Shown here: one piece after another, positions 1 to 44,787 of the stretch | Layout of the letters: the number at the start of each line of letters is the position of its first letter | How positions within the stretch are numbered: position 1 is the stretch's first letter | NCBI GenBank assembly: GCA_021846285.1 | Contig: JAJZCB010000023.1 | Span: 1-44,787, forward strand | Length of the DNA stretch: 44,787 nucleotides | Direction of reading: 5' to 3' | Origin: Bacillota bacterium | Lineage (GTDB): Bacteria; Bacillota; Bacilli; Alicyclobacillales; SLC66 | Position numbers and translations under genes: made by a program | The notes under the pieces: model-generated | Seen by the model: only the letters and a program-made list of their open reading frames with translations | Database searches by the model: none | Told to the model about the DNA's origin: nothing

Positions 1-28
1 TCCCAACAGGGAAATGAGGTCGACTTCA

Positions 29-220
29 TTGTTTAAGGAGCACGCAGTGGTAAGAGCTAAACGCAATTTAAGTAACAACGTTCCAACAGGGACAAGAGGT
101 ACCATTGTAATGGTCTATGATGAAAATGTAGGAGACTACGAGGTTGAGTTTCTTGATGAGCAGGGAAATCACCTCGACCTCTTGACGGTCAACGCAGTGG
201 ATTTGGATTCAGCCAAGTAA
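29..220 (+). CDS. DUF4926 domain protein, probable immunity-type cassette gene
   Basis: A small protein of about 63 residues. The run from FKEHAVV through GTRGTIVMVYD to YEVEFLDEQG and the closing LLTVNAVDLD matches the DUF4926 family as I know it. Members are often found beside polymorphic toxin genes, so a role as an immunity or accessory protein is inferred from context; no biochemical function is known to me. I prefer the TTG at 29, because TGAGGT at 15-20 lies eight bases upstream and the resulting protein begins like family members. ATG 14 and GTG 47 (with AAGGAG at 35-40) are alternatives. The frame is open to the window edge, so an upstream extension cannot be excluded. Bases 1-20 resemble 81-100 (17 of 20 identical), possibly a remnant of a duplicated copy. 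Confidence 0.65.
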   Translation: MFKEHAVVRAKRNLSNNVPTGTRGTIVMVYDENVGDYEVEFLDEQGNHLDLLTVNAVDLDSAK

Positions 221-245
221 ATTTTGCAAGTGACAGCAACACCAA

Positions 246-350
246 TTTCAAGTGCTGTAACCGAAGGGAGCCAATCTCGTTAAATCGGGATTTGGTTCCC
301 TGGTTTTGTATTCACTCGGCCATTCGGTCGTCTTAGTATTGGCATGACAT
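246..350 (+). repeat. Cassette-flank repeat, copy A
   Basis: This spacer between the DUF4926 gene and the RHS fragment is a diverged copy of 1922-2023, which follows the next immunity gene. Both begin with the identical 15-mer TTTCAAGTGCTGTAA, share a following AGGAG and CTCG-TAAATC block, and end in TTAG-ATTGG. Each therefore sits directly downstream of a small immunity-type gene. The segment also contains a short GGGA/TCCC hairpin followed by TGGTTTTG near 287-309, which could be a weak terminator. Confidence 0.7.
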
Positions 351-356
351 GATCTG

Positions 357-1463
357 GTGTCGTATGTGGCGGAGAACCATCTGGCGAGCGTCACCACGCC
401 AAACGGCGCCGACACGTACACGTACGATCCGCTGGATCGACGGGCGACGATCGACGGTTACCGCCTGGGCTACATCGGCCAATCCGATCTGGTGTCGTAT
501 GTGACAGACAGCAGCAACCTCCTGGTCAAACGGTTGACGTACGCCGCCGCAGGCCTCCCGGTGCTGATGACCGTCTCCTACGGCGGGGCGTGGCACACGT
601 ACGGCTATCTCTACGACGGCACGGGTCAAATCGTGGGGCTCGTGGACGACACGACCGGCAGCAGCACGCTGGGTCAGGAAGTGGTCACCTACACGTATGA
701 CGCGTGGGGGAACCTGCTGTCAGACACGGATACTTCCGGAATCGGTGCGGCGACGATCAATCCGTTTCTGTACAAGGGCTACTGGTACGACTGGAGTACG
801 GGGCTGTACGACTTGAACGCGCGGTATTACAATCCAGTCATCGGGCGATTCCTGTCGGAGGATCCGGCGGGGCCGAGCGTTGGGGTCGCGCTGAGTTACA
901 ATGGGTATGCGTACGCACGAAACAACCCGGTCAACCGGGTGGACCCGAGTGGGACAGCTTCGTACAACGTATATCTTATGGCGCGGTTTGGGATCAAGGA
1001 GAGGGCGACGAACCCGACGATTCCAGGTTGGATAATCTTGGGAGGCACGCAGGTCGCATTACTTGTGTTGTCTGAAGGGCTCGCTGGATCGGAAGAGTTC
1101 GCGGTGAACGAAGGGATGGCTGCCGCTGAGGGCGCGGGAGAAGAACCCCTAACCGACGCTCAAACAGCAACTCTGAGTCGACTTGATAATATTGTAAATG
1201 ACCACCTTACTGAGCAGGACTTGTCAGGTGCACTGCGTGACATTCAAGGTGACCCAGTTCCTCGTATTGGAGGTGGGTATTATGACCATCTGGATGAAGT
1301 TAAGAATTCGTTGCGTGGACTTTACGCTGTTGAAAAAAGTCTACACGGTAGCTTGAGGAATCCAAATCTTGATCCGGCGGCGCGCGCAGCACTCGAAAGC
1401 GGGCTTAGCAAAGCTCAACAATACATTGGTAAAATTAATGAGATACTGAATGGAGGTAAATGA
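357..1463 (+). CDS. Orphan RHS C-terminal fragment with Ntox28-type toxin domain
   Basis: This is the C-terminal end of an RHS/YD-repeat polymorphic toxin. Residues about 1-150 are YD repeats (YTYDPLDRR, YTYDAWGN). Next comes the RHS core end (GLYDLNARYYNPVIGRFLSE) with the paired DPAG and DPSG motifs that bracket the usual autocleavage region. After a short linker the last ~105 residues (LDNIVNDHLTEQD, ALRDIQGDPVPRIGGGYYDH, SLRNPNLDPAARAALE) match polymorphic toxin type 28 (Ntox28), the RNase family of CdiA from E. coli 536. The N-terminal shell, secretion signal and thousands of upstream bases of a full RHS gene are missing, and no good ribosome binding site precedes GTG 357. It is therefore probably a silent orphan tip. 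Composition turns clearly AT-richer from about 1180, typical of a swapped toxin tip. The C-terminus lacks the GYGI tail used for CysK binding in the E. coli toxin. Confidence 0.85.
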   Translation: MSYVAENHLASVTTPNGADTYTYDPLDRRATIDGYRLGYIGQSDLVSYVTDSSNLLVKRLTYAAAGLPVLMTVSYGGAWHTYGYLYDGTGQIVGLVDDTTGSSTLGQEVVTYTYDAWGNLLSDTDTSGIGAATINPFLYKGYWYDWSTGLYDLNARYYNPVIGRFLSEDPAGPSVGVALSYNGYAYARNNPVNRVDPSGTASYNVYLMARFGIKERATNPTIPGWIILGGTQVALLVLSEGLAGSEEFAVNEGMAAAEGAGEEPLTDAQTATLSRLDNIVNDHLTEQDLSGALRDIQGDPVPRIGGGYYDHLDEVKNSLRGLYAVEKSLHGSLRNPNLDPAARAALESGLSKAQQYIGKINEILNGGK

Positions 1464-1915
1464 TTGTGTCCTCTGTAAGTTTGCTTCAAATTGTAGACAT
1501 TGAGAAACAGTTAGGCATTTCAGAACCCGTGACTGACTCAAGGTATTCTTTGCCAAAGTGGTATGAAAGAATTCGTTCAAAGACAATTGGTGATTTAGCT
1601 GATGGTGATTTGGCCCGCTTGTTGAGGCAAAACATGTATGTTGAATTCATTTTTCCTGAAGTGCTTGAGAGACTTGAGTCAAATCCGTTTAGTGGAGAAC
1701 TTTATGATGGAGAATTAATTACGGCTTTGTCAATACTGGAGCCAGTACACTGGGGAAAATCGGATGTTCTAACGAGGCGACTTCTGAACATCATTGATTC
1801 GATCATGGTAAACGGACAATTGAGGCAGGGTCATGAGTTACCCTCAGACGAGGAGGAATCACAGATTATCGAAAGTCTCACCGAAATAAGAAAGAGAATT
1901 GGCGGTGTTGAATAA
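1460..1915 (+). CDS. CDI-type immunity protein for the Ntox28 toxin
   Basis: A 151-residue acidic cytosolic protein whose start overlaps the stop of the RHS fragment (ATGA), with GGAGG seven bases upstream. Its pattern (early LEKQLG-like helix, KWYERIRSKTIGDL, DLARLLRQNMYVEFIFPEVLERLESNPF, then LYDGELITALS) fits the contact-dependent growth inhibition immunity family that accompanies Ntox28-type CdiA toxins. The expected role is to bind and block the adjacent RNase domain. It is AT-rich like the toxin tip, so the pair probably moved together. Translational coupling suggests it would be made from any transcript that reads the toxin. The immunity gene may be useful alone, protecting against siblings that carry the intact toxin. 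Confidence 0.8.
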   Translation: MIVSSVSLLQIVDIEKQLGISEPVTDSRYSLPKWYERIRSKTIGDLADGDLARLLRQNMYVEFIFPEVLERLESNPFSGELYDGELITALSILEPVHWGKSDVLTRRLLNIIDSIMVNGQLRQGHELPSDEEESQIIESLTEIRKRIGGVE

Positions 1916-1921
1916 CACGAG

Positions 1922-2023
1922 TTTCAAGTGCTGTAATCGCAAGGAGTCGGCCTCGATAAATCTCTGGGATTACATGGGATACATTGCCTCTGGCAAATCC
2001 CGCCTTTAGGATTGGAGTCATTT
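1922..2023 (+). repeat. Cassette-flank repeat, copy B
   Basis: Second, diverged copy of the 246-350 spacer. It starts seven bases after the immunity stop codon with the same TTTCAAGTGCTGTAA. Such shared downstream flanks would let homologous recombination exchange or add toxin-immunity cassettes. Confidence 0.7.
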
Positions 2024-2034
2024 CGGCATTAAAT

Positions 2035-2054
2035 GGCCAACTCGTGGCCTTTTG
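2035..2054 (+). terminator. Short putative terminator after the RHS cassette
   Basis: GGCCA, a five-base loop, then TGGCC and TTTTG. The stem is only five base pairs, so this is a weak call. The rest of 1916-2197 holds the flank repeat and nothing else I can name. Confidence 0.35.
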
Positions 2055-2197
2055 TATACCTTTCCAGACAGCCCCTTAACCAAAGCGATTAGTCTGTTTC
2101 CAACAGTCTTAATCCCCCATGCTGGAAGGTGGTATGTGCAGATAGGATACAATCCATCGCCGGCTCTATGACAACACATTTTAGAAACTAAGTAGGG

Positions 2198-2566
2198 GTG
2201 ATCGGACTGAATCGTCAAATGAATCTAAAGGATGTCCTGTACAGCGTACTCTATGGCCCAGTATATGTAATGCTTTTGTACGGAGCTTGGTCCCTGTTTC
2301 GGAGAATCGGTAATGTTGAAGGTGTGTTGGCTGAGATGGCGGTTGGACTACTCGCTCCATTGGTCTTTAAGACAGCGTCTGAAGTTACCCAGTCTCCTGT
2401 CGGCCAAATGGTGATCAAGTGGATATCCCTCATAGCATTTCTGCTTGCTTGGATTGTGGCGGCTGGAACACGTTTATTTGGAACATTGTGGATCGTTATG
2501 ATTGCAATTGTCTTGGTTCGAGGCATCTACGATGTGCTTGATATCTTGCGTCGCAAAGCGGAATAG
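2198..2566 (+). CDS. Small integral membrane protein of unknown function
   Basis: About 122 residues with three or four hydrophobic segments: roughly residues 14-34, 43-57, 73-93 and 95-113 (TLWIVMIAIVLVRGIYDVL). I do not recognise a family. The start is uncertain. GTG 2198 has the purine-rich AGTAGGGG directly against it and no normal spacing, and ATG 2219 would shorten the protein by seven residues but lacks a clear ribosome binding site. It lies between the RHS cassette and the trp promoter, on the same strand, and could belong to either context. Codon usage is AT-richer than the trp genes, which suggests it belongs with the accessory region. Confidence 0.6.
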   Translation: MIGLNRQMNLKDVLYSVLYGPVYVMLLYGAWSLFRRIGNVEGVLAEMAVGLLAPLVFKTASEVTQSPVGQMVIKWISLIAFLLAWIVAAGTRLFGTLWIVMIAIVLVRGIYDVLDILRRKAE

Positions 2567-2579
2567 AAGCGCTGGCGGA

Positions 2580-2608
2580 TTGACCATTTGGACGGATCGT
2601 AGTAGGAT
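2580..2608 (+). promoter_or_regulatory. Promoter of the trp operon
   Basis: TTGACC, a 17-base spacer, then TAGGAT: a good sigma-A promoter. Transcription would start near A2615, giving an untranslated leader of about 260 bases before trpD. Confidence 0.7.
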
Positions 2609-2614
2609 TACCCT

Positions 2615-2820
2615 AACGGCGCAGCAGGTGCGCGCAACTTGGCAGCAGGTTGCGGCAGGCGCCATAGAGACAGGGGTTGCCTGTCGCCTTGGTAGCGTGA
2701 GCGGAGCGGAGCTTAGCCAAAAGTTAGAGGGATCGCGCAGCACGACAGCAATTCGGCCGATCTTTTCTCGTACAAGCGGCACGTTCACGAGAACCGGGGG
2801 AAATCCTTGGTTCTTTATTT
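2615..2820 (+). promoter_or_regulatory. trp leader with transcription attenuator (antiterminator/terminator pair)
   Basis: Two upstream hairpins are visible: CGCAAC/GTTGCG at 2633-2654, with a TGG in its loop, and GACAGG/CCTGTC at 2669-2685. The heptamer CCTTGGT at 2687-2693 is identical to the 3' arm of the terminator (2805-2811), so it can pair with the terminator's 5' arm ACCGGGG (2793-2799) and act as antiterminator. TAG/GAG triplets at 2693, 2699, 2704, 2709, 2714 and 2725, mostly spaced two to three bases, begin inside that antiterminator arm. This is the layout expected for TRAP binding, although B. subtilis uses eleven triplets. No canonical T-box motif and no Trp-rich leader peptide are seen. 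The regulator is therefore unproven. Confidence 0.55.
2790..2820 (+). terminator. Attenuator terminator upstream of trpD
   Basis: A ten-base-pair stem (AGAACCGGGG with CCTTGGTTCT, two G-U pairs) around a five-base GAAAT loop, followed by TTATTTG. It lies about 57 bases before the trpD start, inside the leader, so it should act conditionally. Confidence 0.65.
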
Positions 2821-2876
2821 GTTGTCCGGGCGGACGGTTTCATGGAGCGCATAGACGGCATACGAGGAGAGATTGC

Positions 2877-3905
2877 ATGATGAGAGAGATATTGGTGCGA
2901 CTGGCCAATGGTGATGAACTGACGGAAACAGACGCGGAGTCGGCGATGCATGCGATGATGGATGGGTCGGCAAGCCCCGTGCAGATCGCCGCGTATCTAA
3001 CATTGTTGCGGGCGAGGGGCGAGACCATCGCTGAACTCACGGGAAGCGCTCGCGCCATGCGCGATCATGCGTTGTCCATGGCGGTGCAGCCTGGCGTGAT
3101 CGACACCTGCGGAACCGGAGGAGACGGAGCCGGCACGTTCAACATTTCAACTGCCGCCGCGATCGTGGCGGCAGCCGGTGGGGTGGCGGTGGTCAAACAT
3201 GGCAATCGGGCGGCGTCAAGCCTCAGCGGGAGCGCTGACGTGCTGGCCGCGTTGGGCGTCGCGATTGAAATGAGTCCGCAGGCGGCGGCGAAGTGTCTCG
3301 CGGAGACGGGAATCTGCTTCCTGTTTGCGCAGGCATACCATCCCGCCATGAAGCATGTGGCGCCAATCCGCAAAGAACTGGGGTACCGAACGATGTTCAA
3401 TTTTCTCGGTCCGCTTACAAATCCCGCCAGACCAAAGCGTCAGGTGCTCGGCACGCCCAATGCGGCGATCGCGCAAAAGATGGCGCATGTTCTGGCGGCT
3501 CTTGGCAGCGAGCACGCCCTGGTGATAAGCTCTGTGGATGGCCTCGATGAGATTGCCGTGTCGGGACCGACCAGGGTGTATGAGGTGCGGCTGGGTCAGG
3601 TGTCGGAGTGGACGATTCAGCCATCGGACTTGGGTCTGTCGCATTACCCGTTGGCTGCCGTGCGCGGCGGCGATCCTGCGGTGAACGCCGCTGCGGTGCG
3701 CGCCATATTTGCAGGAGAGACGGGAGCCCGCCGGGATATCGTGGTGGCCAACGCCGCCGCCGCCTTTTACGTGGCGGGCCATGCGCCAGATCTGACGACA
3801 GGAGCGCGCATGGCAGAACGGATCATTGATGATGGACGCGCGGCGAGTAAACTCAATCAGTTGGCAGAGTACAGCCAGCAATTGACGAATGGAGTGAGCG
3901 CGTGA
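2877..3905 (+). CDS. trpD: Anthranilate phosphoribosyltransferase
   Basis: TrpD transfers phosphoribose from PRPP to anthranilate, the second committed step of tryptophan synthesis. The 342-residue length is normal. The signature DTCGTGGDGAGTFNIST (PRPP and Mg binding) lies near residue 80, followed by VKHGNRAASSLSGSADVL, and then FLFAQAYHPAMKHVAPIRKELG and NFLGPLTNPA. The reading frame is open far upstream, but ATG 2877 has GAGGAG eight bases before it and gives the family N-terminus, so the upstream part is leader. It is the first gene of the operon. trpE, which precedes trpD in B. subtilis, is absent. Its stop overlaps the trpC start (GTGA). Confidence 0.95.
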   Translation: MMREILVRLANGDELTETDAESAMHAMMDGSASPVQIAAYLTLLRARGETIAELTGSARAMRDHALSMAVQPGVIDTCGTGGDGAGTFNISTAAAIVAAAGGVAVVKHGNRAASSLSGSADVLAALGVAIEMSPQAAAKCLAETGICFLFAQAYHPAMKHVAPIRKELGYRTMFNFLGPLTNPARPKRQVLGTPNAAIAQKMAHVLAALGSEHALVISSVDGLDEIAVSGPTRVYEVRLGQVSEWTIQPSDLGLSHYPLAAVRGGDPAVNAAAVRAIFAGETGARRDIVVANAAAAFYVAGHAPDLTTGARMAERIIDDGRAASKLNQLAEYSQQLTNGVSA

Positions 3906-4696
3906 CCATCCTGGATCGCATCCTGGAAACAAAGCGCGCGGAAGTGACCTTGCTGCATAGCGAGCAGGGTCGGTCGAGCCTGCTTGAACAAGCGGCAGAG
4001 AGTCCGCCTGTTAGGCCATTTGCGGCTGCGCTGCGGGGAAAGCATCCGGTTGCCCTGATCGCGGAAATCAAGAAGGCGTCGCCGTCAAAGGGAGTCATCG
4101 CGACGCGGTTTGATCCCGTGGCCACGGCCGCACAGTACGAAGCAGCCGGCGCGAGTGCGGTGTCGGTGCTCACGGATCGCACCTACTTTCAGGGTTCGTC
4201 TGATATTTTGAAATCCGTGCGCGCAGCGACGCGCTTGCCGATACTTCGCAAGGACTTTATCATCGACGAGTTGCAGGTTCTGGAAGCGCGCGCCATGGGT
4301 GCGGACGCCATCCTGTTGATCGCGGCGGCTTTGCCTGACGAGTCGCTGCAGGAACTGTACACGCTGGCCACAGACTGGGGAATGGCGGTCCTTGTGGAGA
4401 TTCATTCCGTGGACGAATGGCGGCGCGCGGCGTCTCTGCACCCGCAGATCGTCGGCGTTAACCACCGGGATTTGCGCACGTTTGACGTCGATTTGAGTCT
4501 GACCGAAACGGTCGCCGAAGCGATTGATCAGGATGTGATTCTCGTCGGGGAGAGCGGAATCAAAACGGCGAATGACGTCGATCGCTTGCGCAAAGCGGGT
4601 GCGCAGGCGATTCTGGTCGGCGAAACGCTGATGCGCTTTGGCGTCGATCGGATAGGGGAGGGAGTCGCGCAACTGCTTGGTTCGCGACGGGGCTGA
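3902..4696 (+). CDS. trpC: Indole-3-glycerol phosphate synthase
   Basis: TrpC closes the indole ring, converting carboxyphenylamino-deoxyribulose phosphate to indole-3-glycerol phosphate. The 264-residue TIM barrel shows the family landmarks: N-terminal ILDRILETKRAEV, the catalytic AEIKKASPSKG near residue 60, SVLTDRTYFQGS, LRKDFIIDELQV, VGVNHRDLRTFDVD and VGESGIKTANDV. The GTG start overlaps the trpD stop by four bases, and its own TGA overlaps the trpF ATG, so translation is coupled along the operon. Confidence 0.95.
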   Translation: MTILDRILETKRAEVTLLHSEQGRSSLLEQAAESPPVRPFAAALRGKHPVALIAEIKKASPSKGVIATRFDPVATAAQYEAAGASAVSVLTDRTYFQGSSDILKSVRAATRLPILRKDFIIDELQVLEARAMGADAILLIAAALPDESLQELYTLATDWGMAVLVEIHSVDEWRRAASLHPQIVGVNHRDLRTFDVDLSLTETVAEAIDQDVILVGESGIKTANDVDRLRKAGAQAILVGETLMRFGVDRIGEGVAQLLGSRRG

Positions 4697-5352
4697 TGAT
4701 TCGTGTAAAACTGTGCGGGATGAGGACCCTCGCGGATGCTCGCGAGGCGGCGCGGGCCGGCGCCGATTATATCGGCTTTGTGCTGGCCCGCAGCAAACGT
4801 GAAGTGAGCGGCGTGCTTGTGAGACAGATTGTGGACGACCTGAGACAGGAGCGCGCAGAGGAACGCCGGCAGGAACTCCTGCCGCAGCCGGTCCTGGTGC
4901 TGGTGAATCGCTCCGCGAAGGACACGCTGCGGGTCGCGGACGACACGGGCGTTCGTCATGTTCAACTGTCTGGGGATGAAACGCCCGCTCTGTGCGCAGA
5001 ACTTCGCGGACGCGGCCTGACCGTCTGGAAAACGTGGCGGGTTCGCGGCGCAGAGGACGATGAGGCGGTGGGCGAGTTCGCCGGTCACATTGACGGCCTG
5101 CTGCTCGACTCATGGCACGGCGGTGCATACGGAGGCACTGGCAGGCCCTTTGCCTGGCAGGATATCGACCGCTTGAAACCCTTTTTGGCGGGAGTGCCCA
5201 TCATCGTGGCGGGTGGCTTGACACCGGGTACCGTCGGTGAACTGGCGACGCGATACCAACCCTTCGCCGTCGACGTTTCGTCAGGCATCGAAACGGATGG
5301 CCGGAAGGATCCGGCAAAAATGAGGGCCTTTGTCGGCGCAGCGAAGAACTGA
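4696..5352 (+). CDS. trpF: Phosphoribosylanthranilate isomerase
   Basis: TrpF performs the Amadori rearrangement between the TrpD and TrpC steps. The 218-residue barrel begins [13 protein letters not shown], with the catalytic Cys in KLCGM. It continues with [46 protein letters not shown] and [12 protein letters not shown], and ends in [17 protein letters not shown], which carries the catalytic Asp. A longer than usual charged insertion (about residues 46-60, [16 protein letters not shown]) separates two strands. The start overlaps the trpC stop. Confidence 0.95.
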
Positions 5353-5366
5353 AAGAGAGAACTGAA

Positions 5367-6572
5367 ATGGGGGTGCAGAGGATGTTTCCAGATGAACGCG
5401 GGCGATTCGGGGAGTTTGGCGGCAAATACGTACCAGAAACGCTCATGTCTGCCTTGGTGGAGCTGGAAGCGGATTATCGCCGATTGGCCAGTGATCCTGA
5501 GTTTTCGCGGCTGTTGCGCTCGTACCTGAGAGATTACTCCGGGAGGCCGACGCCCCTATACTTTGCTTCGCGCCTGACCGAGTTTGCGGGCGGAGCAAAG
5601 ATCTATCTGAAGCGGGAAGACCTGAACCACACGGGAGCTCACAAAATCAACAACACACTCGGTCAGGGATTGCTCGCCAAAATGACTGGCAAGCAGCGCG
5701 TGATTGCAGAGACAGGCGCCGGTCAGCACGGTGTGGCGACGGCGACAGTGGCGGCGCTCTTTGGACTTCAGTGCACCGTGTTCATGGGCGAGGAGGACAT
5801 GGAACGGCAGGCGCTGAATGTCTTTCGCATGCGGTTGCTTGGCGCCGAGGTCATACCTGCGCGATCCGGCACAAAGACTCTCAAAGACGCGACCAACGAG
5901 GCAATCAGGCACTGGGTGGAACACGTGGAAGACACCTACTATATTATCGGATCTGTGGTTGGACCTCATCCGTATCCCATGATGGTGCGTGATTTCCAAC
6001 GCGTGATCGGAGATGAAACGCGGGAGCAAATCATCGAGCAGGAAGGCCGTTTGCCCGATGCCCTGGTCGCCTGTGTAGGCGGCGGAAGCAACGCGATGGG
6101 TCTGTTTTATCCGTTTTTGCGCGATGGCAATGTGCGTTTGATCGGAGTGGAGGCTGCGGGGGAAGGAATCGAGACGGCGCGGCATGCGGCGACGATGGCG
6201 AAAGGCAGTCGGGGTGTATTGCATGGTTCCATGACGTTGCTCATGCAGGATGAGTTTGGTCAAGTCCAGCCTGCACACTCCATTTCCGCCGGACTGGACT
6301 ATCCGGGCATAGGACCAGAACACGCCCATCTCGCCAAGAGTGGCCGGGCGTCCTACGAACCGATTACGGACCAGGAGGCTCTGGATGCGTTTACGACACT
6401 CACCCAAGTGGAAGGAATCATTCCCGCGCTGGAGTCGGCGCACGCGATTGCCTATGCGGTCAAACTGGCAAAGACGCTGCCTGCAGACGATTTAATGGTT
6501 GTCAATCTGTCCGGACGCGGCGATAAAGACGTGCATACCGTCGAGCGATTGATAGGGGGCAGCTTACAATGA
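5367..6572 (+). CDS. trpB: Tryptophan synthase beta subunit
   Basis: PLP-dependent subunit that condenses indole with serine to give tryptophan. At 401 residues it is full length. [14 protein letters not shown] carries the PLP lysine (near residue 92), [15 protein letters not shown] follows, [12 protein letters not shown] binds the cofactor phosphate, and LSGRGDKDV lies at the C-terminus. ATG 5367 has an AGAGAG-type ribosome binding site; an internal ATG at 5382 is less likely, as its purines abut the codon. The last codon overlaps the trpA start (ATGA), consistent with the equimolar alpha2-beta2 complex. Confidence 0.95.
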
Positions 6573-7393
6573 CCATGCGCGGCCAGACAGCAATCGAACA
6601 GGCTATTCGAAACTGCTACAAACGCACCGCATTTATTCCCTTTGTCTCCGCAGGCGATCCCAATGAAGACGTCAGTTACCGAATTCTATTGGAACTGGCC
6701 CAGTTCTCTGACGTCATCGAAGTCGGCATTCCGTATTCCGATCCATTGGCGGACGGTCCGGCGATTCAGGCGGGTTCCCTGCGCGCCCTTCAGGCTGGCA
6801 TGACCTTGCCAAAAGCGCTTCGCCTCATTGCCCGTGTACGCGCGGTCAGCGATGTTCCGCTTGTTGTCTTCACTTACGTGAACCCGGTGGTGCAGTACGG
6901 CGTGGATGCACTGATGCAGGCTTGCGCAGATGCCGGGGCCGATGGCCTGATTATTCCTGATCTGCCTTTTGAGGAGAGTGCGGAGACGCGTGAAGCCGCA
7001 GTCCGTCACGATCTTGCCCTGATTCCGCTTATTTCGCTGACCAGTCATGAGCGGGTGCAAATGATTGCCGCCAGCGCCACAGGATTTGCTTACTGCGTTT
7101 CATCACTGGGAGTCACCGGTGAACGCGCTTCGTTTGCCACGGAACTGCGCGCCTTTGTGGACGCGGTAAAGAGGGCCAGTTCCGTGCCTGTAGCGGTGGG
7201 GTTTGGCGTGAGCAGCCCGCTGCATGTGCGAGAACTCGCAGAGTTCGCCGACGGCGTGATCGTCGGGAGCGCCATCGTAAGGCGTTGTGAAGACATACAA
7301 AACGCTCTGTCGAGTGGAGACGCTGCGCGCCTCGACGATTCCATTGAGGCGTTGTCCCAATTTGCGCGTGAACTTTCAGAGGCAGGTCGGTAA
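6569..7393 (+). CDS. trpA: Tryptophan synthase alpha subunit
   Basis: TrpA cleaves indole-3-glycerol phosphate to indole and glyceraldehyde phosphate and channels indole to TrpB. The 274-residue barrel shows [15 protein letters not shown], the catalytic region [19 protein letters not shown] (Glu and Asp), [27 protein letters not shown] and [11 protein letters not shown]. It is the last trp gene, and tyrA follows after 15 bases, so they are probably cotranscribed. Confidence 0.95.
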
Positions 7394-7408
7394 AGGAGAC
7401 TCGAACCA

Positions 7409-8530
7409 TTGACAGCAGGCAGGCAGTTTCACAGAGTGTGCGTCATCGGCTGCGGACTGATCGGCGGATCGCTCGCCTTTGCGCTGAAACAGACTGGGAT
7501 GGTCGATCGTGTCATCGGCTATGACGTGGATCGAAGAACGCTTCGCACCGCGCTTGAACGAGGGGCCATCGACGAAACTGCGGAACGCCTTGACGCGGCT
7601 TTGCAAGGCGCCAATCTCGTCGTCATTGCGGCGCCTGTGCCAACGACGATCATTTTATTGAAGGACATTGCGCGCCACGAGTCATTATTGGCTGAAGGCG
7701 CCATCATCACTGACGTCGGCGGCACCAAGAGACGCGTGATGGACACCGCACAACAGTTATTTGCCCGATGTGCGTTCATCGGCGGCCACCCGATGGCCGG
7801 TTCTGAAAAATCCGGCATCCTCGCCGCCAATGCCCGACTGTTAGAAAATGCGGTGTACGTGCTCACGCCAATGGATAGTACGGATTCCCAGACATTCCTC
7901 GCTTTGAGTACGCTCATCCAGGCTACAGGAGCACGAGTACATCGCATGGACGCGCGACAGCATGATCGTGTGGTGGCCTCCATCAGCCATGTGCCGCACC
8001 TGATTGCCGCCGCTCTGGTCAATCAGGTGCGCGTGCGGGCGAATACGGACCCCTCGCACACTGAACTGGCTGCAGGAGGGTTTCGCGACATTACCCGCAT
8101 AGCTTCAAGCGATCCGCTGCTGTGGCGCGACATGACCCTTGAGAACAACAGTGAGATCGTTCCGATCCTGGAGGAATGGATCTCAGCGGTCACCAGTCTA
8201 AAAATGGCGGTCATCGCCAACGACGGGGATGCGCTGACGGAATTCTTCCGTCTGGCGCGTCAGTTTCGCGACGCCATACCGGCAAAGGCAACGGGGGCCA
8301 TCAGAGCTGTGTTCTCGATTACCGTGTCCGTGCCCGATGAACCTGGACTGATCGGCAAGATTGCGACCCTCCTCGGGGAGGCGGACATCAGTATTCGCAA
8401 CATCGGAATCATGGAGAGCCGTGAGGGCGACGACGGGCAGTTGCTTCTGCAGTTTGATACTTCAAAGTTTTGCGGACAAGCGGCCAGTCTCTTGCGGTCA
8501 TGCGGTTATGTTGTCACGGATCGGGAATAA
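7409..8530 (+). CDS. tyrA: Prephenate dehydrogenase with ACT domain
   Basis: TyrA oxidatively decarboxylates prephenate to hydroxyphenylpyruvate using NAD, on the route to tyrosine. The protein has 373 residues. The Rossmann motif VIGCGLIGGSLA starts near residue 11; GGHPMAGSEKSGI and ISHVPHLIAAAL are the catalytic-domain signatures. From about residue 290 a C-terminal ACT domain (FSITVSVPDEPGLIGKIATL) offers a site for feedback by an aromatic amino acid, usually tyrosine. The start is TTG, eleven bases after a clear AAAGGAGA. In B. subtilis hisC lies between trpA and tyrA and aroE follows; both are missing here. Confidence 0.94.
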   Translation: MTAGRQFHRVCVIGCGLIGGSLAFALKQTGMVDRVIGYDVDRRTLRTALERGAIDETAERLDAALQGANLVVIAAPVPTTIILLKDIARHESLLAEGAIITDVGGTKRRVMDTAQQLFARCAFIGGHPMAGSEKSGILAANARLLENAVYVLTPMDSTDSQTFLALSTLIQATGARVHRMDARQHDRVVASISHVPHLIAAALVNQVRVRANTDPSHTELAAGGFRDITRIASSDPLLWRDMTLENNSEIVPILEEWISAVTSLKMAVIANDGDALTEFFRLARQFRDAIPAKATGAIRAVFSITVSVPDEPGLIGKIATLLGEADISIRNIGIMESREGDDGQLLLQFDTSKFCGQAASLLRSCGYVVTDRE

Positions 8531-8591
8531 CGCGAATGACGGCAGGAATCATGGAAAGGTAATTTTGGTCAACGTTACGGTCGTTGCCGTA

Positions 8592-8621
8592 TTGACTTCC
8601 GAACGCTCGGTCGAGTATGAT
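8592..8621 (+). promoter_or_regulatory. Promoter after tyrA
   Basis: TTGACT, an 18-base spacer and TATGAT. Transcription would start near 8628 and meet a strong terminator about 75 bases later. Confidence 0.6.
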
Positions 8622-8627
8622 CGATTC

Positions 8628-8703
8628 GGGATGTGCAATGTAGTTTCTCTCCACTCCTAATAATCTCTCTCTTGACTCGCATGGATCAGGCGAGTCCTTT
8701 TTT
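8628..8703 (+). ncRNA. Candidate small RNA or attenuated leader, CU-rich
   Basis: The roughly 75-base unit is bounded by a promoter and an intrinsic terminator and has no reasonable ORF. Its single-stranded middle is CU-rich (TCTCTCCACTCC, then ATCTCTCTCTT), so it is complementary to AGGAG-type ribosome binding sites. C-rich, anti-Shine-Dalgarno segments are typical of base-pairing small RNAs in Firmicutes. The alternative is a premature-termination leader for the gene at 8781, as no second promoter is obvious in between. Confidence 0.4.
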
Positions 8704-8706
8704 ATG
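8674..8706 (+). terminator. Intrinsic terminator
   Basis: GACTCGC and GCGAGTC form a seven-base-pair stem around a nine-base loop, followed by CTTTTTTATG. This is the strongest terminator shape in the first 10 kb. Confidence 0.75.
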
Positions 8707-8780
8707 CCCGAAAGCGTATACGAGATGGTTGGTTGGCGCATGCTACCCTAAGGAAAGATGGATAACATTGGGGTGCCCTC

Positions 8781-10457
8781 ATGCGTCTGTCCGAATGCCT
8801 CAACCAGAGTGACATCAGTCGACTGCGCCGGATCGCGGTGCGTCAGGCGATTTCGTGTTCTTTGTATTCGAAAAATGCATTGCTGCAAGCGATTCTCACT
8901 TCCTATTCCGAACCGGAGCATGTTCCTTCGCGATTACAAAGCATCTCACGGGAGGCGCTTTCGGCCATTCAGGAAATTGCCCTCGACGGGCGTCTCTGCT
9001 ATGCCCGGGAAGAACTTTTCGCCATGCTCCACCGAGTGACTCCAGCACAGGAAGTCAGCCGCGATCAAGAAAATAGCACCCTGCCGCTACTCAGTGAACT
9101 GCTTGAAGAGGGTATGGTGTTTGAGCTTGGCAGCCCTTCGCGCAGGACATACGTATGTCCGACCGATGTGTGGAAGCGTCTGTCCGCCATCACTGCCAAA
9201 AACTTGCGCGATACGGTGCAGCGCTATGTTCATGAACCCGCTGTGTATCGTTTCGATGGTTCGGCCATGGCCCGCGACGCCGTCACATGTCTGCTGTTTT
9301 TCGCCAGACAGGATGTGAAATTGACACAGGATGGCATCATATTCAAACGGCAACAGAGTCAACTGTTGCAACTTTTGGAGATATCAGAAGAACCGTTGCC
9401 GACGCAAACAGGGTGGCGGTTTGGCTTTGGACGGCGATTTCACGATTATCCTGAGCGCTTTGCCCTGATCTATGATCATCTGTGCGACGAGGGCTGTATC
9501 GTTGAGGATCCCCAGGGCCAACTGGGTGTGGACAGAGATGCGAGCGCCGCCTACATGACACGCACCGAAGACGACCGCGCTCGAGCGTTGTTGCGTTTCT
9601 ATGTTCGCACCTACCGCGGCGCGATCCGGACGCTCGCCAGAGTAGTGGCGAAGATCGGGCAACTGGCCGCGCGCGACTGGGTCTATGGCGAATCCATACT
9701 GCATGCGCTGGGCGATCTGGTCACTGACTACTACTATGAGCCAAGAGCCAGCGTCTATGAGTGGCGTGTCATGCAAATGCTTGTGTGTCTGGGCGTACTG
9801 ATGAAAGGCCAGGGGGAGAATGGCGCGCCTGTCTACAAAATATCAGCAGCAGGGTCTTTGTGGCTCAATCATTCGCAAGGATTGGACCCAGGCGAAACCG
9901 AGCAGTCCATGATGCCTGCCGCTGTGATTCAGCCGACATTTGACATTCTGCTGCCCGCGGAAAGCGACTCCACATATGGCTGGGATCTCCAGCAGGTGGC
10001 CATTTCAGTGACGCGGGATCGCATGTGCATCTATCAGTTAACGCGCGACAGCATCTATATCGCCTTACAGGCCGGTTGGACGGAGGGGCGTCTGTTCGAA
10101 TTTCTTGCTCGCATCAGCGGCAACTGCATTCCTGGCAATGTCGAACACACCATTCGAGGATGGTGTGAAGAGTATGGTCGAGTCAGTCTGCTTGTGTGCT
10201 GCGTCCTGAACTGCCGGGATGAAAAGACCCTCGCTGAAATCGAACAGCTGCCCCCTGTTCACGACAGGCACATAGGGCGATTCGGAGAACTGGCGCTGGC
10301 GTTTAGTCCGAATCAGTTGCAAGATCTGTTTGCGCTGCTCAAAAAACTGGGATATCTGGTGAAGACTACTATCTCGGACGCGTCTGAACAGAACAACACT
10401 GAAGCCAATGCCGTTGCTGCACCGGGAAAATCAGCAGTCAACGCGCGAAGAAGGTGA
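8781..10457 (+). CDS. Helicase-associated (XPB/Ssl2-like, Helicase_C_3) domain protein
   Basis: A 558-residue soluble protein without Walker motifs. The C-terminal half carries the region known from helicase-associated domain proteins: VIQPTFDILLPAES near residue 378, then YQLTRDSIYIALQAGWTEGRLFEFL and NVEHTIRGWCEEYGRVSL. The N-terminal part looks like several winged-helix units (residues about 20-330). The domain is found next to, or fused with, XPB-like helicases, but no helicase gene is adjacent here, so DNA or RNA binding is only inferred. The last 25 residues are low-complexity and basic at the end. GGGGTG five bases before ATG 8781 is the only ribosome binding site candidate. Confidence 0.75.
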   Translation: MRLSECLNQSDISRLRRIAVRQAISCSLYSKNALLQAILTSYSEPEHVPSRLQSISREALSAIQEIALDGRLCYAREELFAMLHRVTPAQEVSRDQENSTLPLLSELLEEGMVFELGSPSRRTYVCPTDVWKRLSAITAKNLRDTVQRYVHEPAVYRFDGSAMARDAVTCLLFFARQDVKLTQDGIIFKRQQSQLLQLLEISEEPLPTQTGWRFGFGRRFHDYPERFALIYDHLCDEGCIVEDPQGQLGVDRDASAAYMTRTEDDRARALLRFYVRTYRGAIRTLARVVAKIGQLAARDWVYGESILHALGDLVTDYYYEPRASVYEWRVMQMLVCLGVLMKGQGENGAPVYKISAAGSLWLNHSQGLDPGETEQSMMPAAVIQPTFDILLPAESDSTYGWDLQQVAISVTRDRMCIYQLTRDSIYIALQAGWTEGRLFEFLARISGNCIPGNVEHTIRGWCEEYGRVSLLVCCVLNCRDEKTLAEIEQLPPVHDRHIGRFGELALAFSPNQLQDLFALLKKLGYLVKTTISDASEQNNTEANAVAAPGKSAVNARRR

Positions 10458-10701
10458 CAGCGCATGAATCGCCGACAGCTACGCATCGCTGCCGTGATCG
10501 GCGATGAAAAGACACAGTTTCCGACCGCCTTCTCACCTTCCTTCCGCTAATCCTCCACGACCGCATCGATAGGCAAATAGGCGCACCGCAAAGCACTCGT
10601 CTCACTCACTGTCCGGGACGAATGCTGTCTTTTCATGTGCTCAGTGTGTCGGGGAATTTATTCTTTCGCAGGAGGAAAGCGACCAGGCGTTGGCGAATAC
10701 A

Positions 10702-10710
10702 TGATATAAA
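10702..10710 (+). promoter_or_regulatory. Putative extended -10 promoter of ypiB
   Basis: TGATATAAA contains the extended -10 TGn-TATAAA, about 70 bases before ypiB; no good -35 is visible. The rest of 10458-10782 shows no convincing gene or RNA. Confidence 0.4.
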
Positions 10711-10782
10711 GCGCTGACAATTCTCACTTCTCGGCGGGCTACGGACCGCGTTTTTGCAAGCAGATACGGGAGGGGTACGGTC

Positions 10783-11337
10783 ATGAAAGACATGATCACG
10801 GGTGCGGATAAAAAACAGTTCATCAAGTGGTTTCTCGAACACTACGAACTGAAGAATCCGGAGGCGGAGTGGTTGCTTCAGTACCTCTACTCCAGCGAAC
10901 AATTGTTGGCAAAAGTGCACTTCACCGAGCACTTTCGCAGTTCGCCGAAGGCGCTGCTCATGTCAACCACCTGCGTTCAGATGACGGCCTTCAAGTTTTA
11001 CAAGAACAAGCGCGTCACTTCTGACGTCGAAAAAGCGTTTTTAGATGTGCACAGCCACCCTGAGGAAGACATCTATGTCACTCTGTACTTTAACGGACGC
11101 AATACCTGCTCCCGCTACCTGGCGGTTCTCGAAGAGGTCGAAGAGCCGACGCCAACGGTTACGGGCACTGAGGCGCTCATCGCGTTGCAGGCCGAACTCG
11201 TCCTTGATCAGATTGAACGCGAATGGCGGCGCGAACGGTATGATCGGGAGATTGACGCCGCTCTAGTCAACGGCGACCGGGCCGCTTTTTTGCGTCTCGC
11301 GGCCGAATACGCCAAGTTTGTGGACGCGCGACAATGA
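10783..11337 (+). CDS. ypiB: UPF0302 family protein YpiB
   Basis: A 184-residue cytosolic protein. The N-terminal two thirds (KKQFIKWFLEHYELKNPEAE, WLLQYLYSSEQLLAKVHF, FKFYKNKRVTSDVEKAFLD) is the UPF0302 domain. The C-terminal helix (RYDREIDAALVNGDRAAFLRL) is an IDEAL-type motif. Function is not established, to my knowledge. In B. subtilis ypiB follows the trp-tyrA-aroE-ypiA genes, so its place here is conserved, although aroE, ypiA and the downstream qcrABC are missing. GGAGGGG precedes the ATG. Confidence 0.9.
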   Translation: MKDMITGADKKQFIKWFLEHYELKNPEAEWLLQYLYSSEQLLAKVHFTEHFRSSPKALLMSTTCVQMTAFKFYKNKRVTSDVEKAFLDVHSHPEEDIYVTLYFNGRNTCSRYLAVLEEVEEPTPTVTGTEALIALQAELVLDQIEREWRRERYDREIDAALVNGDRAAFLRLAAEYAKFVDARQ

Positions 11338-11356
11338 AATTGTCACGATTCTGGCG

Positions 11357-11385
11357 TTGCAACAATGATGTAAATGAGGTAATAT
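11357..11385 (+). promoter_or_regulatory. Promoter of the riboswitch transcript
   Basis: TTGCAA, a 17-base spacer and TAATAT. The start would fall near 11392, just before a perfect 12-base palindrome (GCGGCGCGCCGC, 11395-11406). Confidence 0.65.
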
Positions 11386-11414
11386 AACCTTTAAGCGGCG
11401 CGCCGCCTAATTTT

Positions 11415-11580
11415 ATAGTACACGCTCAATTCCGATTCTCGGAAGCGGGGGAACCAAGCAATTGGGGTGAATTCGGTGAACAACCGATAGGGGAACTCTC
11501 AACCCGAACCCGTCAGCTAACCTCGTCAGCGGAAAGAGGGGTGAACGGTTATGTCGATAACCTTCTCCGTCCAGTTCGCG
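11415..11580 (+). promoter_or_regulatory. ydaO/yuaA-class c-di-AMP riboswitch
   Basis: The conserved blocks of the ydaO aptamer appear in order: CGCTCAATTCC, GCGGGGGAACCAAG (11445-), TTGGGGTGAATTCGG, ATAGGGGAACTCTC, and the hallmark CCGAACCCGTCAGCTAACC with CGTCAGCGG (11504-11532), then GAGGGGTGAACGG and a GGTTAT/ATAACC hairpin. In this class c-di-AMP binding usually favours termination, and the terminator directly follows. The controlled gene is the 161-residue protein at 11650. Confidence 0.92.
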
Positions 11581-11583
11581 CTT

Positions 11584-11618
11584 CCGTGACCTATATGATC
11601 ACGGTTTTCTGTTTTTTT
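11584..11618 (+). terminator. Riboswitch expression-platform terminator
   Basis: CCGTGA/TCACGG stem with a nine-base loop, followed by TTTTCTGTTTTTTT. It sits between the aptamer and the coding region, so it should be conditional. Confidence 0.8.
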
Positions 11619-11649
11619 CAGACTATAACGCGAAAAAGGGGAGACAGAC

Positions 11650-12135
11650 ATGACTTTGCAAGTTGAGATTGGCGAAGGAATCAAGCACGGGATTGCCATG
11701 GAAAACACATCTTCAGAAACGTGCATCTGTTCGGTCGTCACGCACGAAGTAACGATGCACTGCAATGGGTTGACCAGTGATCTGGAGCGCATTGAGAGCA
11801 TTCCGGCCATTGCGCGACGCGTGGTCACAGGTGTCTATGAGAGTCACGTTCCGTTTCACTCGTTTGCCATCGCAGAGCTGACTCGTGGGATTTTGCACGG
11901 ACTTGTCTGTGTGGGGTTAGACGTATCGTATGTAACCCGTCCTGCCACCAAAGGCATTCGTGAGGGCATCTCGCTGCTCGACGAGTATTCGCCGGAGGCC
12001 GAACAGGCGATCCGTGAAGGCGTGCGTCAGGCCCTGGAGGATCTGGGCATGAAACGTCTGGAGGAAGACCACTCGCTGGACCTGCCCGGTTTTTTCCTCA
12101 ACCAGACAGTCATGTTCGGTGAGGCCGTGTACTAA
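11650..12135 (+). CDS. Unrecognised 161-residue protein under c-di-AMP riboswitch control
   Basis: I do not recognise this family. It is a soluble, acidic protein (161 residues) with no signal peptide and no membrane segment. Visible features are a Cys-containing N-terminal part (TCICSVVTHEVTMHC, residues about 24-38), a middle helix (IARRVVTGVYESHVPFHSFAIAEL), a Cys/Gly stretch HGLVCVGLDV, and a charged C-terminal helix (AEQAIREGVRQALEDLGM). AAGGGGAG lies seven bases before the ATG, a strong translation signal. It is alone between the riboswitch and the terminator at 12231, a single-gene regulon. Usual targets of this riboswitch class are potassium and osmolyte transporters or cell-wall hydrolases, and this protein looks like neither. 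Confidence 0.85.
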   Translation: MTLQVEIGEGIKHGIAMENTSSETCICSVVTHEVTMHCNGLTSDLERIESIPAIARRVVTGVYESHVPFHSFAIAELTRGILHGLVCVGLDVSYVTRPATKGIREGISLLDEYSPEAEQAIREGVRQALEDLGMKRLEEDHSLDLPGFFLNQTVMFGEAVY

Positions 12136-12230
12136 GGGCGCTATAGGGGGGGCCCGCCTCTCACGGCCCAAGCAATATCCCGTTTACCTGTTTTCCGCCA
12201 GTGACAACTGTGTTCGCTCCGTACATGGCC

Positions 12231-12266
12231 AGAAACCGCCGATCCTGAAGGAAAGGCGGTTTCTTT
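12231..12266 (+). terminator. Intrinsic terminator after the riboswitch gene
   Basis: AGAAACCGCC and GGCGGTTTCT give a perfect ten-base-pair stem with a 14-base loop, then TT. It ends the single-gene unit before ypjA. Confidence 0.65.
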
Positions 12267-12315
12267 GCGCATGAAACCACCTGGCTGCGCGCATACTGCG
12301 AACCGAGGTGACCCG

Positions 12316-13023
12316 ATGGAACAACGGTGGGCGACAGTCATAAACATGGTGAAAAAGCGGAAGGTGTTGTACATCATACTCGGGGTCAACATCGTTGGCG
12401 TCGTGTTCGGATTCGTTTGGTACGAGGGCCAGTTGGCGAGAACACCTTGGTACCTCCGACCATTTGAGCCTGACAGTCCATTGTCGGCACTCTTTTTCGC
12501 CATCGCCCTGACTGGATTTCTCTGGCCACCTCGCCATGCGTATGTGCGACGCATGGTTCCCCTTATAGCAGCGGTGGCCGTCACCTGGTTGCCAAAATAC
12601 GGACTGTGGTGTGTCTTTGTTCTCTTGTGGGAGTGGACGCGACTGCACTCGCTGCCGCTTGCGACGTGGGTCCTGATCGGCTCCCATCTGGGGATGGCGA
12701 TGGAAGCTGTGTTAGTAACCCGTATGGTTCCGCTGTTGCGATTTTCGCGGGAACATCTGGCGGCGGCTGCTGTCGCCCTGTTGCTGAACGACTATGCGGA
12801 CTATGTGTACCGCGTATTCCCGTATCTTCCTTACAGCGACATGTTGCCCTTTATGACCGTCTTCACTCCACTTCTGTCCGTGGCCGTCCTTGCCGCGTGG
12901 TGGCGCGTGACCCCATCGATCCTCGATCACAGTTCCGCCAGTGGCGATGATTGTTTCCAAAACGAGTCAGAAGCAGCACGCCAACGCAAGGCCTGCGTCT
13001 CAGCGGCTGAACCCTTCCCCTAA
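12316..13023 (+). CDS. ypjA: DUF1405 membrane protein YpjA
   Basis: A 235-residue polytopic membrane protein of the DUF1405 family. It has about six hydrophobic segments, starting with LYIILGVNIVGVVFGFVWY, and family-like stretches such as WYLRPFEPDSPLSALFF, LPKYGLWC and LNDYADYVYRVFPYLPY. The function is unknown. ATG 12316 is chosen because GAGGTG lies six bases upstream; the frame opens earlier, inside the terminator. Its 3' end overlaps the 3' end of the opposite-strand YitT gene by 24 bases. In B. subtilis ypjA is in the same neighbourhood, just upstream of ypjC and dapB. Confidence 0.85.
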   Translation: MEQRWATVINMVKKRKVLYIILGVNIVGVVFGFVWYEGQLARTPWYLRPFEPDSPLSALFFAIALTGFLWPPRHAYVRRMVPLIAAVAVTWLPKYGLWCVFVLLWEWTRLHSLPLATWVLIGSHLGMAMEAVLVTRMVPLLRFSREHLAAAAVALLLNDYADYVYRVFPYLPYSDMLPFMTVFTPLLSVAVLAAWWRVTPSILDHSSASGDDCFQNESEAARQRKACVSAAEPFP

Positions 13024-13824
13024 GACGTCATGAACGTCATTGAGCACGATAAACGCTCTGTCATCCAATGCATGTACGAGTTTCTGAAGACGAATCACCT
13101 CGTCCCGGCTGACGACACAGTACACGATCCGTTTGTCCTCGCCGGTGAACCCGCCCTGACCGTTTAGAAATGTCGTACCACGACCCATTTCCTCGTGAAT
13201 GAGGCTTGCGATCTGTGTAGAGCGATCACTGATAATAAACGCAGCTCTCGAGGAAGAAATCCCTTCGATCACAAAGTCGATCACGCGGCTGGCCGCAAAA
13301 AGGGCAACCAGGGAGTACATGGCTGTCTCCTGGCCCATCACGACGGCGACCAGGGCAATTACGACGACATCGGAGGTAAAAAGGATTCGGCCCATGGAAT
13401 ACCCCAGATAATGCTTCGCGATCCGAGCCAGTATATCGACGCCGCCTGTTGTTCCGCCGCTGCGAAAGATAATGCCAAGACCGGCGCCGCAGATGACACC
13501 ACCGTAGAGAGCGGCCAACAGTCGATCGTGCACATGTTCCAGAGCGTGCTGCGTGACAATCGAGAAAACGGATACCGCAACAACGCCCAACATCGTTTTT
13601 ACAATAAAAGACTTGCCGAAAAACCGCCAACCCAAAATCAGAACTGGAATGTTCAAGATAAAAAAGGACAGCCCTATAGGCACATGGAGCCTGTACAGAG
13701 CCACAATCGACAAACCCACGAATCCGCCTTCCGCGAGATGATTGCCAACGATAAAGGCGTTCAGTCCCAAGGAGTACACGAGCGCTCCAAACGCGATCAA
13801 CAAATAAGGCAATAGCCGCTTCAC
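13000..13824 (-). CDS. ypjC: YitT family membrane protein (YpjC-like)
   Basis: A 274-residue protein with the YitT layout. About five membrane helices cover residues 5-170, including GLNAFIVGNHLAEGGFVGLS and the glycine-rich GLGIIFRSGGTTGGVDILA. A C-terminal cytosolic DUF2179 domain runs from about residue 190 (AFIISDRSTQIASLIHEEMGRG to FIVLNDVHDVLGEGF). The substrate is unknown. It starts with GTG after GGGGAG. It lies on the minus strand while its neighbours in the conserved block are on plus, unlike the collinear order in B. subtilis, so a local inversion is likely. Confidence 0.88.
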   Translation of the reverse strand: MKRLLPYLLIAFGALVYSLGLNAFIVGNHLAEGGFVGLSIVALYRLHVPIGLSFFILNIPVLILGWRFFGKSFIVKTMLGVVAVSVFSIVTQHALEHVHDRLLAALYGGVICGAGLGIIFRSGGTTGGVDILARIAKHYLGYSMGRILFTSDVVVIALVAVVMGQETAMYSLVALFAASRVIDFVIEGISSSRAAFIISDRSTQIASLIHEEMGRGTTFLNGQGGFTGEDKRIVYCVVSRDEVIRLQKLVHALDDRAFIVLNDVHDVLGEGFSR

Positions 13825-13891
13825 GCACCCACGCTCCCCAGGACGTCCTCTGTCTCATTATAGAGGTTGTTCAGGAGGTGGGCAAAACAGT

Positions 13892-14950
13892 CTACAGCTT
13901 GAGGATCCGCCTTTCACTGAGGAGAAGAACGATAAGGATCAACAACCCCATATACCCAAAAAGAGGGTAGGCGACACTCACTATGGTGGCAAACCCGATT
14001 TGGCACACGCCAAAAGCAACGGTCAAAATAATCGCTGCAGCAGGCAGAAAATAACGCGGATTTCGCGCTGCGAGTTCACTGGCCATGCCAAACAGGTTGC
14101 CTAGTAGGGTAGAGTAGATCTCGCCCCACAGAACCCACACAAATCCGTAGCGAAGCATACGGGGTAAGCGTTGGGCGATATAACCCATAGGTACTTCGAA
14201 TGTAAACACGTGTGGATAGATCGAGACAAGCAGGAGATGCAAAATGAGCAGCAACACGGTAAGTCCAACTGCGCCGAGAAGGGCTCCCGCCATCAGAACC
14301 TTCGAGCTTCCTGGAACCTGACCTAACGGCACGAGTACGGTCAGAGACAGACCGATATTAAATCCCGCGTATGTGCAGGCAGACACCAGCAGCCGCCACG
14401 GAGAGACAACCGTGGACACTGCGGGAGAGGGCGGCAGAACCATGTGGCCAGTGCGCCAGAATGTCAGGAATCCAATGGTCATGACAAGACCGATCATGAG
14501 AGGAACGATGATCGAGTTCGCCGACATCATGCCGCGCATGCCCGCCATCAGTGTTGCGAAGGTCAGACCGGCGGTCAAGAGTGCCCCCGCAAAAAAGGGA
14601 ATCCCCAATTGTTCGTATAGCAGCGCGCCGCTGCCGGCCAGCATGGCGACGGTCACACCGAACAGCAGGACGATGAGCAAAACGCTCAGCGCTTGCCTGG
14701 ATCGAAGACTCATGCAGTGAGCGGCAACCTCGCCAAATGTGCGGACGCCGTGGGCTCTTCCAACGGACAGGGCATAAAGACCGAGCGCAAAGAACAGCAC
14801 GCCAGTCAGTCCAATGGCAGCCAGCGCTCCGGAACCAAAGCGAGTGAAGAACTGAAGCACTTCCTGCCCCGAGGCAAAACCGGCTCCCACGACCGTTCCT
14901 ATGTACGTTGCCGCAATCTGCAAAGCGACGCCGATCTCGCGCTTGCGCAC
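13892..14950 (-). CDS. YkvI-type membrane transporter (APC/NSS-like)
   Basis: A 352-residue polytopic protein with about ten membrane segments. The N-terminal ATYIGTVVGAGFASGQEVLQFF is the signature of YkvI-like permeases, which resemble amino-acid and branched-chain carriers. TFATLMAGMRGMMSANSIIVPLMI and the broken helix CTYAGFNIGLSLTVLVPLG are also typical. The transported substrate is unknown. It starts with GTG after GGGAGGTGG. It is transcribed divergently from uppP across a gap of about 100 bases that contains the 11-base palindrome TGTACTGTACA (15005-15015), a possible shared operator. Confidence 0.85.
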   Translation of the reverse strand: MRKREIGVALQIAATYIGTVVGAGFASGQEVLQFFTRFGSGALAAIGLTGVLFFALGLYALSVGRAHGVRTFGEVAAHCMSLRSRQALSVLLIVLLFGVTVAMLAGSGALLYEQLGIPFFAGALLTAGLTFATLMAGMRGMMSANSIIVPLMIGLVMTIGFLTFWRTGHMVLPPSPAVSTVVSPWRLLVSACTYAGFNIGLSLTVLVPLGQVPGSSKVLMAGALLGAVGLTVLLLILHLLLVSIYPHVFTFEVPMGYIAQRLPRMLRYGFVWVLWGEIYSTLLGNLFGMASELAARNPRYFLPAAAIILTVAFGVCQIGFATIVSVAYPLFGYMGLLILIVLLLSERRILKL

Positions 14951-15053
14951 AATGCCACCTCCCGTCTTCTCGCTATATTCTCAGAGACTGCCAAACATGC
15001 GGCTTGTACTGTACAGCCTGGGACAACCATAGAATGTGGCAGGAGGTGAATAT

Positions 15054-15836
15054 ATGACCGTTATTCAGGCGACGATTCTGGGTGCTCTGCAGGGGGTGAC
15101 AGAGTTTTTGCCGATCAGCAGTTCTGGTCATCTTGTGCTGGCGCAAAAAATGATGCATGTAGCTGGGAATTCATTGAGTTTCGACGTATTTCTTCATTTC
15201 GGCACGTTGTTGGCCGTTCTGTTCGCCTTTCGTCGTGATATCTCGGCCTTGCTCAAAAAACCTCGCGACCGATTACTGCGGCTCCTGCTTGTTTCAACTC
15301 TGCCGACTGTCGCGATTGGCCTGGTGTTTGAACGAACCATTGAACTAGTCTTTCACTCCGGGGCGACATTGGGGATCGAATTTGTCATCACCGGACTTTT
15401 ACTGCTCTACGTGGAGGCCACGGCAATGCCTGGGCGACTCCGGGCGCGAGACATCAGCTACCGCCGCGCCTTTTGGATCGGAATGGCGCAGGGCGCCGCC
15501 ATACTCCCGGCGCTGTCGCGCTCCGGACTGACACTTTGCGCATCACTCGGAGCAGGTGTAGAACGTCAGGAAGCCGTGAGATATTCCTTCTTGCTGTCCA
15601 TTCCCATTATCCTTGGGGCAACAGTAGTGCAACTAAAGAACATCGGTCCGTTTTCATGGAGTGCGTCTTTGCCGCTCCTTTGTGGGATGCTCGCGAGCGC
15701 GCTGACAGGCTACGCGGCGATTCGATATCTGTTGCGTTTCATTAGAGAGAGGAGTTTGCGTCCGTTTGGCTATTATGTGATCGCGCTTGGAATGCTTGTG
15801 ATCGGTGATCAATGGTTCACGCATCGCTTCTTTTGA
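15054..15836 (+). CDS. uppP: Undecaprenyl-diphosphatase UppP (BacA)
   Basis: UppP removes a phosphate from undecaprenyl diphosphate outside the membrane, recycling the lipid carrier of peptidoglycan; overproduction gives bacitracin resistance. The 260-residue polytopic protein shows both active-site motifs: LQGVTEFLPISSSGHL near residue 12 and PALSRSGLT near residue 155. Repeated segments (FLHFGTLLAVLFAF) fit the inverted topology. ATG 15054 has AGGAGGTGA seven bases upstream. Several Firmicutes carry two uppP copies; this one stands alone, not beside cell-wall genes. Confidence 0.93.
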   Translation: MTVIQATILGALQGVTEFLPISSSGHLVLAQKMMHVAGNSLSFDVFLHFGTLLAVLFAFRRDISALLKKPRDRLLRLLLVSTLPTVAIGLVFERTIELVFHSGATLGIEFVITGLLLLYVEATAMPGRLRARDISYRRAFWIGMAQGAAILPALSRSGLTLCASLGAGVERQEAVRYSFLLSIPIILGATVVQLKNIGPFSWSASLPLLCGMLASALTGYAAIRYLLRFIRERSLRPFGYYVIALGMLVIGDQWFTHRFF

Positions 15837-15842
15837 TTGACA

Positions 15843-15877
15843 GTCAGGAGCCCTGGATGTTGTCCGGAGCTCCTGAC
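15843..15877 (+). terminator. Hairpin between uppP and ylbJ
   Basis: GTCAGGAGC and GCTCCTGAC form a perfect nine-base-pair stem with a 17-base loop, but only a poor T-tract follows (TGTGTTTGTTC). It lies between convergent genes and may slow both polymerases. Confidence 0.5.
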
Positions 15878-15920
15878 CTGATGTGTTTGTTCTACGGGGC
15901 GTGAAAGACCCCCTGGCGTG

Positions 15921-17177
15921 TCACGATGAACGGCTGTAGAACAATGACAGACGGCCCCTTTGAATGATGTGAATCAACACCGACAGGCAGAGCGCCAGAG
16001 CCAGACAGGCGGCCCAGGTTGCCACCGCGGTGAGCGCCATGCTCCAATGCGCGCCTGCGCTGGCTGTCAGTGGCGCCATCGCGGCTACGGCACGGGGTAC
16101 CATGGCTGCACTCGTGCCCAGGCCCAGACGATACAGAAAGAAAGTCGCGATCGCCGCCACAATCGCTTGATAGAGGCGCGCTGCAAGGTATGGACCGATT
16201 CGAATATCAGTGTTCGTCAGAACGCTGGCAACCTGCGCGTGCACCGACAGACCGCTCCACGCGATAATGGCGCTCACAACGCTCACGCGCTCGATCAGTG
16301 GCGCCGATACCACTGCCGAAGCAGCGGATCCGATGTCGATTTCGAACAGTCCTGAAATAAGCGGCGATACCAGGGAGGTATTCACGTGCAGCGCCTGAAA
16401 CAGCGCAACAAGCGGAACGGCAATGACGTCCACCACACCTACCTGCGCCATCACGCGCAGCAGAACGGCAAAGAACATGATGAAGCCGCCGATCATGAGA
16501 AGGGTTTTTATAGAATCATTGACTGCATCACCCAAAAGACGCCCCAAGGACCTGCCGTCCTGTTCACGCGCGCTCATCATCTCCCGGTAGGCGCGGCGCA
16601 GCATGGAACCGCTGTCTCGCTGACGCTGCCGCTGGGGGCGTTCATAACGTTCCTCCTTACGGCCGTAAAACTTGAAGGTCACACCGACCACAAAGGCAGA
16701 AATGTAGTGAGCGGCCGCCAGCAGAACGCCCAGCGCCGGTGACTTGAACATCCCCACAGCCACCGCTCCAAACATGAACAGGGGATCAGCCGTGTTGGTA
16801 AACGCCAGCATGCGTTCACCCTCCACACGCGAACACTGCCCTGAGCGGCGAAATTTGGCCGTAATGACAGCATCCATGGGATAGCCGGCCGCCAGACCCA
16901 TCGACAGGGCAAAAGCGCCCACCCCCGGAACGTTAAACAGCGGTCGCATCAAAGGCTCCAGAAAAACGCCGAGCGCGTTCACCACACCGAGCCCGAGCAA
17001 CAGATCGGAGAGAATGAAAAACGGCAACAGGGAAGGGAACACGACATCCCAAAATACTTTCAACCCTGCAATGCCTGCCTGGAAACCCTGTTCGGGATAT
17101 ACGACAAGAGACGCTGTGAACAAAACCACGACAGTCGCCAGCAAGATCGTCCCGATCTGTTTGCGGCGTCTTTGCAA
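15921..17177 (-). CDS. ylbJ: Sporulation integral membrane protein YlbJ
   Basis: A 418-residue polytopic protein of the nucleoside-recognition (Gate) superfamily. DVVFPSLLPFFILSDLLLGLG (residues ~45-65), GLAAGYPMDAVITAKFRRSG, the TNTADPLFMFGAVAVG motif and LISGLFEIDIGSAASA match YlbJ, which B. subtilis needs for spore cortex formation. The last 70 residues (ALA/VAA-rich) form additional membrane helices. TTG start after AGGGG. It sits divergent to dapB; in B. subtilis ylbJ is elsewhere, so its place here is specific to this lineage. It is strong evidence that the organism sporulates. Confidence 0.88.
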   Translation of the reverse strand: MQRRRKQIGTILLATVVVLFTASLVVYPEQGFQAGIAGLKVFWDVVFPSLLPFFILSDLLLGLGVVNALGVFLEPLMRPLFNVPGVGAFALSMGLAAGYPMDAVITAKFRRSGQCSRVEGERMLAFTNTADPLFMFGAVAVGMFKSPALGVLLAAAHYISAFVVGVTFKFYGRKEERYERPQRQRQRDSGSMLRRAYREMMSAREQDGRSLGRLLGDAVNDSIKTLLMIGGFIMFFAVLLRVMAQVGVVDVIAVPLVALFQALHVNTSLVSPLISGLFEIDIGSAASAVVSAPLIERVSVVSAIIAWSGLSVHAQVASVLTNTDIRIGPYLAARLYQAIVAAIATFFLYRLGLGTSAAMVPRAVAAMAPLTASAGAHWSMALTAVATWAACLALALCLSVLIHIIQRGRLSLFYSRSS

Positions 17178-17244
17178 CCAGATCCCCTCCGTAGTGGAAC
17201 ATGCTCTACGCTAGACTATGATGGCTGTCCAGGAGTTATGAGGA

Positions 17245-17250
17245 TATAAT
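17245..17250 (+). promoter_or_regulatory. -10 element upstream of dapB
   Basis: A perfect TATAAT 52 bases before the dapB ATG; the -35 region is poor, so the promoter may need an activator. No lysine riboswitch is seen here. Confidence 0.4.
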
Positions 17251-17301
17251 ATGGGGTATGGCGCTCACCACGAGTACATAGGGCGGTTTCAGGAGAGGTG
17301 A

Positions 17302-18051
17302 ATGGCTACGAACCATCTACGAGTTGCGGTCGCTGGCATCCATGGTAAGATGGGACAAGAAGTCGCGCAGGCCGTAAACGGAGCAGCCGATCTGCTGCTG
17401 GTTGGAGGAGTGGCCCGGGAGCAAACGGGCAACCATTCGCGAATCAGTGAAGAAGCCGCGACCGTTCCGGTATACGACGACCTTCGCATCTGTCTGCTCA
17501 CAGAAAAACCAGACGTTCTGGTTGATTTTACGTGTGCGCAAGCGGCTCAACAGCACATTGCAGTTGCAGTAGAACTCGGCGTCAGACCCGTGATTGGCAC
17601 CACGGGGTTTGCCGAAGACTTTCTCGAACAGACAGACGAACTTCTGAGGGCGCGGGAACTTGGGGGACTATACGCTCCGAACTTTGCCGTCGGCGCACTC
17701 CTTATGATGCGCGCGGCCGCGATGGTCGCGCCATTGCTGCCGCAGGCCGAAATCATCGAGTACCATCACGAACAGAAACGGGACAGGCCTTCAGGAACTG
17801 CAAAAAAGACGGCGCAGATGATTGCTTCGCAACTCCCGGAGGGAGTGAGCCGCGATATTCCCATTCACAGTGTGAGGTTGCCCGGATTTGTCGCTCATCA
17901 AGAAATCATATTTGGCGGTCAGGGAGAACGTCTGACCATTCGCCACGACTCAATGTCGCGCACCAGTTTTATGCCGGGCGTCCTGCTGGGAATTCGCAAA
18001 GTGATGACCGTCACGGGTCTGGTCGACGGATTGGAACACTTTCTGTTCTAG
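17302..18051 (+). CDS. dapB: 4-hydroxy-tetrahydrodipicolinate reductase
   Basis: DapB reduces hydroxytetrahydrodipicolinate in the diaminopimelate/lysine pathway, feeding peptidoglycan and, in sporulating cells, dipicolinate. The 249-residue protein has the nucleotide-binding VAVAGIHGKMGQEV at residue 8, GTTGF, and the active-site YHHEQKRDRPSGTAKK near residue 155. GGAGAGGTG precedes the ATG. The dapB-mgsA-bshB1-bshA order is the same as in B. subtilis. Confidence 0.95.
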   Translation: MATNHLRVAVAGIHGKMGQEVAQAVNGAADLLLVGGVAREQTGNHSRISEEAATVPVYDDLRICLLTEKPDVLVDFTCAQAAQQHIAVAVELGVRPVIGTTGFAEDFLEQTDELLRARELGGLYAPNFAVGALLMMRAAAMVAPLLPQAEIIEYHHEQKRDRPSGTAKKTAQMIASQLPEGVSRDIPIHSVRLPGFVAHQEIIFGGQGERLTIRHDSMSRTSFMPGVLLGIRKVMTVTGLVDGLEHFLF

Positions 18052-18126
18052 ACCCGCATGATTGGCGTCCAGCAATCGCCGTCGTTGCATGAATAGCCGA
18101 GTCCATAGGAACGAAAAACCCGCTCG

Positions 18127-18201
18127 GCCGGAATCGTATGCTGTGCCGAGGCGAGTTCGGCGCAGCCGTGTTTGAGAAGCGGCGCAGCATACGATTCCGG
18201 C
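18127..18201 (+). promoter_or_regulatory. Large hairpin with alternative fold upstream of mgsA
   Basis: Bases 18127-18148 and 18180-18201 are inverted repeats of 22 bases with one G-U pair (GCCGGAATCGTATGC and GCATACGATTCCGGC at the outer ends), separated by 31 bases. The loop also contains CGGCGCAGC at 18158-18166, an exact duplicate of the first nine bases of the 3' arm. The tail of the 5' arm (GCTGTGCCG, 18140-18148) can therefore form either a short hairpin or the long stem. No T-tract follows. It lies in the mgsA 5' region, so it may be a structured leader or a protein-binding site; no known element fits. Confidence 0.7.
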
Positions 18202-18245
18202 GGGCAGGGAAGGTATTTTTCGGGACAGAAAGCGGGGAGAGACGA

Positions 18246-18674
18246 ATGCGCATCGCACTGGTGGCGCACGACAGAAAGAAAGATGACATCGTCAATTTTG
18301 CGATAGCCTATCAGGCGCTGTTCACTGGTCACGAACTATTTGCAACCGGTACAACAGGCGGTCGTATCGCAGAAGCGACCGGTCTGCCCATTCACCGCTT
18401 CCGCAGTGGACCACTGGGCGGCGACCAGCAAATCGGAGCGCTCATCGCGGAAAATCGCCTTGACTTGCTGATTTTTCTGCGCGATCCTCTGATGGCCCAA
18501 CCGCACGAACCAGATATCATCGCCCTGCTCAGATTGTGCGACGTGCACGATGTTCCTGTAGCGACCAACATGGCTTCGGCGGAGATGCTGCTGCGCGGCA
18601 TCTGGCGCGGTGACTTGGCGTGGCGCGAGATCGCGGTCGAAACAGGAGCCGAAACAGGCGAGCAAGCCGATTGA
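18246..18674 (+). CDS. mgsA: Methylglyoxal synthase
   Basis: MgsA converts dihydroxyacetone phosphate to methylglyoxal and phosphate, a bypass of glycolysis under phosphate limitation. The 142-residue protein begins [19 protein letters not shown]. It shows the phosphate-binding [20 protein letters not shown] with the catalytic Asp in the GDQQ segment, the FLRDPL motif and a C-terminal [13 protein letters not shown] 18246 has a GGGGAGA site. The downstream bacillithiol genes fit functionally, as bacillithiol-dependent enzymes detoxify methylglyoxal. Confidence 0.94.
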
Positions 18675-18690
18675 GAACAGGGGTAATCGT

Positions 18691-19392
18691 ATGTCAGATA
18701 TGTTCTTACTAGCGTTTGGCGCGCATCCTGATGACGTCGAACTGGGCGCGGGAGCAACGTGTGCTCTGCACGCGGAAGACGGGGTCGCCATTTGCGATTT
18801 GACAGCCGCTGAACTGTCTTCCAATGGAGACCCGGCAACGCGACAGACAGAAGCCGCCCGAGCCGGGGAAGAACTCGGAATCACCGCGCGTCTGTGTCTC
18901 GGCTTGCCTGATCGTGGGCTGTCCATCACACCGGAATACGTGGCGGCCATCGTGAAAGTGATTCGGCAGTACCGCCCACGCGTCGTTCTTGCGCCGCAAG
19001 CGCGCGATCGTCACCCAGACCACAGCCAGTGCGCCCTGCTTGTCCGAGAGGCTGTGTTCACTTCAGGGCTGCGCCGATACGATGACGGACTTCCCCCCTA
19101 TCGACCTGTGGCGTTCTATCACTATTTTATCAACGGCTATGAGCAGCCGACCATCGCCGTCGACGTATCCACCGTGTATGAACGCAAGGTGCGGGCATTG
19201 CGCGCGTATACGACGCAATTCGCTCCCTCGCACGGGGTGCAGACGCCACTGACCACTGAGGCGTTCCTGCCGATGATCGAAGGCCGCGACCGCCTGTTTG
19301 GGCAGGCTGTCGGATGCCGCTACGCGGAGGGGCTGTGGCGTGAAGAACCCGCGTACGCTGGATCGCTCAGGGCCGTGTTGCCCGAATCGTAA
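18691..19392 (+). CDS. bshB1: Bacillithiol biosynthesis deacetylase BshB1
   Basis: A PIG-L/LmbE-family zinc deacetylase that removes the acetyl group from GlcNAc-malate. At 233 residues it is full length. LAFGAHPDDVELGAGAT (residues ~5-21) holds the zinc ligands His and Asp, and RDRHPDHSQC supplies the further His ligands. ATG 18691 follows AGGGG. It lies 16 bases after mgsA and just before bshA. Confidence 0.93.
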   Translation: MSDMFLLAFGAHPDDVELGAGATCALHAEDGVAICDLTAAELSSNGDPATRQTEAARAGEELGITARLCLGLPDRGLSITPEYVAAIVKVIRQYRPRVVLAPQARDRHPDHSQCALLVREAVFTSGLRRYDDGLPPYRPVAFYHYFINGYEQPTIAVDVSTVYERKVRALRAYTTQFAPSHGVQTPLTTEAFLPMIEGRDRLFGQAVGCRYAEGLWREEPAYAGSLRAVLPES

Positions 19393-19451
19393 GGGCAGGG
19401 GATTTGGAGGATCGGGCTGTACGCACTGTGCGGTTGCAAGGAGGCCACAAC

Positions 19452-20591
19452 ATGAAGATTGGCATCAGCTGTTATGCGACGCTTGGCGGCTCGGGAGCGG
19501 TTGCGACCGAACTCGGCAAGGCCCTTGCGGCGCGGGGTCATGAAGTGCACTTTATCGTCTCAGGCATTCCTTTTCGACTCGGCTATTTCCATGAGAACAT
19601 CTATATCCATGAAGTCGAGACCGCATCCTATCCCGTACTGCGGTCCAATCCGCATGATCTCGCGCTGTCCGCGAAAATGGCTGATGTGGCGAGTCATTAT
19701 GATCTTGACATCCTGCACGTTCACTATGCCATCCCGTATGCGGTCTGCGCGTTTCTGGCCCGGGAGATGCTTGGCGCAGACCACCCACTGCGCATCGTCA
19801 CGACACTCCATGGAACGGACATCACAGTGCTTGCCCAAGATGCGCTGTTGCGCGACGTCATTCGACTGGGCATTGAACGCAGCCATGCCGTAACTGCCGT
19901 ATCGCAGAGTTTGATCGACCAGACAAACGAACTCTTTGCACCGCACTGTCCCATCGTGAAAATACATAACTTCGTAGATCTTGAGGTGTATCAGCCTTCG
20001 CCAAATCCCGCCTGGAGGCGCCGCGTGGCGCCACACGGACAACACATTCTGTTGCATATGTCCAATTTTCGCGCCGTCAAGCGCGTCGATGATGTGCTTG
20101 ACATCTTCTTGCGCGTGAGACGCGTCGCGCCCGCAAAATTACTGTTGGTCGGGGAAGGCCCTGATCTTGACAAGGCGCGTCGAAAAGTGAACGATTGGGC
20201 AATGAATGACGACGTACTCTTTCTAGGAAAGCAGGATGAAGTTGCGGCGCTTCTCTCCCTGGCGGATCTGCTGCTCCTGCCGTCTGAAAAGGAGAGTTTC
20301 GGACTCGTCGCACTGGAAGCGATGGCCTGCGGCGTACCTGTCATTGGCACTACCGCAGGAGGAATTCCGGAAGTCGTGGAACACGGTGTGTCAGGGCTTC
20401 TGGCGCCGGTTGGCGACACAGCGCAGATGGCTGCGGACGCGCTGTCGTTGCTGACCGACAGTGTGCGCTATCAGGCGTTTTGCGCCGCGGCGCGCGAACG
20501 GGCCAAGCTGTTTTCGACGGCGGACAAGGTGTCTGAATATGAGTCCATTTACATGCGACTGGCAGCGAATAGACTGGATTCTTGCGTGTGA
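19452..20591 (+). CDS. bshA: N-acetyl-alpha-D-glucosaminyl L-malate synthase BshA
   Basis: GT4-family glycosyltransferase that joins UDP-GlcNAc and L-malate, the first step of bacillithiol synthesis. The 380-residue protein starts MKIGISCYATLGGSGAVATE, with the glycine-rich nucleotide loop. HVHYAIPYA, TTLHGTDITVL and the C-terminal catalytic block PSEKESFGLVALEAMACGVP, with the Glu pair of GT4 enzymes, are conserved. ATG 19452 has AAGGAGG eight bases upstream; the frame opens earlier without a better start. B. subtilis has cca (tRNA nucleotidyltransferase) next, which is missing here. Confidence 0.94.
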   Translation: MKIGISCYATLGGSGAVATELGKALAARGHEVHFIVSGIPFRLGYFHENIYIHEVETASYPVLRSNPHDLALSAKMADVASHYDLDILHVHYAIPYAVCAFLAREMLGADHPLRIVTTLHGTDITVLAQDALLRDVIRLGIERSHAVTAVSQSLIDQTNELFAPHCPIVKIHNFVDLEVYQPSPNPAWRRRVAPHGQHILLHMSNFRAVKRVDDVLDIFLRVRRVAPAKLLLVGEGPDLDKARRKVNDWAMNDDVLFLGKQDEVAALLSLADLLLLPSEKESFGLVALEAMACGVPVIGTTAGGIPEVVEHGVSGLLAPVGDTAQMAADALSLLTDSVRYQAFCAAARERAKLFSTADKVSEYESIYMRLAANRLDSCV

Positions 20592-20627
20592 ACGGACACG
20601 CGACATTGTCGGGGGTGAACAACTCAA

Positions 20628-21476
20628 ATGAGAAGGACATGGGAAGCGTTGTCGCTCGATGAAGTTCGGGCCAATCTGCAGAGTGAAACTCGTGACATGC
20701 GCCTTGAGCACTACGAACACGTGCTGTCAACCAATGATATCGCGTACCAATATATCCTTCAAAGTGAACCGGATACATTTCTCGCTGTTCTGGCCGAAGA
20801 ACAGGCGGGTGGGAGAGGGCGTCGCGGGCGAAAATGGTACTCACCGCCAGGAACCGGATTGCTGATGTCAACGGGAGTGTCATTCGTGTCGCACGTGGCA
20901 GTCCGGTTTGAACAATGGCCGTTGCTCGCCGCTCTGGCGACTCGGGAAGCCATCGCGGATTTCGTCGATGTTCCGGTGCAGATCAAGTGGCCAAACGATG
21001 TCATGATTGGCGGGAAAAAGGTGTGCGGCATACTCACCGAACTCGGCAGCTATCAGCACGGACGATACCTGATCATTGGATTCGGTGTGAACGTGAGCAC
21101 TGATCCGGCGGATTTGCCTGAAGACCTGCAGGATCGCGCCACGTCCATTTTGAGCGCCGCCGGCCAGCTTTGCGATCGCAATGAACTCGCGGCCGCCATT
21201 ATCAATCAGATGCAGCGCGTCCGGATCGATTGTTATGATGGGAAGTATTTTGCCGACCGCTATGACGAATGGGTCATGCACTGCAACACACCGGGGCACT
21301 ATGTCCGTGTGCAGCAGGGAAAGGATTTGTTTGAGGGCGTCGCCGAACGGATTGACGAGCGGGGGACATTACACATTGTCACCGGTGACGGCAAACGTCA
21401 CCAAATTGTGAGCGGCGAAATTGTTGAGAGCTATCCGGGCCCCAATTCTCCAACTGAAGGAGCGAAGCGCACATGA
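20628..21476 (+). CDS. birA: Biotin-[acetyl-CoA-carboxylase] ligase, lacking the HTH domain
   Basis: BirA attaches biotin to the carrier subunit of acetyl-CoA carboxylase. The catalytic core is intact: EEQAGGRGRRGRKWYSPPG (biotinyl-AMP loop) near residue 52, IKWPNDVMIGGKKVCGIL near 120, and GFGVNVS. The C-terminal SH3-like domain follows (GVAERIDERGTLHIVTGDG). The 282-residue protein has only about 25 residues before the catalytic domain, so the winged-helix repressor domain of B. subtilis BirA is absent. Biotin genes must then be regulated otherwise. The ATG overlaps nothing upstream; its stop overlaps panB. Confidence 0.93.
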   Translation: MRRTWEALSLDEVRANLQSETRDMRLEHYEHVLSTNDIAYQYILQSEPDTFLAVLAEEQAGGRGRRGRKWYSPPGTGLLMSTGVSFVSHVAVRFEQWPLLAALATREAIADFVDVPVQIKWPNDVMIGGKKVCGILTELGSYQHGRYLIIGFGVNVSTDPADLPEDLQDRATSILSAAGQLCDRNELAAAIINQMQRVRIDCYDGKYFADRYDEWVMHCNTPGHYVRVQQGKDLFEGVAERIDERGTLHIVTGDGKRHQIVSGEIVESYPGPNSPTEGAKRT

Positions 21477-22336
21477 CACAGGCGAAGCACACGACGATTA
21501 CCATCCAGTCCATGCGGCAAAAAGGGGAGCCGATTGTCATGGTGACCGCCTATGACGCGTCGCAGGCGAGCCATGCGCAAGACGCGGGGGTCGACGTAAT
21601 CCTTGTCGGCGACTCCGTCGGCATGGTGATGCTGGGTTACGACACGACGATCCCCGTTACGGTTGACGATATGGTGCACCATGCAAAAGCCGTACGGCGC
21701 GGAGCGGGGAACACGATGGTGCTGGTTGACATGCCGTTTGCATCCTACCGCCAGACCGTGGCGGATACTGTGCGGCATGCCGCTCGCATCATGCAGGAAG
21801 CGCAGGCTGACGGTGTGAAGCTGGAGGGCGGAACGGCCATTGCGTCCCATGTTCGAGCGCTTGCAGAAGCGGGGATTCCGGTTTGCGGTCATCTTGGGCT
21901 CACTCCGCAGTCGGTTTTGCAACTTGGCGGTTACCGCGTGCAGGGCCGTGACGAGAGGACCGCTGAACGAATGTTGGAAGACGCCCGCGCGCTGGCGGAT
22001 GCCGGAGCTTTTCTGATTGTCCTCGAGTGTGTGCCAAACGCTCTCGGAAAGCTGATCACCGAGTCAGTGCCTGTGCCGACGATAGGCATCGGCGGCGGAC
22101 CTGACTGTTCCGGTCAAGTACTCGTGTACCATGATTTACTGGGCCTAAATGGAACTCACCAGGCGAAATTTGTGAAACGGTATGCGTCATTGCGTGCACA
22201 AATTGTTGACAGCATCCGGACCTACCGAAGTGAAGTCAAAGAGCGGTCCTTTCCAACATCCGCGTATGGGTACGACGTGGCGACCGCCGCCGTGGAAGCG
22301 CTGGCCGCACGCGTGAGAGGAAGCGACAGCGAATGA
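21473..22336 (+). CDS. panB: 3-methyl-2-oxobutanoate hydroxymethyltransferase
   Basis: PanB makes ketopantoate from alpha-ketoisovalerate and methylene-tetrahydrofolate. The 287-residue barrel shows VMVTAYDASQASHAQDAGVD, VGDSVGMVMLGYDTTIPV (Mg-binding Asp), GVKLEGG, GHLGLTPQS and IGIGGGPDCSGQVLVYHDLLG. The ATG overlaps the birA stop and the stop overlaps panC (ATGA at both ends), so birA-panB-panC is translationally coupled. Confidence 0.95.
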   Translation: MTQAKHTTITIQSMRQKGEPIVMVTAYDASQASHAQDAGVDVILVGDSVGMVMLGYDTTIPVTVDDMVHHAKAVRRGAGNTMVLVDMPFASYRQTVADTVRHAARIMQEAQADGVKLEGGTAIASHVRALAEAGIPVCGHLGLTPQSVLQLGGYRVQGRDERTAERMLEDARALADAGAFLIVLECVPNALGKLITESVPVPTIGIGGGPDCSGQVLVYHDLLGLNGTHQAKFVKRYASLRAQIVDSIRTYRSEVKERSFPTSAYGYDVATAAVEALAARVRGSDSE

Positions 22337-23238
22337 TCGTGTGCACCACTATCTCGCAGTTCAGGGAGGAGCGCGCCCGGTTGCTGGCGGTTTCTGAGAC
22401 TCCGGGCAGTTTGGGGCTGTTTCCGACCATGGGCTACCTTCACGCCGGACACGCAGAGATGATTCGCATCGCGCGGAAAGAAAATCGTCTGGTAGCTGTG
22501 TCGATCTTCGTCAATCCTTTGCAATTTGGACCAAACGAGGATTTGGAACGCTACCCGCGCAGCCCGGAGGCCGATGAGCAACTGTGTCGACTTCTCGACG
22601 TCGACCTCCTGTTCATGCCCTCCATAGTGGAAATGTACGGTCAGCAACCCGTGCTCAGTTCAGTACACGTGGGCCTGCTCGACAGTCATCTTTGTGGAAC
22701 TTCGCGCCCTGGACACTTTGACGGAGTGTGCACGGTGGTTGCGAAACTCTTCAACATCGTCATGCCGACGCGCGCCTACTTTAGCCGCAAGGACGCGCAA
22801 CAACTGCGCATTGTCCGGCAAATGACCCGCGACCTGTCATTTCCGATAGAGATTGTTGCCGGTCCGATCGTGAGAGAGAAGGACGGGTTGGCTATAAGCT
22901 CCCGCAACGCGTACCTGACTGCGTCAGAGCGTGCGATCGCACCTCACATAGCGCAGACACTGCGTACGATTCGCGACCGGGTCGCACAGGGAGAGCGAAA
23001 TGTGGCCCTATTGCAACGCGAAGCCGTGCATGCACTGGAGGCTTACGAAGGGATCCGCGTCGATTATCTCAGTTTCGTGGACCCTGATACGCTGCAACCC
23101 TTCACGACGCTCCAACCGGGGCACGAAACACTGTGCGCCGCCGCAGTGTATGTAGGCAAGACTCGCCTGCTCGACAACATTGATGTGCGCGCTCCCGCTG
23201 CCGCAGAGTATACGGTTGCAGCGCGGGGGAAATGCTAG
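22333..23238 (+). CDS. panC: Pantothenate synthetase
   Basis: PanC ligates pantoate and beta-alanine using ATP. The 301-residue protein carries PTMGYLHAGHAEMIRIAR (HxGH motif of nucleotidylyl transferases), SIFVNPLQFGPNEDLERYPR, the FDGVCTVVAKLFNIVMPTRA block, KDAQQL, and the ATP-binding loop ISSRNAYL. panD, which normally follows and supplies beta-alanine, is absent from the window. The neighbouring coaA at 37915 continues the pathway to coenzyme A. Confidence 0.95.
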   Translation: MIVCTTISQFREERARLLAVSETPGSLGLFPTMGYLHAGHAEMIRIARKENRLVAVSIFVNPLQFGPNEDLERYPRSPEADEQLCRLLDVDLLFMPSIVEMYGQQPVLSSVHVGLLDSHLCGTSRPGHFDGVCTVVAKLFNIVMPTRAYFSRKDAQQLRIVRQMTRDLSFPIEIVAGPIVREKDGLAISSRNAYLTASERAIAPHIAQTLRTIRDRVAQGERNVALLQREAVHALEAYEGIRVDYLSFVDPDTLQPFTTLQPGHETLCAAAVYVGKTRLLDNIDVRAPAAAEYTVAARGKC

Positions 23239-23262
23239 GAAAAAACTAGCGGCGGTGTTGTT

Positions 23263-24906
23263 ATGCTCTTCTCACAACCATTTGAACGTCTCTTTCGAGC
23301 TGTCAGTCGGATCGCTGAACAACTCAAGCAGGCCGATGTGGATCAGCGTCAATACCTTACAGAGGAACTGGAAGCGCTGCGCGCTATGTCGAGTGATGTG
23401 TTTGAACTTTGGCTGCAATTTGAGGATGAAGTTGACGCCTTGCTTGAGCAGTACCATCCGGCCGAAGCGTATGGTTCTGACGCCCACTCGCCACATCCTG
23501 GTCCGACCGAGAATCATCCCACGAGTGCGCAGCCCCCGGCGAAAGCGGGGAGCAACCTTTTCTCCGGGTTCCACGCAGTGGATGCGAAAACCCCGGCTTT
23601 GACGCCGCAGGGTGCTATACCTGCTTCATCGTTTGTGGCTGATCTGGGATCCGCATGGGAAACCCCTGCAGGTGTCAGACTCTTACGGCGGGGGCTTGGT
23701 TACTTTGACCTGCTGATGTTTCCGGAATCCATCCGTGAGTTCGAACAGATGGTGGCGCTCGATCCCGGCATGGTGGTGGCCCGGCTGTATCTGGCGCTCA
23801 GCTATATCGCCATAGACGCCTTTGGGGAAGCAGAGACGCACTTGGCGCTCGTACGCGCCACAGCCCGCGATGTGGTTGTACAGGCGGCCGTCCACGATGC
23901 GACCGCCCAAATGTATATGAAGCAACAGCGCTACCAGAACGCACTGAATGAACTGGAGCACGTGCTGGCGATTCAGCCGCAATACAGCGACGCGCAGATC
24001 AACCTGGCAATCTGCGCCTACAGTTTGGGCGATTACGTGAAGGCCCGGCGAGCGGCGGCGGGAGCACTCCAGCTTTCCCAGGACGACGCCCTCGCCTGGC
24101 GGCTGTACGGCGCCTCATCGTACGCACAAGGCGATCTGCAAGAAGCTCATCGCGGATACCGCAGGGCCTGCGACCTGGCCCCCGCCAACACCCCCGTGAT
24201 GCTCGAAATGGCCGCTGTACTGACGCGGCTCAGACGTCTCCAGGACGCCGAATCGCTACTGCGCGATCTGCTGAGCAAAGGCCGTGAACCGCAATCCGCC
24301 CTGAAGGGGTTGGCAGAGATTGCCCTGCAAAACGGTCAGTACGACGAAGCGGTAGGATTGTTAAAGAAATGCGGTTCGTTGAGACGGGGCGCTGACCAGT
24401 CGACTGACCGTCTTGGTTGGGCCCTGTACGGGGCCAATCGTCTTCATGAAGCAAGGCGCGCGTTTGAACGGCATCTATCGGCCAACGGGGCCAATGTATC
24501 CAATCTGACCGGCCTCGCACGGATTGCCGCCAGTGAGGGCAATGTGTCCGAGGCTCGTGAACTCCTGCTGCGATTTGCTCATCACGCCAATCCGACATGG
24601 CGAGCGCATGGATTGACGGAACTGGGTCGACTGTACATGGAACTCGGCGATACGTCCCGTGCGATTCGCTATTTGCAAAGCGCGCTGGCTGTGGATCGCC
24701 GCCAGGAAGACGCGCTCATGTACCTTGGAATCGCCATGCGCGCCGCAGGCCATAAGCACCAGATGCCTGCGTGCGTTCAATCTGCCGCTTTCCCGCCCCA
24801 GCGCCAGGAACAGAACGGTCCTGAACCGCACATGCAGACCGGGATTGACAGCGATGCGCTGCTCTTTGATACTGAGTCTATCGATCCGCTGCAGGACAAC
24901 CGGTGA
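23263..24906 (+). CDS. Tetratricopeptide repeat protein
   Basis: A 547-residue cytosolic protein with tandem TPR-type helix pairs from about residue 145 to 530. Examples are YFDLLMFPESIREFEQMVAL, YQNALNELEHVLAIQPQYSD and YDEAVGLLKKCGSL. The N-terminal ~70 residues are helical and charged and are followed by a Pro/Ala/Ser-rich linker (residues 70-120). It is probably a scaffold or adaptor; partner unknown. It stands where panD would be expected, 25 bases after panC. B. subtilis ypiA, another TPR protein near ypiB, is a possible functional counterpart, but I cannot support orthology. Confidence 0.8.
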   Translation: MLFSQPFERLFRAVSRIAEQLKQADVDQRQYLTEELEALRAMSSDVFELWLQFEDEVDALLEQYHPAEAYGSDAHSPHPGPTENHPTSAQPPAKAGSNLFSGFHAVDAKTPALTPQGAIPASSFVADLGSAWETPAGVRLLRRGLGYFDLLMFPESIREFEQMVALDPGMVVARLYLALSYIAIDAFGEAETHLALVRATARDVVVQAAVHDATAQMYMKQQRYQNALNELEHVLAIQPQYSDAQINLAICAYSLGDYVKARRAAAGALQLSQDDALAWRLYGASSYAQGDLQEAHRGYRRACDLAPANTPVMLEMAAVLTRLRRLQDAESLLRDLLSKGREPQSALKGLAEIALQNGQYDEAVGLLKKCGSLRRGADQSTDRLGWALYGANRLHEARRAFERHLSANGANVSNLTGLARIAASEGNVSEARELLLRFAHHANPTWRAHGLTELGRLYMELGDTSRAIRYLQSALAVDRRQEDALMYLGIAMRAAGHKHQMPACVQSAAFPPQRQEQNGPEPHMQTGIDSDALLFDTESIDPLQDNR

Positions 24907-24947
24907 GGACCAGTCATTTCATGGCGTGAGCCAGCGCGTAGAGTCAC

Positions 24948-27935
24948 GTGAAAAGAGGACAGCCATTGCGTTATGTATCACTGTATTTTACACATTCCCA
25001 TGTCAAAGGCCAGCTATCCATCGAACGCATGCAGTTGTCTCTATGCGACCTTGAGCAAGAGGCCCCGACGCTGCTCCTCCAGGCTGAGCGCAGCGCAACG
25101 ACAGGCACTGGCGATCCATCGTACACCATCCATGATGAAGAACAAACCCGCAGCGTCCGCGATTTCGGCGAACTGTGGACGCTCTGTCTGAAGACCGTCG
25201 GTGAGTATCCGGTCGCCGTGAGGCGACACGCCGAAAAGGCACAGGTTTTGGACATACTGGCCCAAGAGTACGGCTATCTGACCGTTCCCAAGGAACGAAC
25301 TCTGGATTGCGAGACACTCGCCCGCATTGGGCTCCCAACCCTGGCCAAGCACGACCTGGATACGGTGGCCGCGTATCTGTCTGAAACCAGGCACAGGGAG
25401 ATGGCCAGGAACAATCATACGATTCAGCGCCCTGACTTGCATACAGGATTGCCCTTCGTATCCATGTCACTCCTGAAGAGACTGCAGACGTTGCCCCTCA
25501 TTACGCTCCAGACACTTGCCTCAACAGTTCCTGATCGCGCGTTGCGCGACGTGTTGACCCAATTGTCGATTGATCGGATGGCTCACTATGTGGAGACAGA
25601 CGACGATCTGAAAGTCGTGCATGGAATCGCCTTTATAAAATCCCCTGAACCGTCATTCGGCAAAGTGGCCAGTGCTGCTCAAACGCAATGGCGCGACGGC
25701 GGGGAGACACTGACTGAAGCCAGTTTGCAACGGCTTCACGAACGCTTTGGGAAGCGGCCCGATGACGGCGATCAGGGCCTGTTTTATCCAGCCTTTGAGC
25801 GTCGCCTCGGACAGGAGCAAATGATCGGGCTCGTGGCGCAGGCGCTCTCCACCGATTCCCATCTGATTGTGGAGGCGGGAACAGGTACTGGAAAGTCACT
25901 CGCTTACCTGTGGCCGAGCGCCCTGTTTGCTTTTCAGACGGGGGAGCGTGTGGTGATAGCGACACATACGATCGCTTTGCAGGAACAATTGCGTCAACAG
26001 GATCTTAAGGTTGTGTCGGAGCAAATGGGCAACGGCGTTACATTTGCGCTTCTCAAAGGCCGAAACAACTACATCTGTATGCGTAAGCTGGCTGATCGGG
26101 TCGAGTCGCTGCCAGCCCTTTCCGTGTCGGAGCAATCATTTTATCTTGCCGTATTGGTTTGGTTAACGGGCTCCGAAACAGGGGATCGCGAAGAAGTCGC
26201 CTTTGCCCGCGATGAGGAGGAGTATTGGCGACAGATTGCCAGCGAAACCGAATCCTGCGTCGGCAAACGCTGCCCCTTCTTTAAGGACTGTTTCTACTTT
26301 CGCGCGCGTCAGGCGGCTGCTGGAGCCAATCTTGTCCTGACCAACCATTCGCTGGTGCTCTCCGATATGCAAGCCGATCATCGTGTGCTGCCGAGCTATG
26401 ATCGACTTATCGTCGACGAAGCACACCAGTTTGAGGATCAGGCGACAAAACAGCTCGGAGCGGAAGTGGCCGAGCAGGATATCGTCCGCTTGCTTGACCG
26501 GCTGCTTGGCGGCCGTGGAGGACTGATTGCCGAGACGCAAAAATCACTCTCGGCCAGGATGCGCAGTGACATGCCCGAAGCAGGCGTGTTGTTGGGCCTG
26601 CTGGATAAACTGGGGCGGTTGGTGCTGCGCGTCACGCAAGAGACAAAGGTGCTGTTTCATGCCCTGCAACAGTTTATGAACTCCGTGACGGGCGCCCAGG
26701 CCGAATACCGTCTGACACAGGCGCGGACGCAGACTGTCGAGTACGGGCCCGTGCGAACGGCAATCACGGATGCGGCCGAAACCGGGAAGCTTCTGGCCGC
26801 CTGCACGAGGGAATACGAGCAATCGGAAATGCAGGACGAACTCGATGACAGCCTGCACGCGCGTGTCGAAGACGCATTTGGCTATGCAAGGGAATTGGAA
26901 TACGCCTTGCAGGTCTGTGCAGACGTACTCCAACTGCGTCTGGACCAGGAACGGTTCGTCGGATGGATCACGCTTCGCAAAGGCGCAGGGAAGGGACGCG
27001 TTTCCTTGCATCTGGCGCCGTTGTCAGTGGCGCAAACTCTGGAACGCCAGTTGTTTGCAAACAAGCGCACGGTCATTTTGACTTCAGCCACGCTCGCGGT
27101 GGGCGGTTCCTTTGATTTTTTCGCCGACGGCGTCGGGATGCGATCATTCCTGACGGAAGGCGCAGCTCGGGCGGAAAGCGTACCATCGCCATTTGATTAC
27201 AGCCGACAGTCACTGCTTTGCGTTCCAACGGACCTGCCGGATGTCCGAAACAGAGATGCTTATACGGAGGCTGTGGGGCGAGCCATAACGCGCATTGCCA
27301 CGCTGGCCGACGGCCGCACCCTTGTCCTATTTACATCCAACCAGATGTTAGCGCAGGTGTACAGCCGGGAGCATGAGCGCCTGCGCGACGGTGGCATTAC
27401 ACTGCTTGCACAGGGATACCACGATCACCGCAAGACACGGCTGATCGAGGCTTTCCGGCGCGAAGAGAAGGCTGTGCTCTTCGGGGTCAACAGTTTCTGG
27501 GAAGGCATTGACATTCGCGGTGATGATCTTAGCTGTCTTGTCATCGTTAAACTGCCGTTTGCCGTTCCGAGTCACCCTGTTGTGGAGGCGCGCGGCGAAT
27601 TGTATGAAAAGGCGGGGAAGCGACCCTTTTTTGACTACAGCGTACCGCAGGCGGTCATCCGTTTTACCCAGGGATTTGGTCGTCTCATCCGCTCGCAATC
27701 CGACCGGGGAACGGTCTTTGTTCTTGACACGCGGATTGTCCTCAGTAACTACGGGCGGCTCTTCATCCGCTCACTACCGGGCCCAAAGGTCTGCATTGGA
27801 TCACTCGATGAGACTTGTGAGCAGGCGCTCGCATTCTTTTCGCCGTCCTGTCACAATCTACAAGTAAGAAAAGATACGGGTTCGGCGGGGGGAGATGCTC
27901 CGGATGCTGAGCACAGGCAAGACCAGTTCGCCTAG
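24948..27935 (+). CDS. dinG: DinG/XPD-type iron-sulfur helicase with degenerate exonuclease domain
   Basis: A 995-residue superfamily 2 helicase. Walker A EAGTGTGKS starts at residue 309 and the DEAH box is at 490-493. Four cysteines, 377, 437, 442 and 448 (YICMRK, SCVGKRCPFFKDCF), have the position of the 4Fe-4S cluster of DinG and XPD. The C-terminal motifs VNSFWEGIDIRGDDLSC and VIRFTQGFGRLIRS are intact. In Bacilli DinG proteins, residues 1-230 form a DnaQ-type 3'-5' exonuclease. Here the fold is suggested by FGELWTLCLKTVG, VRRHAEKAQVLDILAQEYG and TLDCETLARIGLP, but the catalytic DxET motif and HNxxFD are gone. It is probably an active 5'-3' helicase without nuclease. GTG start with a weak ribosome binding site. 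Confidence 0.9.
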   Translation: MKRGQPLRYVSLYFTHSHVKGQLSIERMQLSLCDLEQEAPTLLLQAERSATTGTGDPSYTIHDEEQTRSVRDFGELWTLCLKTVGEYPVAVRRHAEKAQVLDILAQEYGYLTVPKERTLDCETLARIGLPTLAKHDLDTVAAYLSETRHREMARNNHTIQRPDLHTGLPFVSMSLLKRLQTLPLITLQTLASTVPDRALRDVLTQLSIDRMAHYVETDDDLKVVHGIAFIKSPEPSFGKVASAAQTQWRDGGETLTEASLQRLHERFGKRPDDGDQGLFYPAFERRLGQEQMIGLVAQALSTDSHLIVEAGTGTGKSLAYLWPSALFAFQTGERVVIATHTIALQEQLRQQDLKVVSEQMGNGVTFALLKGRNNYICMRKLADRVESLPALSVSEQSFYLAVLVWLTGSETGDREEVAFARDEEEYWRQIASETESCVGKRCPFFKDCFYFRARQAAAGANLVLTNHSLVLSDMQADHRVLPSYDRLIVDEAHQFEDQATKQLGAEVAEQDIVRLLDRLLGGRGGLIAETQKSLSARMRSDMPEAGVLLGLLDKLGRLVLRVTQETKVLFHALQQFMNSVTGAQAEYRLTQARTQTVEYGPVRTAITDAAETGKLLAACTREYEQSEMQDELDDSLHARVEDAFGYARELEYALQVCADVLQLRLDQERFVGWITLRKGAGKGRVSLHLAPLSVAQTLERQLFANKRTVILTSATLAVGGSFDFFADGVGMRSFLTEGAARAESVPSPFDYSRQSLLCVPTDLPDVRNRDAYTEAVGRAITRIATLADGRTLVLFTSNQMLAQVYSREHERLRDGGITLLAQGYHDHRKTRLIEAFRREEKAVLFGVNSFWEGIDIRGDDLSCLVIVKLPFAVPSHPVVEARGELYEKAGKRPFFDYSVPQAVIRFTQGFGRLIRSQSDRGTVFVLDTRIVLSNYGRLFIRSLPGPKVCIGSLDETCEQALAFFSPSCHNLQVRKDTGSAGGDAPDAEHRQDQFA

Positions 27936-27955
27936 AGAGGGAGGCGATTTCAACA

Positions 27956-28834
27956 ATGACGTTCCTTGCGGTGGTGTTCACAACAATCGCAGTCATGACT
28001 GAAACGCTGATGAATGCTCCGGCGACGGGCACCACCCCGCTTCAGACAGCCTCACGGCTGATTGCCCAAGCGAAGCCTTACGCATCTTTGACTATCGAGG
28101 CTCCTTCGCATGAAGTTGCGGTCGCGCTCCCGTACTCTTCGCTCCCTGGACTGGAAAGAGACGGAAGCGCGGCGCCCGCGAGGCGTATACAGGCCGTCAT
28201 TGTGTACGATGTTCCTGCCATACGCGATCAGTCTGACTGGGTGCGTATGGTTCAGGTCATTCGTAGCCATTACCGACCTCAAAACATTCTGCTTGCCCCC
28301 ATCTCATTGACCTTCCAGCATCATGGACCGGGCGAGACACACGTTGGACAGACCTGGTTGCACCGCGACGGGAAGGAAACGGTGCCCGGCGTCGGCGCGG
28401 TCAGCATCCATGTTTTGCCGCGCACCGATCACGGCGCACAGTCGCTCGCCATGCTTCAGATTGATGCGCCCCATGTCAGCGTCGGTGTGATTTACCGCGT
28501 TCCCGCTCAGTCAAACGGCGCCTGGCCTCGGGAGCATGACGTGATCGTCCTGCAACTCTCAAAACTGTACCCCGTTGTGGATTTGCGTTCCCTGACCATC
28601 CTCGATCCGGAAGTGGCCATAGTGCTTAACGACCAGGGATTGCGCCCTACAGACCCCGCCCTGACTTCCATGATCGAACATCTGCGCGATTTGTGGGTGG
28701 ATGTCTATCAAGTGTCATCGAACCGCCCCTTTGTCATTTTGGCAGGCAGTCATGGCCTATTGTTGCCGATGCACAGCACTGTATCCGGAAAATCTGTCTC
28801 TCTAGGGAAGAACCTGGCAGGGAATCGCCCTTAG
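27956..28834 (+). CDS. Probable exported protein resembling a metal-less ComEC hydrolase domain
   Basis: A 292-residue protein with a hydrophobic N-terminus (residues 3-18) that could be a signal sequence or anchor. I see no exact family. The order of its elements follows the metallo-beta-lactamase domain of ComEC. AVIVYDVPAIRDQSDWV stands where the HxHxDH motif would be. HYRPQNILLAP, GVGAVSIHVLPRTDHGAQSL and LTILDPEVAIVLN follow, then a closing LRDLWVDVYQVSSNRPFVIL. All metal-binding His/Asp motifs are missing. It may be an enzymatically dead relative; this assignment is inference and should be tested by structure prediction. It lies 20 bases after dinG and 44 before rex, probably cotranscribed with dinG. 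Confidence 0.6.
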   Translation: MTFLAVVFTTIAVMTETLMNAPATGTTPLQTASRLIAQAKPYASLTIEAPSHEVAVALPYSSLPGLERDGSAAPARRIQAVIVYDVPAIRDQSDWVRMVQVIRSHYRPQNILLAPISLTFQHHGPGETHVGQTWLHRDGKETVPGVGAVSIHVLPRTDHGAQSLAMLQIDAPHVSVGVIYRVPAQSNGAWPREHDVIVLQLSKLYPVVDLRSLTILDPEVAIVLNDQGLRPTDPALTSMIEHLRDLWVDVYQVSSNRPFVILAGSHGLLLPMHSTVSGKSVSLGKNLAGNRP

Positions 28835-28878
28835 GAACGAGAATATCCACATGATGACTGTCTTATGGAGGCGAGCAC

Positions 28879-29511
28879 ATGCCAACCAGAGATCCAAAAA
28901 TCTCTCCTTCCGTCGTGCGTCGGTTACCGATCTACTTGCGTCATATCCAGGTACTGCGCGGACAGGGAGTTGAACGTGTCTCATCGCAGGAAATGGGGAA
29001 CAATCTCGATCTCAATCCTGCGCAGATTCGTAAAGACCTCGCGTCGTTTGGGGAGTTTGGCAAAAAGGGGGTCGGATACGAAGTTTCCTATTTGGAACGC
29101 AAACTGCGCCAAATTCTCAATTTGGACCGTCATATCGGCGTGGCCTTGATCGGAGCCGGCCACCTGGGAATCGCCCTGTCCAATTACGCGCGCTTTCAGA
29201 GCGAACGGATGACGATCGATGGTCTGTTTGACAGCGATCCACAAAAAATCGGCGCGAAAATCGGACATCTCACGGTAGAACACGTCCATGATCTTGAAAC
29301 CGCGTGTCAGACTCGTCGCATGCAGATCGGCATTATCGCAGTACCGGCCATCGCCGCGCAAGGAGTGTGCGACGCGCTTGTGAAGGCGCAAATCCGCGTG
29401 ATTCTCAATTTTGCGCCCGCGAGCCTGCGTATCCCCAGGGGCGTCCACTTGCGCAATACAGACTTTACGACTGAACTGCAGTCACTCGCTTTTTACCTCG
29501 CCGATGATTGA
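28879..29511 (+). CDS. rex: Redox-sensing transcriptional repressor Rex
   Basis: Rex represses fermentation and respiration genes and lets go when the NADH/NAD ratio rises. The 210-residue protein has an N-terminal winged helix (VVRRLPIYLRHIQVL, SSQEMGNNLDLNPAQIRKDL), the hallmark FGEFGKKGVGY near residue 55, a Rossmann fold with ALIGAGHLGIAL and the C-terminal swapped helix (TTELQSLAFYL). GGAGG precedes the ATG. No obvious Rex operator is seen immediately upstream. Confidence 0.95.
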   Translation: MPTRDPKISPSVVRRLPIYLRHIQVLRGQGVERVSSQEMGNNLDLNPAQIRKDLASFGEFGKKGVGYEVSYLERKLRQILNLDRHIGVALIGAGHLGIALSNYARFQSERMTIDGLFDSDPQKIGAKIGHLTVEHVHDLETACQTRRMQIGIIAVPAIAAQGVCDALVKAQIRVILNFAPASLRIPRGVHLRNTDFTTELQSLAFYLADD

Positions 29512-29562
29512 TACGATGTGATACACTCTCTGCGAGGCAGTTACAGAAAGGACGGATTTACC

Positions 29563-30348
29563 ATGCTGCATGCCGATTACGCGATCATCGGAGGCACGGG
29601 CGTGTACGACCCGGCTCTGCTCGAGAACGCACACGAGGAAGAAGTGAAGACGCGGTACGGTGTGGCTGGCTGTACCATCGGGGAGTATCACGGCAAGCGG
29701 ATCGCTTTCATGCCCAGGCACGGAAAAAACCATCACACGCCTCCTCACCAGGTCAATTACAGGGCCAATATTCAGGCCCTTAAAGATCTCGGCGTCAAAC
29801 ACGTATTTGCCACCGCTGCCGTAGGCAGCATGCAGCAGGCGCTTGCCCCCGGGGCCCTGGTGGTTGTCGATCAGTTCCTGGATTTCACGAAGGGGCGCCC
29901 ACTCACATTTTTTGAAGATGGGGAACCAGTCACTCATGTTGACATGACGGATCCGTACTGTTCACGGCTGCGTGGGCACCTGGTTACAACCGCGGCGCAC
30001 GCTGGAATCGCTGTCGCAAACGGCGGCACCTATGTATGCACTGAAGGGCCGCGCTTTGAGTCGCCGGCGGAAATCCGCATGTTTGCAAAGTTGGGGGGAG
30101 ACGTCGTAGGAATGACTTCGATTCCTGAGACGGTGCTGGCCAAGGAACGTGGTCTTTGTTACAGCGCAGTCGCAATGGTGACGAATTATTGTGCAGGGAT
30201 GTCAGGCGCAGCGCTCACTCATCAGGAAGTACTCGATGAGATGGCGAAAAATGTCCATTTGCTCCGCAAACTGTTCTTTGACGCGATCGCTGCGCTGCCG
30301 CTTGAGTCAGTTTGCGCCTGCCGCACGGCCGCCGGCGGTTCCATGTAG
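29563..30348 (+). CDS. mtnP: S-methyl-5'-thioadenosine phosphorylase
   Basis: Releases adenine and methylthioribose phosphate from methylthioadenosine (MTA), the by-product of polyamine synthesis. The 261-residue protein has YAIIGGTGVYDP, the phosphate-binding MPRHGKNHHTPPHQVNYRAN, TAAVGSMQ, and TYVCTEGPRFESPAEIRM followed by DVVGMTSIPETVLAKE. It could also use other 6-substituted purine nucleosides. ATG 29563 has AAAGGA; the longer frame from 29518 would overlap the rex 3' flank. It lies directly before the MTA deaminase gene, so two alternative MTA routes are paired. Confidence 0.92.
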   Translation: MLHADYAIIGGTGVYDPALLENAHEEEVKTRYGVAGCTIGEYHGKRIAFMPRHGKNHHTPPHQVNYRANIQALKDLGVKHVFATAAVGSMQQALAPGALVVVDQFLDFTKGRPLTFFEDGEPVTHVDMTDPYCSRLRGHLVTTAAHAGIAVANGGTYVCTEGPRFESPAEIRMFAKLGGDVVGMTSIPETVLAKERGLCYSAVAMVTNYCAGMSGAALTHQEVLDEMAKNVHLLRKLFFDAIAALPLESVCACRTAAGGSM

Positions 30349-30399
30349 CGGATTGGCCCTTTGGTCAGCAGCCAGAAGTCAAGAATGGAGGCCCGTAAA

Positions 30400-31698
30400 G
30401 TGCGACTGCTAATCAAAAATATCGCGTACATCGATGTATTGTCAGACGCTGTAATCGAACACGGTCACATGATTGTCGGCGGATCTTACATTGAGGCGAT
30501 CGGACCCGGCGATACTGTGCAGAGCGGATCATTCGATGAGATCATAGACGGATCCGGTCGCCTGCTGCTGCCAGGGTTCATCAACACTCACGGACATGCA
30601 GCTATGTCACTCTTGCGTGGGTATGCCGACGACATGCCGCTTCAGCAGTGGCTAAACGATCTCATCTGGCCGGTCGAAGCCCAACTGTCTGCCAAAGACA
30701 TCGAGATCGGCACACAACTGGCGATGCTTGAAATGATCGAAACTGGAACGACGACTTTCACCGATATGTACATGCACATGGATCATGTGGCCGCCGCTGT
30801 GATTGAAGGGGGGATGCGGGCGGTGCTCGGACGCGGTCTGATCGGACTCGCGCCAAACGCGTCAGAGATGCTCGCTCAGGCTGAAGCATTCATCAAAGAG
30901 TATGAGGGAACGGGGGATGGACGGATTAGGACCACTCTTGCTCCGCATGCACCCTATACCTGTCCTCCGGAGTATCTTAAACAGGTTTTACCGCTCGCGG
31001 AACGTCTCGGTGTACCGCTGCAGATTCATATCGCGGAGACGGCGCAGGAAGTCGCTGAATCCCGCGCGCAGTACGGACTCACACCGACAGAACTGTTGCA
31101 CCGTGAGGGCGTGTTTGCATTTCCGGTTGTCGGCGCACACTGTGTACATGTGACGGATCGTGACATCGACCTGTTGGCTTTGGGCAGAGTGCACGTCGCT
31201 CATAATCCCGGCAGCAATTTAAAGCTCGGCAGCGGTATTGCGCCGCTCACCAGTTTTCTTGAGCGCGGCGTCATCGTCGGACTGGGTACGGATGGAGCCG
31301 CAAGCAACAATAAGCTCGACTTGTACGAGGAGATGCGACTCAGCGCCTTGCTTCACAAGGGAACGCTTCAGGACGCCACAGCAGTGAACGCCCATCAAGC
31401 CTTGCGACTCGCGACTGCAGGAGGAGCTGAGACACTGTTTTTAGATCAGGGCTTGGGCACTCTGCAACAAGGCGCCGCGGCCGACTTCCAATTGGTGGAT
31501 ATCACTGGGCCGCGTTACTATCCCAGGCACAGTCTGCTCGCTCACATTGTCTATAGTTCACACGCCGGTGATGTCACAGACGTGTTTGTGGCGGGTCGCC
31601 CCTTACTGCGCAAGCGACAATTTGTGACTCTCGACAAGGAGAAAATTTTGGCGCAGGCTGAGACGATCGCAAAAAGATTTGCAGGAAAGTCTTCGTAG
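30400..31698 (+). CDS. mtaD: 5-methylthioadenosine/S-adenosylhomocysteine deaminase
   Basis: Amidohydrolase that deaminates MTA or S-adenosylhomocysteine to the inosine forms. The 432-residue enzyme shows the metal-binding GFINTHGHAAMSLLRG near residue 55, the His in LQIHIAETAQEV, the GAHCVHV metal His, and LGTDGAASNNKLDLYEEMR with the catalytic Asp. GTG 30400 is preferred: TGGAGG lies eight bases upstream and the protein then begins with the family's RLLIKNIAYIDV. ATG 30385 is an alternative. Confidence 0.92.
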   Translation: MRLLIKNIAYIDVLSDAVIEHGHMIVGGSYIEAIGPGDTVQSGSFDEIIDGSGRLLLPGFINTHGHAAMSLLRGYADDMPLQQWLNDLIWPVEAQLSAKDIEIGTQLAMLEMIETGTTTFTDMYMHMDHVAAAVIEGGMRAVLGRGLIGLAPNASEMLAQAEAFIKEYEGTGDGRIRTTLAPHAPYTCPPEYLKQVLPLAERLGVPLQIHIAETAQEVAESRAQYGLTPTELLHREGVFAFPVVGAHCVHVTDRDIDLLALGRVHVAHNPGSNLKLGSGIAPLTSFLERGVIVGLGTDGAASNNKLDLYEEMRLSALLHKGTLQDATAVNAHQALRLATAGGAETLFLDQGLGTLQQGAAADFQLVDITGPRYYPRHSLLAHIVYSSHAGDVTDVFVAGRPLLRKRQFVTLDKEKILAQAETIAKRFAGKSS

Positions 31699-31703
31699 CG
31701 TGA

Positions 31704-31850
31704 TCAATGAACATCAGAAAACGCATATCGATATAAAATGGACGCACAGGCGATGAGCGGGCGGTCCTCTTGCGCCATCACCATGGCCGGAATCCTCCGC
31801 AGCGCTCTCTGGTCGTTCCCGCTTCGTTGTGTCCATGACTCATCGGCCAT
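31704..31850 (-). CDS. Candidate small protein (48 residues)
   Basis: An ORF on the opposite strand in the 240-base gap between mtaD and surE. AGGAGG seven bases before its ATG is a strong ribosome binding site. The product begins MADESWTQRSGNDQRALRR, is basic in the middle and has no clear membrane segment (IACASILYRYAF is too short). Its stop lies six bases from the mtaD stop. I know of no family. It may be a real small gene or chance; apart from it, the gap shows nothing. Confidence 0.35.
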   Translation of the reverse strand: MADESWTQRSGNDQRALRRIPAMVMAQEDRPLIACASILYRYAFSDVH

Positions 31851-31941
31851 CACGACGCCTCCTCCCACGCTGTTAGTATCACCCCGGCGGAGAGCCAGCA
31901 TGAGGCGAATGATATGCCAATACAGAAAGGAAACTGCGGAT

Positions 31942-32700
31942 ATGCATGTGCTTATCACAAATGATGACGGCATACACGCCAAAGGCATCAAGGCGTTGGC
32001 AAACCATCTGAGCAAGACGAACAAGGTGACTGTGGTCGCCCCGGACCGCCAGCAAAGTGCAACCAGCCATGCGATCACTCTCCACAAACCATTGCACGTG
32101 GACAAGGTGAATCTCGGAGACGAGAGCGTTACAGCCTATCACGCGAACGGAACACCGGCGGACTGTGTCAAACTGGCGCTTGGCGCACTGTGCGACGAAC
32201 CGCCGGACCTCGTGATCAGTGGAATCAACAGCGGCGCCAATCTCGGCCTCGACATCATATACTCTGGCACGGCGTCGGCTGCCGCGGAAGCCGTTTTGCA
32301 GGGATATCCCGCCATTGCCGTGTCCCTGACAGGACCGCCCTTTGATTTTTCAGCCAGTGTTCTGGTCGCCGAGCGCCTGATCAATATGGTCATGCAGCGC
32401 GGGCTGTTGGCAGATACGTACCTGAATGTAAACGTTCCGCCAAGGCCCTATGAAGAACTCACGGGCATTGCGATCACGCGAACAGGCGTCCGCAAATACC
32501 GAAATTCTTATGAACGCAGGACCGATCCGCTTGGTCGCAGCTATTACTGGCAGGTCGGCGAAGTACTGCAAATGCACAACGAACCGGATACGGATGTGCG
32601 GACGGTGGAAGATGGAAAGGTCAGTGTCACGCCAGTCCATTTTGATTTTACAAACGGGCGGCTCCTTGTTACACTCAAGGAGTGGGAACTCACGCTGTGA
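31942..32700 (+). CDS. surE: 5'/3'-nucleotidase SurE
   Basis: SurE dephosphorylates nucleoside monophosphates and survival-related phosphates. At 252 residues it has the metal site LITNDDGIHAKGIKALA at the N-terminus, VVAPDRQQSATSHAITL, the GTPADCVKLAL motif and ISGINSGANLGLDIIYSGT. The frame is open for 200 bases upstream, but AAAGGA before ATG 31942 and the family N-terminus decide the start. It leads into ypmA and ypmB. Confidence 0.94.
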   Translation: MHVLITNDDGIHAKGIKALANHLSKTNKVTVVAPDRQQSATSHAITLHKPLHVDKVNLGDESVTAYHANGTPADCVKLALGALCDEPPDLVISGINSGANLGLDIIYSGTASAAAEAVLQGYPAIAVSLTGPPFDFSASVLVAERLINMVMQRGLLADTYLNVNVPPRPYEELTGIAITRTGVRKYRNSYERRTDPLGRSYYWQVGEVLQMHNEPDTDVRTVEDGKVSVTPVHFDFTNGRLLVTLKEWELTL

Positions 32701-32716
32701 GGGGACAATATCGGTT

Positions 32717-32887
32717 ATGGATCGGGAGCACATGGTCATTGCGACTAGAGATGTTGAAGGCACCGCAGATTTGTATGTGTTAATCGATTTTTTGAATCGC
32801 ACCTTGAAAGACAAGAACGTCATTTTCGGTCTCGCGAAAGCTTCTGAGGCGGGAAAATTCACCGTGACGATCTACAGGTCCGAATGA
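32717..32887 (+). CDS. ypmA: YpmA-like DUF4264 protein
   Basis: A 56-residue protein matching B. subtilis YpmA: DLYVLIDFLNRTLKDKNVIFGLAKASEAGKF are the family core in sequence order, ending in VTIYRSE. The function is unknown. ATG 32717 gives the full domain; ATG 32732, with GGGAG five bases upstream, is an alternative start. Its stop overlaps the ypmB ATG by four bases. The ypmA-ypmB pair also follows dinG in B. subtilis, although rex, mtnP, mtaD and surE have come between. Confidence 0.82.
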   Translation: MDREHMVIATRDVEGTADLYVLIDFLNRTLKDKNVIFGLAKASEAGKFTVTIYRSE

Positions 32888-33432
32888 TGCGCGGCAAATG
32901 GGCCGTTCCCCTGCTTAGCCTATCAGTCATCATCCTCTGCTGTATCACGCTGGCCGTGATCTGGATCCTGCCCTATCTGACTTCAGTCGATCCAGCCGAA
33001 CAGCAGGCGGCGTTATTTGCGCTTGACCATACTCCCATGGAGCACGTTTTGCAGGTGCAGATGTATACTGGCGGACCCACGGACCTGACCGTCACGGGTA
33101 CAGACGCGTTTGGCAGGAAGTTGTATGCGTTTGTCCGTCACAACTCGGCCACCATCATATATCAAAATCAGACGGTGTCGAAACAGCGGGCCGAAGCAGC
33201 GGTTTACGGGCTCCACGCCCGTATAGTCTCCATCGTCAGCGCTGTGCCTGGGCTTGTCGATACAAACAGTATCTCTGCGGTGTTCCGGCGCGCCAGCGGC
33301 AACGCAGTGTGGGAGATCACGGCGCGTCTGCAGGACGGCGGGTTTTTATTCGCTTATGTCGATATGTACACCGGAAAACTGCTAACCAGCTTCGAAACAG
33401 GCAATGCGCCGACTTTGCAGCCGTCTGCGTAA
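32884..33432 (+). CDS. ypmB: YpmB-like membrane-anchored PepSY/DUF5590 protein
   Basis: A 182-residue protein with one N-terminal membrane anchor (VPLLSLSVIILCCITLAVIWIL, residues 8-29) and an extracytoplasmic part. The anchor is followed by a DUF5590-like strand-helix unit (DAFGRKLYAFVRHNSATIIYQNQTV) and a C-terminal PepSY-like unit with WEITARLQDGGFLFAYVDMYTGKLL. It belongs with YpmB of B. subtilis, a protein of unknown function, possibly a protease-modulating propeptide. Coupled translation with ypmA. Confidence 0.82.
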   Translation: MMRGKWAVPLLSLSVIILCCITLAVIWILPYLTSVDPAEQQAALFALDHTPMEHVLQVQMYTGGPTDLTVTGTDAFGRKLYAFVRHNSATIIYQNQTVSKQRAEAAVYGLHARIVSIVSAVPGLVDTNSISAVFRRASGNAVWEITARLQDGGFLFAYVDMYTGKLLTSFETGNAPTLQPSA

Positions 33433-33487
33433 AGGTAGCATTATGCGTGAATGGACGACTTTGCTGGCTGAAGCAGTCGGCAATCCG

Positions 33488-33496
33488 TGATATACT
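33488..33496 (+). promoter_or_regulatory. Extended -10 promoter of the anchored-protein/FtsH pair
   Basis: TGATATACT carries TGn-TATACT, a good extended -10; no clear -35. Transcription would start near 33503, about 60 bases before the TTG start at 33566. Confidence 0.5.
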
Positions 33497-33565
33497 ATGG
33501 CTAGATGCGCGTGGACAGATGAACTTCGATATACAGAATTGATCACAAGAGGGAGAGTGGTTCGG

Positions 33566-34093
33566 TTGTCAAGGATCCGCATTCTCCCAACGGTAACCGC
33601 TCTGATCCTCACGTTCGCAGTTTTGTTCGGGGGGCTTCAGATCTATCGGACATACGAAGTCGTACAGCCGCTTGAGTCGCAACTGGCAAAGATCCCGGCG
33701 GTTCAGTCGGTTCAGGTTGCAACGGGCGCGCAATCGCCGACGGTCGTGATCGCTCTTGCTAAGGTGCCCGATTTGCAGACCACATATACTCAGATTGAAA
33801 CCGAAGTGTCAAACAGCCTTGGCGGACCGATGAACATCAATTTGAAAGATCGCCGCACACCTGCGCTTGCCTCCGCCTACGAGGCCATGCAGCCGATTCT
33901 GCGTCAAGGAATTGCGCACGGCGATTATGTGACGATGATCAGCCAACTTGAGCACGCTGCAGCCGGGAAACAGATGACCTGCGTCGTTACGATGAACAGC
34001 CAGGACATCTTTATTCAGTTGGCGCAAAAGAGCAACTATCTTTATGGCATTGTTCCCTATACGATCATGGCGTCAGGGGTGAATGGACAGTGA
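33566..34093 (+). CDS. Single-pass membrane protein of unknown function, coupled to the FtsH-like gene
   Basis: About 175 residues with one N-terminal helix (LPTVTALILTFAVLFGGLQIY, residues ~6-26) and an extracytoplasmic domain of ~145 residues. That domain seems to contain two alpha/beta units (VQSVQVATGAQSPTVVIALA, and later KQMTCVVTMNSQDIFIQLA). I do not recognise the family. TTG 33566 is preferred because AGGGAGAG lies seven bases upstream; GTG 33557 is too close to those purines. Its stop overlaps the FtsH-like start by four bases (GTGA), a sign of fixed stoichiometry. The FtsH paralog lacks the extracytoplasmic domain of normal FtsH, and this protein could supply that part in trans. That is inference. 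Confidence 0.75.
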   Translation: MSRIRILPTVTALILTFAVLFGGLQIYRTYEVVQPLESQLAKIPAVQSVQVATGAQSPTVVIALAKVPDLQTTYTQIETEVSNSLGGPMNINLKDRRTPALASAYEAMQPILRQGIAHGDYVTMISQLEHAAAGKQMTCVVTMNSQDIFIQLAQKSNYLYGIVPYTIMASGVNGQ

Positions 34094-35577
34094 GAGATTG
34101 GCTGATTGGCGCTGGCGTGGCCGTTGCCATTTTTCTGGCTTTGATTGGCATCAATGTGTTGCCGTTGCTTGTGCTGGGCGCACTCGGATTCGCTTTCTAT
34201 ACATTGATCGAACGAAGACAGGTCGCTCCGACCGGTTCCAAGGAAGCGGCGATCAGGCACTCTGTTCATTTTGACCACATTGGCGGGCAGGACCACGCAA
34301 AACGAGAATTGATGGAAGCCCTCGATTTTTTGCGTTATCGGGATAAGATACGATCGTTGGGAATCCGACCCCTCAAAGGGATTTTGCTCACTGGGCCGCC
34401 CGGAACGGGTAAAACCATGATGGCCAAAGCGGCCGCCACTTACACGGATTCTACTTTCGTGTCGGCCTCTGGCAGCGAGTTCGTCGAGATGTACGTTGGC
34501 GTTGGCGCCCAGCGGGTCCGGGAACTGTTTCGCAAGGCTCGTCAGAGCGCGCGCAAGGAAGGCAGGGACAACGCCATTGTATTCATCGATGAGATCGACG
34601 TTGTGGGTGGGAAGCGGGGTGCGCACAGCCATCAGGAGTATGATCAGACGCTGAATCAGTTGCTGACTGAAATGGATGGCATGCAAACCACACAGACTCC
34701 CATGGTCCTTGTCATTGCCGCCACGAACAGGGCGGACATTCTCGATGGCGCGCTTTTGCGGCCAGGCCGTTTTGATCGGCAAATCAAAGTGGATTTGCCC
34801 GACAAGGAGGGCCGCTTGCATATTTTGCGGATTCAGACGAAAGACAAGCCGCTTTCTGAGGATGTAGATCTTGAACATATCGCCAGAGAAACGTTTGGGT
34901 TTTCAGGCGCTCAACTGGAGAGTTTGGCCAACGAAGCTGCGATCATCGCACTTCGCCAGAATGCGCAGCGGATCACCCAGGACTTTTTTCGCGACGCGGT
35001 GGATAAGGTGTTGATGGGGGAGAAGACAGGTCGTCTGCCAACTGTCCAGGAACTGTATCGCGTCGCGGTTCACGAACTGGGTCACGCCGTCGCCTCGGAA
35101 GTGATGCGTCCGCATTCTGTGTCGCACATCACGATTGCGCCGCGGGGCAACGCGCTGGGTTTTGTGCGGCAGATTCCTGAATCGGACGGATATCTGTACA
35201 CCAAAGAACAGTTGGATCAACAGATCGTGGTGGCCCTAGGCGGCGCCGTTACTGAGGAGTTGATTTTTAGCAACCGTTCGACAGGGGCGCAAAATGACTT
35301 TCTTCAGGCCAGTCGCATCGCCCGCACGGAAGTGATGTGCGGTCTCAGCCGCATTGGCATTGTGGCCGAGGAACATTTGCCTGAAACGATACTTGATGAA
35401 GAAGTGCGACACATTCTGGCGGCGATTGAGGGTAGAACTCGCGATGTGCTGGCGCCGTATGCGGAAGCGCTCAAGACATATGCGGATTATGTTGTGTCTC
35501 AGGAGAGCATTGATGGAGACAGTTTCCGGTCGTGGCTTTCCGAGTGCGCTGACGCCCCGCAACCAGTCGCCAATTAA
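34090..35577 (+). CDS. Short FtsH-like AAA+ zinc metalloprotease
   Basis: A 495-residue membrane protease of the FtsH family. The N-terminus holds only a hydrophobic hairpin (residues 4-39), without the usual extracytoplasmic domain, so it is about 120 residues shorter than normal FtsH. All active parts are present: GPPGTGKT at 102-109, the pore loop MYVGVGAQRV, Walker B VFIDEID with Asp167-Glu168, the second region of homology TNRADILDGALLRPGRFDRQ, and the zinc site HELGH at 328-332 with the Asp ligand in STGAQNDF. It is therefore expected to be an active ATP-dependent protease. A housekeeping ftsH normally sits by tilS and hpt, so this is probably a second copy. It replaces aspB of the B. 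subtilis order. Confidence 0.9.
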   Translation: MRDWLIGAGVAVAIFLALIGINVLPLLVLGALGFAFYTLIERRQVAPTGSKEAAIRHSVHFDHIGGQDHAKRELMEALDFLRYRDKIRSLGIRPLKGILLTGPPGTGKTMMAKAAATYTDSTFVSASGSEFVEMYVGVGAQRVRELFRKARQSARKEGRDNAIVFIDEIDVVGGKRGAHSHQEYDQTLNQLLTEMDGMQTTQTPMVLVIAATNRADILDGALLRPGRFDRQIKVDLPDKEGRLHILRIQTKDKPLSEDVDLEHIARETFGFSGAQLESLANEAAIIALRQNAQRITQDFFRDAVDKVLMGEKTGRLPTVQELYRVAVHELGHAVASEVMRPHSVSHITIAPRGNALGFVRQIPESDGYLYTKEQLDQQIVVALGGAVTEELIFSNRSTGAQNDFLQASRIARTEVMCGLSRIGIVAEEHLPETILDEEVRHILAAIEGRTRDVLAPYAEALKTYADYVVSQESIDGDSFRSWLSECADAPQPVAN

Positions 35578-35615
35578 ACCCGCCTGCCGTTTGTCAGCAT
35601 CAGCAGCAGGATGAA

Positions 35616-35650
35616 AAGCCCGCTCATTGCATTGCGGGTCTTTTCTTTTT
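35616..35650 (+). terminator. Intrinsic terminator between the FtsH-like gene and asnS
   Basis: GCCCGC and GCGGGT stem with a ten-base loop, then TCTTTTCTTTTT. It ends the protease transcript. Confidence 0.75.
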
Positions 35651-35718
35651 ACAATGATGTCAGCCTTGAAACAGTACATATCTGTCGGAAAAATTTGTGT
35701 GGTTGGGGGGATTTGTTG

Positions 35719-37011
35719 TTGAAAACAGTGACTATCAGTCATCTTGGACGACATATCGGCGAAGAGGTCGCCATAGACGGGTGGCTTCACGCCAAACGAT
35801 CGTCCGGGAAAATAGTGTTTTTGCAAATGCGCGATGGAACAGGATTCGTTCAGGCCGTCATGGTGCGGTCAGATGTCTCGGACGACACGTTTACGGAAGC
35901 GTCTGCATTGACGCAGGAAAGTTCCTTGCGAATCACTGGCATCGTCAAGGCGGAGGAACGCGCGCCCTCTGGAGTGGAACTGCAGGCAATCACCCTCGAA
36001 ACTCTGCAGCTTACACACGACTATCCGATCACCCCGAAAGAGCATGGCGTCGATTTCCTGATGGATCATCGCCATCTGTGGATCCGGTCGCCGCGTCAGC
36101 GTTCCATTTTGAAGATCCGGGCAGAGATAATCCGGGCCATTCGAGCATTTTTTGACGATCGTGAGTTCACTCAGGTGGATCCTCCGATTTTGACACCGTC
36201 CGCTTGTGAAGGCACGACCAACTTATTTCATACCAAGTACTTCGACGAAGACGCATATCTGACGCAAAGCGGGCAACTGTATATGGAAGCGGCCGCCATG
36301 GCCCTCGGTCGAGTGTATTCGTTTGGCCCGACGTTTAGAGCAGAGAAATCAAAGACGCGCCGCCACCTGATCGAATTTTGGATGATTGAGCCAGAGATGG
36401 CCTTCACAACCCATGAGGAGAGTGTGGAGATTCAGGAGCAGTTGATCGTATACGTGGTTTCGCACGTTCTTCGGCACTGTGAACAGGAACTGCGTACATT
36501 GGGTCGGGATATTGACAGATTGGAGAAAGTGGTATCTCCGTTTCCGAAAATATCGTATGATGAAGCGATTGCATTTTTGCAGAAAAATGGGCATGAGATC
36601 ACCTGGGGAGATGACTTTGGCGCGCCGCACGAAACCGAAATAGCCGCCCAGTATGAGCAGCCCGTGTTTGTGGAACGGTATCCCACATCGCTGAAAGCCT
36701 TTTACATGAAACCCGATCCCATGCGCCCCGAGGTTGTGTTATGCGCAGACCTGCTCGCGCCGGAGGGGTATGGCGAGATTATCGGCGGTTCCCAGCGGAT
36801 CGACGACGCCGATCTGCTCTTTCAGCGCTTCGAGGAGCATCAACTCCCCGCGGACGCCTATTCCTGGTATCTGGACCTGCGCCAATATGGATCGGTTCCG
36901 CACTCCGGCTTTGGACTCGGACTGGAGAGAACCGTCGCCTGGATTTGCGGACTGGAGCACGTGCGAGAAACCATACCGTTTCCCCGTCTGCTGTATCGTC
37001 TGTACCCGTAA
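35719..37011 (+). CDS. asnS: Asparaginyl-tRNA synthetase
   Basis: AsnRS charges tRNA-Asn. The 430-residue class IIb enzyme begins with an anticodon-binding OB fold ([21 protein letters not shown]). Motif 1 and its neighbours follow ([18 protein letters not shown]), then TYLF-type substrate contacts ([16 protein letters not shown]), motif 2 ([21 protein letters not shown]) and the motif 3 region [28 protein letters not shown] 35719 is the likely start: GGGGGG lies eight bases upstream, and two further TTG codons adjoin. The frame extends into the terminator, which is not coding. No T-box is seen in the short leader. Confidence 0.93.
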
Positions 37012-37033
37012 GGAACTGGCGCGACACCTGTCA

Positions 37034-37061
37034 GGTTGTCCGCATTAGCGGGCAACCTTTT
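37034..37061 (+). terminator. Intrinsic terminator of asnS
   Basis: GGTTGTCCGC and GCGGGCAACC form a ten-base-pair stem (one G-U) around ATTA, followed by TTTT. Confidence 0.75.
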
Positions 37062-37097
37062 ATATGTTTCGGAACTCTATTCGGTCGGATAGGAGAA

Positions 37098-37106
37098 TGA
37101 TATACT
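37098..37106 (+). promoter_or_regulatory. Extended -10 promoter of dnaD
   Basis: TGATATACT, identical to the element at 33488-33496, 20 bases before the TTG start; no clear -35. Confidence 0.45.
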
Positions 37107-37125
37107 GATAGAGGAGGTGGATGGT

Positions 37126-37890
37126 TTGGGCAAGCGGTTACTGGATCACGCGATCGACGCCATTGAGCAGAGTTATGTAACTTTCCCATATATACTCCTT
37201 ACAAAGTATCGGTCCATAGGACTTACGGATCAGGAAGCGATGGTCGTCTTCCAGGCGGCCGCCTATCAGCAGATTGAACACTCCTTTCCCAGCCTGGATG
37301 AACTGGTCTCGCGCATGAGCATCTCCAAAGATCAGATCGCGGCCATATTGCAGAGCCTTTTGGGACAGGGCCTGCTCGTTCACACCAATCATAGACTGAG
37401 CCTTCGACCGCTGTTTGAGCGCATGATCGGAGTGCAATCCAATCAGAGCGTCGCACTGTCTGTATTCACGCGGTTTGAAGAGGAATTTGGGCGACTGCTG
37501 TCACCGCTCGAATATGAACAGGTGATCCATTGGATCGATGAAGATGGATACACAGAGTGGCTCATTGTGGAGGCGCTCCGCGAGTCTGTGTTGGCGGGAG
37601 TGTATAATTTCCGCTATGTCGATACGATCCTGCGCGAATGGGAACGTTCCAACGTCAAAACCGAACAGCAACTCACAGAGCACCGCAAGCGTCACCGGGT
37701 CACGCAACGAGGCGACAAGGCGCCCGGCCCGAACAAGTCTTCGGGCAGCCGCCAAGGTGCGCCGCGACCTGACAGACAGGCAGCGGACGAACGCATTGTG
37801 CCCGCCGTACAACCTGGCAAGTATGAACGTTTTTATCAGGTGTACAAGGGAACTTCGGCTCCGTCTGCTTCCCCGGAAGCAAAGCCTTAA
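37126..37890 (+). CDS. dnaD: DNA replication initiation protein DnaD
   Basis: DnaD helps load the replicative helicase at oriC and at stalled forks. The 254-residue protein has the N-terminal winged-helix oligomerisation domain (PYILLTKYRSIGLTDQEAMVV, residues ~20-100). The C-terminal DnaD domain follows (FEEEFGRLLSPLEYEQVIHWI, then EALRESVLAGVYNFRYVDTILREWE). The Pro/Arg-rich tail from about residue 195 is longer than in B. subtilis. TTG 37126 is preferred: AGGAGGT lies seven bases upstream and GTG 37117 would lie inside that site. B. subtilis has nth next; here coaA follows. Confidence 0.92.
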   Translation: MGKRLLDHAIDAIEQSYVTFPYILLTKYRSIGLTDQEAMVVFQAAAYQQIEHSFPSLDELVSRMSISKDQIAAILQSLLGQGLLVHTNHRLSLRPLFERMIGVQSNQSVALSVFTRFEEEFGRLLSPLEYEQVIHWIDEDGYTEWLIVEALRESVLAGVYNFRYVDTILREWERSNVKTEQQLTEHRKRHRVTQRGDKAPGPNKSSGSRQGAPRPDRQAADERIVPAVQPGKYERFYQVYKGTSAPSASPEAKP

Positions 37891-37914
37891 TCTACGACCG
37901 CGAGGAGTCATTCA

Positions 37915-38868
37915 GTGAACCAGGCAAAATCCGCGACGTACTCGCCATATGTGATTATGAATCGAGAAGAGTGGGCAGAGTTGCGCCTTTCCACGCCTTT
38001 GCCGTTATCAGAAGAGGAATTGGACCAGCTCCGTGGGCTCAATGACGAGGTCTCCCTCGTGGAAGTGTCCCAGATCTATCTTCCTCTGTCACGTCTTCTA
38101 AACTTGTATGTCTCGGGAACGCAGAACCTTCAAGAGATTACTCATACATTTCTGGGCGGCGCATCGGTCAGTGTGCCTTACATCATCGGCTTGGCCGGCA
38201 GTGTTGCAGTAGGGAAGAGCACGACTGCGCGCATCATTCAGGCCCTTCTGGCGCGCTGGCCCAACCACCCTCGCGTCGAGTTGGTAACCACCGATGGGTT
38301 TCTTTTTCCCAATGCGATACTGGAAGCGCGCCATCTTCTGCATCGTAAGGGATTCCCGGAGAGTTATGATGTTCGTCGTCTCATTCGATTTCTGGCCGAC
38401 TTGAAGTCTGGCCGCGAGTATGTCACAGCGCCTCTTTATTCCCACCTGTTATACGATATCGTACCGAATCAGGCGCAGGAAGTGCATCGTCCAGACATCG
38501 TGATCGTCGAAGGTCTCAATGTGCTTCAGGCGTCAACACGGGGAGACAGAACAGGCGCCCAGGTCACCGTGTCGGATTTCTTTGACTTCTCCATTTACGT
38601 CGATGCGGATGCCAGTCATATCGAGAGATGGTATATTGATCGTTTTCACATGTTGCGACGTACGGCGTTTCGGAATCCCGATTCCTACTTTCGGCGATTC
38701 GCCCAATTGACAGATGAAGAGGCGGAGCAGACGGCCGCCCAACTGTGGCGGGAGATTAACCTGATCAACTTGAAGAACAACATATTACCAACGCGGGAAC
38801 GAGCCAGGCTGATCCTTGAAAAAGGGTTTGATCATGCGGTCAGCCGCGTGCGGCTCCGACGTTTATAG
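37915..38868 (+). CDS. coaA: Type I pantothenate kinase
   Basis: CoaA phosphorylates pantothenate, the first and usually feedback-controlled step to coenzyme A. The 317-residue protein has the P-loop [15 protein letters not shown] near residue 92, [10 protein letters not shown], the [16 protein letters not shown] block, VEGLNVLQ and [17 protein letters not shown] near the end. GTG start with CGAGGAG upstream. It lies 24 bases after dnaD, so probably cotranscribed. Together with panB and panC the window carries much of the pathway. Confidence 0.95.
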
Positions 38869-38953
38869 AGTGTAGGTATCGGACAGGCTGTGCTGGTGCG
38901 CCCGGGAAAAAGGACAACAGGGATTCAGCGGGATTGTGAGAGGGGATCCATGC

Positions 38954-39994
38954 GTGGGAACAGAACACCTGAGCGCGCATACGAGCATCATGACGGCTGC
39001 GCCGGAATCGCTGCAGATTGCCCTGAATGAGCTGCACAGGACAGGTGCGGGTATTGAGTGGCTCGGCGCACTCGGTCCGGGTATTGGACGCGTCCGTTCA
39101 CAAGCGGGCCATCAAGCTCTTGTTCGGCGCCTCCGGCAACATTCCCCAGTCTTTATCCGCCATATCTGTCCAGCCCAGTTGGCGGTTGCGCTTGATCACA
39201 CATCGGCTGATGTCGCCCGCTTGGCTGACGCCGCCGAAAGACTCGCTGGATTCATCGATCCAGCCGTTTCCTTTTCAGTGCAGACTCGCTCCTTATACGG
39301 CGGCAAAGATCCTTACTCAGTGTACGATCTCAATGATGCATTGGCCAAGCGCGTACAAGCAATTGGCGCCGACCTGGACGTTCGCCATCCAACCCAGGTA
39401 GTGTCTGTTGTCTGTGGCAATGACAAAGCGTTCCTGGGAGTGTCCCTTGCTGCTGACAATCTCAGCGTCTGGTCAGGCGGGGTGCACCGCTTTGCGCGGC
39501 AGGCCGAACAGATCAGCCGAGCGGAGTTCAAGTTACTGGAGGCGATCGATCTGTTTGGCATCTGCGTAAAGAGAGGCGACGCAGCGCTCGATTTGGGGGC
39601 GGCGCCAGGCGGATGGACGCGGGTTTTGAGGAGCTTGGGCGCGCACGTGACGGCCGTGGATCCGGCGGAACTGGCGCCGTCGCTGCAGTCGGATGACCTG
39701 GTGTTGCACCATCGCGAAACGGCGCAGGCCTATCTGCGCCACCCAGATACATTCGACATCATTGTCAATGACATGAAGATGGACGTTGGCGAATCAGTGG
39801 CCTTGATGAATACTGCGGCACACTCGCTGCGCCCTGGTGGAATCGGCGTCATGACGCTCAAACTGCCGGAGCGGCAACAGGAACGCCTCGCGACCCTCTC
39901 TCTGAGCAAACTTCGACATGCGTATGAGATTATAGGAGCGCGGCAACTATTTCATAATCGCAGCGAAGTGACCGTGGCTCTCAGGCCCATTTGA
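38954..39994 (+). CDS. RlmM/FtsJ-like ribose 2'-O-methyltransferase
   Basis: An AdoMet-dependent RNA methyltransferase of about 346 residues. The N-terminal half resembles a THUMP-type RNA-binding region (RVQAIGADLDVRHPTQVVSV near residue 135). The catalytic domain is FtsJ/RlmM-like: SRAEFKLLEA with Lys193, motif I DLGAAPGGWT at 213-222, NDMKMD with Asp273, LKLP with Lys303 and NRSEVTV with Glu338. This is the K-D-K-E tetrad of 2'-O-methyltransferases. In gamma-proteobacteria RlmM methylates 23S rRNA C2498; the target here is unknown. The start is uncertain: GTG 38954 follows AGGGG, GTG 38936 and ATG 38990 are possible. Confidence 0.8.
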   Translation: MGTEHLSAHTSIMTAAPESLQIALNELHRTGAGIEWLGALGPGIGRVRSQAGHQALVRRLRQHSPVFIRHICPAQLAVALDHTSADVARLADAAERLAGFIDPAVSFSVQTRSLYGGKDPYSVYDLNDALAKRVQAIGADLDVRHPTQVVSVVCGNDKAFLGVSLAADNLSVWSGGVHRFARQAEQISRAEFKLLEAIDLFGICVKRGDAALDLGAAPGGWTRVLRSLGAHVTAVDPAELAPSLQSDDLVLHHRETAQAYLRHPDTFDIIVNDMKMDVGESVALMNTAAHSLRPGGIGVMTLKLPERQQERLATLSLSKLRHAYEIIGARQLFHNRSEVTVALRPI

Positions 39995-40009
39995 GCTCTA
40001 TCTAGACGG

Positions 40010-40038
40010 AACAAGGAGACCGACCGGGTCTCCTTGTT
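40010..40038. terminator. Bidirectional intrinsic terminator
   Basis: AACAAGGAGACC and GGTCTCCTTGTT form a perfect 12-base-pair stem between convergent genes. It can serve the methyltransferase on plus and the ABC permease on minus. Confidence 0.7.
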
Positions 40039-40041
40039 TCA

Positions 40042-40782
40042 TCATTCTGGCCGCGAATCGACACGGCGCTGCACGAGCGCCGCCAGCGCGATAAAGAGCA
40101 GAGCGTAAGCCAATAGGATCGCAACGTCCGACCACTGCACAGAGCGATTGGCCAGCAGGTTCCATGCCGGTCGGGCGAAGTGATACGTGGGCATCCATCT
40201 GGCAATCTGCTGCATGGTTTTGGGCAAGACCTGTACAGGCGTCATAAGTCCTCCCAACATGGAGAACACGAGATACACGAGTGTTCCGAGCACCTGCGCC
40301 GCACTGCCAGCCATGCCGATCAGCACGCCGAGCGCCGCAAAAGGCAGCGATCCGAGCCAAAGCCAGGCCAGAATCTCCAGCCACCGAACGGGCGCTAAGT
40401 CGACATTCTGCGAAAAATGGGCGACGGCAAATATCACAATTACGATAAACAGCGACAGAGTCAACTGCGTGAACGTCTTGGCCAGCGCGTATCCGACGGA
40501 TGACAGGGGAGTCGTACGCAGGAAACGAACCCAACCGCTCTTGCGTTCTGCGGCCAGTCTGACCCCGAACGTATTGACAGAGGAACCCAGGACGCCAAAT
40601 GCGGCCATGGACACCATGAAGTACTCACCCCAAAAGGTGCCGGCAATCTTCACATCGCCGCCTTGTTGATTGATGAAGATCAGGTAAAACGCGATCGGCA
40701 TGCCGAGCGTCAATAAAAAGAATCTGCGGTCGCGGGCCGTGCGCAGCAACTCCGCCTTCCACTGTGAAAACATCGCTTTCAT
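40042..40782 (-). CDS. ABC-2 type exporter permease
   Basis: A 246-residue integral membrane protein with six expected helices, typical of ABC-2 drug or lipid exporters. The first is LTLGMPIAFYLIF; YALAKTFTQLTLSLFIVIVIF and LGTLVYLVFSMLGGLMTPVQVLP follow. The motif near MTPVQVLPKTMQQIARWMPTYHF is common in this family. Its ATG overlaps the stop of the ATPase gene (ATGA), fixing the pair as one transporter; two copies of each would form the pump. The longer open frame upstream is inside the ATPase gene. Confidence 0.88.
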   Translation of the reverse strand: MKAMFSQWKAELLRTARDRRFFLLTLGMPIAFYLIFINQQGGDVKIAGTFWGEYFMVSMAAFGVLGSSVNTFGVRLAAERKSGWVRFLRTTPLSSVGYALAKTFTQLTLSLFIVIVIFAVAHFSQNVDLAPVRWLEILAWLWLGSLPFAALGVLIGMAGSAAQVLGTLVYLVFSMLGGLMTPVQVLPKTMQQIARWMPTYHFARPAWNLLANRSVQWSDVAILLAYALLFIALAALVQRRVDSRPE

Positions 40783-41678
40783 GTATGCTCCCCCATTTCT
40801 GTGGTCAGACGGACAAACGCGTCTTCGAGACCTGCGCCAGTGACCTGAATGTCGCTGATATCCCATTCTCCCTGGATGAGACGCCGCAACACGGCGTCGG
40901 AGTCCGTGGTGCGAAGGGTAACTTTGCGACCCGCTGTGTGGACGCTCAACACATACGGCAGGCGATCCAACTGTGCAAGGTCAACTCCGGCGCCTGCGGC
41001 GAACGAAATCTGGCGGCCGCCGAATTCCATTTTAATCCGTTCGGGTGGAGCGTCTGCGACAATCGTTCCTTCGTTCATGACGATCACACGGTCTGCGACC
41101 ATATCCGCCTCCTGCAGGTCATGAGTGGTGAGAAGCAGGGTTTTTCCAGACGCAATGAACCCGCGCAACTCATCCCAGAACTGGCGTCGGGATGTGACGT
41201 CCATGCCGACCGTGGGCTCATCAAGAAAAAGCGCGTCAGGATCGCCGGCCATGGCGAGGGCGAACTGCAGGCGCCTCATTTTCCCGCCAGACAGTCGATT
41301 CGCCATCGTGCGCGCGTCATCTTTCAGGCCGGCTGCTGACAACAATCGCTCAGTGGGCAGGGGAGCAGGGTAAAATCCACGAAACAGGTTGATCGTTTCA
41401 GCCACTGTCAACCGATCTGGCACGCTGACGCTCTGTAACATGACTCCCAAGCGAACATGCTGGCGCGGTGAACCGGGATCGCCTCCAAACAGCCTGACCT
41501 GCCCGCGAGTGGGGCGCAAGAGACCCAGCATCATGGCGATGCTGGTGGTCTTTCCGGCGCCGTTTGGTCCGAGCAGGGCGACAGCGCTTCCTCTGGCGAT
41601 GGCAAGCGACACGCTTCGCACGGCTTGCTTGCGCCCGAATTCTTTCGCGACGTCGATCATCTCCACTATGGCGTCCAC
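40779..41678 (-). CDS. ABC exporter ATP-binding protein
   Basis: A 299-residue ATPase of the drug/antibiotic exporter class. Walker A is LLGPNGAGKTTS at about residue 36. The Q-loop region is LGVMLQSVSVPDRLTV, the signature NRLSGGKMRRLQFALAM, Walker B ALFLDEPTVGMDV, and the H-loop TTHDLQEAD. The C-terminal ~80 residues are the extension typical of these exporters. GTG start behind GAGGAG. It is downstream of the two-component genes on the same strand, an arrangement known from DesKR/YvfTU- and LnrJKLMN-type antibiotic and lipid-stress modules. Confidence 0.9.
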   Translation of the reverse strand: MDAIVEMIDVAKEFGRKQAVRSVSLAIARGSAVALLGPNGAGKTTSIAMMLGLLRPTRGQVRLFGGDPGSPRQHVRLGVMLQSVSVPDRLTVAETINLFRGFYPAPLPTERLLSAAGLKDDARTMANRLSGGKMRRLQFALAMAGDPDALFLDEPTVGMDVTSRRQFWDELRGFIASGKTLLLTTHDLQEADMVADRVIVMNEGTIVADAPPERIKMEFGGRQISFAAGAGVDLAQLDRLPYVLSVHTAGRKVTLRTTDSDAVLRRLIQGEWDISDIQVTGAGLEDAFVRLTTEMGEHT

Positions 41679-41762
41679 AAGTCAGCTCCTCTCAGAGTTG
41701 TATAATTTCTGCATGGATCCATTGTATCTCTGCAAAGGGAACTGAGCGTCTATCCACAAGGG

Positions 41763-41787
41763 GATATTGAGACAATGCGTCTCTATC
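41763..41787. promoter_or_regulatory. Candidate response-regulator operator
   Basis: GAGAC, five bases, GTCTC, flanked by GATA and TATC, in the gap between the response regulator and the ABC genes. A second dyad TATCC-GGATA lies at 41751-41766. NarL-type regulators bind such dyads, but this is pattern only. Confidence 0.4.
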
Positions 41788-41811
41788 CGCAGATATATGA
41801 CAACAGGGGAT

Positions 41812-42516
41812 CTAGTCAACCAGACGGTTGCGGATTGCAAAAACGACGGCCTGAGTTCGATCCTCGGCTCTCAGTTTCTGCAATATATTGTGCACATGGG
41901 TCTTGACGGTGCCCTCGGTCACAAAGAGCTGCGCTGCAATCTCTGAATTCCGTTTACCGTAAGCCATGTGTTGCAACACATCGAGTTCGCGTTCCGTAAG
42001 CGATTCCCCCAGCGCCTCGTTCGCCTCGGCCGGTGGTGACGGAAGCTCTGACGATGTTCGTCGATCCGCAAGGGGAAACTGGTGAGCTATAGCCTGAGCC
42101 AGTACACGAGACGCGGCGCTGGTGCGGTAAATGGCTTCTCCTCGCTGCGCAGCCCGGATCGCATCCAACAGATCATGGGTGTCGGCGTCTTTAAGAAGAT
42201 AACCGACTGCGCCGGCGCGCATGCCGTCAAATACGTACTCGTCCACGTCAAATGTCGTGAGAAGCACAATTTTAGCGTTCGGACAGCATTTCAAAATGGC
42301 CTGAGTTGCTTCAATACCGGTCCGTCCAGGCATGCGGATGTCCATGAGAATGACGTCAGGTCGACAGGCAGCGGCCGTCATGATCGCTTCGTCGCCGTTT
42401 CCGGCTTCACCGACGACAAGCAGATCCTCCTGCGTGTTTACAATGTAACTGAGCCCGTGACGGATCATGGTCTGATCATCTGCCAGCATGACGCGAATTC
42501 GTTCCGACTCTTTCAA
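41812..42516 (-). CDS. NarL/DesR-type response regulator
   Basis: A 234-residue regulator. The receiver domain (residues 8-125) has the acidic pair ADDQ, the phosphoacceptor Asp59 in VILMDIRMPGRTG, and the Thr/Lys switch residues in LLTTFD and YLLKDAD. The C-terminal LuxR-type helix-turn-helix (LTERELDVLQHMAYGKRNSEIA, then VTEGTVKTHVHNILQKL) binds DNA. The TTG start overlaps the kinase stop (TTGA) with AAGGAGG upstream. It is expected to act on the exporter genes and their own promoter. Confidence 0.92.
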   Translation of the reverse strand: MKESERIRVMLADDQTMIRHGLSYIVNTQEDLLVVGEAGNGDEAIMTAAACRPDVILMDIRMPGRTGIEATQAILKCCPNAKIVLLTTFDVDEYVFDGMRAGAVGYLLKDADTHDLLDAIRAAQRGEAIYRTSAASRVLAQAIAHQFPLADRRTSSELPSPPAEANEALGESLTERELDVLQHMAYGKRNSEIAAQLFVTEGTVKTHVHNILQKLRAEDRTQAVVFAIRNRLVD

Positions 42517-43676
42517 CTCACAGCCTCCTTGGCAAGCGGCAATCGAGCACTTACGGTAAGACCGCGCGGTTCACCTGGACCGTACGTAAGTTCGCCGCCC
42601 ATCGCCCGACAACGCTCCTGCATATGCTTTAGCCCAAACCCCGGAGTGAGTACGGTGTCTGCCGTGCAGGACCCGTCGTCAGAGACCGTCAGGACGATCC
42701 ATCCCTGCGTCTCGGCCACATCCACGATAACGTTTTTGGCTCCTGAGTGGCGCAGCACGTTGGTCAGCGACTCCTGCAAGATGCGATAGAGAGTCACGCT
42801 CGCCTCTTTCGACCACTGTGTCACGTGCTCAGATTCGCGAAACTCGCATGCGATTCCCGCGCTCCTCGCAACCTGGTCAGTGAGACCGCGCAGCGCGGAC
42901 AGACCCAGTTGAGTATCATCCTCGGTCCATTGGCGAACGGCATGACGAACGTCTGTCACGGCCTGTCTGGCGACCGTCAGCATCTCGGGAAGACGGGAGG
43001 CGGCTGCCTCCGGGTTATCCGGCAACATGAACTGTAACGCCTGCAGTTGCACGATGAGCGATGTCAGATGGTGGCCGACGCCGTCGTGAATGTCCCGGGC
43101 AATATGCGCACGCTCCGCCATGGCTGTCGATTGCATCGCCAGCACCGTCGTCTGCAACAATTCCTCGTGCGTCTGCTGAAGTTCGGCGTGGGCGGCCTGC
43201 AGTTCCTGCAAACGCACTTTGTCGAGTATCGTGGCTTCGCTGCGCAGCCGCGCGCCACGCACGCCAAAGAAAATACCCACAGTGGAAAGCATATATCCCC
43301 AGAACACCGGATTGACCCCCTGGGTTGCGAACAGAACAGCGCCAACCAGCGCACCCGTGATGATTGCAGAGCGGCGAAGCGGCATTCGCGACCCAGCCAG
43401 AAACCCCGAAAAGGGCACGATTAATGCGGCGGAATCGGACGGCAGTCCAAATACTTTGATGGCCACAAGAACCCCTGCAGCGCCCGCCAGGGACGCCGCG
43501 ACGATAATGTGTTGTCCCGGCCAGTTGACCGGCATCCACACCAGTGCCAAATACACGCTGACATACAGCCAGATCAGGGGTTGCGGGGTAGAGGCTACCC
43601 CATACAGCAGGAAGAAGATTGTCCACCCCACGCGAGATTTAAGTCGACGGTTATCATCTAACTTCATGTCGATCAC
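42513..43676 (-). CDS. DesK-type sensor histidine kinase
   Basis: A 387-residue membrane kinase with about four to five N-terminal helices (residues 17-140) and no large extracellular sensor domain, so it may sense the membrane itself. A coiled coil (LQELQAAHAELQQTHEELLQ) leads to the HisKA_3 dimerisation helix with the phosphorylated His197 in ARDIHDGVGHHL. The ATPase domain has the N box LQESLTNVLRHS, VSDDGSC and GFGLKHMQERCRAMGGEL. GTG start with GGGGAA. It is first in the minus-strand operon kinase-regulator-ATPase-permease. Confidence 0.92.
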   Translation of the reverse strand: MIDMKLDDNRRLKSRVGWTIFFLLYGVASTPQPLIWLYVSVYLALVWMPVNWPGQHIIVAASLAGAAGVLVAIKVFGLPSDSAALIVPFSGFLAGSRMPLRRSAIITGALVGAVLFATQGVNPVFWGYMLSTVGIFFGVRGARLRSEATILDKVRLQELQAAHAELQQTHEELLQTTVLAMQSTAMAERAHIARDIHDGVGHHLTSLIVQLQALQFMLPDNPEAAASRLPEMLTVARQAVTDVRHAVRQWTEDDTQLGLSALRGLTDQVARSAGIACEFRESEHVTQWSKEASVTLYRILQESLTNVLRHSGAKNVIVDVAETQGWIVLTVSDDGSCTADTVLTPGFGLKHMQERCRAMGGELTYGPGEPRGLTVSARLPLAKEAVS

Positions 43677-43804
43677 TGGAATTCCCCATTCGTTTCGTCG
43701 ATTGATCTCGCCCTATGAAAATCATTTTAACAGAGGATGCAGAGATTGTTTGACGTACTGCTGTCAAGTGGAGTGCATATACTTCGTATTCCGAAAAAAA
43801 TGTC

Positions 43805-43832
43805 TTGACAGAGAGTTCGGGCTGTTTATAGT
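43805..43832 (+). promoter_or_regulatory. Promoter of the terminal amidohydrolase gene
   Basis: TTGACA, a 16-base spacer and TATAGT, about 42 bases before the ATG at 43874. Confidence 0.6.
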
Positions 43833-43873
43833 TTTAAGTGTGTTCGAATTTCATATACGACAAAGGGGAAACG

Positions 43874-44787
43874 ATGAGGATGCTGATACACGGAGGGTCT
43901 ATCTTTACTGACGGTAATCTATTCGAGCACACCGACGTTCGAATTAATCAGGAAGGGTGGATTAGTGAGGTCGGCGTGGGGTTGGAGCCCATCAACGATG
44001 AGTTCGTCATAAATGCCGAAGGGCTGACCCTTATGCCAGGACTGATTGACTGTCATGTTCACATTACATTTCCTGGACTCCCAGACCCTTCAGGACGACT
44101 TGGCATGACAGCGGCGGACGCTGCGCTGATCGGGGCGCGCAATGCGTATGAGACCTTGTTGGGAGGGTTTACGACCGTGCGCAGCTTAGGGGGACTGGAT
44201 AATGCCGAGATCGCTTTGAGCCGGGCGCAACGGGCAGGGATTATTGCCGGCGCCCGCATTATCCCTGCTGGACGTGTGCTCTGTATGACAGGAGGACATA
44301 GTCATTTTTGGGGCAGAGAGGTTGATGGGCCTGACGAGGCTTGCAAGGCGGCGCGCGAGCAACTCAAAGCCGGAGCTGAGGTCATCAAACTCATTGCTAC
44401 CGGGGGGATTTTGACGGAAGGCGTCGACCCCGGGCAGGCCGAACTCACGGAGAGCGAAATGCGCGCGGCTGTTCAGGTGGCTCATCGCGCGGGCAAGAAG
44501 GCGGTGGCCCATGCCCAGGGCGCCGAAGGTATAAAGAATGCGTTGGAAGCGGGGATCGACTCGATTGAACATGGAATATTTCTTACGGAAGAACTCATTC
44601 GACACATGGTACAGCATGGAACGTATCTTGTGCCAACGTTGAGCGCCGCGACGAAAATTCTTGAATATGGAACCGCCCACGGCATTCCCGCTTACGCAGT
44701 GGATAAGGCTCGGCGGTTGGCCTCCATACGACAGGCGAATATAAAAAATGCGATTCGCTCCGGGGTTCGGATCGCCTTGGGCACGGA
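43874..44787 (+). CDS. Amidohydrolase family protein (partial, runs off the window)
   Basis: The first ~304 residues of a metal-dependent amidohydrolase of the imidazolonepropionase/prolidase-like group. It starts RMLIHGGSIFTDGNLFEHTD, with the metal-binding GLIDCHVHITF (His61 and His63), then GFTTVRSLGG, EVIKLIATGG with the metal-bridging Lys, and the further His ligands in KKAVAHAQGAEG and SIEHG. The window ends inside ALGT, just before the expected catalytic Asp. AAAGGGG lies seven bases before ATG 43874. The substrate cannot be read from this; members act on Xaa-Pro dipeptides, cyclic ureas or related amides. Confidence 0.85.
   Translation, partial: MRMLIHGGSIFTDGNLFEHTDVRINQEGWISEVGVGLEPINDEFVINAEGLTLMPGLIDCHVHITFPGLPDPSGRLGMTAADAALIGARNAYETLLGGFTTVRSLGGLDNAEIALSRAQRAGIIAGARIIPAGRVLCMTGGHSHFWGREVDGPDEACKAAREQLKAGAEVIKLIATGGILTEGVDPGQAELTESEMRAAVQVAHRAGKKAVAHAQGAEGIKNALEAGIDSIEHGIFLTEELIRHMVQHGTYLVPTLSAATKILEYGTAHGIPAYAVDKARRLASIRQANIKNAIRSGVRIALGT

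Follow-up and report, generated by a model that had tools for sequence, protein, structure and literature searches.

A conserved c-di-AMP riboswitch upstream of a single gene for an unnamed, predicted helical-repeat protein family in Bacilli

The targets of ydaO riboswitches named in the literature that we searched are transporters and wall enzymes. An earlier note on a 44,787-nt stretch of DNA from a member of the Bacillota (here called the window) proposed that a near-canonical ydaO aptamer drives only one gene there, coding for a 161-residue soluble protein that could not be placed in any family. This locus raises the question of whether the switch actually serves this gene and, if so, what a small soluble protein might do under the control of c-di-AMP.

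Aptamer, expression platform and transcription unit

A covariance-model search of the window gave a single Rfam match, the c-di-AMP (ydaO/yuaA) riboswitch aptamer RF00379 at positions 11413-11545 of the plus strand, with a score of 104.2 bits compared to a gathering cut-off of 38 bits and an E-value of 7.4e-24. The match covered model positions 1-134 and was thus complete, which at the level of sequence confirmed a real and well-formed aptamer, as the earlier note had proposed. In the covariance-model alignment the 5′ strand of P1, CGCU at 11423-11426, pairs with AGCG at 11528-11531.

The expression platform sits between the aptamer and the start codon and comprises an intrinsic terminator at 11584-11618 (plus strand; fold of −10.7 kcal/mol, z −2.2) and a competing antiterminator. 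The terminator stem is formed by CCGUGA (11584-11589) and UCACGG (11599-11604) and is followed by a T-rich tract (11605-11618). Duplex prediction for the window and its relatives, together with the sequence, placed the antiterminator at 11529-11587 of the same strand, with predicted pairings of GCGGAA (11529-11534) with UUCCGU (11582-11587) and of GUGAAC (11541-11546) with GUUCGC (11574-11579) and with a small hairpin at 11547-11562, downstream of the aptamer, enclosed between them. As the predicted antiterminator consumes both the 3′ strand of P1 and the 5′ arm of the terminator and excludes both, a P1 helix stabilized by the ligand should favor the terminator, i.e., the arrangement should act as an OFF switch. 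In most relatives from the family of the window, a CCGUGAC/GUCACGG terminator is kept at equal distance; the second family of the order mostly has another GC-rich hairpin with a T run at that place. At three homologous loci (L044, L046, and L063) the switch is present without a clear T-tract terminator, which indicates that the expression platform varies and that control may differ there.

The earlier note had credited the unit with its own promoter and terminator. The terminator was found, but the promoter in the window is only weak: the candidate sigma-70 promoter TTGCAA-17-TAATAT at 11357-11385 (plus strand), read by eye, matches at 8 of 12 positions and is below the threshold of 9/12 used in the promoter scan, in which the only overlapping 9/12 site was located at 11340-11369. 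Several relatives have good sigma-70 promoters 40 to 55 nt 5′ of the aptamer, for example TTGACG-18-TATAAT or TTGCCA-17-TATAAT. The open reading frame of the 161-residue protein (11650-12135, plus strand) is preceded by a Shine-Dalgarno-like GGGGAG, and the view that the switch drives a single gene was supported by a strong hairpin at 12231-12264 (plus strand; arms AGAAACCGCC/GGCGGUUUCU) that closes the unit. With a fold of −23 kcal/mol (z −4.9) that was equaled by none of 200 shuffles, this hairpin is a likely terminator, with only a short T run after the stem, and the unit is therefore probably monocistronic. A ReoY-like gene upstream of the switch ends at 11337, and the next gene on the same strand (12265-13023), which codes for a DUF1405/LhaT-like membrane protein, lies beyond the 3′ hairpin. 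The NCBIfam LhaT model scored this membrane protein with 126.6 bits, well under the cut-off of 255.

Conservation of the switch-gene pair

Whole-genome searches identified 30 homologous loci in 29 genomes from four families, namely that of the window, another one of its order (the second family), and two others of the class. A ydaO switch is located directly upstream of the gene at 26 of these 30 loci: at all 14 in the family of the window, at 9 of 13 in the second family, and at all 3 in the other two families. In the family of the window, a whole-genome protein search found the protein in 14 of 18 genomes, that of the window included, and two of the four genomes without it are at most 65% complete. 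A profile search found it in 13 genomes of the second family and at three loci in the two further families, where one genome carries two copies. The four homologs without a switch come from two genera (three genomes of one genus and genome G040), and their upstream regions gave no weak riboswitch match either.

Genomes with the pair carry about 2 to 20 ydaO switches each, so that the probability of a random gene lying behind one of them is below about 1%, and the observed pairing is far beyond chance. Between close relatives dN/dS of the gene was 0.04 to 0.12, which shows that the open reading frame is a real, conserved coding gene. Gene order is shared only within most of the family of the window, where the gene mostly lies between reoY- and lhaT-like genes; outside this family the neighboring genes are unrelated and the switch-gene pair alone is common to the loci. 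We considered the neighborhood as a clue to function, but as the neighbors are unrelated outside the family of the window, no function follows from it. In a comparison of 108 aptamers, the nearest aptamer was another family-associated one for 21 of the 24 aptamers associated with the protein family, suggesting that switch and gene were mostly inherited together; identities were modest and the tree poorly resolved, so that this comparison serves as supporting evidence only. Taken at the sequence level, control of the 161-residue protein gene by the c-di-AMP switch is well supported. In genome G056 (L021:1-142) a 6S RNA gene is located upstream of the switch-gene pair.

The protein was present in 17 of 399 genomes of a class sample. 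To look beyond the class, a phylum-wide sample of 398 genomes was searched, and the protein was found in that of the window alone, in a loose search that distant members could escape. The nearest named relatives are metagenome-assembled Bacillota. An origin from a mobile element or phage was considered as well, but plasmids, phages and viral contigs gave no match. A search for divergent paralogs behind some 80 further ydaO switches sampled from these genomes found none.

The protein and its predicted fold

The 161-residue protein is acidic (pI 4.9), has no transmembrane segment and no apparent signal peptide, and belongs to no Pfam or NCBIfam family. When all members were scanned against Pfam, NCBIfam, and PHROG, only isolated, single-member matches at chance level were obtained, and a search of PDB sequences with the family profile gave an unrelated best hit with an E-value of 0.47. 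Pfam and NCBIfam models of the known ydaO target families (potassium and osmolyte transporters, wall hydrolases) matched neither the protein nor its homologs. The earlier note had named two outcomes as speaking against its reading, a match to a transporter-regulator or wall-enzyme family and the lack of the riboswitch in all close relatives. Neither these families nor any other were matched, and the switch was kept at most loci in four bacterial families; these results support placing the protein in the c-di-AMP regulon as a new member. No description of the family was found in the literature searched, and it may be listed as "hypothetical" in the supplements of Nelson 2013 or Block 2010. The riboswitch class is known, whereas the target family is unnamed and new for this riboswitch.

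Across wide alignments, two residues, Arg79 and Gly80, are invariant; His83, Asp91, Gly124, and Asp131 are nearly or largely so. The protein of the window does contain cysteine, as had been pointed out, but the Cys residues are missing from distant homologs, and the hint that they are important is not supported. A HutP-like antiterminator, suggested by a His/TRG motif, was absent from the Pfam, PDB-sequence, and fold matches.

AlphaFold gave all-alpha models with stacked hairpins for both the protein of the window (six helices, pLDDT 82) and a second-family homolog (seven helices, pLDDT 91.6), and the protein is accordingly predicted to be an alpha-solenoid of helical hairpins. Among solved structures, helical repeats designed de novo came closest, with Z-scores of 12 to 15. 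One of these, DHR4 (5cwb), has similarly stacked helical hairpins and gave Z 11.7 with the first model and Z 14.9 with the second, the latter with an rmsd of 3.1 over 161 residues. W2/MIF4G-type domains of translation factors followed with Z-scores of 6 to 8, below the level that indicates kinship for helical repeats. They include the HEAT-like domains of eIF2B-epsilon (1paq; Z 7.9 and rmsd 3.6 over 132 residues with the second model) and of the eIF5 C-terminus (6knd). In the designed repeats and in these natural domains, as in the models of the 161-residue protein, helical hairpins are stacked along almost the full length of the chain. As helical solenoids match each other readily, the scores for the designed repeats and the W2/MIF4G domains reflect a common arrangement and not kinship; there is no sequence relation to either, with identities of 2 to 12 percent, and their Foldseek E-values were 0.01 at best. 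Foldseek gave no match with an E-value below 0.001 for either model, and among viral structures no fold match had an E-value below 0.1.

Regulation and possible role in the c-di-AMP response

The reading that we favor, and consider probable, is that of a transcriptional OFF riboswitch for one gene, through which low c-di-AMP would release a cytosolic helical-repeat adaptor. At high c-di-AMP, P1 (11423-11426/11528-11531) would be stabilized and the antiterminator, which shares the 3′ strand of P1, would be blocked, so that transcription would end at the terminator at 11584-11618. When c-di-AMP drops, the antiterminator would form and the 161-residue protein would be made, which may then act as a protein-binding adaptor or regulator in the turgor, potassium, and wall response. 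For this organism, the OFF sign is what we infer from the predicted exclusive structures. An OFF switch of this kind has been demonstrated experimentally in Bacillus thuringiensis: c-di-AMP promotes termination upstream of kdpFABC, and its level falls under potassium limitation in this species (PMC6488665). The kdpFABC-type switch likewise combines a complete aptamer with an intrinsic terminator before the start codon and mutually exclusive P1 and antiterminator, the latter a prediction in our case. Such systems target a transporter operon or a wall hydrolase, whereas the target here is a single soluble, probably helical protein.

A soluble family that mostly occurs alone behind a ydaO switch, with changing neighbors, probably has a function in c-di-AMP physiology. 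The type of helical fold and the absence of catalytic features make a protein-binding adaptor or regulator the most likely role for the modeled protein. Chance adjacency of switch and gene, or a switch that serves something else with the open reading frame being incidental, might be suspected from the one downstream gene, the unrecognised protein, and the weak promoter in the organism of the window, but such an explanation is extremely improbable, as it is contradicted by the conservation of the pair at 26 of 30 loci despite changing neighbors and by the dN/dS of 0.04 to 0.12.

The main rival to the adaptor reading is a feedback element, i.e., a protein made at low c-di-AMP that binds c-di-AMP, or binds and modulates a diadenylate cyclase or phosphodiesterase. 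Such a function would agree with a c-di-AMP control that is strongly conserved without any common operon partner, and a site could be formed by Arg79-Gly80, which are invariant, together with His83 and Asp91, which are largely conserved. We nevertheless regard it as unlikely, as no Pfam or NCBIfam match linked the protein to c-di-AMP receptors or cyclases that are already known, and it occurs in only 17 of the 399 class-sample genomes, whereas diadenylate cyclases were matched in 11 of 14 control genomes. Still less likely is a role in osmolyte metabolism, as an enzyme or a binder of small molecules, in place of an adaptor: another switch of the same genome does precede a KamA-like radical-SAM protein, but the modeled protein is a small all-alpha solenoid, wide alignments show just two or three invariant residues, and neither a catalytic family match nor a common metabolic neighbor was found, which argues against such a role. 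Returning to the adaptor, we tentatively suggest, as one possibility, that these small cytosolic helical-repeat proteins, a family without a name, serve as a dedicated c-di-AMP effector in part of the Bacilli; a riboswitch inherited together with the gene would tie their expression to the second messenger, and they would bind and regulate a component of the potassium, turgor, or wall machinery. The protein represents a reliable, uncharacterised part of the response to c-di-AMP, a salt-and-pressure signal, and is small enough for direct testing.

The genome of the window encodes two diadenylate cyclase (DAC) domains, with E-values of 1.8e-44 and 1.4e-26. Its four other ydaO switches precede genes for LysM-3D, NlpC/P60, YceG-like, and KamA-like radical-SAM proteins, the first three of which are wall proteins; these members of the regulon share the riboswitch class with the 161-residue protein gene, but their proteins are not homologous to it. 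Switch targets in related genomes include wall hydrolases, osmolyte ABC transporters, potassium transporters, and amino acid permeases, and less expected ones are MreB, Usp, and ribosomal protein L19. The assumption that known targets are transporters or wall hydrolases thus holds roughly, with L19, MreB, Usp, and the KamA-like protein as additions.

Two more small unrecognised proteins recur immediately behind ydaO switches, each in two genomes: one of 130 residues (L161 and L163) and one of about 50 to 75 residues (L118 and L121), with no Pfam match for those of L163 and L121. KamA-like radical-SAM genes, whose products could make beta-lysine, an osmolyte precursor, were found behind such switches at L002:305-1384 in the genome of the window and at L139 and L146. 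A ydaO switch also precedes the ribosomal protein L19 gene, rplS, an unexpected target, at L101, L107, and L131 (genomes G057, G045, and G056), and its identity was confirmed with Pfam for L101 and L131. Finally, genes for MreB/Mbl-type actins follow a ydaO switch at L095, L147, L158, and L162 (genomes G147, G216, G006, and G013) in three families, with the MreB/Mbl identity confirmed with Pfam for L095 and L158.

Follow-up and report, generated by a model that had tools for sequence, protein, structure and literature searches.

A conserved gene pair in Bacillota encoding a short FtsH-like protease and a membrane-anchored partner with a predicted extracytoplasmic domain

Two overlapping genes in a 44,787-nucleotide stretch of Bacillota DNA, referred to below as the window, probably encode a single dedicated membrane AAA+ metalloprotease of two subunits, a short FtsH-like AAA/M41 protein and a membrane-anchored partner that would serve it in trans as an outside cap or adaptor. 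Across the phylum the two genes are inherited together, stay adjacent in changing surroundings and show correlated divergence. A survey of open-licence papers, covering short or split FtsH, FtsH near pgsA, cinA or recA, and FtsH in sporulation, returned no description of the pair, which by that literature is an AAA/M41 protease of an unreported two-gene design.

The coordinates of the two genes and their four-base overlap agreed with the first-pass annotation of the window, which had been made from the sequence without database searches, and the same arrangement of stop and start codons occurs in homologues. The features of the locus are listed in Table 1. The ribosome-binding site of the protease gene lies inside the 3' end of the partner gene. 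A promoter scan gave no more matches than expected by chance. The terminator-like hairpin downstream of the protease gene is absent from the terminator scan, its loop being longer than the scan allows; its position suggests that the operon ends before asnS.

Table 1. Features of the gene pair and its products (window coordinates).
Feature	Coordinates	Strand	Remarks
Partner gene	33566..34093	+	TTG start, RBS AGGGAG upstream, stop 34091-34093, 175 aa
Partner membrane helix, residues ~6-28	33581..33649	+	Hydrophobicity maxima in full-length homologues; AF2 model
Partner outer domain 1, residues ~31-95	33656..33850	+	Alpha-beta-beta-alpha-beta; AF2 model
Partner outer domain 2, residues ~96-166	33851..34063	+	Three helices, then three strands; AF2 model
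GTGA overlap of partner stop and protease start	34090..34093	+	4 nt
Short FtsH-like AAA/M41 zinc metalloprotease	34090..35577	+	GTG start at 34090, 495 aa; Pfam/NCBIfam
Bare two-helix membrane hairpin, residues 2-44	34093..34221	+	Replaces TM1, outer domain and TM2
Walker A GPPGTGKT, residues 102-109	34393..34416	+	
Zinc motif HELGH, residues 328-332	35071..35085	+	
Third zinc ligand D403 (STGAQND)	35296..35298	+	
Terminator-like hairpin (6 bp, 10-nt loop) with T-rich tail	35618..35650	+	Read by eye

Products of the two genes

The downstream gene product had been described as an FtsH-like protein that keeps every catalytic and ATPase motif while lacking the extracytoplasmic domain, and both parts of this description hold. 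The sequence contains Walker A, Walker B, the pore loop, RPGRFDR, HELGH and D403, and the Pfam models AAA, AAA_lid_3 and Peptidase_M41 match with 141, 49.6 and 112 bits respectively, which places the protein by motifs and domains in the AAA/M41 membrane protease superfamily. Among 124 short homologues, HExxH is kept in all 124, and the Walker, pore-loop, SRH and third-ligand motifs show few variants. On these sequence features the protein is clearly an AAA/M41 enzyme, for which hexameric, ATP-dependent proteolysis is predicted. Its best named relative, from Sulfoacidibacillus thermotolerans, is 86% identical, in keeping with a source for the window among acidophilic relatives of the Alicyclobacillaceae.

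The match to the NCBIfam model FtsH_fam (TIGR01241) scores 461.7 bits, below the curated equivalog cut-off of 600 bits, and spans model positions 156-596 of 598; since it starts only at position 156, the N-terminal part is missing, and the extracytoplasmic domain that lies between the two helices of FtsH equivalogs is absent from the window protease. In the AF2 model (pLDDT 82.8, 34 sequences) a hairpin is followed by a disordered linker, which leads into the AAA/M41 core. The hairpin helices, residues 2-19 and 24-44, are joined by a 4-residue turn with no domain between them; G7 and P25 are conserved, and the turn is GxNxxP-like. Positive charge at both ends of the hairpin suggests that both are cytoplasmic. 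Canonical FtsH (TIGR01241) and the short protease have in common the ATPase, the pore loop, the arginine finger region, the HExxH and Asp zinc site, a membrane anchor with the catalytic part inside, and a core identity of about 40-45%. The short protease differs in its bare hairpin and in a Walker A motif that comes about 90 residues earlier (residue 100-112 across the 124 short homologues, compared to 187-257 in canonical FtsH), as well as in its gene neighbourhood and its near-obligate neighbour gene. All sampled short proteases form one separate clade beside canonical FtsH, with an SH-aLRT support of 99.

The partner begins with a single helix at the N-terminus, after which come about 145 residues. 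By the positive-inside rule, the predicted topology is N-in/C-out, with the C-terminal part extracytoplasmic and a cytoplasmic tail of about 5-8 residues and no cytoplasmic effector domain. In the AF2 model (pLDDT 88.5, pTM 0.75, 43 sequences) the membrane helix continues to residue 41 as one long helix (6-41). Domain 1 contains strands 46-52 and 59-64, helix 70-85 and strand 90-94; domain 2 contains three helices within residues 99-134 and three strands within residues 138-164. The earlier assignment of the outside domain to no known family was upheld, as the window partner matches no Pfam or NCBIfam family above cut-off and no model in these libraries matches the 43 partner sequences consistently. 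TseB/PepSY and other known families were rejected as candidates on the same ground. The best match of the partner profile to PDB sequences has an E value of 0.03.

A structure search with the partner model placed domain 1 close to domain 2 of PrgK (4oyc; Z 8.2, 79 of 83 residues, 2.4 Å) and to EscJ (1yj7; 74 columns, 3.4 Å), although a Z near 8 can be background in this search, where unrelated chains score about equally; many matches to ribosomal protein S3, zinc-transporter and pantothenate-synthetase structures had scores close to those of PrgK and EscJ. The alpha-beta-beta-alpha-beta order of outer domain 1 corresponds to that of the ring-building-motif proteins PrgK, EscJ and SpoIIIAG, and SpoIIIAG, which forms rings in sporulation, is N-terminally anchored like the partner (PMC6934232). 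The second domain differs, however, and the likeness is one of predicted fold; it may reflect a common simple fold, and we regard it as a lead rather than a classification. A split-off periplasmic domain of FtsH was also considered as the origin of the partner and found no profile support (hhalign probability 1%, P 0.024 against the canonical FtsH outer-domain profile). That domain is not among the partner structure matches listed, which does not itself exclude a relation.

Distribution, gene neighbourhoods and sporulation genes

The coupling of the two genes proposed in the first-pass annotation was examined in 299 Bacillota genomes of at least 90% completeness. With a threshold of E <= 1e-140 for the short-protease HMM, stricter than the values of roughly 1e-116 to 1e-136 that canonical FtsH reaches, the protease was matched in 212 genomes, and the partner HMM matched 204. 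In each of the ten genomes with a protease and no partner HMM match, a one-helix ORF of 156-200 aa lies directly upstream of the protease gene, and most of these ORFs give weak partner scores. The final tally was 213 genomes with both genes, one with the partner alone, none with the short protease alone and 85 with neither, such that the pair is found in about 70% of the sample and is jointly present or jointly absent in 298 of 299 genomes (Fisher p 5e-75, phylogeny ignored). The protease of one genome with both genes (G077) is cut by a contig end. Both genes are also missing together within genera (G175 versus G125, and G151 versus G263).

Direct adjacency was observed at 29 of 29 loci in one set and at 57 of 60 diverse loci in another, the two sets sharing some genomes. 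The three exceptions are L147 and L164, with 3.4 kb and 1.8 kb between the genes, and L168 in genome G263, where the genes are unlinked. Separation or independent loss in many relatives was not what the survey returned: departures from strict pairing amount to these two insertions, the one unlinked genome and the single draft genome (G199) with the partner alone. A contig scan of GTDB species genomes found the partner beside all 51 short-clade loci with enough upstream DNA; no partner-type gene was present at canonical FtsH loci in the same scan, and the 80 loci retained from it included no short-clade member from outside Bacillota.

Several of the sampled loci have features of their own. A second, partial partner copy is also present at L164. 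Genome G222 carries two short proteases and two partner matches, suggesting duplication of the pair. The unlinked genes of G263 and the genome in which the protease was not found, G199, belong to one genus (g130; L209, L211, L220), in which the partner is located near obg-like and nadD-like genes.

The pair occurs in at least five different gene neighbourhoods and has moved as a unit. In the window the order is a ypmA-like DUF4264 gene, tseB(ypmB), the pair, asnS, dnaD and a PRK-family kinase gene (Pfam). The locus had been described as occupying the aspB position of a conserved gene order, which is right for this lineage with its tseB(ypmB)-pair-asnS-dnaD arrangement; in Bacillus the interval between tseB and asnS is filled by aspB. 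The more general order in Alicyclobacillaceae and Paenibacillaceae is dinG-(tseB)-pair-asnS-dnaD. Most Clostridia-like genomes have ftsK-rodZ-rimO-pgsA-pair-cinA-thpR-recA-recX-rny, and another neighbourhood reads pknB-rsgA-rpe-pair-cinA. At L136 the neighbours of the pair are a gene for an mrp-like ATPase and genes resembling a membrane hydrogenase; at L156 they are flagellar genes. In Thermoactinomyces the pair is flanked by an mtaD-like gene on one side and by 3-hydroxyacyl-CoA dehydrogenase-like, ackA-like and aspB-like genes on the other. Gene names for the cluster representatives and for L136, L156 and L052 were assigned by eye.

Distances among partner sequences correlate with those among the proteases (r 0.52-0.67), and the partial correlation after removal of rimO, recA and cinA distances is 0.37-0.55 (Mantel p 0.0005), compared to 0.09-0.29 for partner-neighbour controls. 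As judged from these sequence distances, the rates of partner and protease correlate beyond those of the neighbouring genes.

In the sampled genomes, the pair is restricted to those with sporulation genes. Spo0A_C was found in 262 of the 299 genomes and SpoIVA in 256; a complete short protease occurs in 212 of the 267 genomes that have one or both of these sporulation markers and in none of the 32 that have neither (Fisher p 6e-20, phylogeny ignored; genome-list intersections compiled by hand). Four carriers that would count as non-sporulating by Spo0A_C alone have both SpoIVA and SpoIIIAE and were rejected as exceptions, and three carriers without a SpoIVA match have Spo0A. The remaining 55 marker-bearing genomes do not contain the pair, which is therefore not needed for sporulation as such. 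A use in sporulation or envelope stress had been guessed at the outset; the first part stands in that all carriers have sporulation markers, with the reservation that the correlation carries phylogeny. The weakest step of the argument is that this restriction suggests use of the pair in the developing cell or in some other envelope task of endospore formers.

A two-subunit protease and its alternatives

In the usual account, FtsH is a single subunit complete in itself. We consider it likelier than the readings weighed below that the two genes described here form one protease of two subunits. The short protease would assemble as a cytoplasmic hexamer in the manner of FtsH, the partner helices may pack against its hairpins, probably through the conserved glycines, and the outer domains could form a ring or cap above the hexamer. 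Such a cap would recognise or gate membrane or extracytoplasmic substrates, which would then be drawn across the membrane for degradation on the cytoplasmic side, a role comparable to that of the FtsH periplasmic domain and of HflKC, Mgr1/Mgr3 or prohibitin partners elsewhere. The complex itself, the kind of substrate and any part played in sporulation are all predictions of this scheme. The predicted topology would explain why two genes persist everywhere, since the partner C-terminus should lie outside and the protease N-terminus inside, making a simple fusion impossible.

An extended version of this scheme is speculative and, taken as a whole, rather unlikely. In it the pair would be an undescribed phylum-wide class of two-component AAA protease, with an extracytoplasmic subunit that forms a ring and takes the place of the FtsH outer domain, and would act while the endospore develops, for instance in reshaping the membranes that separate mother cell and forespore.

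Strict pairing and an operon structure are also to be expected if the partner is no structural subunit but serves the short protease as its dedicated substrate, or as a negative regulator, in a regulated-proteolysis switch. In E. coli, FtsH needs roughly 20 cytoplasmic residues to start on a membrane protein. The very short partner tail falls below this requirement and makes the partner better suited as a stable subunit than as a substrate, the protein has no cytoplasmic domain through which a switch would act, and loss of a regulator should have left lone proteases, of which none was seen in 213 genomes. This alternative appears improbable. We give still less credence to a short protease that works alone, like a single-helix i-AAA without adaptors, with the partner as an unrelated co-transcribed envelope protein. 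AAA/M41 cores can indeed be active without a distal domain, as the i-AAA core illustrates (PMC5438985), but the near-perfect joint presence and absence, the joint relocation to several neighbourhoods and evolutionary rates that correlate more closely than those of partner and neighbouring genes all argue against independent functions. Lastly, with the 4-nt overlap the protease is read in frame -1 relative to the partner, as programmed -1 frameshifting at GTGA into a single FtsH with an N-terminal outer domain would have it; this fusion was ruled out for practical purposes, given that the junction register varies among lineages from -14 to +15 nt (-14, -8, -4, -1, +2, +4, +5, +7 and +15 in the 51 scanned loci), the partner stop frequently preceding the protease start, that every protease gene has a ribosome-binding site of its own, that no in-frame fusion was seen, and that a C-out partner and an N-in protease need another helix to join them.

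The two-subunit arrangement has counterparts among known systems. In E. coli, HflK/HflC provide an outer, membrane-anchored partner that governs the membrane AAA protease FtsH (PMC12048511). Both belong to the SPFH proteins, and the FtsH that they engage has its own periplasmic domain, whereas no SPFH family appears among the Pfam/NCBIfam matches shown for the 43 partner sequences. The yeast i-AAA protease Yme1 is served by the membrane-anchored adaptors Mgr1 and Mgr3 and resembles the short protease in being an AAA/M41 enzyme that has no domain of the m-AAA type between two helices (PMC5438985); unlike the short protease, it has one helix and an N-terminal domain, and its adaptors are not encoded in an operon with it. 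In Bacillus subtilis the membrane protein YqgP acts as a substrate adaptor of FtsH (PMC7231995), but YqgP is itself a rhomboid protease, polytopic and equipped with a cytosolic domain, and the FtsH that it serves is the ordinary one. In all three systems the protease retains its own distal domain, in contrast to the short protease. An outer domain apparently supplied in trans, in a second system beside an ordinary FtsH, falls outside the accepted family models, and the pair constitutes a natural experiment on the role of the FtsH outer domain. Many spore-forming lineages probably have in it a new protease for protein quality control or regulation, and the two uncharacterised genes track sporulation genes; Bacillus subtilis, which to our knowledge has only FtsH and YjoB, would not have revealed it.

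Other FtsH-like proteins and remaining window features

The presence of a normal full-length ftsH, which the first-pass annotation had listed as a point to check, was confirmed: the window genome encodes an ordinary FtsH of 639 aa beside a hypoxanthine phosphoribosyltransferase-like gene, and canonical FtsH is likewise kept in 16 of 16 genomes checked. Two to three ftsH copies have been noted in acidophilic Bacillota (PMC10490939).

Elsewhere in the window, a c-di-AMP riboswitch (ydaO/yuaA leader) is matched at full length with 104 bits at positions 11413-11545. The segment 24948-33432 carries a dinG-like helicase gene about 5 kb from ypmA-tseB, and genes resembling a Rex regulator, MTA phosphorylase, an amidohydrolase and surE lie between them.

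A third AAA-M41 protein of 527 aa is encoded on another contig of the window genome (C121; L003, positions 1312-2895). It has apparently one membrane helix and no partner gene alongside, and in the phylogeny it forms a long branch near the canonical FtsH side. A similar single-helix form of 477 aa is found at L156 (12586-14020, reverse strand), a few kb from the short-FtsH pair of that locus.
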